Shown: positions 1-64,000 of the stretch, in pieces
How positions within the stretch are numbered: position 1 is the stretch's first letter
Layout of the letters: each line of letters opens with the position of its first letter
Program-made: the position numbers and the translations under genes
NCBI RefSeq assembly: GCF_011492945.1
Contig: NZ_CP045119.1
Coordinates: 806,001-870,000 of the forward strand
DNA from: Rubrobacter tropicus
GTDB lineage: Bacteria > Actinomycetota > Rubrobacteria > Rubrobacterales > Rubrobacteraceae
Length of the DNA stretch: 64,000 nt
Direction: 5' to 3'
The notes under the pieces: generated by a model
Databases searched by the model: none
What the model saw: the letters and a program-made list of their open reading frames with translations, nothing else
What the model was told of the DNA's origin: nothing

Positions 1-1033
1 CCGCTATGCGTTCGAGGGCTAAGGTGTCGGCGGCGACGTTGGTCGGGACGCCGTCGCGTTTGGAGATGGCGATGATCTTGCGGATGCGGTCCTCTATGCG
101 CATAACCCTCTTGGTGGCTCGGCGTTCGTTGTAGCCTTCTAACTCGTCGGCGACGTTTATGAGGCCGCCGGCGTTTATTACGTAGTCGGGTGCGTAGAGG
201 ATGCCGCGCTCTGCCAAAGCTTCGCCGTGACGCGCCTCGTGCAAGACGTTGTTGGCGCTGCCGGCGACGATCCGGCACCCGAGTCTCGGAATAGTATCGT
301 CGTTCACCGTGGCGCCGAGGGCGCAGGGTGCGTAGACGTCGCAGGCCAAGGCCAGGATCTCATCCGGCTCCACGGCCTTCGCGCCGAACATCCGCACCAC
401 CCGCTCGACGGCCGAGGCGTTCACGTCTGTGACGATCAGGCGCGCACCGGCCTCGTGGAGCAGCCGGCAAAGGTGATACCCCACGTGCCCCACGCCCTGC
501 ACGGCCACCGTCCGGCCGGCGAGCGAGTCGTCGCCGAAGACCTCCTCCACGCACGCCCGCATCCCCTGCAAAACGCCGAGCGCCGTGAAGGGCGATGGGT
601 CCCCCGATCCCCCGCGCGTAACGTCCACCCCGACGACGTGCCCGGTCTCGACCCGGATAAAGTTGGCGTCCTCCGTCGAAGTGCCGACGTCCTCGGCGAC
701 GATGTAGCGGCCGCCGAGCGTCTCGATGTACCGGCCGAAGGAGCGGAAGAGCGCCTCGGTCTTGTCCGTGCGCGGGTCGCCGATTATTACCGACTTGCCG
801 CCCCCGAGGTTGAGCCCGCTGGCCGCGGCCTTGTAGGTCATCCCCCTCGCCAGGCGCAGCACGTCTACTATGGCCTCATCCTCCGAAGCATAGGGGTACA
901 TGCGGCAGCCGCCCAGCGCCGGACCAAGCGTGGTGTCGTGGACGGCTATGATGGCGCGCAGCCCCGTCGCCTTGTCGTGGCAGAAGACCAGCTGCTCGTA
1001 ACGGTACTCCGCTAGCTTCTCGAAAATTTGCAT
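1..1033 (-). CDS. Leu/Val/Phe-type amino acid dehydrogenase, partial
   Basis: NAD-dependent oxidative deamination of a branched-chain or aromatic amino acid to the 2-oxo acid, cytoplasmic. The 344 codons present start at an ATG (complement of 1031-1033) and run off the left edge with no stop. The Glu/Leu/Phe/Val dehydrogenase fold is plain: an N-terminal stretch with GPALGGCRM and [15 protein letters not shown] (catalytic lysine region), then a Rossmann motif GVGHVGYH and the late AGSANNVL. The family is about 350-365 residues, so only a short C-terminus is missing. Substrate (leucine versus valine or phenylalanine) cannot be fixed from the sequence. An AT-rich gene on the other strand lies upstream, so this gene has its own promoter. 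Confidence 0.93.
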
Positions 1034-1200
1034 GTCCTCTCCCTCTCAAGCCGGTGCGATGAGCCGGAACCACATATTACTATGCAGTGCGTCTACCTCT
1101 AATACCGAAATCCTTCAGCTTGCTGCAGGAAAAGGCAGAGATTATGATACGGAAACTCGGATAACCGTTTTCCTTGAATCCATGTACGTGCGAGGTGTAG

Positions 1201-2289
1201 GTGCGGCTTCGAAAAGGAAAAACTAAGACTACTCTTCAATCAGCAATCGACGCAGCGCTATTAGCTGTAGAGATCTACAACAAGCCAAGGACAACATTCA
1301 GGAGCGAAGCCTATATTGCAATGATGGTCATCGCATGGACAAGGCTCTTTCACGCACACTTCAACGTCACCATCGGGGACCGTTACTACTATAAAGATAA
1401 GAATGGCGCCAGGTATCAAAAAATTGACGGAGAAAAGAAAGCTTGGGAGCTCGCGACGTGTATGTCCGAGTATGGCAGTCTAAGTGAGCCAGTCACGAAG
1501 AACTTGCAATTCTTTATCAAGTTGCGCAATAAGATTGAACATCGCCACATCGATAAGAGAGAAGTTGACACCTTGATCTTCGGAGAGTGCCAAGCACTAC
1601 TCTACAATTTCGAGACTACGTTAATACAACTGTTTGGTAAGGAGTATGCACTCAACGAGGCCTTAGTCTATAGCCTTCAACTATCGCATCTGCGCACTTC
1701 CGAGCAAGAGGCAGCCAGCAAAGCGGCTTTATCTAAAGATCTGAAGAACATCGTTAACTATGTGAATCAATATCGTTCGACTCTTTCTGATGAAATATTT
1801 CAGTCACAAGAGTACAGTATTAGGCTGTTGCAGATCCCGAAAATTTCGAACACTAATCGGTCTGACCTAGCTGTAGAGTTCGTCCGTTGGGATAAGTTAT
1901 CTGAGGGAGATAGAGAGGCCTTCGAGAAGATCACCGCAATAATCAAAGACAAGAGCCTAAGATTAGAAGGCATCAATGTAGGCAAGCTCAAACCGAGCGA
2001 GGTAGTTGGTCGCGTTAAGAACGCGCTTCCAGCAACCAGTTTTACGATGCACACTCATACTTGTTTGCACCAATTGCTGGGTATAAGACCTGCACCCGAT
2101 GCCGATGACCCCTTCGACACTAACACAGCCTACTGTCATTATGACGAAGCACACGGTGACTATTTGTACCAAGACGAGTGGCCTGACCTGATTGTCGACT
2201 TACTGCAGTCAGGAAGGCTAGTAGTTGAAGATGTACATAACGCTAAACGAAATGGCGAACAGTGGGATATCAACGCGTACGTTGGTTGA
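1201..2289 (+). CDS. DUF3644 protein with HEPN-like RNxxxH motif
   Basis: 362 residues. The N-terminus (AIDAALLAVEIYNKP, then an aromatic-rich AWTRLFHAHF helix) matches my memory of the DUF3644 family, found sporadically in bacteria and phages. Residues 109-114 read RNKIEH, an exact RNxxxH motif of the HEPN ribonuclease superfamily, and a second His follows at 116. The C-terminal third is polar with YHYDEAHGDYLY-like aromatic spacing and may be a winged helix; its role is unknown. GTG start directly after an in-frame TAG at 1198; the GAGGTG before it is too close to be an ideal ribosome site, so a later start is possible. Base composition is clearly AT-rich against all neighbours, with codons such as TTA, ATA and AGA, so it is probably horizontally acquired. 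A nuclease or defence role is inference only. Confidence 0.8.
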   Translation: MRLRKGKTKTTLQSAIDAALLAVEIYNKPRTTFRSEAYIAMMVIAWTRLFHAHFNVTIGDRYYYKDKNGARYQKIDGEKKAWELATCMSEYGSLSEPVTKNLQFFIKLRNKIEHRHIDKREVDTLIFGECQALLYNFETTLIQLFGKEYALNEALVYSLQLSHLRTSEQEAASKAALSKDLKNIVNYVNQYRSTLSDEIFQSQEYSIRLLQIPKISNTNRSDLAVEFVRWDKLSEGDREAFEKITAIIKDKSLRLEGINVGKLKPSEVVGRVKNALPATSFTMHTHTCLHQLLGIRPAPDADDPFDTNTAYCHYDEAHGDYLYQDEWPDLIVDLLQSGRLVVEDVHNAKRNGEQWDINAYVG

Positions 2290-2374
2290 GGGCGTCTTCG
2301 TATCAAAAAATCTAGCCGTTCCACATAGATCAGAGCCTGGCGCTGTGCGACGGAATTCGCAACTTTCTGCGTGC

Positions 2375-2389
2375 TAGAATGCCGAACCA
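2375..2389 (+). promoter_or_regulatory. Extended -10 element for a leaderless carboxylase mRNA
   Basis: TGC-TAGAAT at 2372-2380 is an extended -10 box. Transcription about eight bases on would begin at the ATG at 2389, giving a leaderless message, and no Shine-Dalgarno precedes that ATG. The same TAGAAT-N8-ATG spacing is seen before the IclR gene at 23881. No good -35 box is visible. Confidence 0.5.
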
Positions 2390-3963
2390 TGCAGGGTGAG
2401 AGGCTTGGCGAGGACACGACCGCCGGAAAACTGGAGGGGCTCGAGAAGCTGCGCGAGCGTGCGGCCCATCCCGCCCCCGAGCAGGCCGTCGAGCGGCAGC
2501 GCGAGAAGGGCAAGCTCACGGCGCGCGAGCGGATCGATATCCTGCTCGACGAGGGGACCTTCGTCGAGCTGGACCGCTACAGGGTGCACCGCTCGAACAA
2601 TTTTGGGCTGGAGCAGAACAAGCCTTTAGGCGACGGGGTGGTTACCGGCTACGGTGAGGTGATGGGGCGGAAGGTCTGCGTCTTCTCGCAGGACTTCACG
2701 GTCTTCGGCGGTTCTCTGGGCGAGGTGTACGCCCAGAAGATCTGCAAGGTCATGGACCTGGCGCTCAGCACGGGATGCCCCATCGTCGGGATCAACGACT
2801 CGGGCGGGGCGAGGATTCAGGAGGGCGTCGTCTCTTTAGCCGGGTACGCCGACATCTTCCACAGGAACGTTCTGGCCTCCGGTGTTGTGCCCCAGATCTC
2901 GGTGGTCATGGGCCCTTGCGCCGGGGGGGCCGTCTACTCGCCGGCGATCACGGACTTCGTCTTCATGGTCGAGGGGACGAGCCACATGTTCATCACGGGC
3001 CCCGACGTCATAAAGAGCGTGACGGGCGAGGAGGTCACCCAGGAGGACCTCGGGGGGGCCGCCACCCACAACACCAAGAGCGGCGTCGCCCACTTCTCCT
3101 CCCCCGACGAGGAGACTTGCCTCGAAGACGTGCGGTTCCTCCTCTCGTTTCTACCGGAGAACAACCTCGAAACCGCCCCGTACTATCCGCCCGACGACGA
3201 CCCGGGACGGATGGAGGAGGAGCTCGCCTCGCTCGTGCCGGACTCGCCGCGCCAGCCCTACGACATAAGGGAGGCCGTCTCCCTGGTCGTCGACGACGGG
3301 GAGTTCTTCGAGGTGCAGGAGGGGTGGGCCCAGAACCTCGTGGTCGGGTTCGCCAGGATGGACGGCCACGCCATCGGCGTGGTCGGGAACCAGCCGATGG
3401 TGCTCGCGGGTACTTTAGATATAGACGCGAGCGTCAAGGGGGCGCGGTTCGTGAGGTTCTGCGACGCCTTCAACATCCCTCTGCTCACGTTCGTGGACGT
3501 GCCGGGGTTCATGCCCGGGACGGGGCAGGAGTGGGGTGGGATCATCCGCCACGGCGCCAAGCTTCTCTACGCCTTCTCCGAGGCCACGGTCCCCAAGATG
3601 ACCGTTATAACCAGAAAAGCCTACGGCGGCGCCTACGACGTCATGAACTCCAAGCACATAGGCGCCGATGTGAACGTCGCCTGGCCGACGGGCGAGGTCG
3701 CGGTGATGGGGGCCTCGGCGGCCGTCGGCATCATCCACCGCAGGCGCATCGCGGAGGCGGAGGACCCGGAGGCCGAGCGGGAGTCGCTCATCGCGGACTA
3801 CGAGGAGAAGTTCAACAACCCGATGGTGGCCGCCGAGATGGGTTTCATAGACGACATCATCGACCCGCGGGAGACGAGGCCCTACCTCGTAAAGGCCCTC
3901 TCGATGGTAAGGACCAGGCGCCCCGAGCGCCCGCCGCGCAAGCACGGGAACATCCCCCTCTGA
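2389..3963 (+). CDS. Acyl-CoA carboxylase carboxyltransferase (beta) subunit
   Basis: Transfers the carboxyl group from carboxybiotin to acetyl-, propionyl- or another acyl-CoA. 524 residues from ATG 2389, normal for the actinobacterial PccB/AccD family. Two crotonase-type carboxyltransferase halves are visible: the first holds SGGARIQEG near residue 140 and [11 protein letters not shown] near 175; the second holds [20 protein letters not shown] and [15 protein letters not shown] near 410. An in-frame GTG at 2371 would add six residues but lies upstream of the likely transcription start. The operon continues with a membrane protein, the epsilon subunit and the biotin-carrying alpha subunit. 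Acetyl- versus propionyl-CoA preference is not resolvable here. Confidence 0.95.
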
Positions 3964-3968
3964 GCACC

Positions 3969-4526
3969 ATGGTCGCAAGGGGCGCCACCGCTCTACGCAG
4001 GCTCTGGCCGAGGACGCGCCGGGGCCGGGTTCTCGCGGCGGTCTGCGTGCTGGTCTTCTTCGTCCTCAACGTGCTCGTGCTGCGGGGATCGGAGCTCGCG
4101 CTGGACCTCTTGATCTTCCTCTCGGGCATGGTCGTTGGCTTCATCGCGGCCCGCCTAGCGACGTACCCTTTCAGGAAGATCGGCGGCCCCGGCATCGAGA
4201 GGACCGTCGGGCTCTTCGTGGGGTTGGCCCTGGTATTCGTGATCATCTTCGGCGGCACGGCGCTCGCCGGCATCCCGCCGTATCCGACCGCCGAAGGCGG
4301 CAACGTTGGCAACATGATCTACGGTCTCGCCCTCGGGTTTCTCGTCGGCCTGCCCGGCGGCCTGGTCTCGGACGAGGCCGGATCCCACCTGCCCCTGCCG
4401 GGCTCGAACCTCAAGGTGGTAGCCGTGATCCTGGGAACCGTCGCCGCGTTGTTCGGGCTTCTCTTCGTGCTCTTCCTGCTGCTCGAGTACGCGCTCGTGC
4501 CCCTGATCCGGGCGTTCGCGGGATGA
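3969..4526 (+). CDS. Small integral membrane protein inside the carboxylase operon
   Basis: 185 residues starting at an ATG five bases after the beta-subunit stop. A basic N-terminus (RRLWPRTRRGR) is followed by about five hydrophobic segments: near residues 20-38, 40-60, 75-97, 112-128 and 145-175. No family is recognised and there are no catalytic motifs. The stop overlaps the start of the epsilon subunit (ATGA), so it is translated with the carboxylase subunits. Whether it anchors the complex at the membrane or is only co-transcribed cannot be told. Confidence 0.75.
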   Translation: MVARGATALRRLWPRTRRGRVLAAVCVLVFFVLNVLVLRGSELALDLLIFLSGMVVGFIAARLATYPFRKIGGPGIERTVGLFVGLALVFVIIFGGTALAGIPPYPTAEGGNVGNMIYGLALGFLVGLPGGLVSDEAGSHLPLPGSNLKVVAVILGTVAALFGLLFVLFLLLEYALVPLIRAFAG

Positions 4527-4744
4527 CCGGCGCGCGGCGGACCAGGATAGACCCCCCGCCGTCGCCGGAGGAGGCCGCGGCGATCGTGGCCGCGCTGGGG
4601 GTGCTGCGGGAGGAGAGCCCCGAGGCCGGGGTTCCGGCCAGGAGCCGGTGGAGGTTGGCGGGGTTGCTCGGGCACCCCGTGCCGCCCGGGATGGGGCTCG
4701 ACGGGTCGTTGTGGTCTTACTCCAGTTGGGAGGGTGGTTTCTAG
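4523..4744 (+). CDS. Acyl-CoA carboxylase epsilon subunit
   Basis: 73-residue protein of the actinobacterial ACC-epsilon family. The conserved middle, PSPEEAAAIVAALGVL, and the late SRWRLAGL stretch match this family, which stabilises the alpha-beta carboxylase complex. The ATG overlaps the preceding stop by four bases, and the alpha-subunit GTG follows directly on its TAG. Position between beta and alpha supports the call. Confidence 0.8.
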   Translation: MTGARRTRIDPPPSPEEAAAIVAALGVLREESPEAGVPARSRWRLAGLLGHPVPPGMGLDGSLWSYSSWEGGF

Positions 4745-6481
4745 GTGTTCGGGAAGATCCTTATCGCGAACAGGGGTGAGATCTCCGTCCGCATAGCCCG
4801 CGCCTGCCGGGAGTTGGGCATCGCGAGCGTCGCCGTCTACTCGGACATAGACAGGGGCGCCCTCCACACGGTCGTCGCAGACGAGGCCTACCATATAGGT
4901 CCAACACCTGCCACCGAGAGCTACCTGAACATCGAGAAGTTGATCGAGGTGGCGAAAGAGAGCGGCGCCGAGGCCGTCCACCCGGGGTATGGCTTTCTGG
5001 CCGAGAGCGCGCCTTTCGCGAGGGCCGTGACGGAAGCCGGGCTCGTCTGGATCGGGCCCCACCCCGAAGCAATAGTGGCGATGGGCTCGAAGGTCGAGTC
5101 GAGGCGCATCATGGCGGCTGCGGGCGTCCCGATCACACCGGGCACCGAAGGCCCCGTCGATTCACCCGACGCCGTCCTGGAGTTCGCCGCTGAGCACGGC
5201 TTTCCGGTCGCCGTGAAGGCGTCGGCCGGCGGGGGCGGCAAGGGCTTCGCGGTCGCCAACGACAAGACCGAGGCCGAGGCGGCCTACTCGCGGGCTTCCC
5301 GGGAGGGCGAGGCTTACTTCGGGGACGGGTCGGTGTACCTGGAGAAGTACTTGCCGGCGCCCAGGCACGTCGAGATCCAGGTCTTCCGAGACAAGCACGG
5401 CAACGCCGTCCACCTCGGCGAACGCGACTGCTCTATCCAGCGCCGCCACCAGAAGCTCGTCGAGGAATGCCCGAGCCCGGCCCTCGACCCCGAAACCCGC
5501 GACGCGATGGGCCGCGCGGCCGTCGCCGCCGCCGACGCCGTGGGCTACGACTCGGCCGGCACCGTCGAGTTCCTGCTTCAGGACGACGATTTCTTTTTCC
5601 TCGAGATGAACACGAGGGTCCAGGTCGAGCACCCCGTAACGGAGGAGGTCACGGGCGTGGACGTCGTCCAGACCGGCATCCGCCTCGCCGCCGGGGAGCC
5701 GATGCCGATAAGCCAGGAGGAGGTCTCCTGGCGGGGCCACGCCATCGAGGTCCGCGTCAACGCCGAGGACGCCGCGCGCGACTTCGTCCCGAGCCCCGGC
5801 GCCGTTACCGCCTACGGGGAGCCCGGTGGGCCCGGGGTGCGGGTAGACTCGTCGCTGCGGGGGCCGGGGTCCGTGCCCGAGTCCTACGATCCGCTCTTCG
5901 CCAAGCTGATCGTGCGCGCTTCGGACCGCGGGGCGGCCCTCGCCCGGCTGCGGCGCGCGCTCTCCGAGTTCCGCGTCGAAGGTATTGCGACGACGCTGCC
6001 GTTCTTCCGCGCTATCCTGGACGACGAGGTCTTCGTCTCCGGCGACTACACGACGGGCTTCGTGGCGGAGAGAATGGAGGGCCTCGTCATAGAAGCCACC
6101 CAGCCGGCCGGCGGGGCGGCGGAGGACGAGAAGGCGCCGCGCGAGGTGGAGGTCGAGGTAAACGGCAGGCTTTTCAGGGTTCGGGTCTTCGGCGACGAGG
6201 CCGGGGCGGGCGGCCGGGCAACCCCGCCGCGGCGCAGCGGGAGGACGACGCGGCGGGCGGCGGGCGGCGAGGGGGCCGTCGCCTCCCCGATGCAGGGGAC
6301 CATAGTGAAGGTGCTCGTCGAGGAGGGCCAGGAGGTCGCCGCGGACGAGGCCGTCTGCGTGCTCGAGGCCATGAAGATGGAGAGCGAGGTCAGGGCGCAG
6401 AAGGCCGGCCGCGTCTCCGAGGTACTCGTCGAGGCCGGCAAGACCGTCCGCTCCGGCGAGCCTTTGGTCGTCCTGGAATAG
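4745..6481 (+). CDS. Acyl-CoA carboxylase alpha subunit (biotin carboxylase + BCCP)
   Basis: ATP-dependent carboxylation of biotin, plus the carrier domain. 578 residues, the normal size for AccA3/PccA-type proteins. The N-terminal biotin-carboxylase domain opens with KILIANRGEISVRI; the ATP-grasp glycine loop GGGGKGF lies near residue 162, and EMNTRVQVEHPVTE near 290. A Gly/Arg-rich linker near 490-515 precedes the biotinyl domain, whose EAMKME places the biotinylated lysine at residue 544. Start: GTG right after the epsilon stop, with GGGAGGGTGG upstream. Last clear carboxylase gene of the operon. Confidence 0.96.
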   Translation: MFGKILIANRGEISVRIARACRELGIASVAVYSDIDRGALHTVVADEAYHIGPTPATESYLNIEKLIEVAKESGAEAVHPGYGFLAESAPFARAVTEAGLVWIGPHPEAIVAMGSKVESRRIMAAAGVPITPGTEGPVDSPDAVLEFAAEHGFPVAVKASAGGGGKGFAVANDKTEAEAAYSRASREGEAYFGDGSVYLEKYLPAPRHVEIQVFRDKHGNAVHLGERDCSIQRRHQKLVEECPSPALDPETRDAMGRAAVAAADAVGYDSAGTVEFLLQDDDFFFLEMNTRVQVEHPVTEEVTGVDVVQTGIRLAAGEPMPISQEEVSWRGHAIEVRVNAEDAARDFVPSPGAVTAYGEPGGPGVRVDSSLRGPGSVPESYDPLFAKLIVRASDRGAALARLRRALSEFRVEGIATTLPFFRAILDDEVFVSGDYTTGFVAERMEGLVIEATQPAGGAAEDEKAPREVEVEVNGRLFRVRVFGDEAGAGGRATPPRRSGRTTRRAAGGEGAVASPMQGTIVKVLVEEGQEVAADEAVCVLEAMKMESEVRAQKAGRVSEVLVEAGKTVRSGEPLVVLE

Positions 6482-6493
6482 GACCGGGACGCC

Positions 6494-7594
6494 GTGGTGG
6501 AGCAGGCAGAGGAGTACGGGTGGAGCGGCGAGGGCGAGGGGGCCGAGATCCTCGTCTACGCCCCCGACGAAGAGACGGCCGAGAGGGCATTCCAACGAGC
6601 CCTACCTGCCGCCCTCCTCCCCAACGTCCAGAGCCCCGTCTTCGCCGCGGCCTCCGGGAACGATGTCGGTTACGTCGCCGCCTCGACGACGCATGTGGCC
6701 CCTGACCTGATCTCACCCCCATCCCGCAACCTCTTCCTGGTCGCCGACGCGACCGCCGAAAACCTCGGGATGCCCCCCCGAGACGTGCGCGACTTCGTCC
6801 TGCGCGGCCTCGCGGAAGCGGGGCCATCGCTGCCATCGCCGAACGAGGCCGGGATACGGAGGTTCTGCGAAGCGGGGGCGGCCGCGGCGGCCGAAGACGG
6901 CCTTATCGAGGAAGAAGATTTGGCATACCTCGCCCCCGTCGAGGGCGACCCGGACGCGCTCGGGCGGCGGGCGCTATCCGCCGGCGCGCGGGACTGGGAA
7001 GGCCGGTTCGGGCTCGACGTGGCCGTGGTCGGAGAGGTGCTAGACACGGACGGGGCCGAGACACTCGATCTCCGAGCAGGGATGCTCGCGCTCGTGGTCC
7101 GGGTTGGCGGCGGGGACCTCGGGCGGCTCGCGGTGTCCCTTCACCGGGACCGGATCTTCACCCGCATAAGGGCCGGCACGGACCTCGGCGCCGGAGACGA
7201 CCTTCCCGCCGCGCCCGAGGGTTCCGAGGAGGCCTCCGACCTCCAGGCCGCCGTCCGGGCCGCCTCGAACCTCGCCGACGCCAGGGCCGCCGGGGCCGTG
7301 TACGCCCTGCGGCGGGTTCTACGGGATCTTGCCGGCGGCCTGGACCCGCGCGCCTCGTGGAAGGTCGGCGGCGTGGAGGCGCGCGACGGGTTCCTGGCCC
7401 ACCGCAAGGACCTCGCCTCGGCGGGGGAGGGGGAGGCGCTGATCTCGGGTGGTATCGTGGTGGCCGGGACGGGTAATATGTGGCGGAGCGCGCCCCCGTT
7501 CGGCGCGCCCGGGGACGAAGGCCGCTGGCCCTGGGAAGAGGCGGGCCTGCTGGGCCGGTGGGCGGTCCTCGATCCAACCGGAGGAGAGAGCTAG
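6494..7594 (+). CDS. Degenerate RtcB-like protein, catalytic residues lost
   Basis: 366 residues; RtcB RNA ligases are about 480. No close family is certain, but many short stretches line up in order with RtcB as I remember it: an AERAFQRALPAALLPNV helix, VAPDLISPPSRN where RtcB has a VxSPGGVGYD-type motif, EEEDLAYLAP, DALGRRALSAG, AETLDLRAGM followed by GGGDLGR where RtcB has GSRGLGH, and AHRKD near residue 303 where RtcB has VHRKGA. The metal-binding Cys and His positions are replaced (DINCG gives LVADA; the GNH and RGLGH histidines are gone) and the catalytic C-terminus is absent. If homologous it is a pseudoenzyme, perhaps structural or RNA-binding. GTG start; co-directional with the carboxylase operon. 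Confidence 0.6.
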   Translation: MVEQAEEYGWSGEGEGAEILVYAPDEETAERAFQRALPAALLPNVQSPVFAAASGNDVGYVAASTTHVAPDLISPPSRNLFLVADATAENLGMPPRDVRDFVLRGLAEAGPSLPSPNEAGIRRFCEAGAAAAAEDGLIEEEDLAYLAPVEGDPDALGRRALSAGARDWEGRFGLDVAVVGEVLDTDGAETLDLRAGMLALVVRVGGGDLGRLAVSLHRDRIFTRIRAGTDLGAGDDLPAAPEGSEEASDLQAAVRAASNLADARAAGAVYALRRVLRDLAGGLDPRASWKVGGVEARDGFLAHRKDLASAGEGEALISGGIVVAGTGNMWRSAPPFGAPGDEGRWPWEEAGLLGRWAVLDPTGGES

Positions 7595-7596
7595 CG

Positions 7597-7875
7597 TTGG
7601 ACTTGCTGATGGTCAGGGACCGGGCGACGGGCCGGTTCCTGTACGCCGAGCGCCTGGAGCGCCGCCAGGGGGAAACCTCCTGGGAGTACGTCCGCCGCAG
7701 CGTCCGCCGGGAAGCCCACATCCGGGACCGCTTCTCGTCCGAGACCCAGCAGGTAATAATGGGCTGGGGAGCAGGCTCCGTCGAAGACTTCCTGAAGTCC
7801 TACCCCGAATACGGCCCGACCGACGGCGAGGCCGATGGCAGATCCGAACCCGAAGGAGAGACTATTGACCGCTGA
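7597..7875 (+). CDS. Small hypothetical protein
   Basis: 92 residues, acidic C-terminus, no recognised family. TTG start two bases after the preceding TAG, with GGAGGAGAGAG as ribosome site; longer upstream starts would run inside the RtcB-like gene in another frame and are less likely. Its sequence (ATGRFLYAERLERRQGETSW, then EDFLKSYPEYGP) has neither signal peptide nor membrane segment. It overlaps the next gene by 11 bases, so the two are probably translationally coupled. Confidence 0.6.
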   Translation: MDLLMVRDRATGRFLYAERLERRQGETSWEYVRRSVRREAHIRDRFSSETQQVIMGWGAGSVEDFLKSYPEYGPTDGEADGRSEPEGETIDR

Positions 7876-8131
7876 AGTCCTCGACAAGTTCTCGACCCTC
7901 ATAACCACGGCCTTAGGCCTCGTGGCCGCCCTCGCCTGGAACACGGCCATACAAACGTTGTTCACGGAGATATTCGGGGAAGCAGGCAGCAAACTGGCGG
8001 GCCAGTTCTTCTACGCCATCCTCGTAACCCTGGTCGTCATCTTCGCCACCATCTACGTCGGCCGCGCCGCCGAACGCGCCAAAAAAGCCGAAGAAGAGAA
8101 AGGCGGCCTTTTTAGCAGGTCAAAGGAATAG
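7865..8131 (+). CDS. DUF5654-like small membrane protein
   Basis: 88 residues from the TTG at 7865, which has AAGGAGAG at the right distance; an ATG at 7835 without such a site is the alternative. The conserved core FSTLITTALGLVAALAWNTAI followed by a second hydrophobic helix (FFYAILVTLVVIFATIYV) matches DUF5654 proteins, a two-helix membrane family of unknown function. The tail is rich in Lys, Glu and Ala. Coupled to the small gene before it; ends just before a repeat element. Confidence 0.75.
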   Translation: MTAEVLDKFSTLITTALGLVAALAWNTAIQTLFTEIFGEAGSKLAGQFFYAILVTLVVIFATIYVGRAAERAKKAEEEKGGLFSRSKE

Positions 8132-8250
8132 AGCCGTCAGCTGTCAGCCAAAACACCGAAGGACCGCCCCCGCACGCTGGTATCACCCGAAGGAAGGTCG
8201 GATCAACCGGGACCAACCTGCTCGGACCAAAAGCTGAAAGCTGACAGCTA
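8132..8250. repeat. TCAGC-heptamer repeat, two separated arms (copy A)
   Basis: Left arm 8132-8149 has two TCAGCNN heptamers; right arm 8232-8250 has the complementary AGCTGA units. The two arms could pair across about 80 bases. It lies between two convergent genes and belongs to the same family as elements at 24.66, 34.45, 51.59, 52.65 and 62.10 kb. Confidence 0.7.
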
Positions 8251-8272
8251 AAAGCGCGGCCCAAAGGGCCGC
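8249..8272 (-). terminator. Intrinsic terminator of the bifunctional-nuclease gene
   Basis: Reading the minus strand, GCGGCCC-TTT-GGGCCGC directly follows the TAG stop at 8273, then GC and TTTT. A seven-base perfect stem with a three-base loop and a short T run. Confidence 0.7.
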
Positions 8273-8779
8273 CTACTTAAAATCTTCCGGCGAGACGCGG
8301 TTCATCCAGTCCTTGAACTTGTCGACGACCTCGTCTTCTGGGGCGTCCTCCATCGCTTCTGCCTCTTCGAACTCGACGCCGGCCTCCTGGATGACCTCGT
8401 CGGAGGCGAAGATCTCGGCTCCGGAGCGGATGGCTAGCGCTATGGCGTCTGACGGGCGGGAGTCTACTTCCACGGTCTTGCCGTCTATGTCCAGGCGGAT
8501 GGTGGCGAAGAAGGTCTGGTCCCTGAGGGCGGTGACCGTGATCCTCTCCATAGAGGCGCCGAGCTCGTTGACGAGGTTCAGGGCCAGATCGTGGGTAAGG
8601 GGGCGGACGAATTCCTGGTTCTGGAGCTTCATGAGGATCGAACGGGCCTCGGGCTGGCCGATCCAGATGGGCAAATAGCGGTTCTCGTCCTCCACCTTGA
8701 GGATGACGATCGGGCTAGAGGAAAAGAGGTCCATGTTCATGCCGTAGATGGACATCTTGGTGAAGCCGTCGGCGCTCAC
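8273..8779 (-). CDS. Bifunctional nuclease family protein (BFN/DUF151)
   Basis: 168 residues. The BFN domain is clear: VILKVEDENRYLPIWIGQPEA, the central LTHDLALNLVNELGA, and VDSRPSDAIALAIRSGAEIFA. Homologues such as the Thermotoga structural model have been proposed to be DNases/RNases, and the family is near-universal in actinobacteria. The C-terminal 35 residues are very acidic (EFEEAEAMEDAPEDEVVD). GTG start with GAGAGGAG ten bases ahead; the ATG nine codons on is the alternative. It is a single-gene unit ending in an intrinsic terminator. Confidence 0.93.
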   Translation of the reverse strand: MSADGFTKMSIYGMNMDLFSSSPIVILKVEDENRYLPIWIGQPEARSILMKLQNQEFVRPLTHDLALNLVNELGASMERITVTALRDQTFFATIRLDIDGKTVEVDSRPSDAIALAIRSGAEIFASDEVIQEAGVEFEEAEAMEDAPEDEVVDKFKDWMNRVSPEDFK

Positions 8780-8937
8780 TGGCTGTACGCTCCTCTCACT
8801 CCGCGAATCACTCGCGGCTGATATTCAGAGTTTGGCCGATTTTACTTCCCGCCCACCTGACCTGCAATCGGGTTGTCAGGGACGTGGGCGTGTTGTACAT
8901 TATTCCGGCGGCGCGCGTCTGTCGCGTCGATTACTCC

Positions 8938-9014
<77 letters not shown>

Positions 9015-9483
9015 CGAAGACCGCCCGTTTGCAGACAAGCTGCAGAATCGCAAGAGGTTCTTGGGGTTGTTCCTGAGGGACCTTCGAGACTAACGCGGCG
9101 GAACCATACATCTTGTCGGCACCCGCATCCGGCGCGTGGCGCCCGCAGTGCCCAACCGGGGCTCGCTCCTCGTACGGGATCGGGTCGCGCCCCTCGTGAA
9201 CGCCCGGCATCACTGACCGACGGAGTTCCTGTTCCTCCCGGAAGCCTGTTCGGAGGGCGTGGGAGTGGCTCTCGGAGAAGGCGCGCGAACCCGGGCTCTC
9301 CGTTACGCCCCGTGGCACGGGGACGGCTTCGACGGGGGAGCGACCCCTATCGTATCACCCCGGATAACCATCAATGACATTATTGAAGCAAGTTGCGCTA
9401 TGCGCTACAGTGCCCGCAACGTTCTCGGGGGGGCAGGAGAAAGCGGCGTCCGAAAACCGAAGATAGGGAAGGGGTAGATAGGT
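9015..9483. other. Intergenic region ahead of the BCCT carrier
   Basis: About 470 bases without a convincing gene. It holds TTTGCAGACAAG 13 bases past the tRNA (a motif also found past tRNA-Ala) and a sigma-70-like promoter at 9383-9411. I see no known riboswitch. Confidence 0.6.
9383..9411 (+). promoter_or_regulatory. Predicted promoter of the BCCT gene
   Basis: TTGAAG (9383-9388), 17 bases, TACAGT (9406-9411). Predicted start near 9418 leaves a leader of about 66 bases before the ATG at 9484. Confidence 0.5.
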
Positions 9484-11133
9484 ATGCAAAGACCGGCGAA
9501 TCCGAGGATCGACCCCGCGGTGTTTTGGATCGCGGCGTTCGCATCGGCTGCGTTCGTGGCGTGGGGGATCCTGGGTACGGAGAGCTTGGCCGCCGTCTTC
9601 GAGGCGGTCCTGTGGAGCTTCCTGGTGCCCAACTTCGGCTGGGTGTTCATCTTGTCGTCGTTCGGGTTCCTGGCCTTCTCGGTCTATCTGGCTTTCAGCC
9701 GGTACGGGAAGGTAAGGCTTGGTGGGCAGGACGAGCAGCCGGAGTTCAGCACCGTCTCGTGGGTGGCGATGATGTTCAGCGCGGGGATGGGCATAGGGCT
9801 GATGTTCTTCGGCGTCGCCGAGCCCCTCTCCCACATGGGCGCTCCGCCGTTTGGGCTGGCGGAGCCCAACACCAGGGGCGCCGCCCAGGTGGCCATGCAG
9901 TACACCTACTTCCACTGGGCGTTTCACCCCTGGGCCATCTACGCCATCATGGGGTTGGCTTTGGCCTACTTCACCTTCCGAAAAGGAATGCCCAACCTCA
10001 TCAGCTCGGCGTTCTACCCCCTCCTGGGTGACAGGGTCTACGGGCCGATCGGCAAGACCATCGACACTTTAGCGATCTTCGCCACCCTGTTCGGCTCGGC
10101 CACCTCCCTGGGTCTCGGCGCCCTGCAGATCAACCAGGGTTTGAACGCGGTGTTCGGGATCGGCGGACGGGAGGCGGTCGGGCTGGCGATCGTGGTCATC
10201 GCCGTCCTGACGCTGGCGTTCGTCGTGTCGGCGACGAGCGGGGTGCACCGCGGTATCCAGTGGATCGCCAACACCAACATGGTGCTGGCCGTGTTCCTGC
10301 TCGCCTTCGTGTTCCTGTTGGGGCCGACGGTGTTCATACTCAACACCTTCACCGAGTCGCTCGGGGCTTACCTGGCGAACATCATCCCGATGAGCTTCAG
10401 GACGGCCTCCTACGGCGACTCGGACTTCGTCTCCGGCTGGACCATCTTCTACTGGGCGTGGTGGATAAGCTGGGCGCCGTTCGTCGGGGTGTTTATAGCC
10501 AGGATCTCCCGCGGGCGCACCATCCGGGAGTTCGTATTCGGCGTCGTTTTGGCGCCTAGCGTCGTCAGCTTCGTGTGGTTCGCCATCCTCGGCGGGTCGG
10601 CCATAGACCTGCAGCTCACGGGGACGGCGAACATCGCCGAGATCGCCGCGAACAACCAGCCGGCGGCGCTGTTCTCCACCCTGCAGCAGTTCCCGCTGTT
10701 TCTGCCGATGGCCCTGATCACGATCATCCTGGTCGCGCTGTTCTTTGTCAGCGGGGCCGACGCGGCCTCGGTGGTGATGGGGATGCTCTCCTCGAAAGGC
10801 AACCTGCATCCCGCAAGGTGGAACATCATCGTGTGGGGCACGTTCACCGGGGCGGCGGCGGCGATCTGCCTGCTGTCCGGGGCGATCCAGGGTTCGGTCG
10901 ACGCGGCCCTCCTTGCCCTGCAATCCGTGGCGATCGCCTCTGCGGCGCCGTTCGTGCTGATCCTGATCGGGCTGTGCTTCTCTATCTTGAAGGCGCTGCG
11001 CGCGGAACGGCTGCCGGACGGGCGGCCCGCGGCTCCGGAGCCGGGCAGGGCGATGTCCCGTCCGAGCGGGGCCCCCGCCCCGCAGCGGATGTCCGGGCAG
11101 AACCCCCGAAGGGACGATCAAAGCCGCGCCTAG
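9484..11133 (+). CDS. BCCT family betaine/choline/carnitine transporter
   Basis: Secondary transporter for trimethylammonium compounds, inner membrane. 549 residues with about 12 hydrophobic segments. The family signature is complete near residues 318-345: GWTIFYWAWWISWAP followed by GVFIARISRGR. The glycine motif GMGIG near residue 100 is the form found in sodium-coupled betaine carriers such as BetP/OpuD; CaiT-type antiporters differ here. N-terminus is short with no regulatory extension; the C-terminus (about 50 residues) is hydrophilic. ATG start after GGGAAGGGG. Four kb away is an operon that degrades methylated glycines, so uptake for catabolism as well as osmoprotection is likely (inference). 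Confidence 0.94.
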   Translation: MQRPANPRIDPAVFWIAAFASAAFVAWGILGTESLAAVFEAVLWSFLVPNFGWVFILSSFGFLAFSVYLAFSRYGKVRLGGQDEQPEFSTVSWVAMMFSAGMGIGLMFFGVAEPLSHMGAPPFGLAEPNTRGAAQVAMQYTYFHWAFHPWAIYAIMGLALAYFTFRKGMPNLISSAFYPLLGDRVYGPIGKTIDTLAIFATLFGSATSLGLGALQINQGLNAVFGIGGREAVGLAIVVIAVLTLAFVVSATSGVHRGIQWIANTNMVLAVFLLAFVFLLGPTVFILNTFTESLGAYLANIIPMSFRTASYGDSDFVSGWTIFYWAWWISWAPFVGVFIARISRGRTIREFVFGVVLAPSVVSFVWFAILGGSAIDLQLTGTANIAEIAANNQPAALFSTLQQFPLFLPMALITIILVALFFVSGADAASVVMGMLSSKGNLHPARWNIIVWGTFTGAAAAICLLSGAIQGSVDAALLALQSVAIASAAPFVLILIGLCFSILKALRAERLPDGRPAAPEPGRAMSRPSGAPAPQRMSGQNPRRDDQSRA

Positions 11134-11226
11134 CGGGATCCCGACGCCCGTCCGTCACGCCAGCGGTCGAGGGCGGAGGTGCGGGCTGGAGCAGACCGGC
11201 CGTAACCCGGAGAAGAAGGAGGGAGA

Positions 11227-11688
11227 ATGGGAAAAGCGCGCAACCCGTTCCGCGGGCTTATCGACCACATGAGCGAGATGGCCCGGATGCGGGAGTACGC
11301 CGAGGGTGGCGGCCAGGCGCAGGAAGACCAGCGCAGGACCCACGCCACCGCGTGGGTCCCGACCACCGACATATTCGCCAGGGGCGACGACCTCGTGATC
11401 CGCTGCGAGCTCGCCGGCGTGCGCCAGGAAGACATAGACATCTCGCTCGTCAACGGCGTGCTGAGCATATCCGGCGAGCGCCGGAGTGGGCTGGACGACG
11501 AGGAACTGGAGTTCTTCACGCGGGAACGCTACTTCGGTCACTTCCGGCGCACGATCGCGCTGCCCGATGGCGTGGACGCGAGCAGGCTCGACGCCGGGTT
11601 CGAGGACGGCCTGCTGGAGATCAACGTCAAAGGCGGGGCCAACCTGCCCGAGCCCCAACGCGTCCGTATCCGAAGCCAGGTCGGCTGA
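11227..11688 (+). CDS. Hsp20/alpha-crystallin family small heat-shock protein
   Basis: ATP-independent holdase chaperone. 153 residues with an alpha-crystallin domain of about residues 45-145: WVPTTDIFARGDDLVIRCEL, the central NGVLSISGERR, YFGHFRRTIALPDGVD and AGFEDGLLEI. A short charged N-terminal arm (MSEMARMREYAEGG) and an IxI-like C-terminal tail (VRIRSQVG) are present. ATG start with GAAGGAGGGAG. Lies alone between the BCCT gene and a divergent membrane-protein operon. Confidence 0.92.
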   Translation: MGKARNPFRGLIDHMSEMARMREYAEGGGQAQEDQRRTHATAWVPTTDIFARGDDLVIRCELAGVRQEDIDISLVNGVLSISGERRSGLDDEELEFFTRERYFGHFRRTIALPDGVDASRLDAGFEDGLLEINVKGGANLPEPQRVRIRSQVG

Positions 11689-11877
11689 TTTAGGTAGGGG
11701 GTCTCGCACGTCGAGGTTCCCCTTCCTCCCGAGATAACCCCGACCACTGGACGACGGCTGGCTCAAGACGCTCGGGCTGGAGGTCCACGCCTGCCAACGA
11801 GTGCACAAGGCCCTCTTCGCCCACACGGACGCCGTCCAGGAACCGCCCGCGGGAAAGCCCGGCGGGTCCCGGCGGAT

Positions 11878-12351
11878 CTACTTCGGCGTGCGCTCGGCTC
11901 GCTCTCGGCCCAGGCCCCAACCGCCGAAGGCGACCGCCAGGACGGCCAGCGCCGTCCTCAGCCACTGCCAGCCCTGCCAGGACGCGAGCTCGGCGCCCAC
12001 CTCCCGCGCCCCCATGTTCCCCTCGATCATCCGCGCGTTGGCCCCGGCGAAGTAGAGGGGAAGCAGGACCAGCGTCGCCACGATGCACAGGCTCGACAGC
12101 CCCCAGGGCAACCGGCCGTTCGACCCCCTCCTCACGGCGCCGAAGAACGCCAGGACCGCGAATAACGCCCCGGCGACCTCCAGCGGGAACAGCGTCAGGC
12201 CGAGCCGGGGGCCGTTCTCCTGAAACCAAGCCAGGAACGCCTCCGGGTCCATCTCCCGCCATGTCGGCACCAGGACTACGGACACCACCAGGCAGCCGCC
12301 GGCGAAGGCGCCCGCGCACGCGACCGAAACGGTCCGGCTGAAACTCGACAC
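11878..12351 (-). CDS. DUF1772-like four-helix membrane protein
   Basis: 157 residues, four hydrophobic segments (near 8-28, 52-72, 85-105, 135-152). The pattern, with an early GGCLVVSVVLVPTW and a loop carrying the ARMIEGNMG stretch, resembles DUF1772 / anthrone-oxygenase-like membrane proteins. GTG start. Last gene of a minus-strand operon behind a MarR-type gene and a 95-residue membrane protein. Substrate unknown. Confidence 0.65.
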   Translation of the reverse strand: MSSFSRTVSVACAGAFAGGCLVVSVVLVPTWREMDPEAFLAWFQENGPRLGLTLFPLEVAGALFAVLAFFGAVRRGSNGRLPWGLSSLCIVATLVLLPLYFAGANARMIEGNMGAREVGAELASWQGWQWLRTALAVLAVAFGGWGLGRERAERTPK

Positions 12352-12364
12352 GGTCGCGGACCTC

Positions 12365-12652
12365 CTAACTTCTCGCCGCGGGCGCGCGGGCCGCCCCGGC
12401 TTCTTTCGCGCTCGCTTTCGCGCTCGCCCTATCCCGCAGCCGCTTGCGGAGGCGCGGCAGTTGCCACATCAGGAGGCCCGTCGCCGTGACCAGGGGGAAG
12501 ACCACCGCCTGCATGAGCGACTCGGCCACCTGTGGGGCGGGACCGCCGATCAGGGGCAAGTAGATGTAGAAGCCCAGCATCAGGCCGCCCAGGAGGTGGG
12601 CGGCCCGTTGGGCGTCCCGCAGCCTCCTATTCGACACCTTAGATCCGTTCAC
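12365..12652 (-). CDS. Small two-helix membrane protein
   Basis: 95 residues: a basic start, hydrophobic segments near 20-42 and 47-64, then an Arg/Ala/Lys-rich tail with the internal repeat ASAKASAKEAG. No family recognised. GTG start overlaps the 3' end of the MarR gene by 14 bases; the DUF1772-like gene follows 13 bases on. Probably under control of the MarR protein. Confidence 0.65.
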   Translation of the reverse strand: MNGSKVSNRRLRDAQRAAHLLGGLMLGFYIYLPLIGGPAPQVAESLMQAVVFPLVTATGLLMWQLPRLRKRLRDRASAKASAKEAGAARAPAARS

Positions 12653-13086
12653 GATCGCTTTCTCCTTTCCCGCGCGCGGAAGGCGCGGCGTCGAGCGCCG
12701 AGATCATCCGGCGCATGAGGTCCTTCGCCTGCTCCAGCTCGGGCCCGGTGAGCGCCCGCGTCGCCGCCTCGTTCGCGGCGACGGCGCACGGCACCAGCGG
12801 ATCCCTGAGATGCCGCCCCTCCTCGGTGAGGAACACGTTGACCCGCCGGCGGTCTTGCGCGTCCCGCTCGCGCCGGACGAGGCCGTCGCGCTCCATGCGG
12901 TCTATGGTGCGCACCATCGTCGCGTCCTCGATGGCGACCAGACGGGCGAGCTCCCCTGGGACCGGCCGTCCCGCGCCCACAGGAACAGGAGCACCCCCAC
13001 TGGCCCAGGGAAGCCCCGCGCGCCGCGAGCCGCCCCGCCAGCTCCCGGGCCATCGCCTTCGCCAGGAAGTTCACGAGGTAGCCCAC
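12639..13086 (-). pseudogene. MarR family regulator with two apparent frameshifts
   Basis: A MarR winged-helix protein is spread over three frames. Frame one gives GYLVNFLAKAMARELAGRLA and ASLGQWG; frame two continues with VLLFLWARDGRSQG; frame three with ELARLVAIEDATMVRTIDR, the recognition region, then RRVNVFLTEEGRHL and a final helix. The breaks fall exactly at two homopolymers, C5 at 12994-12998 and C4 at 12953-12956 on the plus strand. Adding one base to each restores one reading frame of ordinary MarR length. Upstream residues EPFVIEESV belong to frame one with no clear ATG. Either both are sequencing/assembly errors or the gene is broken. It heads the operon of two membrane proteins. 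Confidence 0.8.
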
Positions 13087-13192
13087 GCTTTCCTCGATGA
13101 CGAACGGCTCCCCTCCGGAGACCCCCGCCCGCGAGAACGGGCCCGTCAGGCCCCTCCACCACCCTGTACCCTGATGTCGAATTTTCTTGCAT

Positions 13193-13813
13193 AGCTAAAG
13201 ATTAGCATAGCAAATATTGGTCGTCAACCCGCCCGGGGCGTAACGGGTGTCTCCCCCAGAACCGCCTCCGGTGCTGATATTCCTGCCAAGCCCGGCCGCG
13301 ACCCCGCGCTGCGTCCTTGGAGGCTCGATTCATGCCGCGGACCCGGGAGTGGCCGTCGACCGAAGGATCCGGGCGGAAGTGAGAGGACGTGTACGGTGGT
13401 AAACGCCGAGGAGATCCTTCTCAGCGTGGCGACAGCCATGCTTCGCACGGTTTGCGAGCGGGTCTGACCGGCCGGCGAATCCCCTGCATCCGTGAGAAGG
13501 ATTGCGGGGACGCGCACCCCTGCTCCCGGTGGGATCGGCGCCCGCAACCCCCACACTGTTCCTCGAAACGGCCCGGGGCGCCGAGCGCCCTCGGCCCCCG
13601 CTTCCCGTGCCGCCAGGGGCCGCCGAGAGGTGGCGCGCCATCGGAAGGCTCGACCACCCTTGACTCACTTGCGGACATATGTTACTAGTGCCGTATATAG
13701 GAAAACGGTGCGCAATACGCAACAGGAACCGGCGACGGGCCCCGATCGGCGGGGGCGCGGTCTATTCTCTCTCGATCACGCGGGGCGACGGCGGAGCGGA
13801 CGGAGGATCGGCC
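13193..13813. other. Intergenic region ahead of the methylglycine operon
   Basis: About 620 bases between the divergent MarR and flavoprotein genes. It holds a promoter candidate at 13660-13688. Nothing that I can identify as a gene or known riboswitch; AT-rich around 13195-13220, probably the MarR-gene promoter. Confidence 0.5.
13660..13688 (+). promoter_or_regulatory. Predicted promoter of the dimethylglycine/sarcosine operon
   Basis: TTGACT (13660-13665), 17 bases, TACTAG (13683-13688); the -10 is weak. GACATATGTTAC lies in the spacer and could be an operator. A leader of about 120 bases would precede the GTG at 13814. Confidence 0.4.
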
Positions 13814-16258
13814 GTGGAACACAGTGCGAGCGTGGTGGTCATCGGGGCCGGCATCGTTGGCTGCAGCGCCGCCGAGCACCTGACGGGGCTGGGGTGGCGG
13901 GACGTCGTGGTCTTGGACCAGGGCCCGCTTTTCGAGGCGGGCGGTTCGACCTCGCACGCCCCCGGGCTCGTCTTCCAGACCAACCCGTCCAAGACCATGA
14001 CGGAGCTCGCGGCCTACGGCGTAAAGCGGTACTCGGGGCTGGATGTGGACGGCGAGCCTTGCTTCTATCCCGTCGGAAGCATCGAGGTCGCGGCGACACC
14101 GGAGCGCCTGAAAGACCTCAAGAGGAAGCACGGCATCGCGACCTCCTGGGGGGTGGAGTCGGGGTTGCTCTCGCCCACGGAGTGCGCCGAGAAGAGCCCG
14201 CTGCTGGACAAGGATAGGATCTACGGCGGCCTCTACGTCCCCTCCGACGGGCTTGCGAAGGGCGTGCGGGTCAGCGAGGCGATGGCCCGCGAGGCCCGGG
14301 GCCGGGGCGCGAAGTTCTACGGCGAGACCGAGGTTACTGGGGTAGAGGTTCGCAACGGGCGCGTCAGGGCGGTCGAGACATCGCGCGGTCGCATCGAGAC
14401 CGAGAACATCTTGAGTTGCGCCGGGATGTGGGGGCCCAGGGTCGGGCGGATGGCGGGGGCCTTCGTGCCGCTCCTGACGCCGATGCAGCACCAGTACGCG
14501 TGGACCACGCCCGTGCCTGGGCTGGAGGCGGACTCCGAGGAGTCGGATCACGTCATCCTCAGGCACCAGGACCACTCCATGTACTTCCGGCAGGAGGGGG
14601 AGCGGTACGGGATCGGCTCCTACAGGCACCGCTCGATGCCCGTCTCGCCGGAAAAGATCGGGGGGTACGAAGCCGGAGAGACCATGCCCTCGCTCATGCC
14701 TTTCACGCCCGAGGACTTCGAGGGGCCGTGGGAGGAGTCGCGGAGGCTGATGCCGGCCCTGCGGGAGACGCAGATAGAGCGGGGCATAAACGGGCTCTTC
14801 TCCTTCACGCCCGACGGCGGGTCCCTGCTCGGCGAGTCCAGGGAGGCGCGCGGCTTCTGGATGGCCGAGGCAGTGTGGGTCACCCACGCGGCGGGCGCGG
14901 CAAGGATGATCGCGGAGTGGATGACCGACGGCGCCCCGAGCATCGACCCGAGCGCGGTGGACGTCCACCGCTTCGACGAGTTCCAGAGGAGCCCGTCCTA
15001 CGTGCTCGCGCGCAGCTCGCAGTCCTTCCAGGAGGTCTACGACATCATCCACCCCCAGCAGCCGATGGAGGAGCCGCGTCCCCTCAGGACGAGCCCCTTC
15101 TACATCCGCCAGAAGGAGCTCGGCGCGTACTTCCTAGAGGCCTCCGGCTGGGAGCGCCCGCAGTGGTACGGGGCCAACGATTCGCTGCTCGCCGAGTACG
15201 AAGTTCCCGAGATGGAGGAGTGGGCCGGGCGCTACTGGTCGCCCATCGTGGGGGCCGAGCACCTCGCCGCCCGCGAGAGGGTCGCCCTCTTCGACATGGC
15301 CTCGCTCAAGAAGGCCGAGGTCACGGGACCGGGGGCGCTTCGGTTCCTGCAAAAGCTCAACACAAACCAGCTCGACAGGCCCGTGGGCAGCGTCACCTAC
15401 ACCCTGATGCTCGACGGGAAGGCCGGCGTGAGGAGCGACATCACCGTCGCGCGGCTCGCGGAGGACCACTTCCAGCTAGGCCTCAACGGACCGCGGGACA
15501 TCGAGTGGATGGGGCGGCACCTGCCGGACGACGGCTCCGTGCGGGTGCGGGACATCTCGGGCGGGACCTGCTGCGTCGGGGTCTGGGGTCCCTACGCCAG
15601 AGAGCTCGTGCAGGAGCTCAGCCCCGACGACCTCTCCAACGAGGCGTTCGGGTTCTTCAAGGCCAGGAGGATCCACGTCGGCGAGGTGCCGGTCGTGGCC
15701 CTGCGGGTCTCCTACGTCGGCGAGCTCGGGTGGGAGCTCTACGCCTCCGCAGACCTGGGGTTGAGGCTCTGGGATCTCCTCTACCGGGCGGGAAGGCCGC
15801 TCGGCCTGATCCCCGCCGGCCGCGGGGCCTTCAACGGCCTGAGGCTCGAGAAAGGCTACCGGTCGTGGGGCGCTGACATGACCACCGAGCACGACCCCTA
15901 CGAGGCCGGCCTCGGCTTCGCGGTGAAGCCCGACAAGGGCGACTTCGTCGGCAGGGAGGCGCTGCTACGCCGCAGGCAGGAAGGGCCGCGGCGCAGGCTC
16001 TCGTGCCTGCTACTCGACGACCCGAACGTCGTGGTCATGGGCGGCGAGCCCGTCTACGCGGACGGGGCGCCGGTCGGTTACGTCACCAGCGCGGCCTACG
16101 GGTACTCCATCGGGCAGAGCATCGCCTACGCCTGGCTGCCGCCCGCACTCTCGGAGGAGGGCCAGAAGGTCGAGGTCGAGTACTTCGGCGAACGCCACGG
16201 CGCGACGGTGGCCGGGGAGCCGCTCTTCGACCCGGCGATGAAGCGGATGCGCGGCTGA
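13814..16258 (+). CDS. Dimethylglycine/sarcosine dehydrogenase-like flavoprotein (DAO + GcvT)
   Basis: Oxidative N-demethylation of dimethylglycine or sarcosine, passing the one-carbon unit to tetrahydrofolate. 814 residues from the GTG at 13814, which has GGAGG upstream; in-frame codons further upstream lack a ribosome site. Order: FAD Rossmann VVVIGAGIVGCSAAEHL (residues 7-23), then GGSTSHAPG with His48 where mitochondrial DMGDH carries its FAD-linked histidine, the DAO domain to about 370, a linker (FAO_M-type), and from about 440 a GcvT folate-binding domain ending in a GcvT C-terminal barrel, with SYVGELGWELY near 635. First gene of an operon with two more GcvT proteins, MetF- and Fhs-type enzymes. 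Dimethylglycine versus sarcosine cannot be settled by eye. Confidence 0.9.
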   Translation: MEHSASVVVIGAGIVGCSAAEHLTGLGWRDVVVLDQGPLFEAGGSTSHAPGLVFQTNPSKTMTELAAYGVKRYSGLDVDGEPCFYPVGSIEVAATPERLKDLKRKHGIATSWGVESGLLSPTECAEKSPLLDKDRIYGGLYVPSDGLAKGVRVSEAMAREARGRGAKFYGETEVTGVEVRNGRVRAVETSRGRIETENILSCAGMWGPRVGRMAGAFVPLLTPMQHQYAWTTPVPGLEADSEESDHVILRHQDHSMYFRQEGERYGIGSYRHRSMPVSPEKIGGYEAGETMPSLMPFTPEDFEGPWEESRRLMPALRETQIERGINGLFSFTPDGGSLLGESREARGFWMAEAVWVTHAAGAARMIAEWMTDGAPSIDPSAVDVHRFDEFQRSPSYVLARSSQSFQEVYDIIHPQQPMEEPRPLRTSPFYIRQKELGAYFLEASGWERPQWYGANDSLLAEYEVPEMEEWAGRYWSPIVGAEHLAARERVALFDMASLKKAEVTGPGALRFLQKLNTNQLDRPVGSVTYTLMLDGKAGVRSDITVARLAEDHFQLGLNGPRDIEWMGRHLPDDGSVRVRDISGGTCCVGVWGPYARELVQELSPDDLSNEAFGFFKARRIHVGEVPVVALRVSYVGELGWELYASADLGLRLWDLLYRAGRPLGLIPAGRGAFNGLRLEKGYRSWGADMTTEHDPYEAGLGFAVKPDKGDFVGREALLRRRQEGPRRRLSCLLLDDPNVVVMGGEPVYADGAPVGYVTSAAYGYSIGQSIAYAWLPPALSEEGQKVEVEYFGERHGATVAGEPLFDPAMKRMRG

Positions 16259-16395
16259 GGAGCCTGGCCGGTGACGAGCACGCAACACGCGAGCGCCTCG
16301 GGTTCGCCGGACGGCATCCCGTCGAGGACGAGAAGTACACGAGGGAGGGATGGATGCGGCGAAGTAGTTGAGACCCTGATAGGTGAAGCGCACGG

Positions 16396-16416
16396 GCGGC
16401 CCTGTCGGAGGGCCGC
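16396..16416 (+). terminator. Hairpin between flavoprotein and GcvT-like genes
   Basis: GCGGCCCT-GTCGG-AGGGCCGC, eight-base perfect stem, no T run. Lies 28 bases before the next ATG, so it is more likely an mRNA processing or attenuation element than a full stop. Confidence 0.45.
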
Positions 16417-16443
16417 AGAGAACCAGGAGAGGAGTCGTCCGCT

Positions 16444-17643
16444 ATGGCGGTAAACGAGAACCCGGGCATCCTGCAGTACACGAGGATCTTCAAGTCCCCT
16501 TACTTCTACGGCTCGCGCCGGCACGGGGTCCAGAAGTACAGCGTCTACAACCACCACTACCACCCGCGCCACTACAGGGACCCGGTGGAGGAGTACTGGC
16601 AGCTCCTCGAAGGCGTCACGTTGTGGGACGTGGGGGGGGCGGAGCGGCAGGTCGAGATCACCGGCCCCGACGCCTTCGAATTCACGAACATGCTCACCCC
16701 GCGCGACCTCAACAAGTGCGCCGTTGGGCAGTGCAAGTACGCCTTTATCACGAACGCCGAGGGCGGCATCATCAACGACCCGGTCCTCCTGCGACTGGAC
16801 GAGAACCACTTCTGGCTCTCGCTGGCCGACAGCGACGTGCTCTTGTGGGCCCAGGGCCTCGCCTACAACTCCGGGATGAACGTCCAGATCCGGGAGCCCG
16901 ACGTCGGCCCGATGCAGGTCCAGGGGCCCAAATCCAAGGAGGTCATGACAGACCTTTTCGGCGAGGGAATCCTCGACGTGCCCTACTACTACATGGAGCA
17001 CCACGAGCTCGACGGGATGGAGCTCGTCATCTCCCGCACCGGTTACTCCGGGGAGCTCGGTTACGAGCTCTACCTCAAGAACGCCGGCCGCGACGGGCTC
17101 AAGCTCTGGGACCGCGTGATGCAGGCCGGCGAGCCGTACGGGCTTTCCCCCATCGGGCCTTGCCACATCCGCAGGATCGAGGGCGGCATCCTCGCCCTCG
17201 GTTGCGACATGTGGTACGACACCAACCCCTACGAGGTCGGCTACGGCTACAAGTGGATGGTCGAACTGGAGCAGGAGCAGAACTTCGTGGGCAGGGAGGC
17301 GCTCAAGAAGGTCAGCGAGGAGGGCGTCAGCCGCAAGCTTGTGGGTGTGGAGATCGGGGGCGCGAACCTCGGCTCGTACAACGACGGCTCCATGATCGAC
17401 TACTTCCCCGTGCTTGCGGACGGCGAGAGGATAGGCAAGGTGACCTCCGGTTGCTACTCCCCGCGCCTGCGGAAGAACATCGGTTTCGCCATGGTGCCCG
17501 TCGAGTACGGCGAGATCGGCACCGAGCTTACGGTGGAGCGCCCGGAGGAGACGGTCCCGGCCGTCGTGGCCGACCGGGTCTTCTTCAAGCCCGAGCACGC
17601 CGAGCAGACGTTGAGCGCCACGAGCTCCAGCAAGGGGGCATAG
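16444..17643 (+). CDS. GcvT-fold methyltransferase resembling DmdA
   Basis: 399 residues of the aminomethyltransferase (glycine-cleavage T) fold. The pattern differs from real GcvT and resembles DMSP demethylase DmdA: WDVGGAERQVEITGPDAFEF, NMLTPRDLNKCAVGQC, ENHFWLSLADSDVLLWAQGL, EPDVGPMQVQGPKS and RTGYSGELGYELYL. Such proteins move a methyl group from a charged S- or N-methyl donor onto tetrahydrofolate. ATG start with GGAGAGGAG. It sits between the dimethylglycine-dehydrogenase-like gene and a MetF-type reductase, so glycine betaine or a related onium compound is a likelier donor than DMSP (inference). Confidence 0.85.
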   Translation: MAVNENPGILQYTRIFKSPYFYGSRRHGVQKYSVYNHHYHPRHYRDPVEEYWQLLEGVTLWDVGGAERQVEITGPDAFEFTNMLTPRDLNKCAVGQCKYAFITNAEGGIINDPVLLRLDENHFWLSLADSDVLLWAQGLAYNSGMNVQIREPDVGPMQVQGPKSKEVMTDLFGEGILDVPYYYMEHHELDGMELVISRTGYSGELGYELYLKNAGRDGLKLWDRVMQAGEPYGLSPIGPCHIRRIEGGILALGCDMWYDTNPYEVGYGYKWMVELEQEQNFVGREALKKVSEEGVSRKLVGVEIGGANLGSYNDGSMIDYFPVLADGERIGKVTSGCYSPRLRKNIGFAMVPVEYGEIGTELTVERPEETVPAVVADRVFFKPEHAEQTLSATSSSKGA

Positions 17644-17702
17644 CCGGACAGCGACGAGAAGCGATGGCGGGATCGCCTGGGCGACAGGTAGAGGTTCGTG
17701 TG

Positions 17703-18575
17703 ATGCAGGACAGGAGAGGCGCGCTGGTCGGGGCGCTGCGGAGGCCGAGGTACGAGGTGATCCCGCTCCCCGGTATCGAGGACGGGGTCGTCGAGCACGT
17801 CCCGAAGCACATCAAGATCACGGTGACGGCCTCGCCCAGGAAGGGCCTCGAACCCACCCTGGACCTTGCCGGGCGACTCTCTGCGGAGGGTTTCGCGGTC
17901 GCCCCTCACCTCTCGGCGCGGCTCATCCGGGACGGGGCGGAGCTGGGCGAGATCCTCGCCCGGCTGCGCGAGGTGGGCGTTCGGGACGTCTTCGTGGTGG
18001 CCGGCGACGCGCCCGAGCCCGCCGGCGAGTTCGAGGGATCCGGCGCGCTGCTCCGGGCGATGGACGAGATCGGGCACGGTCTCGATGAGGTGGGCATCAC
18101 CGGATACCCGGAGAGCCATCCGCTTATCAGCGACGAGGTCACCATACAGGCCATGTTCCAGAAGGAGCCCCACGCGACCTACATCGCCAGCCAGATCTGC
18201 TTCGATACGAGGATCATCAACGAATGGGTCTTGCGGGTGCGCCGGCGGGGTGTCGGGCTCCCGATCTACGTCGGGATGCCAGGCGCCGTGAGCATGACGA
18301 AGCTCGTGCGGATCTCGTCGAAGATAGGCCTCGGCGAGTCGGCCCGCTTCCTGCAGAAGTACGGCAACTGGTTCTGGCGGATGTTTATGCCGGGCGGCTA
18401 CAGCCCGGACGCCCTGGTCGAGGGCGTCTCTCTGGACCACCCGGAACTCAAGGTGCGCGGTTTCCACGTCTACACGTTCAACGAGGTGGAACAGACCGAG
18501 GCGTGGCGACGCGGGGCGCTGGAACGATTCGGGGCGACGCCCCGCGAGGAGAGACACGAGGAGTCCACCGTATGA
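17703..18575 (+). CDS. Methylenetetrahydrofolate reductase family protein
   Basis: FAD-dependent interconversion of 5-methyl- and 5,10-methylene-tetrahydrofolate. 290 residues, MetF size. The barrel shows KITVTASPRKGLEPTL, DVFVVAGDAP, the YPESHPL motif and ASQICFDTRIINEWV. Start at ATG 17703 preceded by AGAGG; an in-frame ATG at 17664 is possible but has no good ribosome site. ATGA overlap with fhs. Next to methyl-H4folate-forming GcvT-like enzymes it would work in the oxidative direction (inference). Confidence 0.88.
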   Translation: MQDRRGALVGALRRPRYEVIPLPGIEDGVVEHVPKHIKITVTASPRKGLEPTLDLAGRLSAEGFAVAPHLSARLIRDGAELGEILARLREVGVRDVFVVAGDAPEPAGEFEGSGALLRAMDEIGHGLDEVGITGYPESHPLISDEVTIQAMFQKEPHATYIASQICFDTRIINEWVLRVRRRGVGLPIYVGMPGAVSMTKLVRISSKIGLGESARFLQKYGNWFWRMFMPGGYSPDALVEGVSLDHPELKVRGFHVYTFNEVEQTEAWRRGALERFGATPREERHEESTV

Positions 18576-20287
18576 CCTTCCCGACAAAAGAGTTTCCGAA
18601 CGACCTCGAGATCGCCCGCCGGTCGAAGCTGAGGCCGCTGCCCGAGGTAGCCGGGACCATGGGCATAGGCCCGCACTTGCTGGAGCCCTACGGCGACGCC
18701 GTGGCGAAGGTGAAGCTCGAAGCCATCGAGGAACTCTCGGACCGGCCGAGGGCGAAATACGTGGTGGTCTCCGCCATAACGCCGACGCCGCTCGGGGAGG
18801 GAAAGACGACGACGACGGTGGGCCTGGGGCAGGCTTTCTCCCACCTCGGGAAGACGGCGACGGTCGCGGTGCGCCAGCCGGCGATGGGGCCGACGTTCGG
18901 CATAAAGGGGGGCGCCGCGGGCGGCGGCTACAGTCAGGTCGTGCCGATGGAGATGCTCAACCTCCACCTGACCGGGGACACGCACGCGGTCACGTCGGCC
19001 CACAACCTGCTCTCGGCCATGATAGACAACCACGTCCACCAGAACGACGACTTTTTCCACGTGGACCGGCACAGCATCACCTGGCGGCGGGTCCTCGACG
19101 TCAACGACCGCGCCCTGCGCAACATCATCGTCGGCCTCGGACCGCGAACGGACGGTATCCCGCGCGAGACCGGCTTCGACATCACGGCCGCCTCGGAGGT
19201 CATGGCGATCCTCGCGCTCTCCACCTCCTTGCGGGATCTGAGGGAGAGGCTCGGCCGCATCGTGATCGGGAACACCGTGGACGGCGAGCCGATAACGGCA
19301 GAAGACCTGAAGGCCGCCGGCGCCATGGCGGTGATGCTGAAGGAGGCGATAAAGCCGAACCTGATGCAGACGCTGGAGAACACGCCGGTGCTGGTCCACG
19401 CCGGCCCCTTCGGCAACATCGCCACGGGCAACTCCTCCATCGTGGCGGACAGGATCGGCATAAGGGGTGGGGATTACCTGATCACCGAAGCGGGCTTTGG
19501 CGCGGACATGGGCGCCGAGCGTTTCTTCAACATCAAGTGCCGCTACTCGGGGCTCAAGGCCGACGCGGCGGTGCTGGTGGCCACCGTGCGCGCCCTCAAG
19601 GCCCACTCCGGCAGGTTCGAGGTCGTCGCCGGACGTCCGCTGCCCCCCGAGCTGCTGGAGGAGAACCCCGACGACGTGTTCGCCGGGGCTGACAACCTGA
19701 GAAAGCAGATCGAGAACATAAGGCTGCACGGCGTCTCGCCCGTCGTGGCGATCAACGCCTTCCCGACCGACCACGACTCCGAGCACGCCGCCATTCGCGA
19801 GATCGCCGAGGAGACCGGGGCGCGCGTCGCCGTCGCCAACCATTTCTCCGAGGGCGGTGCCGGCGCGACCGACCTGGCCGAAGCCGTCGCCGAAGCCTCC
19901 GAAGAGCCCACCGAGTTCGGCTTCCTCTACCCCGAGGAGGCGAGCCTCAGGGAGAAGATAGAGACCATAGCCACGAAGGTCTACGGGGCCGACGGCGTGG
20001 CCTACGACATGAAGGCCTCCCAGCAGCTCGACTCCTACGAGAAGAACGGTTTCGGGAACCTGCCCGTGTGCATGGCGAAGACGCACCTCTCCATCTCCTC
20101 GGACCCGACGCTCCTCGGGGCGCCGAAAGGTTGGACGCTCCCGGTGCGGGAGGTGCGCGCCTCCGTGGGCGCCGGCTTTATCTACCCGCTGTGCGGAGAG
20201 ATGAGGACCATGCCGGGCCTGAGCGCAACGCCGGCCGCCACGCGCATAGACATAGACGAGAACGGCGAGATCGTGGGCCTCTCGTGA
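18572..20287 (+). CDS. fhs: Formate--tetrahydrofolate ligase
   Basis: 10-formyl-H4folate + ADP + Pi to or from formate + H4folate + ATP. 571 residues from the ATG overlapping the preceding stop; family length is about 555-560. Signature stretches: TPTPLGEGKTTTTVGLGQA (nucleotide loop, near residue 70), AMGPTFGIKGGAAGGGYSQV, LTGDTHAVTSAHNLLSAMID and FGNIATGNSSIVAD. In this operon it would release methyl-derived carbon as formate and recover ATP. A methylene-H4folate dehydrogenase/cyclohydrolase (FolD) is not in the window and would be needed from elsewhere. Confidence 0.96.
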   Translation: MTFPTKEFPNDLEIARRSKLRPLPEVAGTMGIGPHLLEPYGDAVAKVKLEAIEELSDRPRAKYVVVSAITPTPLGEGKTTTTVGLGQAFSHLGKTATVAVRQPAMGPTFGIKGGAAGGGYSQVVPMEMLNLHLTGDTHAVTSAHNLLSAMIDNHVHQNDDFFHVDRHSITWRRVLDVNDRALRNIIVGLGPRTDGIPRETGFDITAASEVMAILALSTSLRDLRERLGRIVIGNTVDGEPITAEDLKAAGAMAVMLKEAIKPNLMQTLENTPVLVHAGPFGNIATGNSSIVADRIGIRGGDYLITEAGFGADMGAERFFNIKCRYSGLKADAAVLVATVRALKAHSGRFEVVAGRPLPPELLEENPDDVFAGADNLRKQIENIRLHGVSPVVAINAFPTDHDSEHAAIREIAEETGARVAVANHFSEGGAGATDLAEAVAEASEEPTEFGFLYPEEASLREKIETIATKVYGADGVAYDMKASQQLDSYEKNGFGNLPVCMAKTHLSISSDPTLLGAPKGWTLPVREVRASVGAGFIYPLCGEMRTMPGLSATPAATRIDIDENGEIVGLS

Positions 20288-20373
20288 TGGAAGACGGCAA
20301 GGCAAGTTTTGTTGTGAAAGACGGTACTATCTCTGTCGATGCTTCCGCGGGGAGCGAAAGGACCTTCCGATGA
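20287..20373 (+). CDS. Possible 28-residue coupling peptide
   Basis: ATG overlaps the fhs stop (TGATG) and the TGA overlaps the ATG of the next GcvT gene (ATGA), so the open frame exactly bridges the two genes. The peptide starts MEDGKASFVV and ends SERTFR. About half its codons end in G or C, well below its neighbours, so it may be only a translational bridge or an RNA element. No family. Confidence 0.35.
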   Translation: MEDGKASFVVKDGTISVDASAGSERTFR

Positions 20374-21665
20374 CCGAGAGAAGAACGCCGCTGTACGACT
20401 TCCACCTCCGTTCGGCGAGGAACGTGGTCAGGGGGGGCGGGGGCTTTATGTTCCCGGCCTCGTACACCTCGCCCGTCGAGGAGCACCTCAACGTGCGCCG
20501 CAACGTCGGGATGCAGGACCTCTCGACGATGGGGGAGGTGGACATAAAGGGGCCAGGGGCCGAGAGGCTCGTCAGGCGCCTGCTCGTCAACGAGGTCCAG
20601 GACATGGAGCCGGGGCAGTTGCGCTACTCGACGATGTGCAACGAGCGGGGCGGCATCGTCGACGACGTGACCGTATACAAGTTCGACGACGAGCACTTCA
20701 TGATCGTCGCCAGCTCGGGGCCGCGCCTCAAGACCTTTCGTTGGATCTCCGACCACGCCAGGGGCGCGAGCGCCTACGCGACCGACGTGACCGCGGCGGT
20801 GGCCCTCCCGGTCGTCCAGGGTCCGCGCTCCCGGGGTTTCCTCAAGAGCCTCGTGGACGACGTGGACCTCGACGGGCTCCGCTTCTTCCGCTTCGCCCCG
20901 TGCCGCATCGGGGAGGTCGAGCTCCTGGTCTCCCGCTCCGGATACACGGGGGAGCTCGGCTACGAGCTATATACCCCGGCTGACCAGGCCGGGGTCCTGT
21001 GGGAATTCCTCCTGGAGAAAGGCCGCGAGTTCGACCTCAGGCCCTACGGCGTCGAGGCGATGCAGTCCTTGCGCATCGAGAAGAGCCTGCCGCTCTACGG
21101 CCCCGACATAAGCGAGGACGACACCCCGTTCCACGTGGGTCTCTCGCGCTGGATCCGCTTCGGCAAGCGCGACTTCGTCGGACGCGAGGCCCTGCTGCGC
21201 CTCCAGGAGAGGGGCCTTGAGAGGCGCTGGGTCGGCCTGACCCTGGAGAGCGCGGTGCCGGCCGCGTCGGGCGCGAAAGTCCACGGCGTCGGCGACGTGG
21301 CGACGTTTCGCGAGATGATAGAGACGGGAGCCGAGGCCGGCGAGTACGAGGATGCCGTCATGCCCGGGGAGAGGCAGGTCGGGCGCGTGACCTCCAGCGC
21401 CATGGGCCACACCGTCGGCCGGATGCTCGCGATGGCCTACGTGGACACGGCCCACTCCTGGCCCGGCAACAACCTCATCGTCGAGGTAAACGGCCGCCCC
21501 GTACCCGCCAAAGTCTCCCCGACGCCCTTCTTCGACCCGGAGAACGCCCGCGTCCGCTCGGGGCCCACGGAAGACGGGCACCGGCCCGGGCCAGCGTCGC
21601 GCGCGGTGGCGGGCACCCGTCCGGGCGCGCCCGGGCGGTCGACCAACGGGGGCCCCGGCTCGTGA
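20370..21665 (+). CDS. GcvT-family aminomethyltransferase-like protein
   Basis: 431 residues, tetrahydrofolate-dependent T-protein fold: VRRNVGMQDLSTMGEVDIKG, GGIVDDVTVYKFDDEHFMIV, SRSGYTGELGYELY, and the C-terminal barrel with FGKRDFVGREALL and GRVTSSAMGHTVG. It is the closest of the three paralogues here to true GcvT, but no GcvH or GcvP is nearby, so it is more likely an N-demethylase partner than part of the glycine cleavage system. The last 35 residues are disordered (Pro/Gly/Arg). Start overlaps a 28-codon frame; stop overlaps the next GTG. Confidence 0.88.
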   Translation: MTERRTPLYDFHLRSARNVVRGGGGFMFPASYTSPVEEHLNVRRNVGMQDLSTMGEVDIKGPGAERLVRRLLVNEVQDMEPGQLRYSTMCNERGGIVDDVTVYKFDDEHFMIVASSGPRLKTFRWISDHARGASAYATDVTAAVALPVVQGPRSRGFLKSLVDDVDLDGLRFFRFAPCRIGEVELLVSRSGYTGELGYELYTPADQAGVLWEFLLEKGREFDLRPYGVEAMQSLRIEKSLPLYGPDISEDDTPFHVGLSRWIRFGKRDFVGREALLRLQERGLERRWVGLTLESAVPAASGAKVHGVGDVATFREMIETGAEAGEYEDAVMPGERQVGRVTSSAMGHTVGRMLAMAYVDTAHSWPGNNLIVEVNGRPVPAKVSPTPFFDPENARVRSGPTEDGHRPGPASRAVAGTRPGAPGRSTNGGPGS

Positions 21666-22915
21666 GCGTCACCTACTCCGGCCGCTACGACGCCATCGTC
21701 GTCGGCGTGGGGGGGATGGGGAGCGCCGCGTGCTACTACCTCGCCCGGCGCGGCAGGCGGGTGCTGGGTCTCGAGCGTTTCGGCATCCCGCACTCGATGG
21801 GGTCCTCGCACGGCCACACCCGCATAATCCGGCTGGCCTACTACGAGCACCCTTCCTACGTGTTGCTCCTCAAGCGGGCCTACGAGCTGTGGCGCGAGAT
21901 CCAACTAACGTCCGGCGAGCGTCTCCTGCACATCACGGGGTCCGTTGACGCGGGCCCCGAGGACTCCTGGGTCTTCAAGGGCTCGTGGGAGTCCTGCAAG
22001 CTGCACGACCTTCCCCACGAGGTCGTCACCGGCGCCGAGCTGCACCGCCGCCACCCCGGATACCGCCTGCCCCCGACCCACCTCGCGCTCGTTCAACCCG
22101 AGGGCGGCTTCCTCACGCCCGAGAAGTGCATAGTCTCCTACGTGACGGGCGCGCAGGCGCACGGGGCCGAGATCCACGCCCGCGAGAGGGTCCTCGAGTG
22201 GGAGCCGCTGGAGGGCGGGGTGCGGGTTCGCACGGACCGCGGCGCCTACGAGGCGGAGAAGCTCATCGTCACCGCCGGCGCCTGGGACGGCGAGCTTCTC
22301 GACGTGCTCGACGGCCTCGCCGTCCCCGAGAGGCAGGTCCTGGCCTGGCTCCAGCCCACCCGCCCCGAACGCTTCCGGCCCGGCGACTTCCCCGTCTTCA
22401 ACCTGCTCGTTGACGAGGGACGCTTCTACGGCTTCCCGGTCTTCGGCGTCCCCGGCTTCAAGTTCGGGAAGTACCACCACCTCGAAGAGGTCGTAGATCC
22501 CGAGACACTCGACCGCGAGACCCACGACTACGACGAACGGTTGCTGCGGGATTTCGCCGAGCGCTACTTTCCCGACGGCTGCGGGCCGACGATGGACCTG
22601 CAAACCTGCATGTTCACCAACACGCCCGACAACCACTTCGTCATCGACCTGCACCCGGACTACGAGCAGGTCTCGTTCGCCTCGCCCTGCTCGGGGCACG
22701 GCTACAAGTTCGCCAGCGTGATAGGCGAGATCATGGCCGACCTGGCCGAGACCGGTATGACGCGCCACGACATAAGCCTCTTCGGCCTGGATCGCCTGCG
22801 ACGCCCCTCCCGGAGGCGTCCCTCACCGGCCGGAGGCGTCGACGGGCGGGCCCGGGAGCAGAACGGTCGTTCCCAATATTTTTCGCGGGTGCCCGACGTG
22901 AGGCCGTTCTGGTAG
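21662..22915 (+). CDS. Monomeric sarcosine oxidase / N-methyl amino acid oxidase
   Basis: FAD enzyme oxidising an N-methyl amino acid to the free amine, formaldehyde and H2O2. 417 residues; the MSOX/MTOX family is about 390, the excess being a Pro/Arg-rich tail after residue 380. FAD Rossmann VVGVGGMGSAACYYLARRG at 14-32, then HSMGSSHGHTRIIR, the GG-T-loop pattern of MSOX. Cys316 in QTCMFTNTPD matches the cysteine that binds FAD covalently in MSOX (Cys315), and FASPCSGHGYKF closes the domain. GTG start overlaps the preceding stop. Sarcosine is the likely substrate from context; N-methyltryptophan oxidase is the alternative label. Confidence 0.88.
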   Translation: MSVTYSGRYDAIVVGVGGMGSAACYYLARRGRRVLGLERFGIPHSMGSSHGHTRIIRLAYYEHPSYVLLLKRAYELWREIQLTSGERLLHITGSVDAGPEDSWVFKGSWESCKLHDLPHEVVTGAELHRRHPGYRLPPTHLALVQPEGGFLTPEKCIVSYVTGAQAHGAEIHARERVLEWEPLEGGVRVRTDRGAYEAEKLIVTAGAWDGELLDVLDGLAVPERQVLAWLQPTRPERFRPGDFPVFNLLVDEGRFYGFPVFGVPGFKFGKYHHLEEVVDPETLDRETHDYDERLLRDFAERYFPDGCGPTMDLQTCMFTNTPDNHFVIDLHPDYEQVSFASPCSGHGYKFASVIGEIMADLAETGMTRHDISLFGLDRLRRPSRRRPSPAGGVDGRAREQNGRSQYFSRVPDVRPFW

Positions 22916-22970
22916 ACCAGCTTGCGGAGGGTCGAGGAAGCGGACCTATGAGCTTGAGAGAGGGGACCTT

Positions 22971-23810
22971 GTGTCGATCCTGAGGGTAGTCTCGGGCGCG
23001 CTCGAGGACGGTGCGCGGCGCGAGTCGGTCTACGGTGGTGACCTGCTCGTCTTCAAGAAGGTGCCCCCGATGGAAGAGTTCTGCGCGTTGACGGATGCCC
23101 TGATCCGGGAAGTCTTCCAGACCGGGGACCCGGTGAGGGCGCAGTCGGAGTTCGACCGGGACGAGTACCTTTCCAGGGTAGAGACGCTCCAGAAGCGGTT
23201 CCGGAAGGACGGCGCGGCCAGGGAACTCTTCCTCGCGGCGCTCGGGCACGTCGGGGTGGAACTGGGGCGAACCTTCGGGGACTGGTTGCACCTGCGCGTT
23301 TCGCCCCACGGCGAGGAGCACGCCGGCCGCCGAACCGCCAAGTTGGGCTTCCACCGCGACACCTGGTCTTCCAACGTATACGCGCAGACCAACTGGTGGG
23401 CCCCGATCTACCCGATTACCGCGGGACGCACCATAGCTTTCTACGGGGAGTACTGGGACAGGCCCCTCGAGAACACCAGCGGAGGGTGGGATCTTGAGGA
23501 GATCAGGGCCGGCAGGTCGGGCGCCCCCGTGGTGCCCGGGCCTACCGAAACCGTGGACACCGCCTCAGAGCTGCGGCCGGTGATCGAGCCCGGGGACCTC
23601 CTGTGCTTCTCGGGGGCGCACTTGCACGCCAGCGTCCCGAACTCTACGGGCGTCGCCCGGTTCAGCGTCGAGTTGCGCACGGTCGATGCCGGGGACGCGG
23701 CGGCCGGTCGCGGCGCGCCCAACGTGGACGGCGAGGCCCCCCGCGTGGCCTGGGACTGGTTTCGCCACGTGGACGACGGCACGCTCCTACCCGCGGCGGC
23801 CGGGAGATGA
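22971..23810 (+). CDS. Phytanoyl-CoA-dioxygenase-like Fe(II) oxygenase
   Basis: 279 residues with a jelly-roll non-haem iron pattern: GFHRDTW gives His128-x-Asp130, the distal histidine is His217 or His219 in AHLHASVPNSTG, and a basic residue in ARFSVELR would hold 2-oxoglutarate. I do not recognise a named enzyme. It lies last in the demethylation operon, before the regulator. Related oxygenases hydroxylate trimethylammonium compounds (gamma-butyrobetaine, trimethyllysine), so an oxidative demethylase for betaine is a reasonable guess. GTG start at 22971; GAGAGGGGACCTT lies just upstream. Confidence 0.65.
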   Translation: MSILRVVSGALEDGARRESVYGGDLLVFKKVPPMEEFCALTDALIREVFQTGDPVRAQSEFDRDEYLSRVETLQKRFRKDGAARELFLAALGHVGVELGRTFGDWLHLRVSPHGEEHAGRRTAKLGFHRDTWSSNVYAQTNWWAPIYPITAGRTIAFYGEYWDRPLENTSGGWDLEEIRAGRSGAPVVPGPTETVDTASELRPVIEPGDLLCFSGAHLHASVPNSTGVARFSVELRTVDAGDAAAGRGAPNVDGEAPRVAWDWFRHVDDGTLLPAAAGR

Positions 23811-23866
23811 GGCCCTCTCTCGGACTCGTCTCCCTGGTGGGGCGGGTTCGGCCGCGCGGCGGGGTG

Positions 23867-23881
23867 TAGAATACGCCGTCA
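23867..23881 (+). promoter_or_regulatory. -10 box for a leaderless IclR mRNA
   Basis: TAGAAT at 23867-23872 ends eight bases before the ATG at 23881, the same spacing as at 2375-2389. No Shine-Dalgarno precedes the ATG. Confidence 0.5.
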
Positions 23882-24654
23882 TGGAGACAGTGAAGCGCAG
23901 AAACGCTTTCGTCCAGTCTGTCGACCGGGCGATTACCGTTCTGGAGCTCCTGTCGCGGCGGGGGTGGTCCGGCGTGACGGAGGTGGCCAACGAGCTAAAG
24001 ATCCACAAGTCGACCGCCTACCGGTTGCTCACCACGCTGAGAGACCGGGGTCTGGTGGAGCAGGACGCCGCGACCGAGAAGTACAGGCTCGGTTTCGGTC
24101 TCGTCGCGCTCGCCAGCTCGGTTACGGCGGACCTGGACGTCGCGCGCTGTTCCCGACCGGTTTGCGACCGCCTGGCCGAACAGACGCGGGAGACGGTCAC
24201 CGTCGCCGTCCTGGAGGGCGACGACGGCATCATCCTCCACCAGAGCAACTCGGGTTCTTCCGCCTTGAGCGTGAGCTGGGAGGGCCAGCACACGCCGCTG
24301 CACGCCACGGCGGCGGGCAAAATCTTCCTGCACTACATGCCCGAAGACCAGCGGCGTCGCCTGTCCAGAAAGCCGCTGCAGCGCTACACCGGGAGCACCA
24401 TCGTGGAACCAGCCGCCCTCAAGGAAGAGCTACGCGCCAGCAGGGACAGGGGCTACTGGCACACCGTCGAGGAACTGGAGGACGGTCTCAACGCGGTTGC
24501 CGCGCCGATCCGTTGCGCCCAGGGTGCGGTCGTGGCCGCGGTGAGCGTGTCGGGGCCTGCGTTCCGGCTACCGGAGGAGTCGTTCGACGAGGTTGGCGGG
24601 CTCACCGTCGAGGCCGCGGCGGAGATCTCGCGCTGTCTCGGATTCCGCGTTTAG
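23881..24654 (+). CDS. IclR family transcriptional regulator
   Basis: 257 residues. N-terminal winged helix-turn-helix (SVDRAITVLELLSRRG, then ELKIHKSTAYRLLTTLRDRG near residues 40-60) and a C-terminal effector domain with TPLHATAAGKIFL and AVAAPIRCAQGAVVAAVSVSG. ATG start at a predicted leaderless promoter. It lies at the end of the methylglycine operon and faces the choline-type operon, so it probably controls one or both, with a small catabolite as effector (inference). Confidence 0.93.
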   Translation: METVKRRNAFVQSVDRAITVLELLSRRGWSGVTEVANELKIHKSTAYRLLTTLRDRGLVEQDAATEKYRLGFGLVALASSVTADLDVARCSRPVCDRLAEQTRETVTVAVLEGDDGIILHQSNSGSSALSVSWEGQHTPLHATAAGKIFLHYMPEDQRRRLSRKPLQRYTGSTIVEPAALKEELRASRDRGYWHTVEELEDGLNAVAAPIRCAQGAVVAAVSVSGPAFRLPEESFDEVGGLTVEAAAEISRCLGFRV

Positions 24655-24655
24655 A

Positions 24656-24749
24656 GCTTTCAGCCGTCAGCGATCAGCATTCAGCAAAATAGCTGACAGC
24701 TGACAGCGGAGGCCTGCGGAGCAGGCCGCAGCGGGCCGAAGGCTGACGG
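24656..24749. repeat. TCAGC-heptamer repeat with hairpin (copy B)
   Basis: Four heptamers TCAGCCG, TCAGCGA, TCAGCAT, TCAGCAA, a short A-rich loop, then two complementary AGCTGAC units (24691-24707), the hairpin GGCCTGC-GGA-GCAGGCC (24711-24727), GCGGGCC and a last GGCTGACGGC. Fills the space between two convergent genes and may act as a bidirectional terminator. Confidence 0.75.
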
Positions 24750-26207
24750 CTACCCCACGTTCATTATGACGGTCTTGAACTCGGTGAAGGTCTCCATCGG
24801 GTAGCGGCCACCTACGCGTCCCACGCCGGATTTCGAGCCTGCTCGCCCGCCGAAGGGGAGGTGGCTCTCCCAGTGGTTGGAGGAGGCGTTGATGTTGACC
24901 CAGCCGGTCCGCACCGCCTCGGCGAAGCGCAGGCCCCTCGCCAGGTCCCGGGTAAAGACCGCTGAGAGCAGGCCGTAAGGCGAGGAGTTGACGGATCTGA
25001 TCGCCTCCTGCTCGTCGTGGATAACGGTCGCGGGGATTATGGGGCCGAAGGTCTCTTCCCTGGAGACCCGCATCTCGCCGGTGACCTTGCCGAGCACGGT
25101 CGGACGGTAGTAGAGGTCCGTTGGGTAGCCCTCGGCGCGGGAGCCGCCGGAGATCAACTCCGCGCCGCGCTCGAGCGCGTCGGAGATATGCCGGTCCATC
25201 TTCTCGGCCGTCGGCTCGTTGTTGAGGGGCCCGAGCGTCGTGTCCGGGGCGAAGGGGTCGCCCAGACGGACCCCGCGCTCGATGGCGAGGCCGAGCCTCT
25301 CGATAAAGTCGTCGAAGATCCCCTCGTGAACCAGGAAGCGCTCCCCGGCGGTGCAGCTCTGCCCCGCCCCGAGGAAGGCCGATGTGAGGCTCTCCTCCGC
25401 GGCGACCGCAAGGTCGGCGTCGTCCAGGATCACCATCGGCCCGTTGCCCCCCATCTCCAGGAGAAGCGCCTTCCCGGCGGCCCTCGCGGCCACCTTCTGC
25501 CCGGTCTCGATAGACCCGATAAAGGCGACGGCCTGGGTGCCGGGGTTGGCGGCCACCTCGTCGCCGACGACGGTTCCGTGGCCGGTGACCAGGTTGAAGA
25601 CGCCGGGCGGGAGTTCGGCGTCCACTATGCACTCGGCGAGCTTGACCGCGCAGACCGAGGTCGTCGAGGCGGGGTTCCAGACGACGGCGTTGCCGGAGGC
25701 GAGGGCCGGGGCCAGCGCCTCGGCCGGCATGGTGTAGGGCCAGTTCCAGGGCGAGATCACGCCTACAACCCCGCGCGGGACGCGGTAGAGGAAGACCCGC
25801 TTTCCGGCATCGATCGAGGGCGGCATCGAGCCTTCGAGCCGCGTGGCGTCGGCGCTCGCCATTCGGAAGTACTCGATCAGCTCGTCCACCTCGTCGTAGG
25901 ATTCGGCCGCCAGCGGCTTGCCCTGATCCAGGGTCAACGTCTCCGCCAGGTCGTCGCGGCGCTCCTCGATGGTCCGCGCGATCCGGGCCATCGCCGCGGC
26001 GCGCTCGAACGCGGAGAGGGCGGCCCATTCCGGCCAGGCCCGGTTCGCCGCGGCTATCGCCCGGCGGACGTCCCCGCGGGTCCCTTCTGGTACGCTCCCG
26101 ATCCGCTCGCCGGTCGCCGGGCTCGTGGCCTCTATGCGGGCTTCGGACTCGCCGCCGGCCCACCCGCCGGCGACGTACATCGCGTAGTCTTTGGTCTGCG
26201 TGTACAT
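24750..26207 (-). CDS. Aldehyde dehydrogenase, GbsA-like (betaine aldehyde?)
   Basis: NAD(P)-dependent oxidation of an aldehyde to the acid. 485 residues, full length. Oxyanion region PWNWPYTMPAEALAPALASG, the Glu motif LLLEMGGNGPM, catalytic cysteine in GAGQSCTAGERF, and EETFGPIIP. ATG start overlaps the stop of the iron alcohol dehydrogenase (TGATG). In Bacillus the pair GbsA/GbsB makes glycine betaine from choline through betaine aldehyde with just this ALDH plus iron-ADH arrangement; hence betaine aldehyde is the proposed substrate (inference). Confidence 0.9.
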   Translation of the reverse strand: MYTQTKDYAMYVAGGWAGGESEARIEATSPATGERIGSVPEGTRGDVRRAIAAANRAWPEWAALSAFERAAAMARIARTIEERRDDLAETLTLDQGKPLAAESYDEVDELIEYFRMASADATRLEGSMPPSIDAGKRVFLYRVPRGVVGVISPWNWPYTMPAEALAPALASGNAVVWNPASTTSVCAVKLAECIVDAELPPGVFNLVTGHGTVVGDEVAANPGTQAVAFIGSIETGQKVAARAAGKALLLEMGGNGPMVILDDADLAVAAEESLTSAFLGAGQSCTAGERFLVHEGIFDDFIERLGLAIERGVRLGDPFAPDTTLGPLNNEPTAEKMDRHISDALERGAELISGGSRAEGYPTDLYYRPTVLGKVTGEMRVSREETFGPIIPATVIHDEQEAIRSVNSSPYGLLSAVFTRDLARGLRFAEAVRTGWVNINASSNHWESHLPFGGRAGSKSGVGRVGGRYPMETFTEFKTVIMNVG

Positions 26208-27376
26208 CACTTCCCCCTCGCGAAGGCGTTGCGGTAGATCTCCTCGTAGTCGGCGACCGTGACCTCGCGGGGGTTGCCGATCGTCTGCGGGTCCTCGTGG
26301 GCGATCCGGGCGAGCATGGGGATCTCGTCTTCCGAGAAGCCCAGCTCTTCCATCGTCGGGATGCCCACGTCCTCGGTCAGGCGGTAGAGCTCCTCGATAC
26401 CCGCCCGCGCGGCCTCCAGCGGGTCGAGTCTCCTGGTGTCCGCGCCCATGGCGAGCGCGATGCGCGCGTAGCGCCCGGGGTCGGCCGGGGCGTTGTACTC
26501 GCACACCGGGCCGAGGACGCGGGCCGTCAGGGCGCCGTGGGGGCAGTCGTGGACGCCCCCCGCCGACTGGCTCATGGCGTGGGCGGCCCCCGCGCTCTCC
26601 GTGCCGTAGGCCATCCCTCCGAACGTGGCCGCGTGCGCCATGAACGTGCGGGCCTCCATGTTCGAGCCGTCCTCGCAGGCTGCCCGCAGCCACCGCGCCA
26701 CGTACTCGATGGCGGTCAGGGCGAAGGAGTCGGTGAAGGGCTGGTGGTAGTCGCAGGTGTAGCACTCGATCCCGTGCGAGAGCGCGTCCATCCCCGTAGC
26801 CGCCGTGATGGCGGTCGGCAGGCCCGCCATCAGGGCCGGGTCCACGAGCGCCACGTGGGCGCCGATCAGGGCCGTGCCGCCGACGTTGAACTTGATCTTG
26901 CGTTCGTGGTCGGTAATGACGGCCCACAGCGTGACCTCGCTGCCGGTCCCGGCGGTCGTCGGCACGGTCACGAGCGGCGGCACGCGCCGCGTGATGGGCT
27001 TCCCGCCGTCCTCGTAATCCAGGATCGACCCGCCGCCCGTGACCTCGATCCCGACCCCCTTGGCCGTGTCCATCGAGCTGCCGCCGCCTAAGGCCACGAG
27101 CCCGTCGCAGCCCTCGTTCCGGTAGACCTCGCGCGCCCGTCCGATCAGTTCCACGTCGGGGTTCGGCCTGACCCCGTCGAAGACTACGGCGTCCGTGAGG
27201 CGCCCGACGGCCTTCTCCGCAAGACCGGCGGCGGCCACGCCCGCGTCGGTTACGAGCAACGGGCGCCTCACGCCCAACTCCTCCACGATCCCGCCCAGCC
27301 TGCCGATGGCCCCCTGTCCGTGCACGATGCGGGTCGGGACCTCGACGGTGCGTATGGTCTCTACTTGGACGCTCAT
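26207..27376 (-). CDS. Iron-containing (type III) alcohol dehydrogenase, GbsB-like
   Basis: NAD-dependent oxidation of an alcohol to an aldehyde. 389 residues. ADH type III marks: HGQGAIGRLGGIVEELG, GLVALGGGSSMDTAKG (NAD loop), PTTAGTGSEVT, ATGMDALSHGIECYTC and the metal-site histidines in GAAHAMSQSAGGVHDCPHG. ATG start, ATGA overlap with the hydrolase gene before it, one-base overlap with the ALDH after it. The hydrolase-ADH-ALDH order next to a betaine-degrading operon suggests choline dehydrogenase activity as in B. subtilis GbsB. Confidence 0.9.
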   Translation of the reverse strand: MSVQVETIRTVEVPTRIVHGQGAIGRLGGIVEELGVRRPLLVTDAGVAAAGLAEKAVGRLTDAVVFDGVRPNPDVELIGRAREVYRNEGCDGLVALGGGSSMDTAKGVGIEVTGGGSILDYEDGGKPITRRVPPLVTVPTTAGTGSEVTLWAVITDHERKIKFNVGGTALIGAHVALVDPALMAGLPTAITAATGMDALSHGIECYTCDYHQPFTDSFALTAIEYVARWLRAACEDGSNMEARTFMAHAATFGGMAYGTESAGAAHAMSQSAGGVHDCPHGALTARVLGPVCEYNAPADPGRYARIALAMGADTRRLDPLEAARAGIEELYRLTEDVGIPTMEELGFSEDEIPMLARIAHEDPQTIGNPREVTVADYEEIYRNAFARGK

Positions 27377-28872
27377 ACGGCCTCCTCGCTTGCGTTGTGC
27401 ATCCGGCGCTGTTCGTTGTCGGCCAACTTCGGGCCGGAACCCCGCGTGAAGTCCGGCGCGAACCTCTTTAGGGCGAGGCGGCGGGGGGCCAGGTAAAGCT
27501 CCGGCGTTCCCTGCCGCTCCAGGAACGAGAGCGCCCGCTCTCCCAGCCCGGCGCCCTCCTCGATGCCGGACTCCCACACGTTCGACTGCTCTCCGGGGTC
27601 GCTAACGAGGTCGTAGAGCTCGGGCATGTAGGCGGGGCCGCCGAGGATGAGGGACCGCTCGCGGGTGGTCACGGTCATGGGCATGTAGCTCGCGATGCGC
27701 CGGGGCCGGGAATCTACCGCGGTGGTGAACTCGCCCGCCGCCATGTAAAGCGGCCACGAGCTGACGACGAAAGGCCGGTGCTCGTCCCTATCTCCGACCA
27801 GAACGTCCCCGAACGACTCTCCCTGCATGGAAGGGGGACGCCTGACGCCCGCGAGGTCGAGGACCGTGGGCGCGAGGTCGGGCGCGGTCGTCAACGCCGA
27901 CCGGCGGCCGGGCTCCAGTCCGGGAGCGCGGACCATCAGGGGTACGTTCGTCAGCTCCTTGTAGAGGGGCGACCATCCTACGGTGAGCAGCCACGACTCG
28001 GGTAACCAGTCAGGGACTACCGAGTCCTCGGCCAGGACGGCGTTCTGGTCGTTGATCCACTCTGCCTTGCCGAAGTAGCCGTGCTCGCCGAAGTAGAAGC
28101 CGTGGTCTGAGGTGAAGACGACTATGGTGTCGTCCGTGAGGTTCAGGGCGTCGAGCTTGCCCAGGAACCTCCCGATCCAGAAGTCCACCATCGTCACCTC
28201 CCCGCAGTACGTCGCGTGCGCCAGCCCCACGTCGTCCTCGGTGAGGCCGGCCTCCCGCCAGTCGCCGTAGGCCGGGTAGATCTGGGTCCCGTCGTAACCC
28301 TTCCTATACTGCTCGGTGTAGTAGTCGGGGGCGTCCCAGGGCTCGTGCGGGTCCCAGGTGTCGACGTACAGAAAGAAGGGCCCGTCGTCGCGGTGGCGCT
28401 CCAGCCACCTCTCGGCCTCGGTCATGGTGCGGGCCACGAGCCTGTCCTCTTCCCTGGTCCACGTCGAGCGGGCGTCGGAGCGCTCCTGGGGCCTGGTGTC
28501 GTCGCCCTGGCCCCTGACCCAGATGAAGTCGTCGAAGCCCCTGTCGTAGCCGAAGCCGTTCCTTATGTAGAAGGGCGTGTCGACGACCCCCATCGTCGCG
28601 TAGCCGGCCCTCGACATGACCTCGGGCAGGGTCGTCAGGTGCCCGGGCAAGGGCTCCCAGCCCATGTGGGTGTACGAAAAAGTCCCGGTAAGGATGTCGG
28701 CCCGCGCCGGCATGGTCGGGAAAGACGACACCACGTGGTGGTCGAAGACCGCCGACTGGCGGGCGAACGCGTCGAGGTTGGGCGTATGAATAGCGGTGTT
28801 TCCGTATGCTCCTAGATGGTCTCGACGGAAGGTGTCCGAGACGATGACCACGACGTTGGGCCGGGTCGACAT
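27373..28872 (-). CDS. Sulfatase-fold hydrolase with Thr at the nucleophile position
   Basis: 499 residues of the alkaline-phosphatase/sulfatase superfamily. Metal site residues: VIVSDTFRRDHLGAYGN (Asp13) and FTSDHGFYFGEHG. Sulfatases use Cys or Ser in C/S-x-P-x-R followed by TG, made into formylglycine; here residues 53-57 are Thr-Met-Pro-Ala-Arg with LTG following, so the motif is intact except that the nucleophile is Thr. Thr is the nucleophile of the phosphodiesterase branch (NPP enzymes, including a choline-phosphate-releasing one). Ahead of choline-oxidation-type genes, release of choline from a phosphate or sulfate ester is a fair guess. First gene of the operon. Confidence 0.85.
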   Translation of the reverse strand: MSTRPNVVVIVSDTFRRDHLGAYGNTAIHTPNLDAFARQSAVFDHHVVSSFPTMPARADILTGTFSYTHMGWEPLPGHLTTLPEVMSRAGYATMGVVDTPFYIRNGFGYDRGFDDFIWVRGQGDDTRPQERSDARSTWTREEDRLVARTMTEAERWLERHRDDGPFFLYVDTWDPHEPWDAPDYYTEQYRKGYDGTQIYPAYGDWREAGLTEDDVGLAHATYCGEVTMVDFWIGRFLGKLDALNLTDDTIVVFTSDHGFYFGEHGYFGKAEWINDQNAVLAEDSVVPDWLPESWLLTVGWSPLYKELTNVPLMVRAPGLEPGRRSALTTAPDLAPTVLDLAGVRRPPSMQGESFGDVLVGDRDEHRPFVVSSWPLYMAAGEFTTAVDSRPRRIASYMPMTVTTRERSLILGGPAYMPELYDLVSDPGEQSNVWESGIEEGAGLGERALSFLERQGTPELYLAPRRLALKRFAPDFTRGSGPKLADNEQRRMHNASEEAV

Positions 28873-29205
28873 TTAATACCTCCTGCGTAAGGCGCGGCTC
28901 TAGCGGTTACCGGTGCAGGAGGGGCGGCGCGCGTCGGCCGGCCAGGTACTGGTTGCCTTCCAGCTGGCCTTTCCTGGCAAAAGCTCCGTAAGACCACCAG
29001 TTCAACCGATTCCGGGACTCAAAATCGTCCGATTCACCGATCAAATAGGGTGTGAGCCGCGAAGATCCAGGAAGGCCGCGAAGCTTCACCTTCCGGCCGC
29101 CGAAAAAGTCGAGGAGGCCGCGACGCCGACGATGAAATACGCCCGAAAGTCCCGAAGGCCGTAAGGCCGCGCCTCCGATCCTCGTGTTGCGTATAGCGCT
29201 CGCGG

Positions 29206-29216
29206 TTGTCATACAA
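29206..29216. promoter_or_regulatory. FadR-type operator half-palindrome
   Basis: TTGT-CAT-ACAA, an 11-base inverted repeat of the TNGTNNNACNA type bound by FadR-subfamily GntR proteins. Three similar sites occur at 31253, 39450 and 39553. Confidence 0.5.
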
Positions 29217-29220
29217 GGAA

Positions 29221-29250
29221 CGATTACCACTTTGTGGTAATCGTGTCAAG
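29221..29250 (-). promoter_or_regulatory. Promoter with perfect 23-base palindromic operator
   Basis: CGATTACCAC-TTT-GTGGTAATCG (29221-29243) is a perfect ten-base inverted repeat. On the minus strand TTGACA (29249-29244) precedes it and the 17-base spacer plus a TAATCG -10-like box lie inside the palindrome, the classic place for a repressor site. It would drive the sulfatase-fold/ADH/ALDH operon with a leader of about 340 bases. Confidence 0.55.
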
Positions 29251-29588
29251 GACGGCGTAGAGATTGATTCTATTCGGAGGTGCTCTTGCTGTCGGGGTGG
29301 GCCCTGGCCGGTACTTGATGAACTCTATTGGCCGTCGTTTCGTGTCAAATTTCCAAAGCCCGCGGCCCCGGCACGCGGTTCCGCTCGGTCGACGTCCCGG
29401 TCCTTGCCCCTGGCCTTGATCGGGGCCCCGGTCGTCCTGTATGTCGGCTGGAACCGGAAGGCTGATAGAACTTGCCGGCCGTTGCCTTGGGATCGGGATG
29501 GGGACCTTCGGGGCTCCGGTCCTCTCTGTTCCGGTAGTATTCGGACAGCGAGTCTCGTGAGGAGACGTTCCAGAGCGGGGAGGCGGCC

Positions 29589-29687
29589 GTGCGAAGCAAC
29601 AAGGTTACGATCATCTGGGGGATCCTGACCCTGGTCTCGCTGGTGGTCGTCCTGGTCCTGATGCTTCTGGGCGTCGTTAGCCTGTAG
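29589..29687 (+). CDS. 32-residue single-pass membrane peptide
   Basis: GTG start with GGGGAGGCGG upstream. The peptide is MRSNKVTIIWGILTL followed by a hydrophobic run to the end (MLLGVVSL): a positive N-terminus and one transmembrane helix. No family recognised; the size suggests a small regulatory or structural membrane peptide. Isolated between a divergent operon and a minus-strand gene. Confidence 0.5.
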   Translation: MRSNKVTIIWGILTLVSLVVVLVLMLLGVVSL

Positions 29688-29811
29688 ATCCAGGGATCTC
29701 ACCGCCGCGATGGCTGACGGGGCCGGACCACCCGAAGCGGACCTACGCCAGGGACCTGCCGCCCCGAAGACGGGCGGCGTGAGTCCCCGGGTCCGGCGGC
29801 CCCTTGCGGCC

Positions 29812-30144
29812 TTACCTGGCCTTACCGCTCCCATCCTCGCCCGTAGGATCGGCCGGCGCGTAGGACGCGTTCTCCAAGCCGAAACTGAAGATGTGGGCGC
29901 GAGCCGGGCCCCCGAGTTCGCCGGCTTCCCGCCCGTCGGTACCGGCTGTCGCGACGACTTCGGCCCAGGGCTCCGCGAAGACCGCGCCGATGCCGGCCAT
30001 GGCGAAGACCGCGACGAGCGAGACGCAGCCGGCCATGCACAGCAACCCCGCGCTCGTGGACGTGCCCCTGCGCCTGTGACGGTCGATGTCCAGTATCCCA
30101 AAGGTCCACAAGGCCAATATCGCGAAGGTGAGCGAGGGCCACAA
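29812..30144 (-). CDS. Small two-helix membrane protein, start uncertain
   Basis: 110 residues from a TTG at 30144. Two hydrophobic segments (SLTFAILALWTFGILDI and LLCMAGCVSLVAVFAMAGIGA), then a Gly/Ala-rich polar tail. The same frame stays open upstream and reads IGALATSVLHYALWP after a strong GAGGAGGTGA site at about 30190, but only an ATA stands at the right distance (30180), so the real start may be a rare codon or be altered by a base error. No family recognised. Confidence 0.45.
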   Translation of the reverse strand: MWPSLTFAILALWTFGILDIDRHRRRGTSTSAGLLCMAGCVSLVAVFAMAGIGAVFAEPWAEVVATAGTDGREAGELGGPARAHIFSFGLENASYAPADPTGEDGSGKAR

Positions 30145-30208
30145 GGCGTAATGCAGAACCGAAGTCGCCAGGGCGCCTATCCTAACTCACCTCCTCGACG
30201 GGCTGCTT

Positions 30209-31012
30209 TCAGGACGCCCCGGGCCGGAAACCGTCTGGGGGAACGTCTGTAGAGGCGTACCCGGCTCTCTGGGCGGGAAGGTCTTCCGCGCTCCTGGGCA
30301 CCGCGTGCCGGTAGACCTCGTACGCCATCCGTAGGTGTTCCTCCATCCGGGCCCTCGCCAACTTCTCGTCGCGGTCGAGTATGGCCTCGTAGACCAGGCG
30401 GTGCTGATCCTGGGATACCTGCTTGGATTTGGACGGCAGGACGTAGCGTTCGGCGAGCGTCCTGAGCGTCAGGTGGATGGAGAGCATGAACAGGCTGAGC
30501 AGCCTGTTCCCTGAGGCGTCAGCGATGGCCCTGTGGAACGTTATGTCGGGGAAGTAATCGTCGAACTCTCTGTACTCGTCGCTCTCGATGGTCCCCCACA
30601 TCGTCGCGAGGTCCCCCTCCGTTCGCCGGACGGCGGCCAGCCCGACCGCCCGCGTCTCTATGGCCTCCCGCGCCGCCCACAACTCTTCGAGGCTCAACTC
30701 GTCCACGTCGAGCAGCAGCGTTATGGAGTCCTTGAGGCTGTCCGCCACCCCCACCCCGCTGAACGCCCTGACGAACGTGCCGCCCGTCGGTCCCGTCGAG
30801 CTCTCCAGCAGGTTGAGCGCCTCCAGCACCTTGAGGGCCTCCCGGACCGTCGGCCGGCTGACCCCGAGGCTCCGGGCCAACTCGGTCTCCGGTGGCAGCC
30901 TGTCTCCGGGACGCAGCTCGCCGGACGAGATGGCGCCCCTGATGTGCATGATTATCTGCTGGTAAGTCTTGGGACTCTTGCGCGTCTCCTCCGAACCAGC
31001 CGCTGTGCCCAT
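30209..31012 (-). CDS. GntR regulator, FadR/FCD subfamily
   Basis: 267 residues. Winged helix-turn-helix at 15-80 (TYQQIIMHIRGAISSGELRPG, then LARSLGVSRPTVREALKVLE) and an all-helical FCD effector domain from about 100, with the usual metal-site pattern FPDITFHRAIADASGN, a His in QDQHRLVYEAI and another in MEEHLRMAYE. ATG start with GAAGGAGCGG. Divergent from the MFS carrier, whose promoter holds a FadR-type inverted repeat; probably a repressor of that gene and of the asparaginase/deacetylase promoters at 39.5 kb. Confidence 0.93.
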   Translation of the reverse strand: MGTAAGSEETRKSPKTYQQIIMHIRGAISSGELRPGDRLPPETELARSLGVSRPTVREALKVLEALNLLESSTGPTGGTFVRAFSGVGVADSLKDSITLLLDVDELSLEELWAAREAIETRAVGLAAVRRTEGDLATMWGTIESDEYREFDDYFPDITFHRAIADASGNRLLSLFMLSIHLTLRTLAERYVLPSKSKQVSQDQHRLVYEAILDRDEKLARARMEEHLRMAYEVYRHAVPRSAEDLPAQRAGYASTDVPPDGFRPGAS

Positions 31013-31250
31013 GTCACCGCTCCTTCGAGATAGCCTTGAAAAGGAATTCTAAGGCCATTTTCCATCTCGTGTCGGAACTTCCGTTTCATTGTCCGCGGAT
31101 CTTCCGTCCCCATCTCTCCCCTCGCGCGGACCACACACCGCATCAGGCGACGACGAGCTCCCGATCAACGCCGATCCCAGAGGCCCGAAAAAGATCCGCG
31201 AAGGACGTTCGCGCGTCCCGACGAAGCCCGGGTGATCGGGGCCAAGGGCT

Positions 31251-31284
31251 TTTGTTTGACAAATTAGCGTGGTTTGGCTATCTT
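31251..31284 (+). promoter_or_regulatory. MFS promoter with overlapping GntR operator
   Basis: TTGACA (31256-31261), 17 bases, TATCTT (31279-31284). The -35 box is embedded in TTTGT-TTG-ACAAA (31251-31263), a perfect inverted repeat of the FadR type. Predicted start near 31291. Confidence 0.65.
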
Positions 31285-31372
31285 GCCGTTTGGGTGTCTG
31301 GTGCGGTGGCGTGAATAGCGCGTAGCGTCGGGCCACCGGATGGTGAGGGACTAGAAAAGGAGGACCGCGAGT

Positions 31373-32776
31373 ATGGTTGACCGACCAGGCCGTGGGGGTG
31401 GGGACACTGCCGGAAACTCAGGTAGGGTGCCCGCCGACGCCCCGGCGATCGACACCAACATCACCAACAAGACCCTGATCTACTCTTCGGTCGTCTGCTT
31501 TCTGGCGTGGGTCTTCTCCGTCTACGACTACACGTTGTTCGGGGCGTTGCTTCCGGTCATCTCCGAGGAGTTCGGGTGGTCGACCTCGTTCGGCACCTTT
31601 ATTGTTACTCTTGTAGCTATAGGGACCATCCTTGTGGCGTTGGCGGTTGGGCCGATGCTCGACTACCTGGGCAGGAAGCCGTCTCTAGTAATCGCCACCG
31701 TCGGCGCGGCCATAAGCTCCGGCCTCACGGCCCTGGCGCCCGCGAGCATCGCGGGGGCCTACATGACCGTAGTGAGGACCTTCTCCGGCCTCGGGTATTC
31801 CGAGCAGGCCGTAAACGCGACGTACCTAAACGAGATGTACGGCAACCACCCTCGGCGGGGGTTCATCTACAGCCTGGTGCAGGGTGGGTGGCCGATCGGG
31901 GTTTTGCTTGGGGCCGCGCTGTCCGCCGTGTTGTTGCCCGCCATCGGGTGGCGCAACACCTTTCTCGTGGCCACCTTCCCGGCGATCGTGATCGCCGTCC
32001 TCGCCATCAAGCTTCGGGAATCCCCGAAGTTCCAGGCCATGAAGTACGTCAAGAAGTTGGAAAGGGAGGGGCGTCACGAGGAGGCCGTCGAGTTCGGGCG
32101 GGGCTTCGACATAGACGTCCACCACTCCGAAGAGTCGACCTTCAAGCAGCTCTTCGAGCCCGACCTCAGGAAGCACACCATCTTTATAAGCCTGGCCATG
32201 CTCTGCAACTGGGTCGGCATCCAGGTCTTCGCCGTGCTCGGCACCACCGTGCTCACGGAGGGCAAGGGCGTTGAGTTCTCTAGCTCCCTGATCATACTCG
32301 TCATCTCCAACGCGGCGGCGTACATCGGCTACCTCTGCCACGGGTTCGTCGGGGACCGCCTCGGGCGGCGCCTGACCATCGCGGGCGGCTGGCTGATCTC
32401 GTCCCTGGCCTACACCCTCATGCTGTTCGGGCCGGATTCGACAGCCTTCGTGCTCACGATGTACACCGTCGGCCTCTTCTTCATAATCGGCCCCTACGCG
32501 GCGCTCCTGTTCTTCATGGGCGAGTCGTTCCCGACCCGGGTGCGCGGCACGGGTTCCTCGTTCGTCAACGCCATGGGCCCGGCCGGCGCGATCGTCGGGT
32601 CTGCCCTGTTCAGCCTGTTCACCGGCCTGGGCCTGAGCGTGGTGCTCACGGCTTTTCTTGCCGGCGCCGTCGCGACGTTCCTCTCTGCCTTCCTCATGCT
32701 TGGCACCCGCGACGTGAAGGGCCCGCATCAGTCCGAGGTGACGGATGCGGATTCCACGGTGGCCCGGGTGACGTGA
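31373..32776 (+). CDS. MFS transporter, 12-helix metabolite:H+ symporter type
   Basis: 467 residues, 12 predicted membrane helices. The family loop motif after helix 2 is GPMLDYLGRKPSL, and the repeated one is GFVGDRLGRRL near 330; the fourth-helix RTFSGLGYSEQAVNATYLNEM resembles aromatic-acid, sialic-acid and shikimate carriers of the MHS/AAHS groups. The cytoplasmic loop (KLEREGRHEEAVEFGRG) is long. ATG start with AAAGGAGG. First gene of a run with two SDR dehydrogenases; substrate unknown. Confidence 0.9.
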   Translation: MVDRPGRGGGDTAGNSGRVPADAPAIDTNITNKTLIYSSVVCFLAWVFSVYDYTLFGALLPVISEEFGWSTSFGTFIVTLVAIGTILVALAVGPMLDYLGRKPSLVIATVGAAISSGLTALAPASIAGAYMTVVRTFSGLGYSEQAVNATYLNEMYGNHPRRGFIYSLVQGGWPIGVLLGAALSAVLLPAIGWRNTFLVATFPAIVIAVLAIKLRESPKFQAMKYVKKLEREGRHEEAVEFGRGFDIDVHHSEESTFKQLFEPDLRKHTIFISLAMLCNWVGIQVFAVLGTTVLTEGKGVEFSSSLIILVISNAAAYIGYLCHGFVGDRLGRRLTIAGGWLISSLAYTLMLFGPDSTAFVLTMYTVGLFFIIGPYAALLFFMGESFPTRVRGTGSSFVNAMGPAGAIVGSALFSLFTGLGLSVVLTAFLAGAVATFLSAFLMLGTRDVKGPHQSEVTDADSTVARVT

Positions 32777-32803
32777 TCGGCGCCACCGGCACCAGATAGG
32801 GGA

Positions 32804-32833
32804 GCGGGGTGGGCCAAAGTCGGCCCACCCCGC
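32804..32833 (+). terminator. Strong hairpin after the MFS gene
   Basis: GCGGGGTGGGCC-AAAGTC-GGCCCACCCCGC: 12-base perfect stem, six-base loop, no T run, 32 bases before the next start. Probably lowers read-through into the SDR genes or stabilises the upstream message. Confidence 0.55.
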
Positions 32834-32865
32834 CGTAGTTGAGGACCCAGCAAAGGAGGTGGGTA

Positions 32866-33612
32866 ATGGCGCTCGAACGCTCCCGGGTCGCCCTGATCAC
32901 GGGCGCGGGCAGCGGTATAGGCCGCGCCATCGCCGAGAAGCTGGCGAAGGACGGGGAGCGCGTCGTCGTCAACGACCTTAAGGACGCCAGCGCAGAGGAG
33001 GTCGTGGCCGGGATAGAGGAAGCCGGGGGGGAGGCCACGAGCGCCCCCGGTGACGTCTCGGACTCGGAGGCCGTGGGCAGGATCGTGGAGAGGGCGCGGG
33101 AGGCGTTCGGGCCGGTCGAGATCCTGGTCAACAACGCCGGCTACGGCCAGCAGAAGCTGTTCGTTGACCTGACCGTAGAAGACTTCGACCGCATGATCGG
33201 CGTCCATTTGCGCGGGACGTTCTTGTGCACCAGCGCCGTGCTGCCCGAGATGCTCTCGGGGGGCGGGGGCGTGATCGTCAACGTCGCCTCGCAGCTCGGC
33301 CAGATCGGGGGTGTGGAGCTCTGCCACTATAGTGCTGCGAAGGCCGGCATCATCGGCCTGACGAAGTCGCTGGCGCGCGAGGTCTCGGCGCGGGGTGTCA
33401 GGGTAAACGCGGTGGCGCCGGGCCCGATCAACACGGACCTCGTCCTCGGCCTCTCCGAGGAGTGGCGCCACAACAAGGCGGCGGAGCTCCCCCTGGGGCG
33501 CTTCGGAGAGCCCTGGGAGGTCGCCGAGACCGTCTCCTTCCTCGCCTCCGACGGGGCCGCGCTCTACGTGGGGCAGACGCTCGGCCCCAACTCCGGGGAC
33601 GTGATGCTGTGA
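32866..33612 (+). CDS. SDR family oxidoreductase
   Basis: NAD(P)-dependent short-chain dehydrogenase. 248 residues from the ATG at 32866 (AAAGGAGGTGGG). Cofactor motif TGAGSGIG at 11-18, NNAG, and the Ser...Tyr-x-x-x-Lys active site in NVASQLGQ and YSAAKAG. The acidic NDLKD after strand two suggests NAD preference. Followed 38 bases on by a second SDR gene; a two-step oxidation of an alcohol substrate brought in by the MFS carrier is likely. Confidence 0.92.
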   Translation: MALERSRVALITGAGSGIGRAIAEKLAKDGERVVVNDLKDASAEEVVAGIEEAGGEATSAPGDVSDSEAVGRIVERAREAFGPVEILVNNAGYGQQKLFVDLTVEDFDRMIGVHLRGTFLCTSAVLPEMLSGGGGVIVNVASQLGQIGGVELCHYSAAKAGIIGLTKSLAREVSARGVRVNAVAPGPINTDLVLGLSEEWRHNKAAELPLGRFGEPWEVAETVSFLASDGAALYVGQTLGPNSGDVML

Positions 33613-33650
33613 GGGCCAGAGGAAGATCCGTTTAGAGGAGCGAGGTTCGT

Positions 33651-34418
33651 GTGGAGAACTCGGGGAGAGAGACGGTCCTGATCACAGGCTCCGGCATCGG
33701 TATCGGCGCGGCCACGGCCCGCGCCTTCGCCGGCGCGGGCTACCGGGTGATCGTTACCGACGTGCTCGACGGCGAGGGACAGAGGTTGGCCCAGGAGATC
33801 GCGGAAGGGGGCGGCGAGGCCGAGTACCACCACCTCGACGTGACGAGCACCGGGGAGGTCGAGCGCGTCGTCTCCGGGGCCGAGGAGCGCTACGGGCCGC
33901 TCGGTTGCGTGGTGGCGAACGCCGGTATCGCCCACAAGGTGCCCCTCGCCGAGCTCACCGACGAGAAGTGGGACCACACCCACGAGATCGACCTCAAGGG
34001 CGTCATGCGGGTCTGCCGGGCGGCGGCCCCGGCCATGCGGGAGGCGGGCAGGGGGAGCATGATCGCGGTCTCCTCCATCATGGGCGTCGCCTACGGGTGG
34101 GACGAGCACGTCCAGTACTCGGCCGCCAAGGCCGGCATCGTCGGCCTGGTTCGTGGCCTCGCCGTGGAACTCGCCCGCGACGGGATAAAGGTCAACGGCA
34201 TAGCCCCGGGCTACATTCGTACCGCCCAGGCCCTCTCCGAAAAGCACTCGCTAGGTCCCGAGGGACTGGAGAAGGCCGCCGAGTTCATACCGATGGGCAG
34301 GGTCGGAGAGCCGGAGGACGTCGCCGACGTGATCCTCTTTCTAGCCTCCGACGCCGCCCGCTACCTCACCGGCCAGGTCCTCGTGGTGGACGGCGGCCTG
34401 CTCGTGGGCAGGTACTAA
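33651..34418 (+). CDS. SDR family oxidoreductase
   Basis: 255 residues. TGSGIGIG cofactor loop, TDVLDG (acidic, NAD-type), VVANAG, SSIMGVAYGW and YSAAKAG with the catalytic Tyr and Lys, and the tail LTGQVLVVDGGLLVG of 3-oxoacyl reductase-like enzymes. GTG start with TAGAGGAGCGAGG. Second of a pair; ends before a long hairpin and a TCAGC repeat. Confidence 0.92.
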   Translation: MENSGRETVLITGSGIGIGAATARAFAGAGYRVIVTDVLDGEGQRLAQEIAEGGGEAEYHHLDVTSTGEVERVVSGAEERYGPLGCVVANAGIAHKVPLAELTDEKWDHTHEIDLKGVMRVCRAAAPAMREAGRGSMIAVSSIMGVAYGWDEHVQYSAAKAGIVGLVRGLAVELARDGIKVNGIAPGYIRTAQALSEKHSLGPEGLEKAAEFIPMGRVGEPEDVADVILFLASDAARYLTGQVLVVDGGLLVGRY

Positions 34419-34419
34419 A

Positions 34420-34485
34420 GCGGAATGCAGTGGCTACATGCCACTGCATTCCGCGCTGTCAGCTATCAGCCGTCAGCTTTCAGCC
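34420..34485. repeat. Long hairpin plus TCAGC-heptamer repeat (copy C)
   Basis: GCGGAATGCAGTGGC-TACAT-GCCACTGCATTCCGC (34420-34454) is a 15-base perfect stem; four heptamers TCAGCTA, TCAGCCG, TCAGCTT, TCAGCCC follow. Fills the gap between convergent genes. The stem is a variant of those at 51676 and 62185. Confidence 0.75.
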
Positions 34486-34498
34486 CTCTATGTGGACT

Positions 34499-35215
34499 TC
34501 AGGTTTTGGGTCTCAGAACGTGGGCGCGCATGGGCTGCTCGAGGGTCGTGCGGCCGTCGGCGACGCGCGCGTGGAGCCTGAAGGCGGCTTCGATCTCGGG
34601 GCGGTTCTCTGCCACCACCGGCGCGCGGGCCGGATCCACGGCGACGACGCGGGCCAGGAACTGCTCCAGGCCCTCGAACAGTTCGCGCCGCAGATAGTCC
34701 ACGCGTCTTTGCTGCTCGAACGCTCCGCTCTCGACGGCCTGACGGAGAGCGTACTGCGCGGCGGTGCGAACCTCCGTCTCGTCTTCCACCGGACGCAACG
34801 CGAAGAAGAACGAGCCCTCGGCGAGGGGCTCGACGACGACTATGGGCCCCGCCGGCTCTACGACGCGGGCCGCCTCGTGGAGAGCCTGGCGCATGGCGGG
34901 CTTTGGGACGTGGTGGAAGGAGTTGAGGAAGACCGCGCCGTCAAAAGAGTCGTCCGCGAAAGGGAGCGACTCCGCGCCGGCCACGTGAAACGTCCCCCCG
35001 GGTACCGCCTCACGCGCGAGCGCCAGCGCTTGTGCGTTGGGGTCTACCCCGCCAACGTGCGCCCCCCGGTCCGACAACAAACGCGCCAGGGCGCCGGAGC
35101 CGCAGCCGATGTCCAGGAGCCGCTTACCCGCCAGCGGCTCGAACGCCTCCACGATAATGGACGTAGCATCGGTCTCCGGCGGCAATCCATCCTCCCTAAT
35201 AGTCGTCCCGGTCAC
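34499..35215 (-). CDS. Class I SAM-dependent methyltransferase
   Basis: 238 residues, UbiE/Methyltransf_11 type. Motif I LLDIGCGSGALARLL near 35-48, GVDPNAQAL, the post-I ESLPFADDSFDGAVFLNSFHHV, and the C-terminal helices of a substrate cap. ATG start. Stands at the end of a long minus-strand group of amidohydrolase genes but spaced about 90 bases from the ornithine-cyclodeaminase homologue. Substrate unknown. Confidence 0.88.
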   Translation of the reverse strand: MTGTTIREDGLPPETDATSIIVEAFEPLAGKRLLDIGCGSGALARLLSDRGAHVGGVDPNAQALALAREAVPGGTFHVAGAESLPFADDSFDGAVFLNSFHHVPKPAMRQALHEAARVVEPAGPIVVVEPLAEGSFFFALRPVEDETEVRTAAQYALRQAVESGAFEQQRRVDYLRRELFEGLEQFLARVVAVDPARAPVVAENRPEIEAAFRLHARVADGRTTLEQPMRAHVLRPKT

Positions 35216-35304
35216 GAGGCCCGACGGACACGTGACGCGGGGGCTCCACGCCCGACGGAGGTGTCACCGACAGTCAGATCAAACCTGATACCTGAAGCCT
35301 CCTT

Positions 35305-36318
35305 TCAGTTCGAGATCATCTTCTTCTCGATGCCGACCCCGGCGGCGAGGGCCCGCTCGTACTCCAGCGGGACGGTCGCCGAGTCCTGGAGGGCGAAGCC
35401 GGTAGAGTCGAAGACGGTTATCTCGCCCTCCGAGGTGCGGCCTCGGAGCTTGCCGGCGACGACCTGACCGATCTCGCCTGCGACGTCTTCCTCCGAGATG
35501 ATGCCCTCGCTCAAGGGGACGTTGATCTCCCCGTCCGTCCGGCACTGGCGGATGTCGTCGACGAAGATGCGGGCCCGTGTGAGAATCCGGGGGTCGAGTT
35601 CCTGGTCGCCTTCCTTATCCGCGCCCACGGCCGCGATGTGGGTGCCCTCGGAGATCCAGGCGCTCTCGACTATCGGGCCGCGCGCGGGCGTGACGGTGAC
35701 GACGACGTCGGCGCCACGTACGACCTCTTCGAGGTTCGTCGAGGCCCGGATCTCGAACCGCTGGTACTTGGGCTGTTGTGTGGCCACGAATTCATTCAGA
35801 GTGTCTTGCGAGCGGCTCCAGACGCGGACGTCTTCCCAGGCGAAGACCTCGTCGCAGGTCGCAAGGACCCCTTCGGCCATGTTCCCGGCCCCTACGATGG
35901 CGAGCGTCTTGCTGTCCGGGCGGGCGAGGTGTTTGGCTGAGACTGCCGCCGCGGAGCCCGTGCGCATGACGGTGTGGTAGCTCCCGTCGCAGATGGCGAG
36001 CGGGAAGCCGGTCTCCGGGTGGGTGTAGATCAGGATCGAGAACACGGTAGGTAGGTCGAATTTCGCGCGGTTCTCCTCGCGGATGGAGACCCACTTGCAG
36101 GCGGCGGCCTCGGGCTCCTCGATGTAGGAGGGCATCACCTCCCACTCGCCGGGGTACTTGTCGAGGACGATGTGGCCCTTGGGCTCCATGTAGTAGCGGC
36201 CCTCGCCGTGCATCCGGTAGGCGTGCTCGACGCGGTCGTTGTACTCTCCTGGCTCCAGCAGGCCCATCATGTCGGTGCGGCTCAGGATCAGGGTCTTGCG
36301 GTTCCTCCAGCTCTCCAT
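35305..36318 (-). CDS. Ornithine cyclodeaminase / mu-crystallin family protein
   Basis: 337 residues. NAD-binding Rossmann TLAIVGAGNMAEGVLATCDE with VWSRSQDTLNEF, and VVVTVTPARGPIVE. The N-terminal part (MEPKGHIVLDKYPGEWEVMPSY, CKWVSIREEN) forms the dimer/substrate region. Family members deaminate ornithine or reduce imines such as those of N-alkyl amino acids; the substrate is unclear. ATG 36318 with GGAGGG upstream; longer in-frame extension has none. In a group with N-carbamoylsarcosine amidase-like and M20 hydrolases. Confidence 0.88.
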   Translation of the reverse strand: MESWRNRKTLILSRTDMMGLLEPGEYNDRVEHAYRMHGEGRYYMEPKGHIVLDKYPGEWEVMPSYIEEPEAAACKWVSIREENRAKFDLPTVFSILIYTHPETGFPLAICDGSYHTVMRTGSAAAVSAKHLARPDSKTLAIVGAGNMAEGVLATCDEVFAWEDVRVWSRSQDTLNEFVATQQPKYQRFEIRASTNLEEVVRGADVVVTVTPARGPIVESAWISEGTHIAAVGADKEGDQELDPRILTRARIFVDDIRQCRTDGEINVPLSEGIISEEDVAGEIGQVVAGKLRGRTSEGEITVFDSTGFALQDSATVPLEYERALAAGVGIEKKMISN

Positions 36319-36343
36319 TGCCCTCCGTTCGATCTTGTTCCTT

Positions 36344-36994
36344 CTACTTCCTGGCTTCGACCTTCTCTGCGACGCCCTCCAGATACGAGAGGGCGTCCTC
36401 GACGGAGACCACGTCGGCGTACTTGGCCTGTATGTCGACCAGGTTGGCCTCGTGCGGCGCCTGGGCCCGGTCCCCGACGCACTCGCGCGGGACCAGCGTA
36501 GGGTAGCCGTACTGCAGGAGGTCGACGGCCGTCGCCCGGATGCAGCCGCTCGTCGTCGCGCCGCAGAGGACGATGGTGTCAACGTTCTGGGAGACCAGGA
36601 TGGAGGGGAGGTTCGTGCCGAAGAAGGCCGAAGCTCCTTTCTTCAAGATCACGGTCTCCCCTTCCCTGCGTTCGAGGCGCGGGTCTATCTCGACCCATTT
36701 CCCGCCGACTTGGAGCTCCGCCAGGCCGGGCGCCTTCTGGAGCCAGAGGGAGCCGTCCTTCAGGTTCGATTCGAAACCGATGGTTGTGAAGATGACGGGT
36801 ATGTCCTTCTCGCGCGCGGCGGCGAGGAGGCGGTTCGTCGCCCCGACTTCTTCGGTGAGGTCCGAGCCCATGGTGGACTCGGGGTCGGTGAAGCCGCGGC
36901 TGAAGTCGACGACCAGCACGGCCGGGTGCGAGCCCGGGGTAACGCTCTGCCCGAGTCGGGCGCGCTCGTAGATCTCCCTGGTATCGTCGCTCAC
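36344..36994 (-). CDS. Isochorismatase-fold amidohydrolase, N-carbamoylsarcosine amidase-like
   Basis: 216 residues from the GTG at 36994 (GGGAGGG just upstream; a TTG 7 codons before is less good). Cysteine hydrolase triad: Asp in AVLVVDFSRGFTDPES, Lys in GETVILKKGASAFFGT, Cys in LCGATTSGCIRATAVDLLQYG. The ATTSGC neighbourhood plus PRECVGDRAQAPHEANLVDIQAKYADV is what I remember of N-carbamoylsarcosine amidohydrolase, which makes sarcosine, CO2 and ammonia. That would feed the sarcosine genes at 13.8-22.9 kb. Nicotinamidase is the less likely alternative. Confidence 0.85.
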   Translation of the reverse strand: MSDDTREIYERARLGQSVTPGSHPAVLVVDFSRGFTDPESTMGSDLTEEVGATNRLLAAAREKDIPVIFTTIGFESNLKDGSLWLQKAPGLAELQVGGKWVEIDPRLERREGETVILKKGASAFFGTNLPSILVSQNVDTIVLCGATTSGCIRATAVDLLQYGYPTLVPRECVGDRAQAPHEANLVDIQAKYADVVSVEDALSYLEGVAEKVEARK

Positions 36995-37100
36995 CGAAGA
37001 CCCTCCCTGACGCAATTGCCGGCGGCGATGGCGATGCGGCCACCCTTTATCAGCACTGACATCTGCTTCACGCTCCTATCCGAAAAGAAGGACTTCGACG

Positions 37101-38366
37101 CTAGACCTCGTTCTCCACGAACTTTTTTATGGCGCCCAGCATGACCTCGGCCCCCAGAGCCGCGTCGGCCGGATCGGCGTCCTCCTCCGGCGAGTGGCTT
37201 ATGCCGTCCCGGCACGGGACGAAGACCATCGCGCTCGGGACCCTGTCGGCGATGCTCATGGTGTCGTGGGCGGCACCCGAGTGCATCACCATGTACGGCT
37301 CTCCGCCCGCCTCGGCGGCTTCTTCTAGAAGGCCCGCCACGCGGTCGTCGAGCGGCGTCGCCGGCAGGGTCTGGCGCCGGGCGTAGTCGGCGGTCATGCC
37401 GCGCCTTTCGGCCGCCTCTTTCGCGAACGCCGCGATGTCGCGGGCGACGCCGCGGAAGCCCTCCTCGTCCACGCCCCGGATGTCGAGCGAGAACCTGGCC
37501 TCTCCGGGGACGGCGTTGATGAGATTCGGCCGGAGCTCCACCTCACCGACCGTCCCGACGGTGCCTTTGCCGGCCTCGCGCGCGAGGCGTTCGAGCTCGA
37601 GCATGCACTCGGCCGCGACGAGGCCGGCGTCCTGGCGGAAGTCCATCGGCGTCGCCCCGGCGTGGTCGCCCCGGCCGTGGATGGTTACGTCGGCGTGGAC
37701 GTATCCCGCAACCGCGTTGACCACGCCGATGCGGTTTCCCGTGTCCTGCAGGACGCGGGCCTGCTCGATGTGAAGCTCGATCCAGCCGATCAGGTCGTCG
37801 AGAACGTGAACCGCCTCCCGCCAACGCCCCGGCTCGTAGCCCGCCTCTTCGGCGTGCTCCCAGAAACTCCGTCCGTCGTCCACCGCGCGGAACCCCCCGC
37901 GCAACTCTTCCTCGGTCACCCTCTGCGCGATAATGCGGCTGCCGAGAAGCATCTGCCCGAAGCCCGAGCCCTCCTCCTCCAGAAACGAGATGAGCTGGAG
38001 CGGGAGGCCGAGCCCCAGCTCCTCGTTCAGGCGGCAGACCTCGAGCGCGGTGACGACGCCCATCGTGCCGTCGTACCGGCCGCCGTTGCGGTTCGAGTCG
38101 CAGTGAGAGCCGACGCCGAAGACCTTCTCTCCCCCGGGGCGGTTCCGGGCGACGAGCGTGCCGACCGGGTCCTCGTAGTGCTCGAAGCCTAAAGCCTCCA
38201 GCTCCCGGATAAAGTAGTCCAGGGTGTTACGGTACTCGGGCGTGTAGGCGTAGCGCCGGATCGCCTCCTCGGAGCGCGTGTAGTCCGGCCCGGCGAGTAT
38301 CTCTATGTCGCGCCCGATCCGCCCGGCGCTCCTGACCCGGTCTATGGCCAACGGCTGGGTGCCCAT
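37101..38366 (-). CDS. M20 family amidohydrolase (allantoate / N-carbamoyl amino acid type)
   Basis: 421 residues, cytoplasmic zinc (or Mn) hydrolase. Metal residues: GVGSHCDSNRNGGRYDG, EEEGSGFG (Glu-Glu pair), HIEQARVLQ, and the late MVMHSGAAHDTM. The dimerisation domain shows HGRGDHAGATPMDFRQDA and PNLINAVPGEARFSLDIRG. These fit the hydantoinase/carbamoylase branch, which cleaves allantoate, ureidopropionate or N-carbamoyl amino acids. ATG start. Neighbour of the carbamoylsarcosine-amidase-like gene, so a hydantoin- or ureide-type substrate is likely. Confidence 0.9.
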   Translation of the reverse strand: MGTQPLAIDRVRSAGRIGRDIEILAGPDYTRSEEAIRRYAYTPEYRNTLDYFIRELEALGFEHYEDPVGTLVARNRPGGEKVFGVGSHCDSNRNGGRYDGTMGVVTALEVCRLNEELGLGLPLQLISFLEEEGSGFGQMLLGSRIIAQRVTEEELRGGFRAVDDGRSFWEHAEEAGYEPGRWREAVHVLDDLIGWIELHIEQARVLQDTGNRIGVVNAVAGYVHADVTIHGRGDHAGATPMDFRQDAGLVAAECMLELERLAREAGKGTVGTVGEVELRPNLINAVPGEARFSLDIRGVDEEGFRGVARDIAAFAKEAAERRGMTADYARRQTLPATPLDDRVAGLLEEAAEAGGEPYMVMHSGAAHDTMSIADRVPSAMVFVPCRDGISHSPEEDADPADAALGAEVMLGAIKKFVENEV

Positions 38367-38419
38367 CCTGATCCTTCCTCCTAGCCTCGACTTCCTGCCC
38401 GGCGGCGGCCTACAGGTTC

Positions 38420-39412
38420 TTACCCCTCAAGCCAGGTGTCGAACGTCGCCGCGATCTCCTCCCTGCCCGCCCCGGACTGCAGCAGCAGGGTCAGGAGGAG
38501 GCGCGCCTTGCGGCCGTCGAGGGGGCCGGTGTGGATCAGGCCGCGCTCGATCAAATCCGTCTCCGAGCCGATGAACCCGTAGGTGGAGCGGAGGACCTCT
38601 CCGCCCCCGGTGCGGGACGCGAGCATGACGGGCATCTTCGACGCGAGTTCCTCCAACGTTTCGACCATAACAGACGGCACGTGCCCGCCGCCCATCGCCT
38701 CCACCACGAGGCCGGCGTACCCTTTCTCTTCTATCTCGGGGAGGAGCCTCCCATCGTCGCCGAGTGCTATGTGGTAGAGAGCCACGGGTCTGTCTTGCGC
38801 GTTTTCGGGGAGGGTTACCTTGTGCTTTCCGGCCGGGCGCACGACTACCCTCGGGACGTCTTCGGAGATCCAACCCACCGGGCCGACGGGGTCGGAGCGG
38901 AAGGTCGCGGGGTTGGAGGTGTGGGTCTTGCGGACGAAGCGCGCGGCGTGGATCTCGTCGTTCAAGACGACCACCGTACCGAGCCCCCGGGCCGCGTCGC
39001 TGACCGCGACCCGGATCGCCGCCAGCAGGTTCGCCGGCCCGTCTGCCCCCGGGAGCGTCGGGTTGCGCATCGCGCCCGTCACCACTACCGGCGCCCCGCG
39101 GTCAACCAGAAGGTCCAGGACAAAAGAGGTCTCCTCTATGGTGTCGGTCCCCTGCGTGACGACCGCCCCCGCGGCACCACCGTCGATCCGGCCCTCGATC
39201 TCCGCCGCCAACTCGACGAGATCCCCCACCCCGAGCTCGCCCGATGCCGCCTGGCGGAACGAGACGGCCGATACGTCCGCGACCCCGGCTATCTCGGGCA
39301 CGTCCGAAACCAGCGCCTCACCGGTCAACGTCGGCTCGACGCCTTTGCCCCCGGAATCGACCGAAGAGATGGTCCCACCCATCGAGAAAACTGCCACCCG
39401 CGGAAGCCCCAC
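38420..39412 (-). CDS. Asparaginase family amidohydrolase
   Basis: 330 residues, L-asparaginase type I/II fold. First Thr motif [17 protein letters not shown], second motif [32 protein letters not shown] and the late [12 protein letters not shown]. No signal peptide, so cytoplasmic. GTG start with AAGGAGGAGCG. Its promoter carries a perfect TATAAT and a FadR-type operator on the transcription start. The substrate may be an amide made by the neighbouring hydrolases rather than asparagine. Confidence 0.92.
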
Positions 39413-39449
39413 CGCTCCTCCTTACGCGTCCGTTTCAATCACCCCTTAT

Positions 39450-39465
39450 TTGTCTGACAATTATA
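39450..39465 (-). promoter_or_regulatory. Asparaginase promoter with GntR operator
   Basis: On the minus strand TATAAT (39465-39460) runs straight into TTGT-CAG-ACAA (39460-39450), a perfect FadR-type palindrome over the expected transcription start. Confidence 0.65.
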
Positions 39466-39517
39466 GAGCAACCTGACGGGGGGCGCCCGCCGGGAGGGCA
39501 GAAGCCGCCGGCGCGGG

Positions 39518-39563
39518 TTGAGCGGGGGGCGCGGGTTCTTGTACAATCACTTTGGTCAGACAA
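39518..39563 (+). promoter_or_regulatory. Deacetylase promoter with GntR operator
   Basis: TTGAGC (39518-39523), 18 bases, TACAAT (39542-39547), then TGGT-CAG-ACAA (39553-39563) over the start. Divergent from the asparaginase promoter and sharing its operator, so both are probably under one FadR-type regulator. Confidence 0.6.
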
Positions 39564-39594
39564 AAGGGGAAAGAAGAAAGGGAGGGAAGGCTGT

Positions 39595-40545
39595 ATGGCC
39601 GAGAAAGAGATCTTTTGTTCTATAGGCATAGACATAGACGCGGTGGCCGGTTGGCTCGGGTCCTACGGGGGGGAGGACTCGCCCGACGACATCTCGCGCG
39701 GCATGTTCTCCGGTGAGGTCGGGACGCCGCGGCTTTTGAAGCTCTTCGAGAAGTACGACCTCCAGACGACGTGGTTCATCCCGGGGCACTCTATTGAGAC
39801 GTTCCCGGACCAGGTCAAGATGGTGGTCGACGCGGGGCACGAGGTCGGGAGCCACGGCTACTCGCACGAGAACCCGGTCGCGATGACGCCGCAGCAGGAG
39901 CGGGACGTGCTGGAGAAAAGCATCGAGCTTATCGACGGCCTCACCGGCAGGGCGCCCGTGGGCAACGTCGCCCCCTGGTGGGAGGTTTCAAGCGTCTCCA
40001 ACGACCTCTTGCTCGAGTACGGCTACAAGTACGACCACTCCTTGCAGCACCGGGACTTCACGCCCTACTACGCGCGCAAGGGCGACACGTGGACCAAGAT
40101 CGACTACTCCAAGACCGCCCAGGAGTGGATGAAGCCCTTGGTGCGCGGCGAGGAGATAGACCTCGTCAAGATCGGGGGCAACTGGTACCTCGACGACCTG
40201 CCGCCGATGATGTTCATAAAGACCTCGCCCGCCACCCACGGCTTCGTCAACCCGCGCGACATCGAGGAATTGTGGCGCGACGAGTTCGACTGGGTCTACC
40301 GCGAGATGGACTACGCGACGTACTGTTTGACCATCCACCCGGACGTCTCTGGCAGGCCGCAGGTGCTGCTGATGCTGGAGCGTCTGATCGAGTACATAAA
40401 CGGCCACAGCGGAATAAAATGGGCGACGATGGAGCAGATAGCCGACGACTTCGTCCAGCGCCACCCGAGAAGCCAGCCGAACCACGACCCCGGGATCAAC
40501 ATGTACGGCATCGACACCCCGGCCGCCGAAGGGGCCTCCTCCTAG
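39595..40545 (+). CDS. Polysaccharide-deacetylase-fold hydrolase (PuuE/HP0310-like)
   Basis: 316 residues, NodB-type barrel, no signal peptide. Metal/catalytic marks: [38 protein letters not shown] and [12 protein letters not shown]. Cytoplasmic members of this branch open cyclic amides (cofactor-independent allantoinase PuuE) and do not act on sugar polymers; beside amidohydrolases that is the better reading (inference). ATG start with GGGAGGGAAGG, preceded by an operator-bearing promoter. Heads an operon with a Cys protein and a CobW GTPase. Confidence 0.88.
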
Positions 40546-40556
40546 GAGAATTCTCT

Positions 40557-40928
40557 ATGTGCGTTCTCTGCGGACAGGATTTCGTCGCCCAGGTCCACTG
40601 GACCGACCGGCACCTCGAAGACCGGGCGCGGGCCGCCGCGCCCGGCTCCGACCCGGTCGCCTTTCAGGGCGACCGGAGGCGCGACCGGGCCCACAGGGTC
40701 GCCTTGACCAACGAGATCCTGCGCCACTACGGCCTCAAGCTCGCCGACTGGGGCGGGAGCAAGTACGTGCTCCGCGACCGCAAGGGGCGCTCCGAGATCG
40801 TCCAGGACCTCGGCTCCCTCTGGCCCGCGGCCGAAAGGCTCGCCGGCCGGGTCCTCGACCCCCTGGAACCCGCCCTCGGGGAGACGCTGGCCGGGGAGCC
40901 GGTGGTCGGCGCGGCGGGCAGGGGGTAG
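40557..40928 (+). CDS. Small Cys-motif protein beside CobW
   Basis: 123 residues starting MCVLCGQDFVAQVHWTDRH; the CxxC at residues 2-5 with nearby histidines could bind a metal. The rest is helical and charged (LTNEILRHYGLKLADWGGSK). I recognise no named family. ATG start after AGGAGAATT, 11 bases from the deacetylase stop and 4 from the CobW start. A client or partner of the metal GTPase is a plausible role. Confidence 0.7.
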   Translation: MCVLCGQDFVAQVHWTDRHLEDRARAAAPGSDPVAFQGDRRRDRAHRVALTNEILRHYGLKLADWGGSKYVLRDRKGRSEIVQDLGSLWPAAERLAGRVLDPLEPALGETLAGEPVVGAAGRG

Positions 40929-40932
40929 CCTC

Positions 40933-41952
40933 GTGGCCGACGGACGCGCCACGCGGCCCGTGACGATCGTGACCGGCTTTCTCGGCAGCGGCAAGACGAC
41001 GCTGCTCGGCCGGGTGTTGTCGGAACCTTCCATGCGAAACACGGCCGTCCTCGTCAACGAGTTCGGGGAGGTGGGATTGGACCACCACCTGCTGCGCCGG
41101 GTCGACGAGCGCGCGGTGCTGCTCGGGAACGGGTGCGTCTGCTGCACGACCCGCGAGGACCTCGTCGAGGCGCTATTGGAGTTGTTGGATCTCGACCAGC
41201 GGGGCGAGATACCGCGCCTCGACCGCGTCGTCGTCGAGACGACCGGCCTCGCCGACCCGGCCCCGATCCTGCACACCATCTTCGTCGACCCCGTCTTGCA
41301 GCACCACTTCTCGGTCGACCTGGTCCTCACGACGGTCGACGCGGTCAACGGCGACCTCCACCTGAATCGCAACCCGGAGTCGGTCAAGCAGATCGCCGCG
41401 GCCGACAAGATAGTCGTGACGAAGACGGACGCGGCCGACCCGGGCTCCGCGAAGAACCTCCGCTCCCGCCTCGGCGCGATCAACCCGTCCGCCCGCGTCA
41501 TCGAGGCGTCCTTCGGGGAGACGGACGTCGACGAGCTGTTCCGCCCCAACGGCGCGGGATCCCACGCCGTGCCGGAAGTCCCCGCCGGGGAGGCCCACGA
41601 CGTGGGCGAGACCCACTCCGTCTCGTTGACCTTCGACGGGTCTGTTGATTGGACGGCGTTCGGGATCTGGCTCAGCATGCTGCTCCACGCCCGCGGGGAG
41701 GACGTGTTGCGCGTCAAGGGGCTTTTGGACGTCGGGGAGGCGGGGCCCGTCGTCGTCAACGGCGTCCAGCACACCATCCATCCCCCCGAACACCTCGACC
41801 GCTGGCCCGACGAGGATCACGGCTCGCGGATCGTCTTTATCACTAAGGGGATCGGCCCCGAAGAACTGGTGGGCTCCCTCGACGCGTTCCGCGGGCTGCT
41901 CGGGGCGCGACCGTTGCCGCTCGGGGCCGGGCAGGCCGTACCATCCTCGTAG
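40933..41952 (+). CDS. CobW/COG0523 metal-chaperone GTPase
   Basis: 339 residues, G3E GTPase. Walker A GFLGSGKTTL at 15-24, the metal motif GNGCVCCTT (CxCC) near 66-74, VVVETTGLADPAP as switch/Walker B, VTKTDAADP as guanine specificity loop, and a C-terminal CobW_C domain (LRVKGLLDVGEAGPVVVNG). Such proteins deliver zinc, cobalt or iron to specific enzymes. GTG start. Operon neighbours that need metal include the deacetylase-fold and M20 hydrolases. Confidence 0.93.
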   Translation: MADGRATRPVTIVTGFLGSGKTTLLGRVLSEPSMRNTAVLVNEFGEVGLDHHLLRRVDERAVLLGNGCVCCTTREDLVEALLELLDLDQRGEIPRLDRVVVETTGLADPAPILHTIFVDPVLQHHFSVDLVLTTVDAVNGDLHLNRNPESVKQIAAADKIVVTKTDAADPGSAKNLRSRLGAINPSARVIEASFGETDVDELFRPNGAGSHAVPEVPAGEAHDVGETHSVSLTFDGSVDWTAFGIWLSMLLHARGEDVLRVKGLLDVGEAGPVVVNGVQHTIHPPEHLDRWPDEDHGSRIVFITKGIGPEELVGSLDAFRGLLGARPLPLGAGQAVPSS

Positions 41953-42030
41953 CCATCCGACGAGTTTCGAGGACTCGACGCAGCGGAACTCTCTCATGTT
42001 ACAGGCGGGAAAAAGATCGAAGGGAGTCTC

Positions 42031-42549
42031 ATGGCGGTAAAGGAAGGCTGGAGGGGGCGGTTCTTCGAGGACTTCGAGGTGGGGGACGTCTACGAGCATC
42101 CCCTGGGACGGACGGTGACGGAGACGGACAACGCCTGGTTCACGCTGCTCACCCAGAACACCGCGCCCATACACTTCGACCGGCACTACGCCGCCCAGAC
42201 GGAGTTCGGCAGACCGCTCGTCGACTCGACCTTCACGGTGGCGCTGGTCACCGGCCAGAGCGTGACGGACGTCTCCCAGAACGTCATGGCCAACCTCGGC
42301 TGGGACGAGGTGAGGTTGCCGGCGCCGGTCTTCGAGGGGGACACCATCTACTCCCGCTCGGAGGTGCTAGAGAAGCGCGAGTCGAGGTCCCGGCCGAACG
42401 TCGGGATCGTCACCGTGAGGACGGTCGGGTACAACCAGGACGGGGTGGTCGTGATCACCTTCAGGCGCACCGTCATGGTCTACAGGCGGGGACATTCCCC
42501 CGGGGCCTCTAGGCCAGAGCCCCAGGGCCTGGCGGAGGAAAGTTCGTGA
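42031..42549 (+). CDS. MaoC family (R)-hydratase
   Basis: 172 residues, hot-dog fold. The R-hydratase motif reads TQNTAPIHFDRHYA, with the His kept and the usual Asp-partner altered, and GRPLVDSTFTVALVTG follows. Related actinobacterial proteins hydrate mesaconyl-C4-CoA or enoyl-CoA. ATG start with GAAGGGAG. Placed after the CobW gene on the plus strand but functionally it matches the acyl-CoA genes at 47-50.7 kb better. Confidence 0.88.
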   Translation: MAVKEGWRGRFFEDFEVGDVYEHPLGRTVTETDNAWFTLLTQNTAPIHFDRHYAAQTEFGRPLVDSTFTVALVTGQSVTDVSQNVMANLGWDEVRLPAPVFEGDTIYSRSEVLEKRESRSRPNVGIVTVRTVGYNQDGVVVITFRRTVMVYRRGHSPGASRPEPQGLAEESS

Positions 42550-42723
42550 GGACGGGGTGTGGGAAAATCGTACGCACCGGAGACGCCGGCAGAGGCGGTT
42601 TTCACGAGGGCGGTCTGTCGGCTCCTCTGCCACGGAAGACTATAGGTTCGTTTGGGATGCTGGAGGACCATTTCTAGCCTCTACTAACGAGGCATACTCT
42701 TCGTTTTTGGAGGCGGGATCGCC

Positions 42724-43488
42724 CTACGTCGCTCTGCGGCGCATCTGGAGTCGGTAAGCGTAGCGATCCGGGTTGTAGAAGCTTACCGCCAGTTCGACCG
42801 GCGTGCCGTGAGCATCGAAGTAGGTACGCTCCGCGCGGAGGCACGGTTGACCGGCACCGTACTCGATCTGCGGAGCGACATCCGGGGGCACCGGCACGGC
42901 GGTGATAACCTGATTCGCCCCAGCGATAGAACCCGGCATGAAGCTTTCGAGGGCGCCTATGACCGTCCCTGGGCCTTTGGTCGGCAACGCTTCGGATTCC
43001 GCCAGCCGTTGTCCCAACTCAGGGGGAAGAAAGACGCGGGTCAAGCCGAAAGGTGCGTCTTCGTACAGACGTCTCAGTACAAGGGCCGCCACCACCTTGG
43101 ATGGTAGTTCGAGGCGCCGCGCGATCTCCTCTTCGGACCGCAACTCGATCCGCTGGAGCAGCTCCATCTCCGTGCCGGCGAAAGCCTGGAGATCCTCGAT
43201 GGCGCCGATCGACCGCACGTAATGACCGTGCCTCAGAAAGTTGCTGGCAAAAGTGCCTTTACCCGGCACCCGGTACACCAGGCCCTCGGCCACGAGATCC
43301 TGAAACGCCCGCCGGACCGTCTGCCGGCTCATGCCGTACCGTTCCGAGAGCTCGGCTTCGGTCGGCATACGAGCACCGTCGGCGAAGCGCCCCTCTTCGA
43401 GCTCCGAGCGCAGGTCCGCGTAGAGCCTCTGGTATGCGGGCTTCTCCCGTACGTTCCGAGGAACGCGTCTGCTTGCCGAATCGGTCAT
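42724..43488 (-). CDS. GntR regulator, HutC/UTRA subfamily
   Basis: 254 residues from ATG 43488. Winged helix (YQRLYADLRSELEEGRFADG, LSERYGMSRQTVRRAFQDL, YRVPGKGTFA) and a UTRA effector domain with RRLYEDAPFGLTRVFLPPELG and the late LAVSFYNPDRYAYRL. HutC-type proteins bind a small ligand and release DNA. It lies just downstream of nothing and upstream of nothing on its strand; likely targets are the ALDH/hydrolase operon at 43.6-46.5 kb or the PrpD run at 47 kb. Confidence 0.92.
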   Translation of the reverse strand: MTDSASRRVPRNVREKPAYQRLYADLRSELEEGRFADGARMPTEAELSERYGMSRQTVRRAFQDLVAEGLVYRVPGKGTFASNFLRHGHYVRSIGAIEDLQAFAGTEMELLQRIELRSEEEIARRLELPSKVVAALVLRRLYEDAPFGLTRVFLPPELGQRLAESEALPTKGPGTVIGALESFMPGSIAGANQVITAVPVPPDVAPQIEYGAGQPCLRAERTYFDAHGTPVELAVSFYNPDRYAYRLQMRRRAT

Positions 43489-43558
43489 TACATGAAGTCT
43501 ACCAAGTACGGCCAAATCGAGGCGCTTGCCAGAAGCGACTATCGCGTTCTTGGCGCGT

Positions 43559-45070
43559 CTAGCCGAGCGTGAACGGGTCGCGCGTTTTGCCCGAGAGCTC
43601 GACCCAGACGGTCTTGGTCTGGGTGTATTCGCCCACGGACTCCAGCCCGTTCTCCCTGCCGATGCCGCTCGACTTGTAACCGCCGAACGGCGCGGTGAAA
43701 GAGACGGTTCGGTAGGCGTTGATCCAGACCGTTCCGGCCCGCAGGGCGTGGGCCACCCTGTGGGCCCGCTGGACGTCCTTTGTCCAGACGGCCCCGGCCA
43801 GCCCGTAGGGCGTGTCGTTGGCCTGCCGGACGACCTCCTCTTCGCTCCCGGCGCGGATAACGGAGAGGACGGGGCCGAAGATCTCCTCCCTCGCCACCTT
43901 CATCCCGTTGTCCACGCCCGTGAGTATGGTCGGCTCGATAAAGTAACCGTCCTTCAGCTCCTCCGTGTCGGGCCTCTTGCCGCCGAATGCGAGGTCGGCC
44001 CCCTCTTCCTGACCCTCCCTGATGTAGCCTTGGATCTTCTCCAACTGCTCCTGGAAGGCGACCGGCCCCATCTCGGACTCCGCCTCCAAGGGGTTGCCGA
44101 GCTTTATGGTCTTCGCCTTCTCGGAGAGGGCCCCGACCAGCTCGTCGTGGACCTTCTCGTGCACTATGAGCCTGGAGCCCGCCATGCACGTCTGGCCCGT
44201 GGCGGCGAAGATGCCGGACACGACGCCATTGACGGCGGCCTCGATGTCCGCGTCCTCGAACACGATGTTGGGGGACTTGCCGCCGAGCTCGAGCGTCACC
44301 TTGGCTAGGTGGTCAGCCGCGTCTTTCATTACCAGTTTGCCCGTCTCCGTAGAACCGGTGAAGGCGACCTTGTCCACCATGGGGTGCCGGGCCAGGGGCG
44401 ACCCTGTCGCCGGGCCGTACCCGGTCACGACGTTGAAGACACCGGGCGGGAAGCCCGCCTCCTCGAAGAGCTTCGCGAACTCCAAGGTGGACGCCGGGGT
44501 CTGCTCGGCGGGCTTGGCGACGAAGGTGCAGCCGGCCGCCAGGGCCGGGGCGAGCTTCCAGGTGAGCAGCAGTAGGGGGGAGTTCCACGGCACGATGGCG
44601 CCGACCACCCCCACGGGTTCCCTCCTCGTGTACACGAAAAAGTTGGGGTTGTGGGAAGGGATGGTGTCGCCCTGGATCTTGTCGGCTGCGCCCGCGAAGT
44701 AGTAGTACCACTCGGGCAAGGCCCTCATCTGGCCTTCCATTTCCCTGAGTAGCTTGCCGTTGTCGGTGCTCTCGATGATGGCAAGCTCCTCCGCGTTCTC
44801 CGCGATAAGCTCCGCCAAACGCCGCATCAAACGCGCTCTCTCGGTTCCGGTCATCCTGGACCACGGCCCTCCGTCGAAGGCCGCCCTGGCCGCCCGTACC
44901 GCCCGATCCACGTCCTCCTCCCCGGCCTCGGGCGCCGTGGCCCATGCCCTGCCCGTGTAGGGGTTTACGCTCCTGAACGCCTTGCCCGAACGGGCTCCGA
45001 CCCATTCGCCCCCGACGAGCATGCGGTACTCCCTGGTCTCCTCTGCCAGAGGGGCCTCTATCGGTCGCAT
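43559..45070 (-). CDS. Aldehyde dehydrogenase
   Basis: NAD(P)-dependent; 503 residues from ATG 45070, which has GAGAGGAGAGG ahead. PWNSPLLLLTWKLAPALAAG, Glu in TLELGGKSPNIVF, catalytic Cys in AATGQTCMAGSRL, and EEIFGPVLSV. The FTGSTETGK loop and tail (FGGYKSSGIGRENG) resemble betaine- or aromatic-aldehyde dehydrogenases. Third gene of an operon with a small protein and an alpha/beta hydrolase; a strong hairpin separates it from the hydrolase. Confidence 0.93.
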   Translation of the reverse strand: MRPIEAPLAEETREYRMLVGGEWVGARSGKAFRSVNPYTGRAWATAPEAGEEDVDRAVRAARAAFDGGPWSRMTGTERARLMRRLAELIAENAEELAIIESTDNGKLLREMEGQMRALPEWYYYFAGAADKIQGDTIPSHNPNFFVYTRREPVGVVGAIVPWNSPLLLLTWKLAPALAAGCTFVAKPAEQTPASTLEFAKLFEEAGFPPGVFNVVTGYGPATGSPLARHPMVDKVAFTGSTETGKLVMKDAADHLAKVTLELGGKSPNIVFEDADIEAAVNGVVSGIFAATGQTCMAGSRLIVHEKVHDELVGALSEKAKTIKLGNPLEAESEMGPVAFQEQLEKIQGYIREGQEEGADLAFGGKRPDTEELKDGYFIEPTILTGVDNGMKVAREEIFGPVLSVIRAGSEEEVVRQANDTPYGLAGAVWTKDVQRAHRVAHALRAGTVWINAYRTVSFTAPFGGYKSSGIGRENGLESVGEYTQTKTVWVELSGKTRDPFTLG

Positions 45071-45153
45071 ATCCCTCTCCTCTCGCTGCACCGCGCCGCG
45101 ACGGTTACACCCCTCCCCAAACTAACAGAGGCCCCCGCTCCGGGCCAGGACGA

Positions 45154-45190
45154 GGCGGGCCGGCGGGTACAACCTCCTCGCCGGCCCGCC
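45154..45190 (-). terminator. Intercistronic hairpin
   Basis: GGCGGGCCGGCG and CGCCGGCCCGCC form a 12-base perfect stem around a 13-base loop, between the hydrolase stop and the ALDH start. No T run follows; partial termination or mRNA processing is likely. Confidence 0.5.
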
Positions 45191-45209
45191 GCCTTCTCCG
45201 GGATTCTTC

Positions 45210-46073
45210 TCAGGCCCTTGCGGTCTCGCGCTCCGTTGCTTTCACCTTATCCAGCACGGGCATGAGGTACTTCTTGAACGTCTCTGGGTTCTCGCACATG
45301 GGGAAGTGCCCTATCTCCTCCATGATGATGCACTCGGACCCCTTGACCTTCTCTGCCGTCTTCTCGGTCATCTCCGGCGTGCAAGCAAAATCGTAGACGC
45401 CCGTCATGAAGTAGATGGGAACGTTGCCCGTGATCTTATCGTTCAGCTCCCGGAAGTCGTGGTCGACGCTGTAGAAGTGGAGGTCGCCTCTGAAGATCCC
45501 GGGCCCACCCTGGCTGTAGTACCACCAGGTCTCCCACCTGTAGTCCTCCGGGCTCTGCGGTGCCATCAGGCCGAAGATGGACGTGGCGCAAGCCTCCCCT
45601 CCGTGCACGTGCGGGTGCTCGAGCCAGGAGATGTACCAGCCGGGAGAATGGTCGCACGCCTCGATCGCGATAAGCGCCCGCACCCGCTCCTCGAAGTTGA
45701 GCGCCAGGTGCAGGCAGATGTTGCCGCCCATGGAACTGCCCATGATGACGGGCTTCTCCAGCTCGAGGGCCTCGCAGAAGGCCATCACGAACTCCGAGTA
45801 GAACTTCGCCGTGAGACGATACTCTTCCCTCTCGAAACCCACAGGCGGTATGGACTTCCCGTGGCGCGGGAGGTCGAGCGCGATGACGCGGAAATCGCCG
45901 TTGATGTCGGGGTCGCAGAGCTGGTGCCTGTACTCGCGGGAGTCCGTGCCAGCCGTGTGCAAACAAACCAGGGGGATCCCCTCGCCGGCCTCCTCGTAGA
46001 ACACCCGGTATTCGTACCCGCCGTAGGGCACGTGGACGTACCTGCCCGTGATCGGCTCGTGGGTTGCGCTCAT
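45210..46073 (-). CDS. Alpha/beta hydrolase
   Basis: 287 residues. Oxyanion strand VCLHTAGTD, RVIALDLPRHGKS, nucleophile elbow VIMGSSMGGN (Ser), acid in TGVYDFACTP and catalytic His in EEIGHFPMCE. Cap region rich in Trp and Tyr (WETWWYYSQGG). Related proteins are C-C hydrolases, lactonases and epoxide hydrolases; reaction unknown. ATG start with GGAAGGAGG, 15 bases after the small gene that precedes it. Confidence 0.9.
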   Translation of the reverse strand: MSATHEPITGRYVHVPYGGYEYRVFYEEAGEGIPLVCLHTAGTDSREYRHQLCDPDINGDFRVIALDLPRHGKSIPPVGFEREEYRLTAKFYSEFVMAFCEALELEKPVIMGSSMGGNICLHLALNFEERVRALIAIEACDHSPGWYISWLEHPHVHGGEACATSIFGLMAPQSPEDYRWETWWYYSQGGPGIFRGDLHFYSVDHDFRELNDKITGNVPIYFMTGVYDFACTPEMTEKTAEKVKGSECIIMEEIGHFPMCENPETFKKYLMPVLDKVKATERETARA

Positions 46074-46088
46074 CTCGTTGCCTCCTTC

Positions 46089-46511
46089 CTACACCCTCGT
46101 GGCACGCTCTTCGACCACCGCGTGATCCGGGACCTCCCGCATCCGGGCGAGCATCCACGTCAGGGCGCGTATGTTCTGCCACATGATCTTGACGTTGCCG
46201 TCCATCTGCAGACGTCCGTGCAGGGGATGCGCCATGGCCCAGATGTCGTTGTACATTGGCGGCGGCACCTTCTGCGTGAACCTCTCCCACGACTCGACCG
46301 GGGCACGCAACGCGAAGGTCCACGGCGTCTCTATGCTCAGGTTGTCGGTGATGCGCTCGATGCGTCCCTCACGAACGGAGACGCGGTACTCCTTGTCGCC
46401 AAAACCAAGCAAGAAATCTGTCGTGAAGTACCTGCCGATCATCGGCAACGTCGAATCCTCGTTGACGTCGTCTTGCCAGGCATTCATCCACTGCGAATCG
46501 AACTGCGCCAC
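46089..46511 (-). CDS. Small protein, possibly SCP2/DUF-like lipid-binding fold
   Basis: 140 residues: MAQFDSQWMNAWQDDVNED, then GFGDKEYRVSVREGRIERI and FALRAPVESWERFTQ, and the DGNVKIMWQNIRALTWML helix. The pattern (KEY-VSVR-G, W-RF, GD-K-MWQN) recalls SCP2-like sterol-carrier domains that bind a hydrophobic substrate. First gene of the operon with the hydrolase and ALDH; its promoter holds a triple ATGTACAT array. ATG start with GGAAGGAGGAGC. Confidence 0.65.
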   Translation of the reverse strand: MAQFDSQWMNAWQDDVNEDSTLPMIGRYFTTDFLLGFGDKEYRVSVREGRIERITDNLSIETPWTFALRAPVESWERFTQKVPPPMYNDIWAMAHPLHGRLQMDGNVKIMWQNIRALTWMLARMREVPDHAVVEERATRV

Positions 46512-46602
46512 GGGCTCCTCCTTCCAGCCATGGCCTTACATTCCCACCGAAAGCCCCACGCGTCGATCACATGGCGTCCTCCTTGTTACCCTTCTTCCTT
46601 GC

Positions 46603-46681
46603 AGGGTAATGTACGTATAAATAATTGTCAAGTTGGTAATGTACATATTTTTGTATTGAACATGATCATTAAAATGTACAT
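46603..46681 (-). promoter_or_regulatory. Promoter with three ATGTACAT operators
   Basis: AT-rich. On the minus strand TTGACA (46631-46626), 17 bases, TACCCT (46608-46603). Three copies of the palindrome ATGTACRT lie at 46609-46616, 46639-46646 and 46674-46681, spaced 30 and 35 bases (about three helix turns), covering the spacer and the region above the -35. Looks like cooperative repressor binding; the regulator is not identified. Confidence 0.6.
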
Positions 46682-47010
46682 AATGGCGATCGATTGATGG
46701 GCGTCTTCATGAGCTCGTGTGCCATGAGGTAAACGTTGTTCGGTGTAAGACAGGCAAGGAGAGTCGGATGGAAGTTATGGAGAACCGGAGAGTCCTATCA
46801 TACGAGCGTTTTGGGGGTGAAAGCGCCGGTGGTCATCGCCCAGGGTGCTTTGCTGCCCGATCAAACGTGGCTCGGCGCACGGTCGCACGACCTGCCAGGA
46901 GACGGGGGATTTGATGAAACGAGCTTTTTATTCTCGTGGGAACGCCGGGGTGCCACGATGAATACTGGCACGTCTCGCCCGTACACCGATATCGCGGAGG
47001 GAAAGAGATC
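46682..47010. other. Intergenic region before the PrpD gene
   Basis: About 330 bases between divergent operons. Short open frames here have no ribosome site or family. No clear promoter for the plus strand apart from the shared AT-rich block to the left. Confidence 0.4.
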
Positions 47011-48396
47011 ATGAGCGAAACCGTTACCGTTCGTCATTCGACCCGGGAGCTTGCCTCTTTCCTGGCGCGGCTTCGCTTCGACGACATCCCGGACGAGGCC
47101 GTGGAGCGCACCAAAGACCTCTTCCTGGACTGGGTCGGCTCCGCCCTCGCGGGCAGCAACGAGCGCCCGGTACGCACCCTCGAACGTTTCGCCAGGGAGA
47201 TGGGGCCGGCCGGGGGACCCAGCGAAGACCTGACCTCGCGCCGGCGCACATCGCCGCTCTTCGCCGCGCTCGTCAACGGCGCCGCCTCGCACGTCGTCGA
47301 GCAGGATGACCTGCACAACGCCTCCGTCTTCCACCCGGCGACCGTCGTCTTTCCGGCCGCGCTCGCAGCGGCCCAGCAGACCGGGGCATCAGGAAGGGAG
47401 TTCCTGGCCGCCTCCGTCGCCGGCTACGAGGCGGGGGTGAGGGTCGGTAGATTTCTCGGCCGCTCCCACTACAGGGTCTTCCACACGACCGGAACGGCGG
47501 GCACGCTCGCGGCCGCTGCTGCCGTCTCGCACCTGCTCGGCGCCGGCGAAGAGACGACGCTTCACGCTTTGGGCTCGGCCGGGACCCAGGCGGCCGGGCT
47601 CTGGGAGTTTTTGCGCGACGCCGCCGACTCCAAGCAGCTCCACACCGCCAAGGCCGCCTCGGACGGGCTCCTCGCGGCCTACCTCGCCCGCGACGGCTTC
47701 ACCGGCGCCGGGCGTATCCTGGAGGGGGAGAGGGGGATGGCCGCCGGCATGTCCTCCGACGCAGATCCGAACAAGCTGGTCGAGGGGCTCGGGGCGAGCT
47801 GGGCCGTGCTCGAGACCTCCTTCAAGTACCACGCCTCCTGCCGCCACACCCACCCCGCCGCCGACGCGCTGCTAAAAGGGATGCGGGAGCACCGGCTCGC
47901 GGCCGACGACATCACCCGTGTCCGGGCCTGCGTCCACCAGGCGGCCATAGACGTGCTCGGGCCGGTCACGGACCCGCGTACGATCCACCAGTCCAAGTTC
48001 TCCATGGGTTTCGTGCTAGCCGTGATCGCGCGAAACGGCAGCGCCGGGATAAACGACTTCACCGAGGAGGCGCTCGGGGACGCGGCGTTGCGTCGATTCA
48101 GCGACAAGGTCGAGATGGTCCTCGACTCCGAAGTGGACGCGGCCTATCCGCGGCGTTGGATCGGTCTCGTGGAGATAGAGACGAAGGGCGGCGGGCGATT
48201 CACCTCGCGCGTCGATGTGCCGAAGGGCGACCCGGGGAACACGCTGGGCTGCGAAGAGTTGGAGGAGAAGGCGCGGAACCTGGCCGCGTACGGGGGCGGG
48301 GCATCGGAGGGGGAGATGGATCGGATAGTGGCCCGCATCTGGGGCCTGGAAGAGGAGACGGACGTGCGAGATCTTCTACCGGAGGGTTCGGAGTGA
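47011..48396 (+). CDS. MmgE/PrpD family protein
   Basis: 461 residues, the 2-methylcitrate dehydratase / aconitate decarboxylase fold. STRELASFLARLRFDDIPDEAV, LDWVGSALAG, NGAASHVVEQDDLHNASVFHP and FKYHASCRHTHPAADAL carry the conserved active-site His and Lys of the family. ATG start with GGAGGGAAAGAG; a longer in-frame extension has no site. Overlaps the next gene. In this context (acyl-CoA dehydrogenase, class III CoA transferase) a branched dicarboxylate such as itaconate or methylcitrate is possible; not resolvable. Confidence 0.92.
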   Translation: MSETVTVRHSTRELASFLARLRFDDIPDEAVERTKDLFLDWVGSALAGSNERPVRTLERFAREMGPAGGPSEDLTSRRRTSPLFAALVNGAASHVVEQDDLHNASVFHPATVVFPAALAAAQQTGASGREFLAASVAGYEAGVRVGRFLGRSHYRVFHTTGTAGTLAAAAAVSHLLGAGEETTLHALGSAGTQAAGLWEFLRDAADSKQLHTAKAASDGLLAAYLARDGFTGAGRILEGERGMAAGMSSDADPNKLVEGLGASWAVLETSFKYHASCRHTHPAADALLKGMREHRLAADDITRVRACVHQAAIDVLGPVTDPRTIHQSKFSMGFVLAVIARNGSAGINDFTEEALGDAALRRFSDKVEMVLDSEVDAAYPRRWIGLVEIETKGGGRFTSRVDVPKGDPGNTLGCEELEEKARNLAAYGGGASEGEMDRIVARIWGLEEETDVRDLLPEGSE

Positions 48397-49556
48397 GCCG
48401 TCCCGACCAGCACGAGCAGTTGCGCCGGTCGGTCCGCGAGGTGTGCGCGGCGTTCCCGGACTCCTACTGGCGCGGGCTCGACGCGAAGAGGGAGTACCCG
48501 GAGGAGTTCGTCCGGGCCATGTCGGAGAAGAGGTACCTCGCCGCCCTGATCCCCGAGGAGTACGGCGGTCTGGGGATGAACCTCACCCAGGCCTCGGTCA
48601 TCCTCGAAGAGATCAACCGCTCCGGCGGCAACGCCCAGCCGGCCCACGCCCAGGTCTACACGATGGGGACCCTGCTCAGGCACGGTTCGGAGGAGCAGAA
48701 GAAGGAGTACCTGCCGAAGATAGCGAGCGGCGAGCTCAGGCTGCAGGCCTTCGGCGTAACGGAGCCCGAGGCCGGTACCGACACCACCCAGTTGACGACG
48801 ACCGCCCGGCGAAGCCCCGACGGCGACCACTACGTCATAAACGGGCGCAAGATCTACATCTCTCGCGTCCGGCACTCGGACTACATGATCCTGCTGGCCC
48901 GCACCACCCCGCTCGACGAGGTGAGACGGAAGTCCGAGGGACTCTCCGTCTTTATCTTCGATTTGCGCGAGGCCGTCGGCAACGGCCTCACGGTCAAGCC
49001 CAGGCGGGTGATGATCAACAACGAGACCAACGAGCTCCTCTTCGAGGACCTGCGCATCCCGGCGGGCGGCCTGATCGGCGAGGAGGGCAAAGGCTTCCGC
49101 TACATACTCGACGGTATGAACGCCGAGCGCATCCTGATCGCCGCCGAGTGCGTCGGCAACGGCCGGTGGTTCGTGGACCGCGCCACCGAGCGGGCCAATG
49201 AACGCGCGGTCTTCGGCCGCCCGATAGGACAGAACCAGGGCATCCAGTTCCCCCTCGCCCGGGCGCACGTAAGCGTCGAGGCCGCCGACCTAATGCGCTT
49301 TCGGGCCGCGGAGTTGTTCGAGGCGGGCGAGCCGTGCGGCGCCGAGGCGAACATGGCCCTGTACCTGGCCGCCGACGCCTCCTGGGAGGCCGCGAACGCG
49401 GCGATGCAGACCTTCGGCGGCTACTCCTACGACGCCGAGTACGACGTGGAGCGCAAGTTCAGGGAGACCCGGCTCTTCCAGGTGGCCCCGATCTCGACGA
49501 ACCTGATCCTCTCCTACGTCGGCGAGCACGTCCTGGGCCTGCCGAGGTCTTTCTAA
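48393..49556 (+). CDS. Acyl-CoA dehydrogenase family protein
   Basis: FAD flavoprotein, alpha,beta-desaturation of an acyl-CoA. 387 residues from the GTG that overlaps the PrpD stop. EEYGGLGMN, FGVTEPEAGTDTTQL (FAD contacts), ARTTPLDEVRR, ERILIAAECVGNGR and FGRPIGQNQGIQF. The C-terminal segment RETRLFQVAPISTNLI stands where MCAD-type enzymes have YEGT, so the usual C-terminal catalytic Glu is missing; some branches keep the base elsewhere. Coupled to the CoA transferase after it. Confidence 0.92.
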   Translation: MSRPDQHEQLRRSVREVCAAFPDSYWRGLDAKREYPEEFVRAMSEKRYLAALIPEEYGGLGMNLTQASVILEEINRSGGNAQPAHAQVYTMGTLLRHGSEEQKKEYLPKIASGELRLQAFGVTEPEAGTDTTQLTTTARRSPDGDHYVINGRKIYISRVRHSDYMILLARTTPLDEVRRKSEGLSVFIFDLREAVGNGLTVKPRRVMINNETNELLFEDLRIPAGGLIGEEGKGFRYILDGMNAERILIAAECVGNGRWFVDRATERANERAVFGRPIGQNQGIQFPLARAHVSVEAADLMRFRAAELFEAGEPCGAEANMALYLAADASWEAANAAMQTFGGYSYDAEYDVERKFRETRLFQVAPISTNLILSYVGEHVLGLPRSF

Positions 49557-49557
49557 A

Positions 49558-50736
49558 GTGTTGCCCCTGGACGGCATGACCGTCGTCGCTTTAGAGCAGG
49601 CCGTCGCCGCCCCCTTCGCCACCCGCCAGCTCGCCGACCTCGGCGCCCGCGTGATAAAGGTCGAGCGCCCGGGGGTCGGGGACTTCGCCCGCGGCTACGA
49701 CGAGACGGTAAACGGCCTCGCAAGCCACTTTGTCTGGCTCAACCGCTCGAAGGAATCCCTGACGCTCAACCTCAAGGAGGACGGCGCGAAAGGGGTGCTG
49801 CACCGCCTCATCGAAAGGGCCGACGTCTTCGTCCAGAATCTGGCCCCCGGGGCGGCCGAACGCCTGGGTCTCGGGGCCGATGAGCTTAGGAGGGAGCATC
49901 CGCGCCTGATCCACTGCTCCATCTCCGGCTACGGTGGGGGCGGCCCCTACGCCCAGAAGAAGGCCTACGACCTCCTCGTCCAGTGCGAGGCGGGACTCGT
50001 CTCGATCACCGGGACGCCCGAGACCCCATCGAAGGTCGGTATCTCGATAGCGGACATCGCGGCGGGGATGTACGCCTACTCCGGCATCCTCTCCGCGCTG
50101 CTGCGCCGGGAACGCGCCGGCGAGGGTGCTGTGCTGGAGGTCTCGATGCTGGAAGCCCTCGGCGAGTGGATGGGCTTCCCGGCCTACTTCGCCGGCTACG
50201 GCGACAAAGAGCCGCAGAGGAGCGGGGCGAGCCACGCCGCCATCGCGCCTTACGGGCCATTCGAGTGCGGCGACGGGGGGGTGATCTTCCTCGGCATCCA
50301 GAACGAGCGGGAGTGGGAGAGCTTCTGCGAAGTCGTGCTCGGCCAGCCCGCCCTCGCCCGGGACGAGCGCTTCGCGACCAACTCCGAGAGGGTCGCCAAC
50401 AGGGACGTCCTGCACCGGGAGATCGAAGCCATCTTCGAAGGGCTCTCCTCCGAGGAGGCGATCGAACGCCTGGAAACAGCGAAGATTGCAAACGCCCGGA
50501 TGAGGACCGTCCGGGACTTCCTCGACCATCCCCAGCTGGAGGCCCGCAATCGCTGGCGCGAGGTGGGCTCGCCGGCGGGCCCGCTTCGGGCCCTCATCCC
50601 CCCGGTCAGTATGCGGGGCGTGGAGAGCGCCATGAAACCCATCCCGGATGTAGGGGAGCACACAGACGCCATCCTCGAAGAACTCGGCCTCGACGCCGGG
50701 ACGGTCGCCGATCTGCGGGATAGGGGCGCAGTCTAG
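49558..50736 (+). CDS. CaiB/BaiF class III CoA transferase
   Basis: 392 residues. Moves CoA between organic acids. GMTVVALEQAVAAPFATRQLADLGARVIKVERP at the start, NLAPGAAERLGLG, and the catalytic aspartate in GISIADIAAGMYAYSGIL near 165; SYxxGGxxPxR-like EVSMLEALGEWMGFP. Related to itaconate/mesaconate- and carnitine-type transferases. GTG start one base after the preceding stop. With the dehydrogenase and PrpD genes it activates and processes one acid. Confidence 0.93.
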   Translation: MLPLDGMTVVALEQAVAAPFATRQLADLGARVIKVERPGVGDFARGYDETVNGLASHFVWLNRSKESLTLNLKEDGAKGVLHRLIERADVFVQNLAPGAAERLGLGADELRREHPRLIHCSISGYGGGGPYAQKKAYDLLVQCEAGLVSITGTPETPSKVGISIADIAAGMYAYSGILSALLRRERAGEGAVLEVSMLEALGEWMGFPAYFAGYGDKEPQRSGASHAAIAPYGPFECGDGGVIFLGIQNEREWESFCEVVLGQPALARDERFATNSERVANRDVLHREIEAIFEGLSSEEAIERLETAKIANARMRTVRDFLDHPQLEARNRWREVGSPAGPLRALIPPVSMRGVESAMKPIPDVGEHTDAILEELGLDAGTVADLRDRGAV

Positions 50737-50824
50737 GTCAGCTGGAAGTGGGCGTCTCCGGTACATCGTCTTGACGTCGGTTCTGCAGGAAGCGTCCGGA
50801 AAGCGTTCAGAAGGAGCAACACGG

Positions 50825-51544
50825 ATGGAACCGAATCTCGAAGGGGTAAAGGCGCTCGCGTTCGACGTGTTCGGGACCGTGGTCGATTACCGGACCACGA
50901 TCGTCGCTGAGGGCCAGCGCCTCGGTGAGGCCGGGGGAATAGAGATCGACTGGGCCGCCTTCGCCGACGCCTGGCGCGGGCGCTACCGCCCTTCGATGGA
51001 CCGCGTCATGCGCGGCGAGCTTCCCTGGACGAACCTGGACGCCCTGCACCGGGCGGCCCTCGAAGAGTTGCTCGCGGAGTTCGGCGTTTCGGGGCTCTCG
51101 GAGGAGGAGAAACAGCGCCTCAACGGCGTGTGGCATCGCCTGCGGCCCTGGGGGGACTCCGTTCCCGGGCTGCTCCGGCTCAAGACGCGCTTCGTGCTCG
51201 CCACCCTCTCCAACGGCAACGTCCGGCTCCTGGTCGACATGGCCAAAAACGCAGGGCTGCCGTGGGACCTGATCTTCTCCGCCGAGCTCGCGCGGGCCTA
51301 CAAGCCCGACCCGAGGGCCTACCGGATGCTCCAGGAACTCCTCATGCTGAATCCGAACGAGATAATGATGGTGGCCGCCCACCAGGACGACCTTCGCGCG
51401 GCGCAGGATCTGGGCTTCAAGGCGGCGTTCGTCATGCGCCCGCTGGAGCACGGCCCGCAGGCCGTCCCGGACCTGACCGCCGACCCCTCCTTCGACGTGG
51501 TCGCCACCGACCTCGTCGACCTTGCCCGCCAGCTCGGGTTGTAG
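50825..51544 (+). CDS. Haloacid dehalogenase type II (HAD) family protein
   Basis: 239 residues. Nucleophile Asp in ALAFDVFGTVVDY, second HAD motif FVLATLSNGNVRLL (Ser-Asn), Lys in YKPDPRAYRM, and motif IV MMVAAHQDDLRAAQ. L-2-haloacid dehalogenases have this layout, but the phosphatase branch cannot be excluded. ATG start with AAGGAG about 10 bases upstream; in-frame codons before it are not needed. Lies 90 bases after the CoA transferase. Confidence 0.88.
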   Translation: MEPNLEGVKALAFDVFGTVVDYRTTIVAEGQRLGEAGGIEIDWAAFADAWRGRYRPSMDRVMRGELPWTNLDALHRAALEELLAEFGVSGLSEEEKQRLNGVWHRLRPWGDSVPGLLRLKTRFVLATLSNGNVRLLVDMAKNAGLPWDLIFSAELARAYKPDPRAYRMLQELLMLNPNEIMMVAAHQDDLRAAQDLGFKAAFVMRPLEHGPQAVPDLTADPSFDVVATDLVDLARQLGL

Positions 51545-51581
51545 CGAGAAGAAAGAGACCGGGAGGTTCCGGTCAGTACAG

Positions 51582-51708
51582 CCTTCAGCTTTCAGCCATC
51601 AGCTTTCAGCAAGAACGAAAAGCTGATGGCTGAGAGCGAAGGCCGCAAGGCCGGAGCGGGCTGATGGCTGACCGCGCGGATTGTGGAGGCGGCGCCTCCA
51701 CAATCCGC
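51582..51708. repeat. Complete TCAGC-heptamer/hairpin element (copy D)
   Basis: Order: TCAGCTT, TCAGCCA, TCAGCTT, TCAGCAA; A-rich loop; AGCTGATGGCTGAGAGC as complement; hairpin GGCC-GCAA-GGCC; GAGCGGGC; CTGATGGCTGACCGC; then GCGGATTGTGGAGGC-GGC-GCCTCCACAATCCGC (51676-51708, 15-base perfect stem). Almost the same sequence and order as 62092-62217. Confidence 0.8.
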
Positions 51709-51721
51709 TCTAGGGCGGAGG

Positions 51722-52648
51722 ATGCCCGGATCTCGTATCCTGTCACGCGTGACGGGATCGAAGAAACCGCTGCCGCCCGGGTCTTTGGCGGAGCTCGCCC
51801 CGCCGAACGAAGACCGGACTTACTTCGAGAACGGCGGGGACCACCCTTTCCTGCAAGACGCCGGCGGCTTCGAGCTGGTGAACGCCTGGTGGATGGCGGA
51901 GGCGTCGCTGCTCGCTTACGCGGACGAGGACTTTGTCGGCGCGCGTCTCCGGGAGGCCGGCCTCCCGGAGGTGGCGCACTTTCATGGCGAGAGCACCCAG
52001 TGCTACGCCGCCCACGACGACGACTTCGTGATCGTGGCCTTCAGCGGCTCGGATATGCGCGAGCGCAAGGGCAACAACGTCTTCGACGCCCTCGCCGACT
52101 GGATGGTCAACCTGAGCTTCGACACCGTTCCCTCCGAACGCGGCGGACGGGTACACAGGGGCTTCAGCGAGGCCCTGGACGAGGTCTGGGGCGACGAAGC
52201 CGGGGGACTCGAGGGCCACCTCGACGGGCTTTGCGGGGAGGGATCGAAGGAGGTCTGGTTCACGGGCCACAGCCTGGGAGGGGCGCTCGCCACGCTCGCC
52301 GCCGGCCGTTACGAGCGGGCGCCCGAGGTGTACACGTTCGGCGCGCCGCGCGTGGGGGACGAAGAGTACGTAGAAAGCCTTGACGTCCCCGTGTACCGTT
52401 TCGTCAACGGGAGGGATGCCGTCTCCAAGCTCCCGCTGCGGGGACCATACCGGCACGCCGGCGTCGAGAAGTACATAGACGACGAGGGGCGCATCCACGA
52501 CGGGAAACCGGGTGGGGAAGGGCTGCGCGCCAAGGGCGGCAGGGCCGTCGGCAGGCTACTCACCACGAAGCCTTCGGGGGGAGCTTTGCGGGATCACGCC
52601 CCCATCCTCTACGCGATCCATATCTGGAACGCCTACGTCGAGGGATAG
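51722..52648 (+). CDS. Class 3 lipase family protein
   Basis: 308 residues from ATG 51722; the in-frame codons before it lie inside the repeat element. Alpha/beta-hydrolase of the lipase_3 type: FVIVAFSGSDMRERKGNN (oxyanion), RVHRGFSEALDEVW, nucleophile elbow WFTGHSLGGALATL, YTFGAPRVGDEEY with the acid in NGRDAVSKLP and His in KPSGGALRDHAP. No signal peptide, so probably intracellular. GGCGGAGG abuts the ATG with no spacing, so a GTG at 51749 is the alternative start. Confidence 0.88.
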   Translation: MPGSRILSRVTGSKKPLPPGSLAELAPPNEDRTYFENGGDHPFLQDAGGFELVNAWWMAEASLLAYADEDFVGARLREAGLPEVAHFHGESTQCYAAHDDDFVIVAFSGSDMRERKGNNVFDALADWMVNLSFDTVPSERGGRVHRGFSEALDEVWGDEAGGLEGHLDGLCGEGSKEVWFTGHSLGGALATLAAGRYERAPEVYTFGAPRVGDEEYVESLDVPVYRFVNGRDAVSKLPLRGPYRHAGVEKYIDDEGRIHDGKPGGEGLRAKGGRAVGRLLTTKPSGGALRDHAPILYAIHIWNAYVEG

Positions 52649-52679
52649 CTATCAGCTTTCAGCGGTCAGCTTTCAGCTA
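52649..52679. repeat. Half TCAGC-heptamer element (copy E)
   Basis: TCAGCTT, TCAGCGG, TCAGCTT, TCAGCTA directly after the lipase stop; no complementary arm or hairpin follows. Between convergent genes. Confidence 0.65.
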
Positions 52680-52689
52680 CCGATACGGA

Positions 52690-53028
52690 TTATCTGAATG
52701 GCTCGACTCTGGGTATCCTCGTGGTGTCGAACTCCCGCACCCGCCCGCGGCCGAGACGCTCCAGCTCTTCCAGGCAACTCTCCGATTCGCGGACGAGTTT
52801 CGCGACGTCGAGGCCCAAAGTGTCGGGTTCGAACTCGCGGAGGCGTTCGATGCCGCTTCGCAGGACTCCGGTGGCGCCTCGCCAGTTGCCGTTCTGCTGG
52901 TGGTAGAAGCCGACGCCCACCTGGAGGATGCCCTGGTACAGGAAACGGACGCGCCCGGACTCCGCCATCCAGGCGTCTTCGAGGTACTCGTGGCACTCGA
53001 AGAACTCACCCTCGTTGAACTCCTCTAT
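52690..53028 (-). CDS. DUF309 domain protein without a normal start codon
   Basis: The DUF309 signature is plain: EEFNEGEFFECHEYLEDAW, then FLYQGILQVGVGFYHQQNGN and GIERLREFEP. The frame is open back to a TGA inside the FmdB gene, but contains no ATG, GTG or TTG before the signature; the first ATG (52968) would remove it. The 5' end given here is an ATA with GGAGGGGC in front. Possible explanations: a rare start, frameshifting from the zinc-ribbon gene, whose stop is 50 bases upstream, or a base error. About 113 residues. Confidence 0.75.
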   Translation of the reverse strand: MEEFNEGEFFECHEYLEDAWMAESGRVRFLYQGILQVGVGFYHQQNGNWRGATGVLRSGIERLREFEPDTLGLDVAKLVRESESCLEELERLGRGRVREFDTTRIPRVEPFR

Positions 53029-53080
53029 GCCCCTCCGAACGAGGTCCGGGAGGCCTTCGGGGAGGTTGTTCTCCGACTCC

Positions 53081-53329
53081 TTATCCGCAGCCGCAGCCTC
53101 CGCCGCAGCAGCCGCCCCCGCCGCCCGAGCTGGCGATGCGGGCGTCCATCATCGGGTTCGTGGACATGGCGGAGGCGCCCGGGGTAATGGAGGCGAAGTT
53201 GGAGATCACACGCCTGGACTCTACGGAGCCGCATTCGGGGCACTCGGCCGGGTCGTCCGAGGCGCTCATCGAGCGCATGAGGTCGAAGCGCTCTTCGCAG
53301 TCGGCGCACTTGTACTCGTAGAGGGCCAT
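53081..53329 (-). CDS. FmdB-type zinc ribbon protein
   Basis: 82 residues: MALYEYKCADCEERFDLM and ECPECGSVESRRVIS give the four-cysteine zinc ribbon; the C-terminus is the usual Gly/Cys string (CCGGGCGCG). ATG at 53329 with GAGGTGGG. Family function is uncertain (regulatory or metal binding). Followed closely by the DUF309 gene. Confidence 0.88.
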   Translation of the reverse strand: MALYEYKCADCEERFDLMRSMSASDDPAECPECGSVESRRVISNFASITPGASAMSTNPMMDARIASSGGGGGCCGGGCGCG

Positions 53330-53440
53330 CCGTCCCACCTCTCGTTCCGCGAACATACAGCAAACCGTATTGTACCCGCAGGGGGAAACCCGTGCGCGTT
53401 GAATAACGCGCCCACCGCACGTAAACTCACCTCCCATCCC

Positions 53441-53513
53441 GGGGCCGTAGCTCAGTTGGGAGAGCGCCGCCTTTGCACGGCGGAGGTCAGGGGTTCGAAT
53501 CCCCTCGGCTCCA
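53441..53513 (+). tRNA. tRNA-Ala (anticodon TGC)
   Basis: Acceptor GGGGCCG pairs with CGGCTCC and contains the G3-U70 wobble that marks alanine tRNA. D-arm GCTCAGTTGGGAGAGC, anticodon arm CCGCC-TTTGCAC-GGCGG (TGC), T-arm GGGGTTCGAATCCCC. CCA is not encoded. The 3' part is repeated at 59434, the mark of an integration site. Confidence 0.96.
53473..53498 (+). repeat. att-like direct repeat, left copy (in tRNA-Ala)
   Basis: Identical to 59434-59459 over 26 bases, covering the anticodon loop to the T-loop of tRNA-Ala. Confidence 0.7.
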
Positions 53514-53644
53514 CTCTGAGAATCTGTCGTTTTGCAGGTAAAACGGAAGTGGGTTAGAGAGGACGAGAGTCTTAGTTGTCAGTATTGACAGTGACGTGAG
53601 TTCGCCGGCGCGACGGGACGACCGCCTTTGACCAAGGGGTAGGA

Positions 53645-53890
53645 GTGAAGGATTACCGCGGGTGCAACGCTGCCAAGAGGCTGATGTTCCACAGGCGAGT
53701 CGAGTGCTGCCCTACGTGTCACAACTGGGACGAGGTGGCCGATTGGCCGGGATACGGTTTTAAGTCGCCTGACGGCACGGTGGTCAGGGTCTGCTGCGAG
53801 GTGGCGGATAGGCTCGAAGGAAGGGGCGCAAGTTACGTCGGCGAGGCCGTGTGGAAGGCGACTCCTGACGAGGAAGACAGCGCTGTCTGA
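53645..53890 (+). CDS. Small Cys-containing hypothetical protein
   Basis: 81 residues; ECCPTCHNW (C-C-x-x-C) and VCCEV could bind a metal. GTG start with AAGGGGTAGGA. No family recognised. A perfect inverted repeat TGTCA-GTAT-TGACA lies 55 bases upstream. Inside the integrated element next to the broken integrase, so accessory. Confidence 0.5.
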   Translation: MKDYRGCNAAKRLMFHRRVECCPTCHNWDEVADWPGYGFKSPDGTVVRVCCEVADRLEGRGASYVGEAVWKATPDEEDSAV

Positions 53891-53974
53891 GGCGGAGATC
53901 GTCGGACCCGTTTGGCCCGACGATCTCCGCAAGCCGAGCGCATGGCGCCCGGTTCGGCCCGGGGGAACGATGCG

Positions 53975-54496
53975 CTAGAGAAGGGCGCTTTCTATCGCCG
54001 CCGCTGCCTGATCCCCCATACCCGGTAAGACGTGGCTGTAGGTGTCGAGGGTGATGGCTACGGTCGCGTGCCCCAGCATCTCCTGGACTATCTTGGGATT
54101 GACGTTCCCGGCCAGGAGTAGGGTCGCACACGTGTGTCTGAGGTCGTGGAGCCGGATGACTGGAAGCCCGGCATTCGCCAGGAGCGGGGCGAATGAACGC
54201 TTCCTCAGGTTGGTGGGGTTCAAGAGCGTTCCCCTCTACAAAGCGAAAACGAGTCCGCCGTCCTCGTAGAGGGAGCCCAGCCGGTCGATCTCCTGCAGCT
54301 GGCCAGAGAGGTGCGCGCGCAAAGCCTCAATCGCTAAGTTCGTCAACCTGACGCTCCGGCGGCTCTTGGCGGTTTTGGGCTGGCCCAGCGAGAACTTACC
54401 CTTGACGCGGGTGAGCGTGCGCCTGACGCGCAGCATCCCGCCTTCCAGGTCCGCGTCTTCCAGGAGACCTCTATTTCTCCTCGGTTTCGGCAACAT
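53975..54496 (-). pseudogene. Tyrosine recombinase/integrase remnant
   Basis: Phage-type integrase catalytic domain in one frame with an in-frame TAG at about 54233. Upstream piece: DLEGGMLRVRRTL, PKTAKSRRSVRL and LYEDGGLVFAL; downstream: NPTNLRKRSFAPLLANAG, the box RLHDLRHTCATLLL (His-x-x-Arg), MLGHATVAITLDTYSHV with the catalytic tyrosine. The N-terminal DNA-binding domain and the first catalytic Arg are missing. Clearly the former integrase of the element at tRNA-Ala. Confidence 0.88.
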
Positions 54497-54534
54497 CCTG
54501 CCTTCACAGTCCGACAGGTAGCGTCATCCTGTCT

Positions 54535-55557
54535 CTAGCTGTCGAGCAGTTCCTTTAGGCCGTTGTCTATAAACTCTGTATCCTCCGGATTCAACCCGCC
54601 GCCGGCGAAGTGGCCCCACACCCCTGGGATCACCCGGAGCTCGGCTTCCGCGTTGGTCATGTGACCCACTGCGTACTCTTCGTCTTCGGGAGGGAAATAG
54701 AGGTCCTTCTCGGCGGGCATGACGATGGCTTTGGCCTTTATAGCGCCGAGAGCCCTTACGTGATCCCCGTCGAAGCCTGGCGTCTTTCCGACGTCCCCAT
54801 TCTGCCAGGTCCATAGCATCGCCAACAGGTTGTTGGCGTCCCGGCCGTCGAGGAAGAAGCCTTCCCAGAAGCCGACCAGGAAGTCCTCTAGCGAAGAGAA
54901 GCCGAGTTTTTCTTTGTAGACTTCGTCCCAGTAAAATGCCTGTGAGAAGCCCCATCCGGCGTACACCCGCGCCATGGATCTGAGGCCCTTGATGGGTTGC
55001 TCGTCGTACCAGCCGTTCTTGAAGGCGTCGTCGGCGGTGAGCGCGGCCTTCACTCCTTCGAGAAAGACGAAATTATGCCGGCTGGTCTTTGAGGAGCCGC
55101 AGAAAGGCAGCATCCGCTCGACCATATCCGGGTAGCTCACCGCCCACTGGTAGGTCTGCTGGGCGCCCATCGACCAGCCGGTGACCAGGGCGAGCTTCTC
55201 GATACCAAAGTGTTCGGTTACAAGCCGGTGCTGAACCCCTACGTTGTCATAGAGCGTAACGTGCGGGAAGCGGGCGTTATCGTAGGGTGGGGGTGTGTTG
55301 GAGGGTGAAGAGGAGACGCCGTTGCCGAGCATGTTCGGGATAATGATGAAGTACTCGTTTGGGTCGAGTGCCATGCCCTCCCCGATCAGCCACTCGTTCT
55401 CCCAGTGGCGGCCCGAGTACCAGGTCGGGTAGACGATCGCGTTGCTCTTGTCTTCATTGAGCGTGCCGAAGGTCTTGTAGGCAAGCCTCGCGTGTCGCAG
55501 GGTCGCACCCTCCTGCAGAACGACATCTTCCAACTCAAAGATTTCGTGATCGTTCAC
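54535..55557 (-). CDS. Alpha/beta hydrolase, homoserine acetyltransferase-like
   Basis: 340 residues of the MetX-like fold. FGTLNEDKSNAIVYPTWYSG, IIIPNMLGNGVSSSPSN, nucleophile elbow LVTGWSMGAQQTYQWA (Ser), acid in MPAEKDLYFPP and His in VWGHFAGGG. Homoserine acetyltransferases and several esterases share it; in an amide/formamide cluster an acyl amide or ester substrate is as likely as homoserine. GTG start with AAGGAAAGG. Directly precedes nothing on its strand but the int remnant. Confidence 0.85.
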   Translation of the reverse strand: MNDHEIFELEDVVLQEGATLRHARLAYKTFGTLNEDKSNAIVYPTWYSGRHWENEWLIGEGMALDPNEYFIIIPNMLGNGVSSSPSNTPPPYDNARFPHVTLYDNVGVQHRLVTEHFGIEKLALVTGWSMGAQQTYQWAVSYPDMVERMLPFCGSSKTSRHNFVFLEGVKAALTADDAFKNGWYDEQPIKGLRSMARVYAGWGFSQAFYWDEVYKEKLGFSSLEDFLVGFWEGFFLDGRDANNLLAMLWTWQNGDVGKTPGFDGDHVRALGAIKAKAIVMPAEKDLYFPPEDEEYAVGHMTNAEAELRVIPGVWGHFAGGGLNPEDTEFIDNGLKELLDS

Positions 55558-55583
55558 GAACGCTACCTTTCCTTGATCCCCGT

Positions 55584-55919
55584 CTACAGGGCCGCCGGCC
55601 GGGAAAAAATAACCCGTACCGGTTCGGTGGTTACCACTCCCTTGTCTACCATCTCATCGAGCTTGGGTAGGACGTTCTCGATCTTCTCCGTCCGGTCGAT
55701 AGCTACTATCACCACGGGGAGGTCCGCCGAGAGGTCCAGGATCCGGGCCGTGTGTATCCGCTTGTCTGCGCCGTACCCTTCTATGCCGTGCAACACCGTG
55801 GCGCCGGCTATTCCCTCATCGTGCAACATTTCGACGATAGCCCGGAAGAGCGCCTTGCGCCTGTACCGGAAAGAATCCCCCGTGTAAACGGTCAACTTCG
55901 TGGCGTCAACCGGCTCCAC
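55584..55919 (-). CDS. DUF190 protein (CrcB partner)
   Basis: 111 residues, PII-like DUF190 fold: LTVYTGDSFRYRRKALFRAI, GATVLHGIEGYGADKRIHT, DLPVVIVAIDRTEKI. This family is commonly encoded beside the fluoride channel CrcB/Fluc. GTG start overlaps the crcB stop by one base. Confidence 0.88.
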   Translation of the reverse strand: MEPVDATKLTVYTGDSFRYRRKALFRAIVEMLHDEGIAGATVLHGIEGYGADKRIHTARILDLSADLPVVIVAIDRTEKIENVLPKLDEMVDKGVVTTEPVRVIFSRPAAL

Positions 55920-56296
55920 TACGCTCCTCCTATGAGACGTCCGACGATGACGCCGAGATACACGAAGACGAGCCCAAGCACGAGTTGCCCGAGAGTATTG
56001 AGAAGCGTCAAGAGCAAGCCGCTGTCCGTTAGCAGGCCCAGCGACTCGTAGCTAAACGACGAGAAGGTCGTATATCCTCCCAGTATGCCCACGGCCACAA
56101 ACGTCCGGGCTCCTGCCGGGAGCGATCCACCGTCCACGAGAACGAGCACGATACCGATAAGAAAAGACCCTGAGATGTTCACGAAAAACGTACCCCAAGG
56201 GAAGCCGGAGCCGAGCCAGGCTCCCATCCAGCCGCCAACCAGATATCTGGCGGAAGCCCCGATAGCTCCCCCGAGTGCGACGTAGAGTAGCCCCAC
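55919..56296 (-). CDS. crcB: Fluoride efflux channel CrcB/Fluc
   Basis: 125 residues, four helices. The conserved GGAIGASARYLVGGWM, FPWGTFFVNISGSFLIG (Asn and the central Na site), and GGYTTFSSFSYES (phenylalanine box) are present. Forms dual-topology dimers that export F-. Single gene with DUF190 as partner. GTG start. No fluoride riboswitch is evident in the 70 bases upstream. Confidence 0.95.
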   Translation of the reverse strand: MGLLYVALGGAIGASARYLVGGWMGAWLGSGFPWGTFFVNISGSFLIGIVLVLVDGGSLPAGARTFVAVGILGGYTTFSSFSYESLGLLTDSGLLLTLLNTLGQLVLGLVFVYLGVIVGRLIGGA

Positions 56297-56366
56297 TCTC
56301 TAACCTTCAACCAAGTATGACAAACACGCACCTTTCCCTAGCAACAGCGACCGGCATCAAGATAGC

Positions 56367-56879
56367 CTATACGCTGAGGGTTCCTGTGAGAAGCAGGTAG
56401 CCGGGGACCCAGGCTGTGATGATGCCCGTAGCTATGGTAAGCCAGCCGCTGAAACGGGTGAGTTGTCCCATCCCCAAGGCAAGCAGAAGCCAGTAGACGA
56501 ACCACAGGACGGCCCAGGCCGACCAGTTCAACGCCAGCCAGATCGGCCCCCCGGCGGCGAAGAGCGAGATCGCGGTGGGTACGGCAGTTACCGCGACGAA
56601 AAGACAAAACCAACCAAGGCCCCGCCCATCTACGTCTATCAGGCGGTTTATCCCTACCCAGATATAGGTAAAGGCGAATAGCAAGAACTGCGCCGCCGCC
56701 AGCACCGATGCCTGGTTCGCCTCCAACCCAAAGGCCGAATACAGCGCCACAAGCACCACCAGCCCCCCAGTAAAGAAGTTCATCACCCAGATCTCACGGT
56801 CCTGGATGTGACCGAGAAGCCATATGCCGTTGAGGACGAGGACCGCTCCTACGTAGAGTAAGCCCAGACCAAGATACAT
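56367..56879 (-). CDS. AmiS/UreI amide or urea channel
   Basis: 170 residues, six membrane helices, AmiS/UreI family: LGLGLLYVGAVLVLNGIWLL, FFTGGLVVLVALYSAFG, FAFTYIWVGINRL. Passive channel for short amides or urea. ATG start. A 16-base hairpin separates it from the formamidase gene, which it would serve by bringing in formamide/acetamide. Confidence 0.92.
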   Translation of the reverse strand: MYLGLGLLYVGAVLVLNGIWLLGHIQDREIWVMNFFTGGLVVLVALYSAFGLEANQASVLAAAQFLLFAFTYIWVGINRLIDVDGRGLGWFCLFVAVTAVPTAISLFAAGGPIWLALNWSAWAVLWFVYWLLLALGMGQLTRFSGWLTIATGIITAWVPGYLLLTGTLSV

Positions 56880-56894
56880 AACCTAGCGCCTTTC

Positions 56895-56932
56895 CGTGGA
56901 CCGCGGGAGATAAGGTTCTCCCGCGGTCCACG
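56895..56932 (-). terminator. 16-bp hairpin between formamidase and AmiS genes
   Basis: CGTGGACCGCGGGAGA and its exact complement around a six-base loop (TAAGGT). No T run; strong stem suggests partial termination or mRNA stabilisation. Confidence 0.6.
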
Positions 56933-56993
56933 TATCACCTCACAGCAGCCCGTAGCTCATGCAAGCCACGCTACCAGGACGCGCTGCTCCGCC

Positions 56994-58277
56994 CTAAGAC
57001 TGCGGAGCCTGCACATGAGTCTCGCGGATCTCCGAATCGCCTGGAGCATGGGGAAGCTGGGCCTCGCGGGCAACCCGGCTGGGCACGTCCTGCGGTACGA
57101 TGGGGCGCTTGAAGATCTCGGTCGGGATATAGATCGAGACGCACGCGTTGGGTATGTCCACGATGCCACTGACCCGGCCTTCTATCGGGGCCGTCCCGAT
57201 TATGATGTACGCCTGCTCGTCGGTGTAGCCGCACGTCTTGAGGTACTCGATGGCGTTCAGGCACGCCTGCCGGTAGGCGACGGTAAGGTCCAGGTAGTGC
57301 TGGGTGTTGTCCTCGCTGACCCCGACGCCCTCGAAGACCAGGAAGCTCGCATACCGAGGCTGGAGGTGTCCCAACTCGAACATCGGCATGTGCGTGGGAC
57401 GGTTCATGGCGTACTTCTCCATGCCCCCCTTGATCAGCTCCACCCCGAGGTCTATGTGCCCGGCCATCTCGATGGCCCCGCAGAAGGTGATCTCACCGTC
57501 CCCCTGCGAGAAGTGCAGGTCGCCCATCGAGAGCTTGGCCCCCTCAACGTATACGGGGAAGTAGATGCGTGAACCTACCGTCAGGTCTTTGATGTCGACG
57601 TTGCCCCCGTGCTCGCGCGGGGGGATCGTCCGTACGGCCTCTCCAGCCACCCGCTCGAACTCACTACCGCTCAACGTCCCCAGCAACGCATTCTGTTGCA
57701 GCGGAGGAAGCGCCAGCGGCGGCACCCGATCCGGGTCCGTGTCGATGAGGGCTTGCTCCCGCTGGTTCCACCTCGCCAGCAGGTCATGAGAAGGTGCGCA
57801 CCCGATGAGACCGGGATGCCTTATCCCCACGAACTCCACATCCGGCACGTGCCGCGAGGTGGCGTACAGGCCGCGCAGGTCCCAGATCGCCTTGTGCGCG
57901 TCGGGATAGACATCGGTCAGAAACCCACCACCATTTTGCTGGGAGAAGATGCCGGTGTAGCCCCACTGCTCTCCCGATCCGGAAGGAGGCTCGACGGCTA
58001 GGATGTCGACGACGAGCAGGTCCCCAGGCTCCGCGCCGTTGATGTGGATCGGTCCGGAGAGCACGTGGCAAGGCGTAAGGTCTATATCGCGGATGTCATC
58101 CGCGGAATCGTCGTTCCTGACCTGTCCGTTGGTCCAATCCAGACACTCGATTCGGAAGTCCGTGCCAGGGTCCGTTGAAGCTGCCGCCGGGATGTCTGGA
58201 TGCCAGCGGTTGTGACCGGGCACCTCCTGATCCTGCATAGGCTTGTTTACGTCCGCCTTGAATAAGGTTTCGGCCAC
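56994..58277 (-). CDS. fmdA: Formamidase/acetamidase (FmdA family)
   Basis: Hydrolyses formamide or other short amides to the acid and ammonia. 427 residues, the usual size. HNRWHPDIPA, GPIHINGAEPGDLLVVDIL, RHPGLIGCAPSHDLL, GDLHFSQGDGEITFCGAIE with the family's catalytic pattern, and YSSxxx-like ending. Start GTG 58277 at 120 bases from a strong promoter. Operon with AmiS, CrcB and DUF190; FmdB zinc ribbon diverges. Confidence 0.95.
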   Translation of the reverse strand: MAETLFKADVNKPMQDQEVPGHNRWHPDIPAAASTDPGTDFRIECLDWTNGQVRNDDSADDIRDIDLTPCHVLSGPIHINGAEPGDLLVVDILAVEPPSGSGEQWGYTGIFSQQNGGGFLTDVYPDAHKAIWDLRGLYATSRHVPDVEFVGIRHPGLIGCAPSHDLLARWNQREQALIDTDPDRVPPLALPPLQQNALLGTLSGSEFERVAGEAVRTIPPREHGGNVDIKDLTVGSRIYFPVYVEGAKLSMGDLHFSQGDGEITFCGAIEMAGHIDLGVELIKGGMEKYAMNRPTHMPMFELGHLQPRYASFLVFEGVGVSEDNTQHYLDLTVAYRQACLNAIEYLKTCGYTDEQAYIIIGTAPIEGRVSGIVDIPNACVSIYIPTEIFKRPIVPQDVPSRVAREAQLPHAPGDSEIRETHVQAPQS

Positions 58278-58405
58278 TGCCTTCTCCTCTCTTCCCCGGT
58301 GAGCTTCCTTTACGGAAGTTTACAAAGGCTTCTTTTCTGTCCTTGCTACTCTGGTTACCTTCCTCTCCGTTGTGGTGCTTTCCCCAAAACACCTTAATGT
58401 CTTTT

Positions 58406-58434
58406 AGTATACAAATGCTTAAATTTCGTGTCAA
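58406..58434 (-). promoter_or_regulatory. Consensus promoter of the formamidase operon
   Basis: On the minus strand TTGACA (58434-58429), exactly 17 bases, TATACT (58411-58406). Start near 58399, leader about 120 bases. AT-rich block that stands out from its surroundings. Confidence 0.8.
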
Positions 58435-58534
58435 GTACCCGGGTGCAAGGAATCGCAATTGGTGCGAAAATCGTATACGGATGCACTATGCGGCACTCGG
58501 GGAAACACGGTGAGGCGCGAGGAGAGGAGACGAA

Positions 58535-58813
58535 GTGCCGATCTACGACTTTGTCTGCGAGGATTGCGGGCCGTTCGAGCAGCGGCGTTCGTTTACCGAG
58601 GCGGGTGAGCCGATGGCCTGTCCCTCTTGCGAGAAGGAAGCGAGACGGATCTTTTCGATGCCCAGCACCAGGAGCATGCCCATCGCCCTCTCCGGTGCCA
58701 TGAGCCGCGCCGAAAAGAGCGCCTACGAACCCACGGTCGTGCGTCAGCCCGCGGGCGGTACGTTGCCCGGCACAAAGTACAGCCCGGGGCACGGGGGACA
58801 CTGCCACCACTAG
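58535..58813 (+). CDS. fmdB: FmdB family zinc ribbon protein
   Basis: 92 residues: PIYDFVCEDCGPFEQRRSF and ACPSCEKEARRIFSMPST, zinc ribbon with two CxxC pairs, and a His-rich tail (HGGHCHH). FmdB of Methylophilus is a regulator of formamidase; here it is divergent from fmdA. GTG start with GAGGAGAGGAG. Confidence 0.9.
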   Translation: MPIYDFVCEDCGPFEQRRSFTEAGEPMACPSCEKEARRIFSMPSTRSMPIALSGAMSRAEKSAYEPTVVRQPAGGTLPGTKYSPGHGGHCHH

Positions 58814-59639
58814 CGCCAACCCCCGCATCAAGCCGCAGCTGGCATAGGCCGTTCTTCGCGCACGGCGCATTATCCCTTTACGAATGGCTCCGGTGGTGGA
58901 GCGAGGGGCCGAATACAGTGGCTGCTGGTAGTCGCGCGGAGCAACTCGCCACGAAGGCGGGGGCGGCCATCAGGCCACCCCGCTCTCTCCCCTGGACCGA
59001 GTCGTGACTACGCCGGGAGCTCTGAAGGGCCTCTCGCGATTGCCAGGCGAGACCCATGCGAGCTCCTGGAGCGTCACCAGGTTGGGGGTTGGGGCGAGGT
59101 GCCTGCGGAAGACGCCAAGGAGAACGGCCTCTTCGTCCGCGAGGGCTTGCGGATCGTTTCAGCCTACCCGGTCGGTGACGGGCAAGTCTGGCTCATCACC
59201 GAGGCCGACCCCTTCTCGACCTGCTTCCTGCCCCCGATGAGTACCGATAACCCTCATCAGAGGTCGCCGTGTCTCAGACCCACGGCGACCTCTAGGGGCG
59301 AACGCGTACTGCAACCGGGCCGGTACGGACCGGGACGCGCCGGACCAAGTAAATGCAAGAATCGCTCAAATTGCCTGCAAATAAGCGTAATCACCGGACG
59401 CATCGGGACGGGCTAGAACGTGCCTCCTGGCTCTTGCACGGCGGAGGTCAGGGGTTCGATCTCCCTCTGCTCCACTCCTGGAATGCGGTGCTTTGCAGGC
59501 AAAAGACAGCCTGATAGTCTTTTCAGGCTCTTTGCCGTGGCCGTACTGCAACGCGGAGACGGTGCCGGTCCATGAGAAAGGTTCCGGAGCAGGGCCCCCG
59601 GTCTCGTTGACTTCGTTGCTGCCGCCCTGTTCCCCCGCA
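58814..59639. other. Gene-poor end of the integrated element
   Basis: Contains no secure gene. 59099-59240 has an open frame reading ENGLFVREGLRIVSAYPVG and GDGQVWLITEAD, which looks like part of a small decayed protein. The right att-like copy lies at 59434-59459, with TTTGCAGGCAAAA at 59492-59504, 18 bases beyond the tRNA-like end, as at tRNA-Ala. Confidence 0.55.
59434..59459 (+). repeat. att-like direct repeat, right copy
   Basis: Repeats 53473-53498 exactly; the following 45 bases stay similar. There is no 5' tRNA half here, so it is a tRNA-Ala 3' fragment. Confidence 0.7.
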
Positions 59640-60572
59640 TCAGCGAGAGGTCTCTACCTCCACGAATTGCCGGCCCAGCAGGTGCCGCTCGAACCACTGT
59701 ACCGCCGGTATGGCAGTCTCGGAGAGACCGGGCTCGGTATAGGCGTCGAAATGCGCTCCGCGTGTGATCACCAGGGATTTCGGTTCGAGCGCCCGATCGT
59801 AGGCCGCCACCGCGAGGTCCGTCGGCGTGAGCGTATCGTTCCCCGCGACGATCATCAGTAGCGGCGTGGGCGAGATGCGGTGTATGTTCGCCGCCGGGTT
59901 GTACTCGAGGAACTTCTCCATCGATTCTAAAGAGACCTCGTTGCGCCAATTTGGGGCGATGCTCCGGCCCGTCTCGGTGAACCATTCGTAGGACTCGGGC
60001 GTCGGGAGGGCGGAGGGCTCTCCCTCCGGTGCCACCACCGGTATGTGGGTGCTCCCTTCTCCTTCATAGCGCCTGAGACGGTCTTCGGCCAGCATATCGT
60101 GGAAGCCGGCGAAGATGTCCGGGCGCATGAGGCGCTGGGCGTTCTCCCACCCGTCGGCAAGCGGCACCTGTGCGACGACGGCTTTGATCCTCTTGTCGAA
60201 AGCGGCCAGGTGCAAGACGTGCCCACCGCTGTAGGATGAACCCCACACCCCGATGCGATCCGGGTCCACCTCCGGACGCCGTGAGACCCACGTTATGGCG
60301 TTCCTGTAATCCTCGTGCTGCTCGGTCGGGAAGAGCCTGACGCGCGGCTCGCCTTCGGAGTCGCCGAAGTACCGGTAGTCGAAGACGAGCACCACGAGCC
60401 CGGCCTCCTCGAACTTCTCGGCGAAGTTCGCGAGGTGCATCTCTTTTACCGCGCTGAAGCCGTGGGCCATGACGATGGCAGGACGTCGCTCTCCATCTTC
60501 CAGACCGTCGGGGACGTAGAGCCAGCCCGCGCAGCTCAGACCGCCGCTGGCAAAGGTTACGTCGCTCTTCAT
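59640..60572 (-). CDS. Alpha/beta hydrolase, dienelactone-hydrolase type
   Basis: 310 residues from ATG 60572. VMAHGFSAVKEMHLANFAE (oxyanion), FDYRYFGDSEGEPR, elbow IGVWGSSYSGGHVL (Ser), acid in AGNDTLTPTDLA and His in TRGAHFDAYTEP. Xaa-Pro-dipeptidyl/DLH-like family; substrate unknown. GTAGAGGGC ahead. Outside the element's right end. Confidence 0.88.
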   Translation of the reverse strand: MKSDVTFASGGLSCAGWLYVPDGLEDGERRPAIVMAHGFSAVKEMHLANFAEKFEEAGLVVLVFDYRYFGDSEGEPRVRLFPTEQHEDYRNAITWVSRRPEVDPDRIGVWGSSYSGGHVLHLAAFDKRIKAVVAQVPLADGWENAQRLMRPDIFAGFHDMLAEDRLRRYEGEGSTHIPVVAPEGEPSALPTPESYEWFTETGRSIAPNWRNEVSLESMEKFLEYNPAANIHRISPTPLLMIVAGNDTLTPTDLAVAAYDRALEPKSLVITRGAHFDAYTEPGLSETAIPAVQWFERHLLGRQFVEVETSR

Positions 60573-60998
60573 GCCCTCTACCTTTCTACGAATAATCTTT
60601 ACGCTTCGCCCGCCACCGTACCTGCCTATATTGTGCGAATATACACAAGCACATCTTCTGGCGCAACGGACTGCCGCAAGAGCGTCCCCCGCTGCACAAA
60701 GCGCCTTCGAGCGTGGGCGAGTGGCCCGCGGTCGAACCTTCTCGGCTCGACTCCTGAGACCTCTGGGGTAAGCCGGATACGGACGCAAAGCAAGGGGACG
60801 GGGCGCCTCTTAGTCCTTTACGGATCTCCTGCGGACCCGCCTTCCTGCTTAGACGACGCGGGTTCTCGTCGCGGATGTTTAGAGGATAGTGCTCTACCGC
60901 GAAGCTGCCGTTCGTGGGCCGGGCGGGGTGTAACGTTTTTGTCCTTTCTTCGCGTCCAACTTCACGACGAGGCAAGCCGGATCGAGAGGAGGCCGAGC
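60573..60998. other. Intergenic region, hydrolase promoter side
   Basis: About 425 bases between divergent genes. AT-rich GTGTATATTCGCAC on the minus strand at about 60635-60650 may be the hydrolase promoter/operator. Near the right end GGGGTGTAA (60925) could belong to a stress-type promoter for csbD; not sure. Confidence 0.4.
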
Positions 60999-61223
60999 GT
61001 GTCGGAGAAAGCGAAGGGTAAGGCCAAGGAGGCCTACGGAGCCGTGACCGGCGACGAGGGCAAGAAGGCCGAGGGACAGGCGCAGCAGAGGAAGGCGTCG
61101 GCGAGGGAGGAGAGGGAGCAGCAGAAGCGCACCAGGGCCGAGCAGGACAAGGCCGACCGGGCCGAGAAGTCGCGCGACAAGCAAAGACGCAAGGACAAAG
61201 GCGGCCTTTTGGGCAACCTGTAG
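60999..61223 (+). CDS. CsbD family stress protein
   Basis: 74 residues: SEKAKGKAKEAYGAVTGDEGK is the CsbD signature; the rest is a Lys/Arg/Glu helix and a GGLLGNL end. Cytoplasmic, general-stress associated. GTG start with GAGAGGAGG. Confidence 0.88.
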   Translation: MSEKAKGKAKEAYGAVTGDEGKKAEGQAQQRKASAREEREQQKRTRAEQDKADRAEKSRDKQRRKDKGGLLGNL

Positions 61224-61337
61224 AAGCCCCCCACGAATCGCAATCCGGGCCGGGGTACCCTTTCCGGAGTGTCCCGGTTCGCATCGTGGTAGAGTACAGG
61301 CGTAGTCAGATACGTGGGTTTTATGGTGACCGAAGCG

Positions 61338-61365
61338 CCGCCCTCCACAAGAGGAGCGGTTTTTT
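61338..61365 (+). terminator. Intrinsic terminator after csbD
   Basis: CCGC-CC-TCC, loop ACAAGA, GGAGCGG, then six Ts: a GC stem with a two-base bulge followed by a T run, between csbD and the cold-shock gene. Confidence 0.55.
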
Positions 61366-61373
61366 ATTGCGGT

Positions 61374-61404
61374 GGAGCCCCCCAAAAGAAAGGCGGGCTC
61401 CTAT
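61374..61404 (+). promoter_or_regulatory. Leader hairpin abutting the cold-shock start codon
   Basis: GGAGCCC (61374-61380) pairs with GGGCTCC (61395-61401), ending three bases before the ATG; the AAAGG that could act as ribosome site is in the loop. A possible temperature-sensitive leader. Confidence 0.45.
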
Positions 61405-61608
61405 ATGGCCCAAGGAACGGTCAAGTGGTTCAGCGACGAGAAGGGCTTCGGCTTCATCACCCCGGACGAGGGTGGCGAAGACCTATTCGTCCACCACACC
61501 GGCATAGCGGGTGGCGGCTTCAAGTCTCTAGACGAAGGCGCGAAGGTCTCCTACGAGGCGTCCCAGGGCCGCAAGGGGATGCAGGCTGACAACGTCGCCA
61601 CGGTCTAA
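61405..61608 (+). CDS. Cold-shock protein (CspA family)
   Basis: 67 residues, nucleic-acid chaperone. [20 protein letters not shown] carries RNP1 (KGFGFI), then DLFVHHTGI (RNP2, with FVHH). ATG at 61405 matches the family start; a longer in-frame 5' extension is the leader hairpin. Followed by a tiny basic protein and a strong terminator. Confidence 0.96.
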
Positions 61609-61643
61609 CCGGCCCGGTCGACTCTCAAGGAAGGGTGGCCAGC

Positions 61644-61790
61644 ATGGCCGGCATAGGTAAGAAGATCAAAGAGGCGGCGATGAACGCCGCTAAAGACAGG
61701 GTATCCGGTGGTAAGAAAGGCAAGCACTCCAGAGGCTCGGAAAGCGGCGTGGACAAGGCAATGAGGGCCGTCAAGAGCCGCCTGAAGTAG
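61644..61790 (+). CDS. 48-residue basic protein
   Basis: MAGIGKKIKEAAMNAAKD, a Gly/Lys/Ser middle (SGGKKGKHSRGSE) and VDKAMRAVKSRLK; strongly positive, two amphipathic helices. ATG with GGAAGGGTGG. No family recognised; resembles small nucleic-acid-binding or CsbD-like helices. Co-transcribed with the cold-shock gene and ended by the terminator at 61806. Confidence 0.6.
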   Translation: MAGIGKKIKEAAMNAAKDRVSGGKKGKHSRGSESGVDKAMRAVKSRLK

Positions 61791-61805
61791 AAGAAGCCAC
61801 TATCC

Positions 61806-61836
61806 GGCCGGGGTCCTTCGGGACCCCGGCCTTTTT
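61806..61836 (+). terminator. Strong intrinsic terminator
   Basis: GGCCGGGGTCC-TTCG-GGACCCCGGCC then TTTTT: an 11-base stem with a UUCG tetraloop and T run. Confidence 0.95.
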
Positions 61837-62091
61837 CGTGGTGATGATCCGACAATTCTCGCCCCTCGCGAACGCGTCCAAGCAAGGGGAAATCGAGCGC
61901 CCGGTAGGGGCGAAAGAATGCCGCTCCGCGGAAGTTGGGGAGATAAATTCCGTGGCGCCGGCGTGCCGCGAGAATGGAGAAAGGCGACACGGAGCGGGCG
62001 GAGGTCTCCCGACCAGGCCTAGAGAGGTTCCCCCTGATACCGCGCGGTCCGCTCCACCAGCGCCGCGCCTACGCAGTTGGGCCTCTTTGGA

Positions 62092-62217
62092 AGGCTGTCA
62101 GCTTTCAGCCATCAGCTTTCAGCAAGGACAAAAAAGCTGACCGCTGAAAGCGTAGGCGAAGCCGGAGCGGGCCGATAGCTGACCGCGCGGATTGCGGTGG
62201 CATTGAGCCACCGCAAT
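62092..62217. repeat. Complete TCAGC-heptamer/hairpin element (copy F)
   Basis: TCAGCTT, TCAGCCA, TCAGCTT, TCAGCAA; A-rich loop; AGCTGACCGCTGAAAGC; GAGCGGGC; CGATAGCTGACCGC; then GCGGATTGCGGTGGC-ATTGA-GCCACCGCAATCC (62185-62217). Same order as 51582-51708. Just after the NlpC gene's stop (minus strand). Confidence 0.8.
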
Positions 62218-62222
62218 CCACT

Positions 62223-62726
62223 TTAGCGCACAGGCATCCTCTTCGCCCCGCGGTAACCATTTTGGAAGCGCATCTGCGTCTCGACCACCCTGCCGAAGTA
62301 GCCCGAGGCATGCACGAAGTACCCGCTACCGGAGTAGACGCCGACGGTGTCGAGGTAGCCGTTCTTGTCGGCGTCGAAGAAGACCGCGTCGCCGGGCCGT
62401 AGGTCGGCACTCGCGATGCGCTTGCCGTACTTCCATTGCCGGCGCACGTCGTCCGGCAGGACGACGCCGAAGCGCGCGTAGACCACGCGCGTCAGGCAGG
62501 GGGTGTCTATGGTCGCCGCCGACGCCCGGCAGCGGCGGTTCCGGTAGTCGTGCGGCCTGCCCAGGTATTCGCGGGCCTCCCGCACCACGTCGCCGCCCGA
62601 CGCCCTCGCGGCCGTTGTCGCCGCGTCGGGGCTCTCCTCCCCCCTGGCCGCGCCCGCCGCCAGGGCAAGCCCGACCAGGATCGCCGCCACCATTGCTGCC
62701 AGGCCCCTGGGCACCGCTGATCCCAT
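62223..62726 (-). CDS. Secreted NlpC/P60-like cysteine hydrolase
   Basis: 167 residues from ATG 62726 (GGGAGGGCGGAAGG). A signal peptide (VPRGLAAMVAAILVGLALAAGAARG) leads to an NlpC/P60 domain: VVREAREYLGRPHDY, catalytic Cys in IDTPCLTRVVYARFG, RPGDAVFFDADKNG and His in YFVHASGYFG. Cell-wall peptide hydrolase, short form. The residue before the Cys is Pro rather than the common Asp/Ser. ORF extends upstream but only this start gives a signal peptide. Confidence 0.88.
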   Translation of the reverse strand: MGSAVPRGLAAMVAAILVGLALAAGAARGEESPDAATTAARASGGDVVREAREYLGRPHDYRNRRCRASAATIDTPCLTRVVYARFGVVLPDDVRRQWKYGKRIASADLRPGDAVFFDADKNGYLDTVGVYSGSGYFVHASGYFGRVVETQMRFQNGYRGAKRMPVR

Positions 62727-63339
62727 CCTTCCGCCCTCCCCGCTTCGTGGCCACCAAACCGAACAACGCGTCGGGAACCGACACGCGAGGATTCTGACAG
62801 CCCTGGTACGCCACTGCAACAGCCAAACGGCCAAACCTTCTGGCCGTTCGGCCAGGAATTCCACCTTCACACCCTTACTGCCAGCCACGCGGCACGCAGG
62901 TATCACGGGGTTCGTGTTGTGACGGCGGTATGCAGAAATATCGAGCCCATGGCGAACGGGCCACGAGTTGCAGAGGTTTTGAGGCATAGAGGTTTCGAGG
63001 GGTGCGTCACGAAACAAGAGCCCCGACCCTCCGCCCCTAAAAGCCTTCAGAGCCTCAAGACCTTAAAGCCTAACGAACCTCCGGGTTCGGTCCTTATGCA
63101 ACCCACTATGAGAATAAGACCATGGCATCCGCGGCGGTTTTCGCTGGTCGATCCGACCCGGTTTTCCGATGCCTTCGTGCCTTGACTGGGATCAGTCGGT
63201 CGGCCCGGGCGACGGGTGATCTGTAGCCGGAACCCTGGCCGGACCCGAGGGCCGGCGTACATCCGCCTGCTCTCCGGCAGGACCTTGAGCCTGCAACGGG
63301 CGCAAGATACACGTCGGGAAGCGACGAACCCCGTCCACG
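62727..63339. other. Intergenic region with octamer repeats
   Basis: About 610 bases without a credible gene. Holds an AACGGCCA hairpin at 62826-62848 and the paired CCT/AGG octamer repeats at 62973-63080; otherwise nothing seen. Confidence 0.5.
62973..63080. repeat. Second short-repeat family, AGG and CCT octamers
   Basis: 62973-63000 reads as GAGGTTTT, GAGGCATA, GAGGTTTC, GAGG; 63036-63080 as CCTAAAAG, CCTTCAGAG, CCTCAAGA, CCTTAAAG, CCTAACGAA, CCT. The two runs are roughly complementary and could pair across a 35-base gap. Confidence 0.5.
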
Positions 63340-63762
63340 TTACTCGTCCTTTAGCCGCAAGTAATCGTCTACCCTGAACTTGAAGGATTTCTCGCGACGG
63401 TTCCCGCGCGCGTCTTCGACCACGAGGAATATCCGGGGACGGCCCTCGTATCCAGCCTCTTTGAGGTCCTTCGCGAGCGCCTTGGCGCGCGTGTGGAACC
63501 GGGAAGACTCCCCGGGCGTCAGGATGAAGGGCAGGGCGTGATCCCCGCCGAAAGGTCCCTCGTAGACTGGTCCCGGCTCTCCTTTCGCAGACACGTAGAC
63601 ACTGACGATCTCGACCTCTTCTTTACCGGCGTTGGTCACCCCAAAGAAGACGTGCAGGGGGGAGATGTCGCCTCCCGGGCCGGCGAAGGCACCGAGGGAC
63701 TGCGAGAGCCGCAGGTTTGGGCCGTCCCTTCTCCCGATCACGCGTCTAGCCCAACCAGCCAC
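63340..63762 (-). CDS. Hypothetical protein
   Basis: 140 residues, GTG start. VFFGVTNAGKEEVEIVSVYV and RPRIFLVVEDARGNRREKSFKF suggest a beta-sandwich domain of unknown family. No signal peptide or membrane segment. The next gene (to the right) ends with a similar segment. Confidence 0.55.
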   Translation of the reverse strand: MAGWARRVIGRRDGPNLRLSQSLGAFAGPGGDISPLHVFFGVTNAGKEEVEIVSVYVSAKGEPGPVYEGPFGGDHALPFILTPGESSRFHTRAKALAKDLKEAGYEGRPRIFLVVEDARGNRREKSFKFRVDDYLRLKDE

Positions 63763-63819
63763 GGGAACAGCATATGACAGCGGGGCGAGAGACGCGAGCC
63801 CGCGCGACGCTGTCCTACG

Positions 63820-64000
63820 CTATTCCGTTCCCTGATCCGGCCCCTCATGGTAGGCCCAGAGGTCGGTGTTTACCCGGAAAGAACGCCGGTAGGCGTTGCC
63901 CAGCCTGTCGGTCGCCTCCAGCGAGAGCCTGACGTTGCCCGCGTGGCCTTCTTTCTCCAGCGTGTTCGCCAGGCGGGTCAGGGAGAACCTGTACCCGACG
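63820..64000 (-). CDS. Hypothetical protein, 5' part outside the window
   Basis: Last 59 codons and the TAG of a gene entering from the right edge. LSLEATDRLGNAYRRSFRVNTDLW resembles the EDARGNRREKSFKFRVDDYL end of the preceding hypothetical protein, so the two are probably paralogues. Confidence 0.55.
   Translation of the reverse strand, partial: VGYRFSLTRLANTLEKEGHAGNVRLSLEATDRLGNAYRRSFRVNTDLWAYHEGPDQGTE

Follow-up and report, generated by a model that had tools for sequence, protein, structure and literature searches.

Gene organization of the locus

The window analysed here, a stretch of 64,000 nucleotides of Rubrobacter tropicus DNA, contains two acyl-CoA carboxylase genes and, on the same strand, a gene (X) for a protein of predicted RtcB fold. 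The ORF check of the window showed X to be open over 366 codons, from its GTG start to the stop at 7592-7594, and to begin 12 bp 3' of the stop of the biotin carboxylase/BCCP gene. An intact co-directional gene, as described in an earlier note on this DNA, is thus present at these positions. The features of the locus are listed below, with the segments of X set against the RtcB motifs to which they correspond.

2371-3963 (+): acyl-CoA carboxylase carboxyltransferase subunit (PF01039, E 4e-200)
4745-6481 (+): biotin carboxylase fused to BCCP
6494-7594 (+): gene X, protein of predicted RtcB fold without the ligase residues, 366 aa, pI 4.4, charge about -27
6704-6730 (+): DLISPPSRN (X residues 71-79), the RtcB SPGGVGFDINCG region; DINCG metal-ligand loop (Asp95, Cys98) deleted
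7100-7126 (+): RVGGGDLGR (X residues 203-211), RtcB HSGSRGLGH; His234 replaced by a variable residue, Arg238 by Gly
7358-7372 (+): WKVGG (X residues 289-293), RtcB YD(xxH)NxAK; His329 ligand deleted
7400-7411 (+): HRKD (X residues 303-306), RtcB HRKG; HR retained, Lys variable
7529-7579 (+): PWEEAGLLGRWAVLDPT (X residues 346-362), probable counterpart of the last RtcB strand, weak by sequence; preceding His404 segment missing
7597-7875 (+): gene Y, small conserved protein whose TTG start directly follows the X stop
8273-8779 (-): gene Z, convergent with X, for a protein with a bifunctional nuclease domain (PF02577)

The usual order in Rubrobacteraceae is LeuDH (minus strand), carboxyltransferase, biotin carboxylase, X, Y and Z (minus strand), where LeuDH stands for a gene that, from its sequence, we take to be leucine dehydrogenase-like. 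In the window, the carboxylase genes are adjoined, at the place where many relatives carry this gene, by one for a DUF3644 protein (1201-2289, plus strand) that strongly matches the PADLOC candidate defence family PDC-S19 (E 8e-151). Among the genomes sampled, gene Y was confined to Rubrobacteraceae; it has 31 invariant columns, its fold is predicted with confidence as E-E-H-E-H, and it had no significant match in Pfam, PDB sequences or Foldseek.

Homology to RtcB and loss of the ligase residues

Taken as a single sequence, X had one match in Pfam, RtcB (PF01139, E 0.012), at 15.3 bits against a gathering threshold of 27 bits, and so lies outside the curated family by this measure, which is why automatic annotation has missed it. 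Three of its relatives score above the threshold (28-37 bits), and phmmer with X alone against the PDB gave weak matches to RtcB chains (E about 4e-4). The relationship became clear with an alignment of 25 full-length Rubrobacteraceae sequences, X included, that are 43-80% identical to X. The profile built from it matched the RtcBs of Thermus (E 3.5e-18) and P. horikoshii (6e-18) among PDB chains and no other family, the next match having E 0.16. PF01139 was matched by 22 of the 25 members (best E 3e-9), and hhalign of the profile against 23 actinobacterial RtcBs gave a probability of 99.8% and E 1.8e-27 over X residues 1-366.

The AlphaFold2 model obtained from the family alignment (mean pLDDT 93.3, pTM 0.91) pointed in the same direction. 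At E <= 0.001 Foldseek matched it to RtcB chains of the PDB only, 16 in number (best E 2.5e-21, with a TM of 0.83 by query length), and the first match of another kind came at E 0.43; among viral structure models there were just two matches, both RtcB-type ligases. Judged by sequence profiles and the predicted model, X is homologous to RtcB and belongs to the RtcB superfamily by descent. The earlier note had proposed this by eye from the order of the motifs; profile-profile search and structure prediction now confirm the homology and bring out no better family. All the equivalences that it had picked were recovered by profile-profile alignment: DLISPPSRN aligns to RtcB VISPGGVG, EEEDL to E-DL, DALGRRALSAG to DPxxVSxRAxxRG, AETLDLRAG to AxxFGLxxGQ, GGGDLGR to GSRGLGH and AHRKD to VHRKG.

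In RtcB of P. horikoshii, one Mn ion is bound by Cys98, His234 and His329 and the other by Asp95, Cys98 and His203, and the guanylylated residue is His404 (PMC10630183). We mapped these and other residues in the numbering of the L071 RtcB (P. horikoshii numbers in round brackets). D64 is replaced by Ser or Ala in the X family, and Asp95 and Cys98 are deleted together with their loop. N203/H204 (N202/H203) are deleted or variable, H235 (H234) is Arg, Gly, Asp, Ser, Trp or Glu across the family, and R239 (R238) has become Gly. The stretch with H325 (H329) is deleted, K343 (the Lys of HRKG) is variable, and the segment of H396 (H404) has no counterpart. A motif like HGAGR was not found in any of the 25 members. 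In all of them the Mn/Zn ligands Asp95, Cys98, His203, His234 and His329 are deleted or variable, and those old catalytic positions that survive are among the less conserved ones of X. What X retains are structural Gly and Pro residues and the HR of HRKG, with W for an invariant Tyr and GG for an invariant AK; these residues (W289, G292 and G293) are invariant in 25 of 25 X sequences. The claim that the metal and guanylation residues had been replaced is therefore borne out. Since the positions of the metal ligands and of the guanylated His are deleted or freely variable, X, as far as its sequence tells, cannot carry out ligation in the manner of RtcB.

It had also been stated that the C-terminal catalytic part was absent. 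This holds for the guanylated-His segment and the helices that follow it, which are without counterpart, but not for the last RtcB strand, which is probably present: the Foldseek alignment of the model covers the entire RtcB chain, and PWEEAGLLxRxAxLxP of X aligns, weakly (E 0.0037, probability 9%), with xxxAGLxxxVARLRP at the RtcB C-terminus. Because X probably ends with this strand, the guanylation segment was probably lost from the inside and not by plain truncation.

Distribution, selection and descent

Of 39 Rubrobacteraceae genomes, 34 carried X, and it was missing from all 358 genomes sampled from other Actinomycetota. When 84,980 species were scanned with family patterns, a method of incomplete sensitivity, the only matches were in Rubrobacteraceae and in actinobacterial bins. 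Of the five genomes without X, three (G029, G034 and G036) have a contig that ends at or shortly before the expected position and one (G025) is an assembly 60% complete; in these four, X may have escaped assembly, whereas from G018 it has truly been lost.

The open frame was intact in all 25 aligned full-length members, which come from about a dozen genera, and dN/dS was 0.16-0.35 in nine pairs. In one genome pair the values were 0.28 for X, 0.08 for the carboxyltransferase and 0.18 for the biotin carboxylase; X evolves faster than its neighbours, yet it is under clear purifying selection. In the complete genome of Rubrobacter marinus (NZ_CP045121, L059), X and the carboxyltransferase gene are both split between frames, which suggests sequencing errors.

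In the phylogenetic tree the X sequences formed one monophyletic group whose branch measured about 2.3 substitutions per site; the group fell outside the clade of Rubrobacteraceae RtcBs, although the position of its root is unsure owing to long-branch effects. We consequently rejected a recent duplication of Rubrobacter RtcB as its origin. X is an ancient and stable family specific to Rubrobacteraceae. The survey of related genomes thus sustains what had been supposed about conservation and selection, with dN/dS well under 1, and the absence of the catalytic motifs from a gene kept intact in most of these genomes agrees with the proposal of a new pseudoenzyme. The description of X as a decayed copy is right as to the loss of the ligase residues; it is not right as to the state and origin of the gene, a stable monophyletic family being neither decaying nor a recent copy.

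The presence of X does not follow that of RtcB. Five nearly complete genomes that bear X are without RtcB (G011, G012, G023, G024 and G030), and archease was not found in the genome of the window nor in the searched genomes of its genus. Since X occurs where RtcB or archease is missing, it is not simply an RtcB regulator, and its candidacy as a partner of either protein is weakened. In a wider view of the family, RtcB loss was patchy, with no full RtcB match in G006, G007, G011, G012, G013, G022, G023, G024, G026 and G030.

Possible function of X

The charge of the X family ranges from -15 to -38, against -6 to +5 in RtcB. A change of charge from near 0 to near -27 argues against the binding of RNA, but the argument is weakened by the neighbouring carboxyltransferase, biotin carboxylase and Z, which with a pI of about 4.3-5 are acidic as well. 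With identities down to 43%, the 25 sequences share 32 fully invariant positions, many of them polar, including E18, R104, E140, R159, D184, H217, R220, E246, D249, R274, W289, G292-G293, R304 and W347-E348. These do not mark the old active site: 8 of 29 invariants lie in the vicinity of the old motifs, which is no enrichment (P 0.17), and conservation in X tracks that in RtcB weakly (Spearman 0.17). The possibility of a re-tooled old active site was rejected on these grounds.

The explanation that we favour, with moderate confidence, is that X is an ancient offshoot of RtcB, specific to Rubrobacteraceae, that kept the fold, had the ligase machinery removed and was repurposed as a binding or scaffold protein. 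Given the free variation of the old catalytic positions and the strong acidity compared with a nearly neutral RtcB, X would most likely have left nucleic acid substrates and would instead bind a partner, be it a protein or a small molecule, for which it would serve as a scaffold or regulator. Contact with this partner could take place through the surfaces that the invariant residues mark.

X most likely serves as a scaffold or regulator, and the main rival to this reading is a new catalytic role. In the latter case the RtcB scaffold would carry a different active site made up of family-specific invariants (for example H217/R220, D249, R274, H303/R304 and W347/E348). The many polar invariants, with His, Arg, Asp and Glu among them, would suit such a site, and pseudoenzymes of other folds, SelO and SidJ, were later shown to have alternative activities (PMC10211241). 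Nevertheless, X lacks a cluster of residues resembling metal ligands, since its well-conserved columns hold His only at H67, H217 and H303 and Cys only at C125, dispersed along the chain, and the invariants are not concentrated at the old site. We regard a new enzyme as possible but rather unlikely.

An action on RNA is improbable. By analogy with the RtcAB-RtcR CARF system, X might be a non-catalytic binder of RNA ends or a regulator of RNA repair, for which there is a precedent in the binding of RtcAB to the CARF domain of RtcR independently of catalysis (PMC9650030). The RtcB fold, the retained HR of HRKG and the nuclease domain of the convergent neighbour Z would fit this possibility. Against it are the loss of Arg238 and of the HRKG Lys, the strong acidity, and the existence of X in genomes without RtcB or archease.

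A role as accessory or regulatory subunit of the upstream acyl-CoA carboxylase is suggested by the order carboxyltransferase, biotin carboxylase, X, which is kept in most Rubrobacteraceae, and by the 12 bp gap seen in the window. However, in G009 and G021, which belong to one genus, the locus reads LeuDH (minus strand), X and Z (minus strand), the two carboxylase genes and Y having gone from it without a close match elsewhere in these genomes, which gave no carboxyltransferase or biotin carboxylase match at 1e-150 and 1e-100; X has stayed there with a dN/dS of 0.26 between the two. Conversely, G018 retains LeuDH (minus strand), carboxyltransferase, biotin carboxylase, Y and Z (minus strand) and has 123 bp in place of X, without any relic detectable by six-frame profile search. 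Because X and the carboxylase were lost independently, X probably does not belong to the carboxylase as a subunit, and we hold this role to be very doubtful. The placing of X in a carboxylase operon is accordingly correct by position and probably not by function.

That X is a decaying RtcB pseudogene carried along in the operon, as its faster change compared with the carboxyltransferase and its one clean loss might suggest, is refuted for practical purposes by a dN/dS well under 1 in every pair, by frames open in all 25 members and by its retention after the loss of the operon.

RtcB is an isolated fold with an unusual mechanism and, to our knowledge, the only roles described for it are those of a ligase and a capping enzyme, in agreement with the open literature searched; a search of 5.4 million open-licence papers brought up none that deals with RtcB pseudoenzymes or with the RtcB of Rubrobacter. 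The chances seem about even that X represents the first family of RtcB pseudoenzymes, a core component of Rubrobacteraceae that has left RNA ligation for a new role, be it an activity or the sensing of a ligand, and that is kept where RtcB and the carboxylase have been lost. A stable, lineage-wide family from which the chemistry has been removed means that the RtcB fold lends itself to other uses. X is also a natural control that separates the RtcB positions needed for folding from those needed for catalysis, and a role for it would explain what one of the core genes of this radiation-resistant bacterial family does.

With the RtcB ligases (PF01139; P. horikoshii PH1602, Thermus TTHA1785 and human RTCB), X has in common ancestry along the whole chain, the fold and the order of strands and helices, but it is about 100 residues shorter and strongly acidic. 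The bacterial paralogs RtcB1-3 of Myxococcus and RtcB2 of the RtcB2-PrfH operon are, like X, additional and divergent proteins of the RtcB family; as far as is known, they keep the catalytic residues and perform ligation or capping, whereas X has none of these residues. Likewise, the second RtcB-family protein of the window's genome (G000:C1:3570930-3571976) scores 278 bits to PF01139 and, unlike X, retains GSGNHF, HSGSRG, NHHN, HRKG and HGAGR; X did not group in the tree with L087, a close relative of this protein. The genome's own RtcB-family gene in L032 (about 3400-4777, minus strand, G000:C1), which compared with its L087 relative shows an apparent frame shift near the C-terminus, due either to a sequencing error or to real damage, has kept the ligase motifs.
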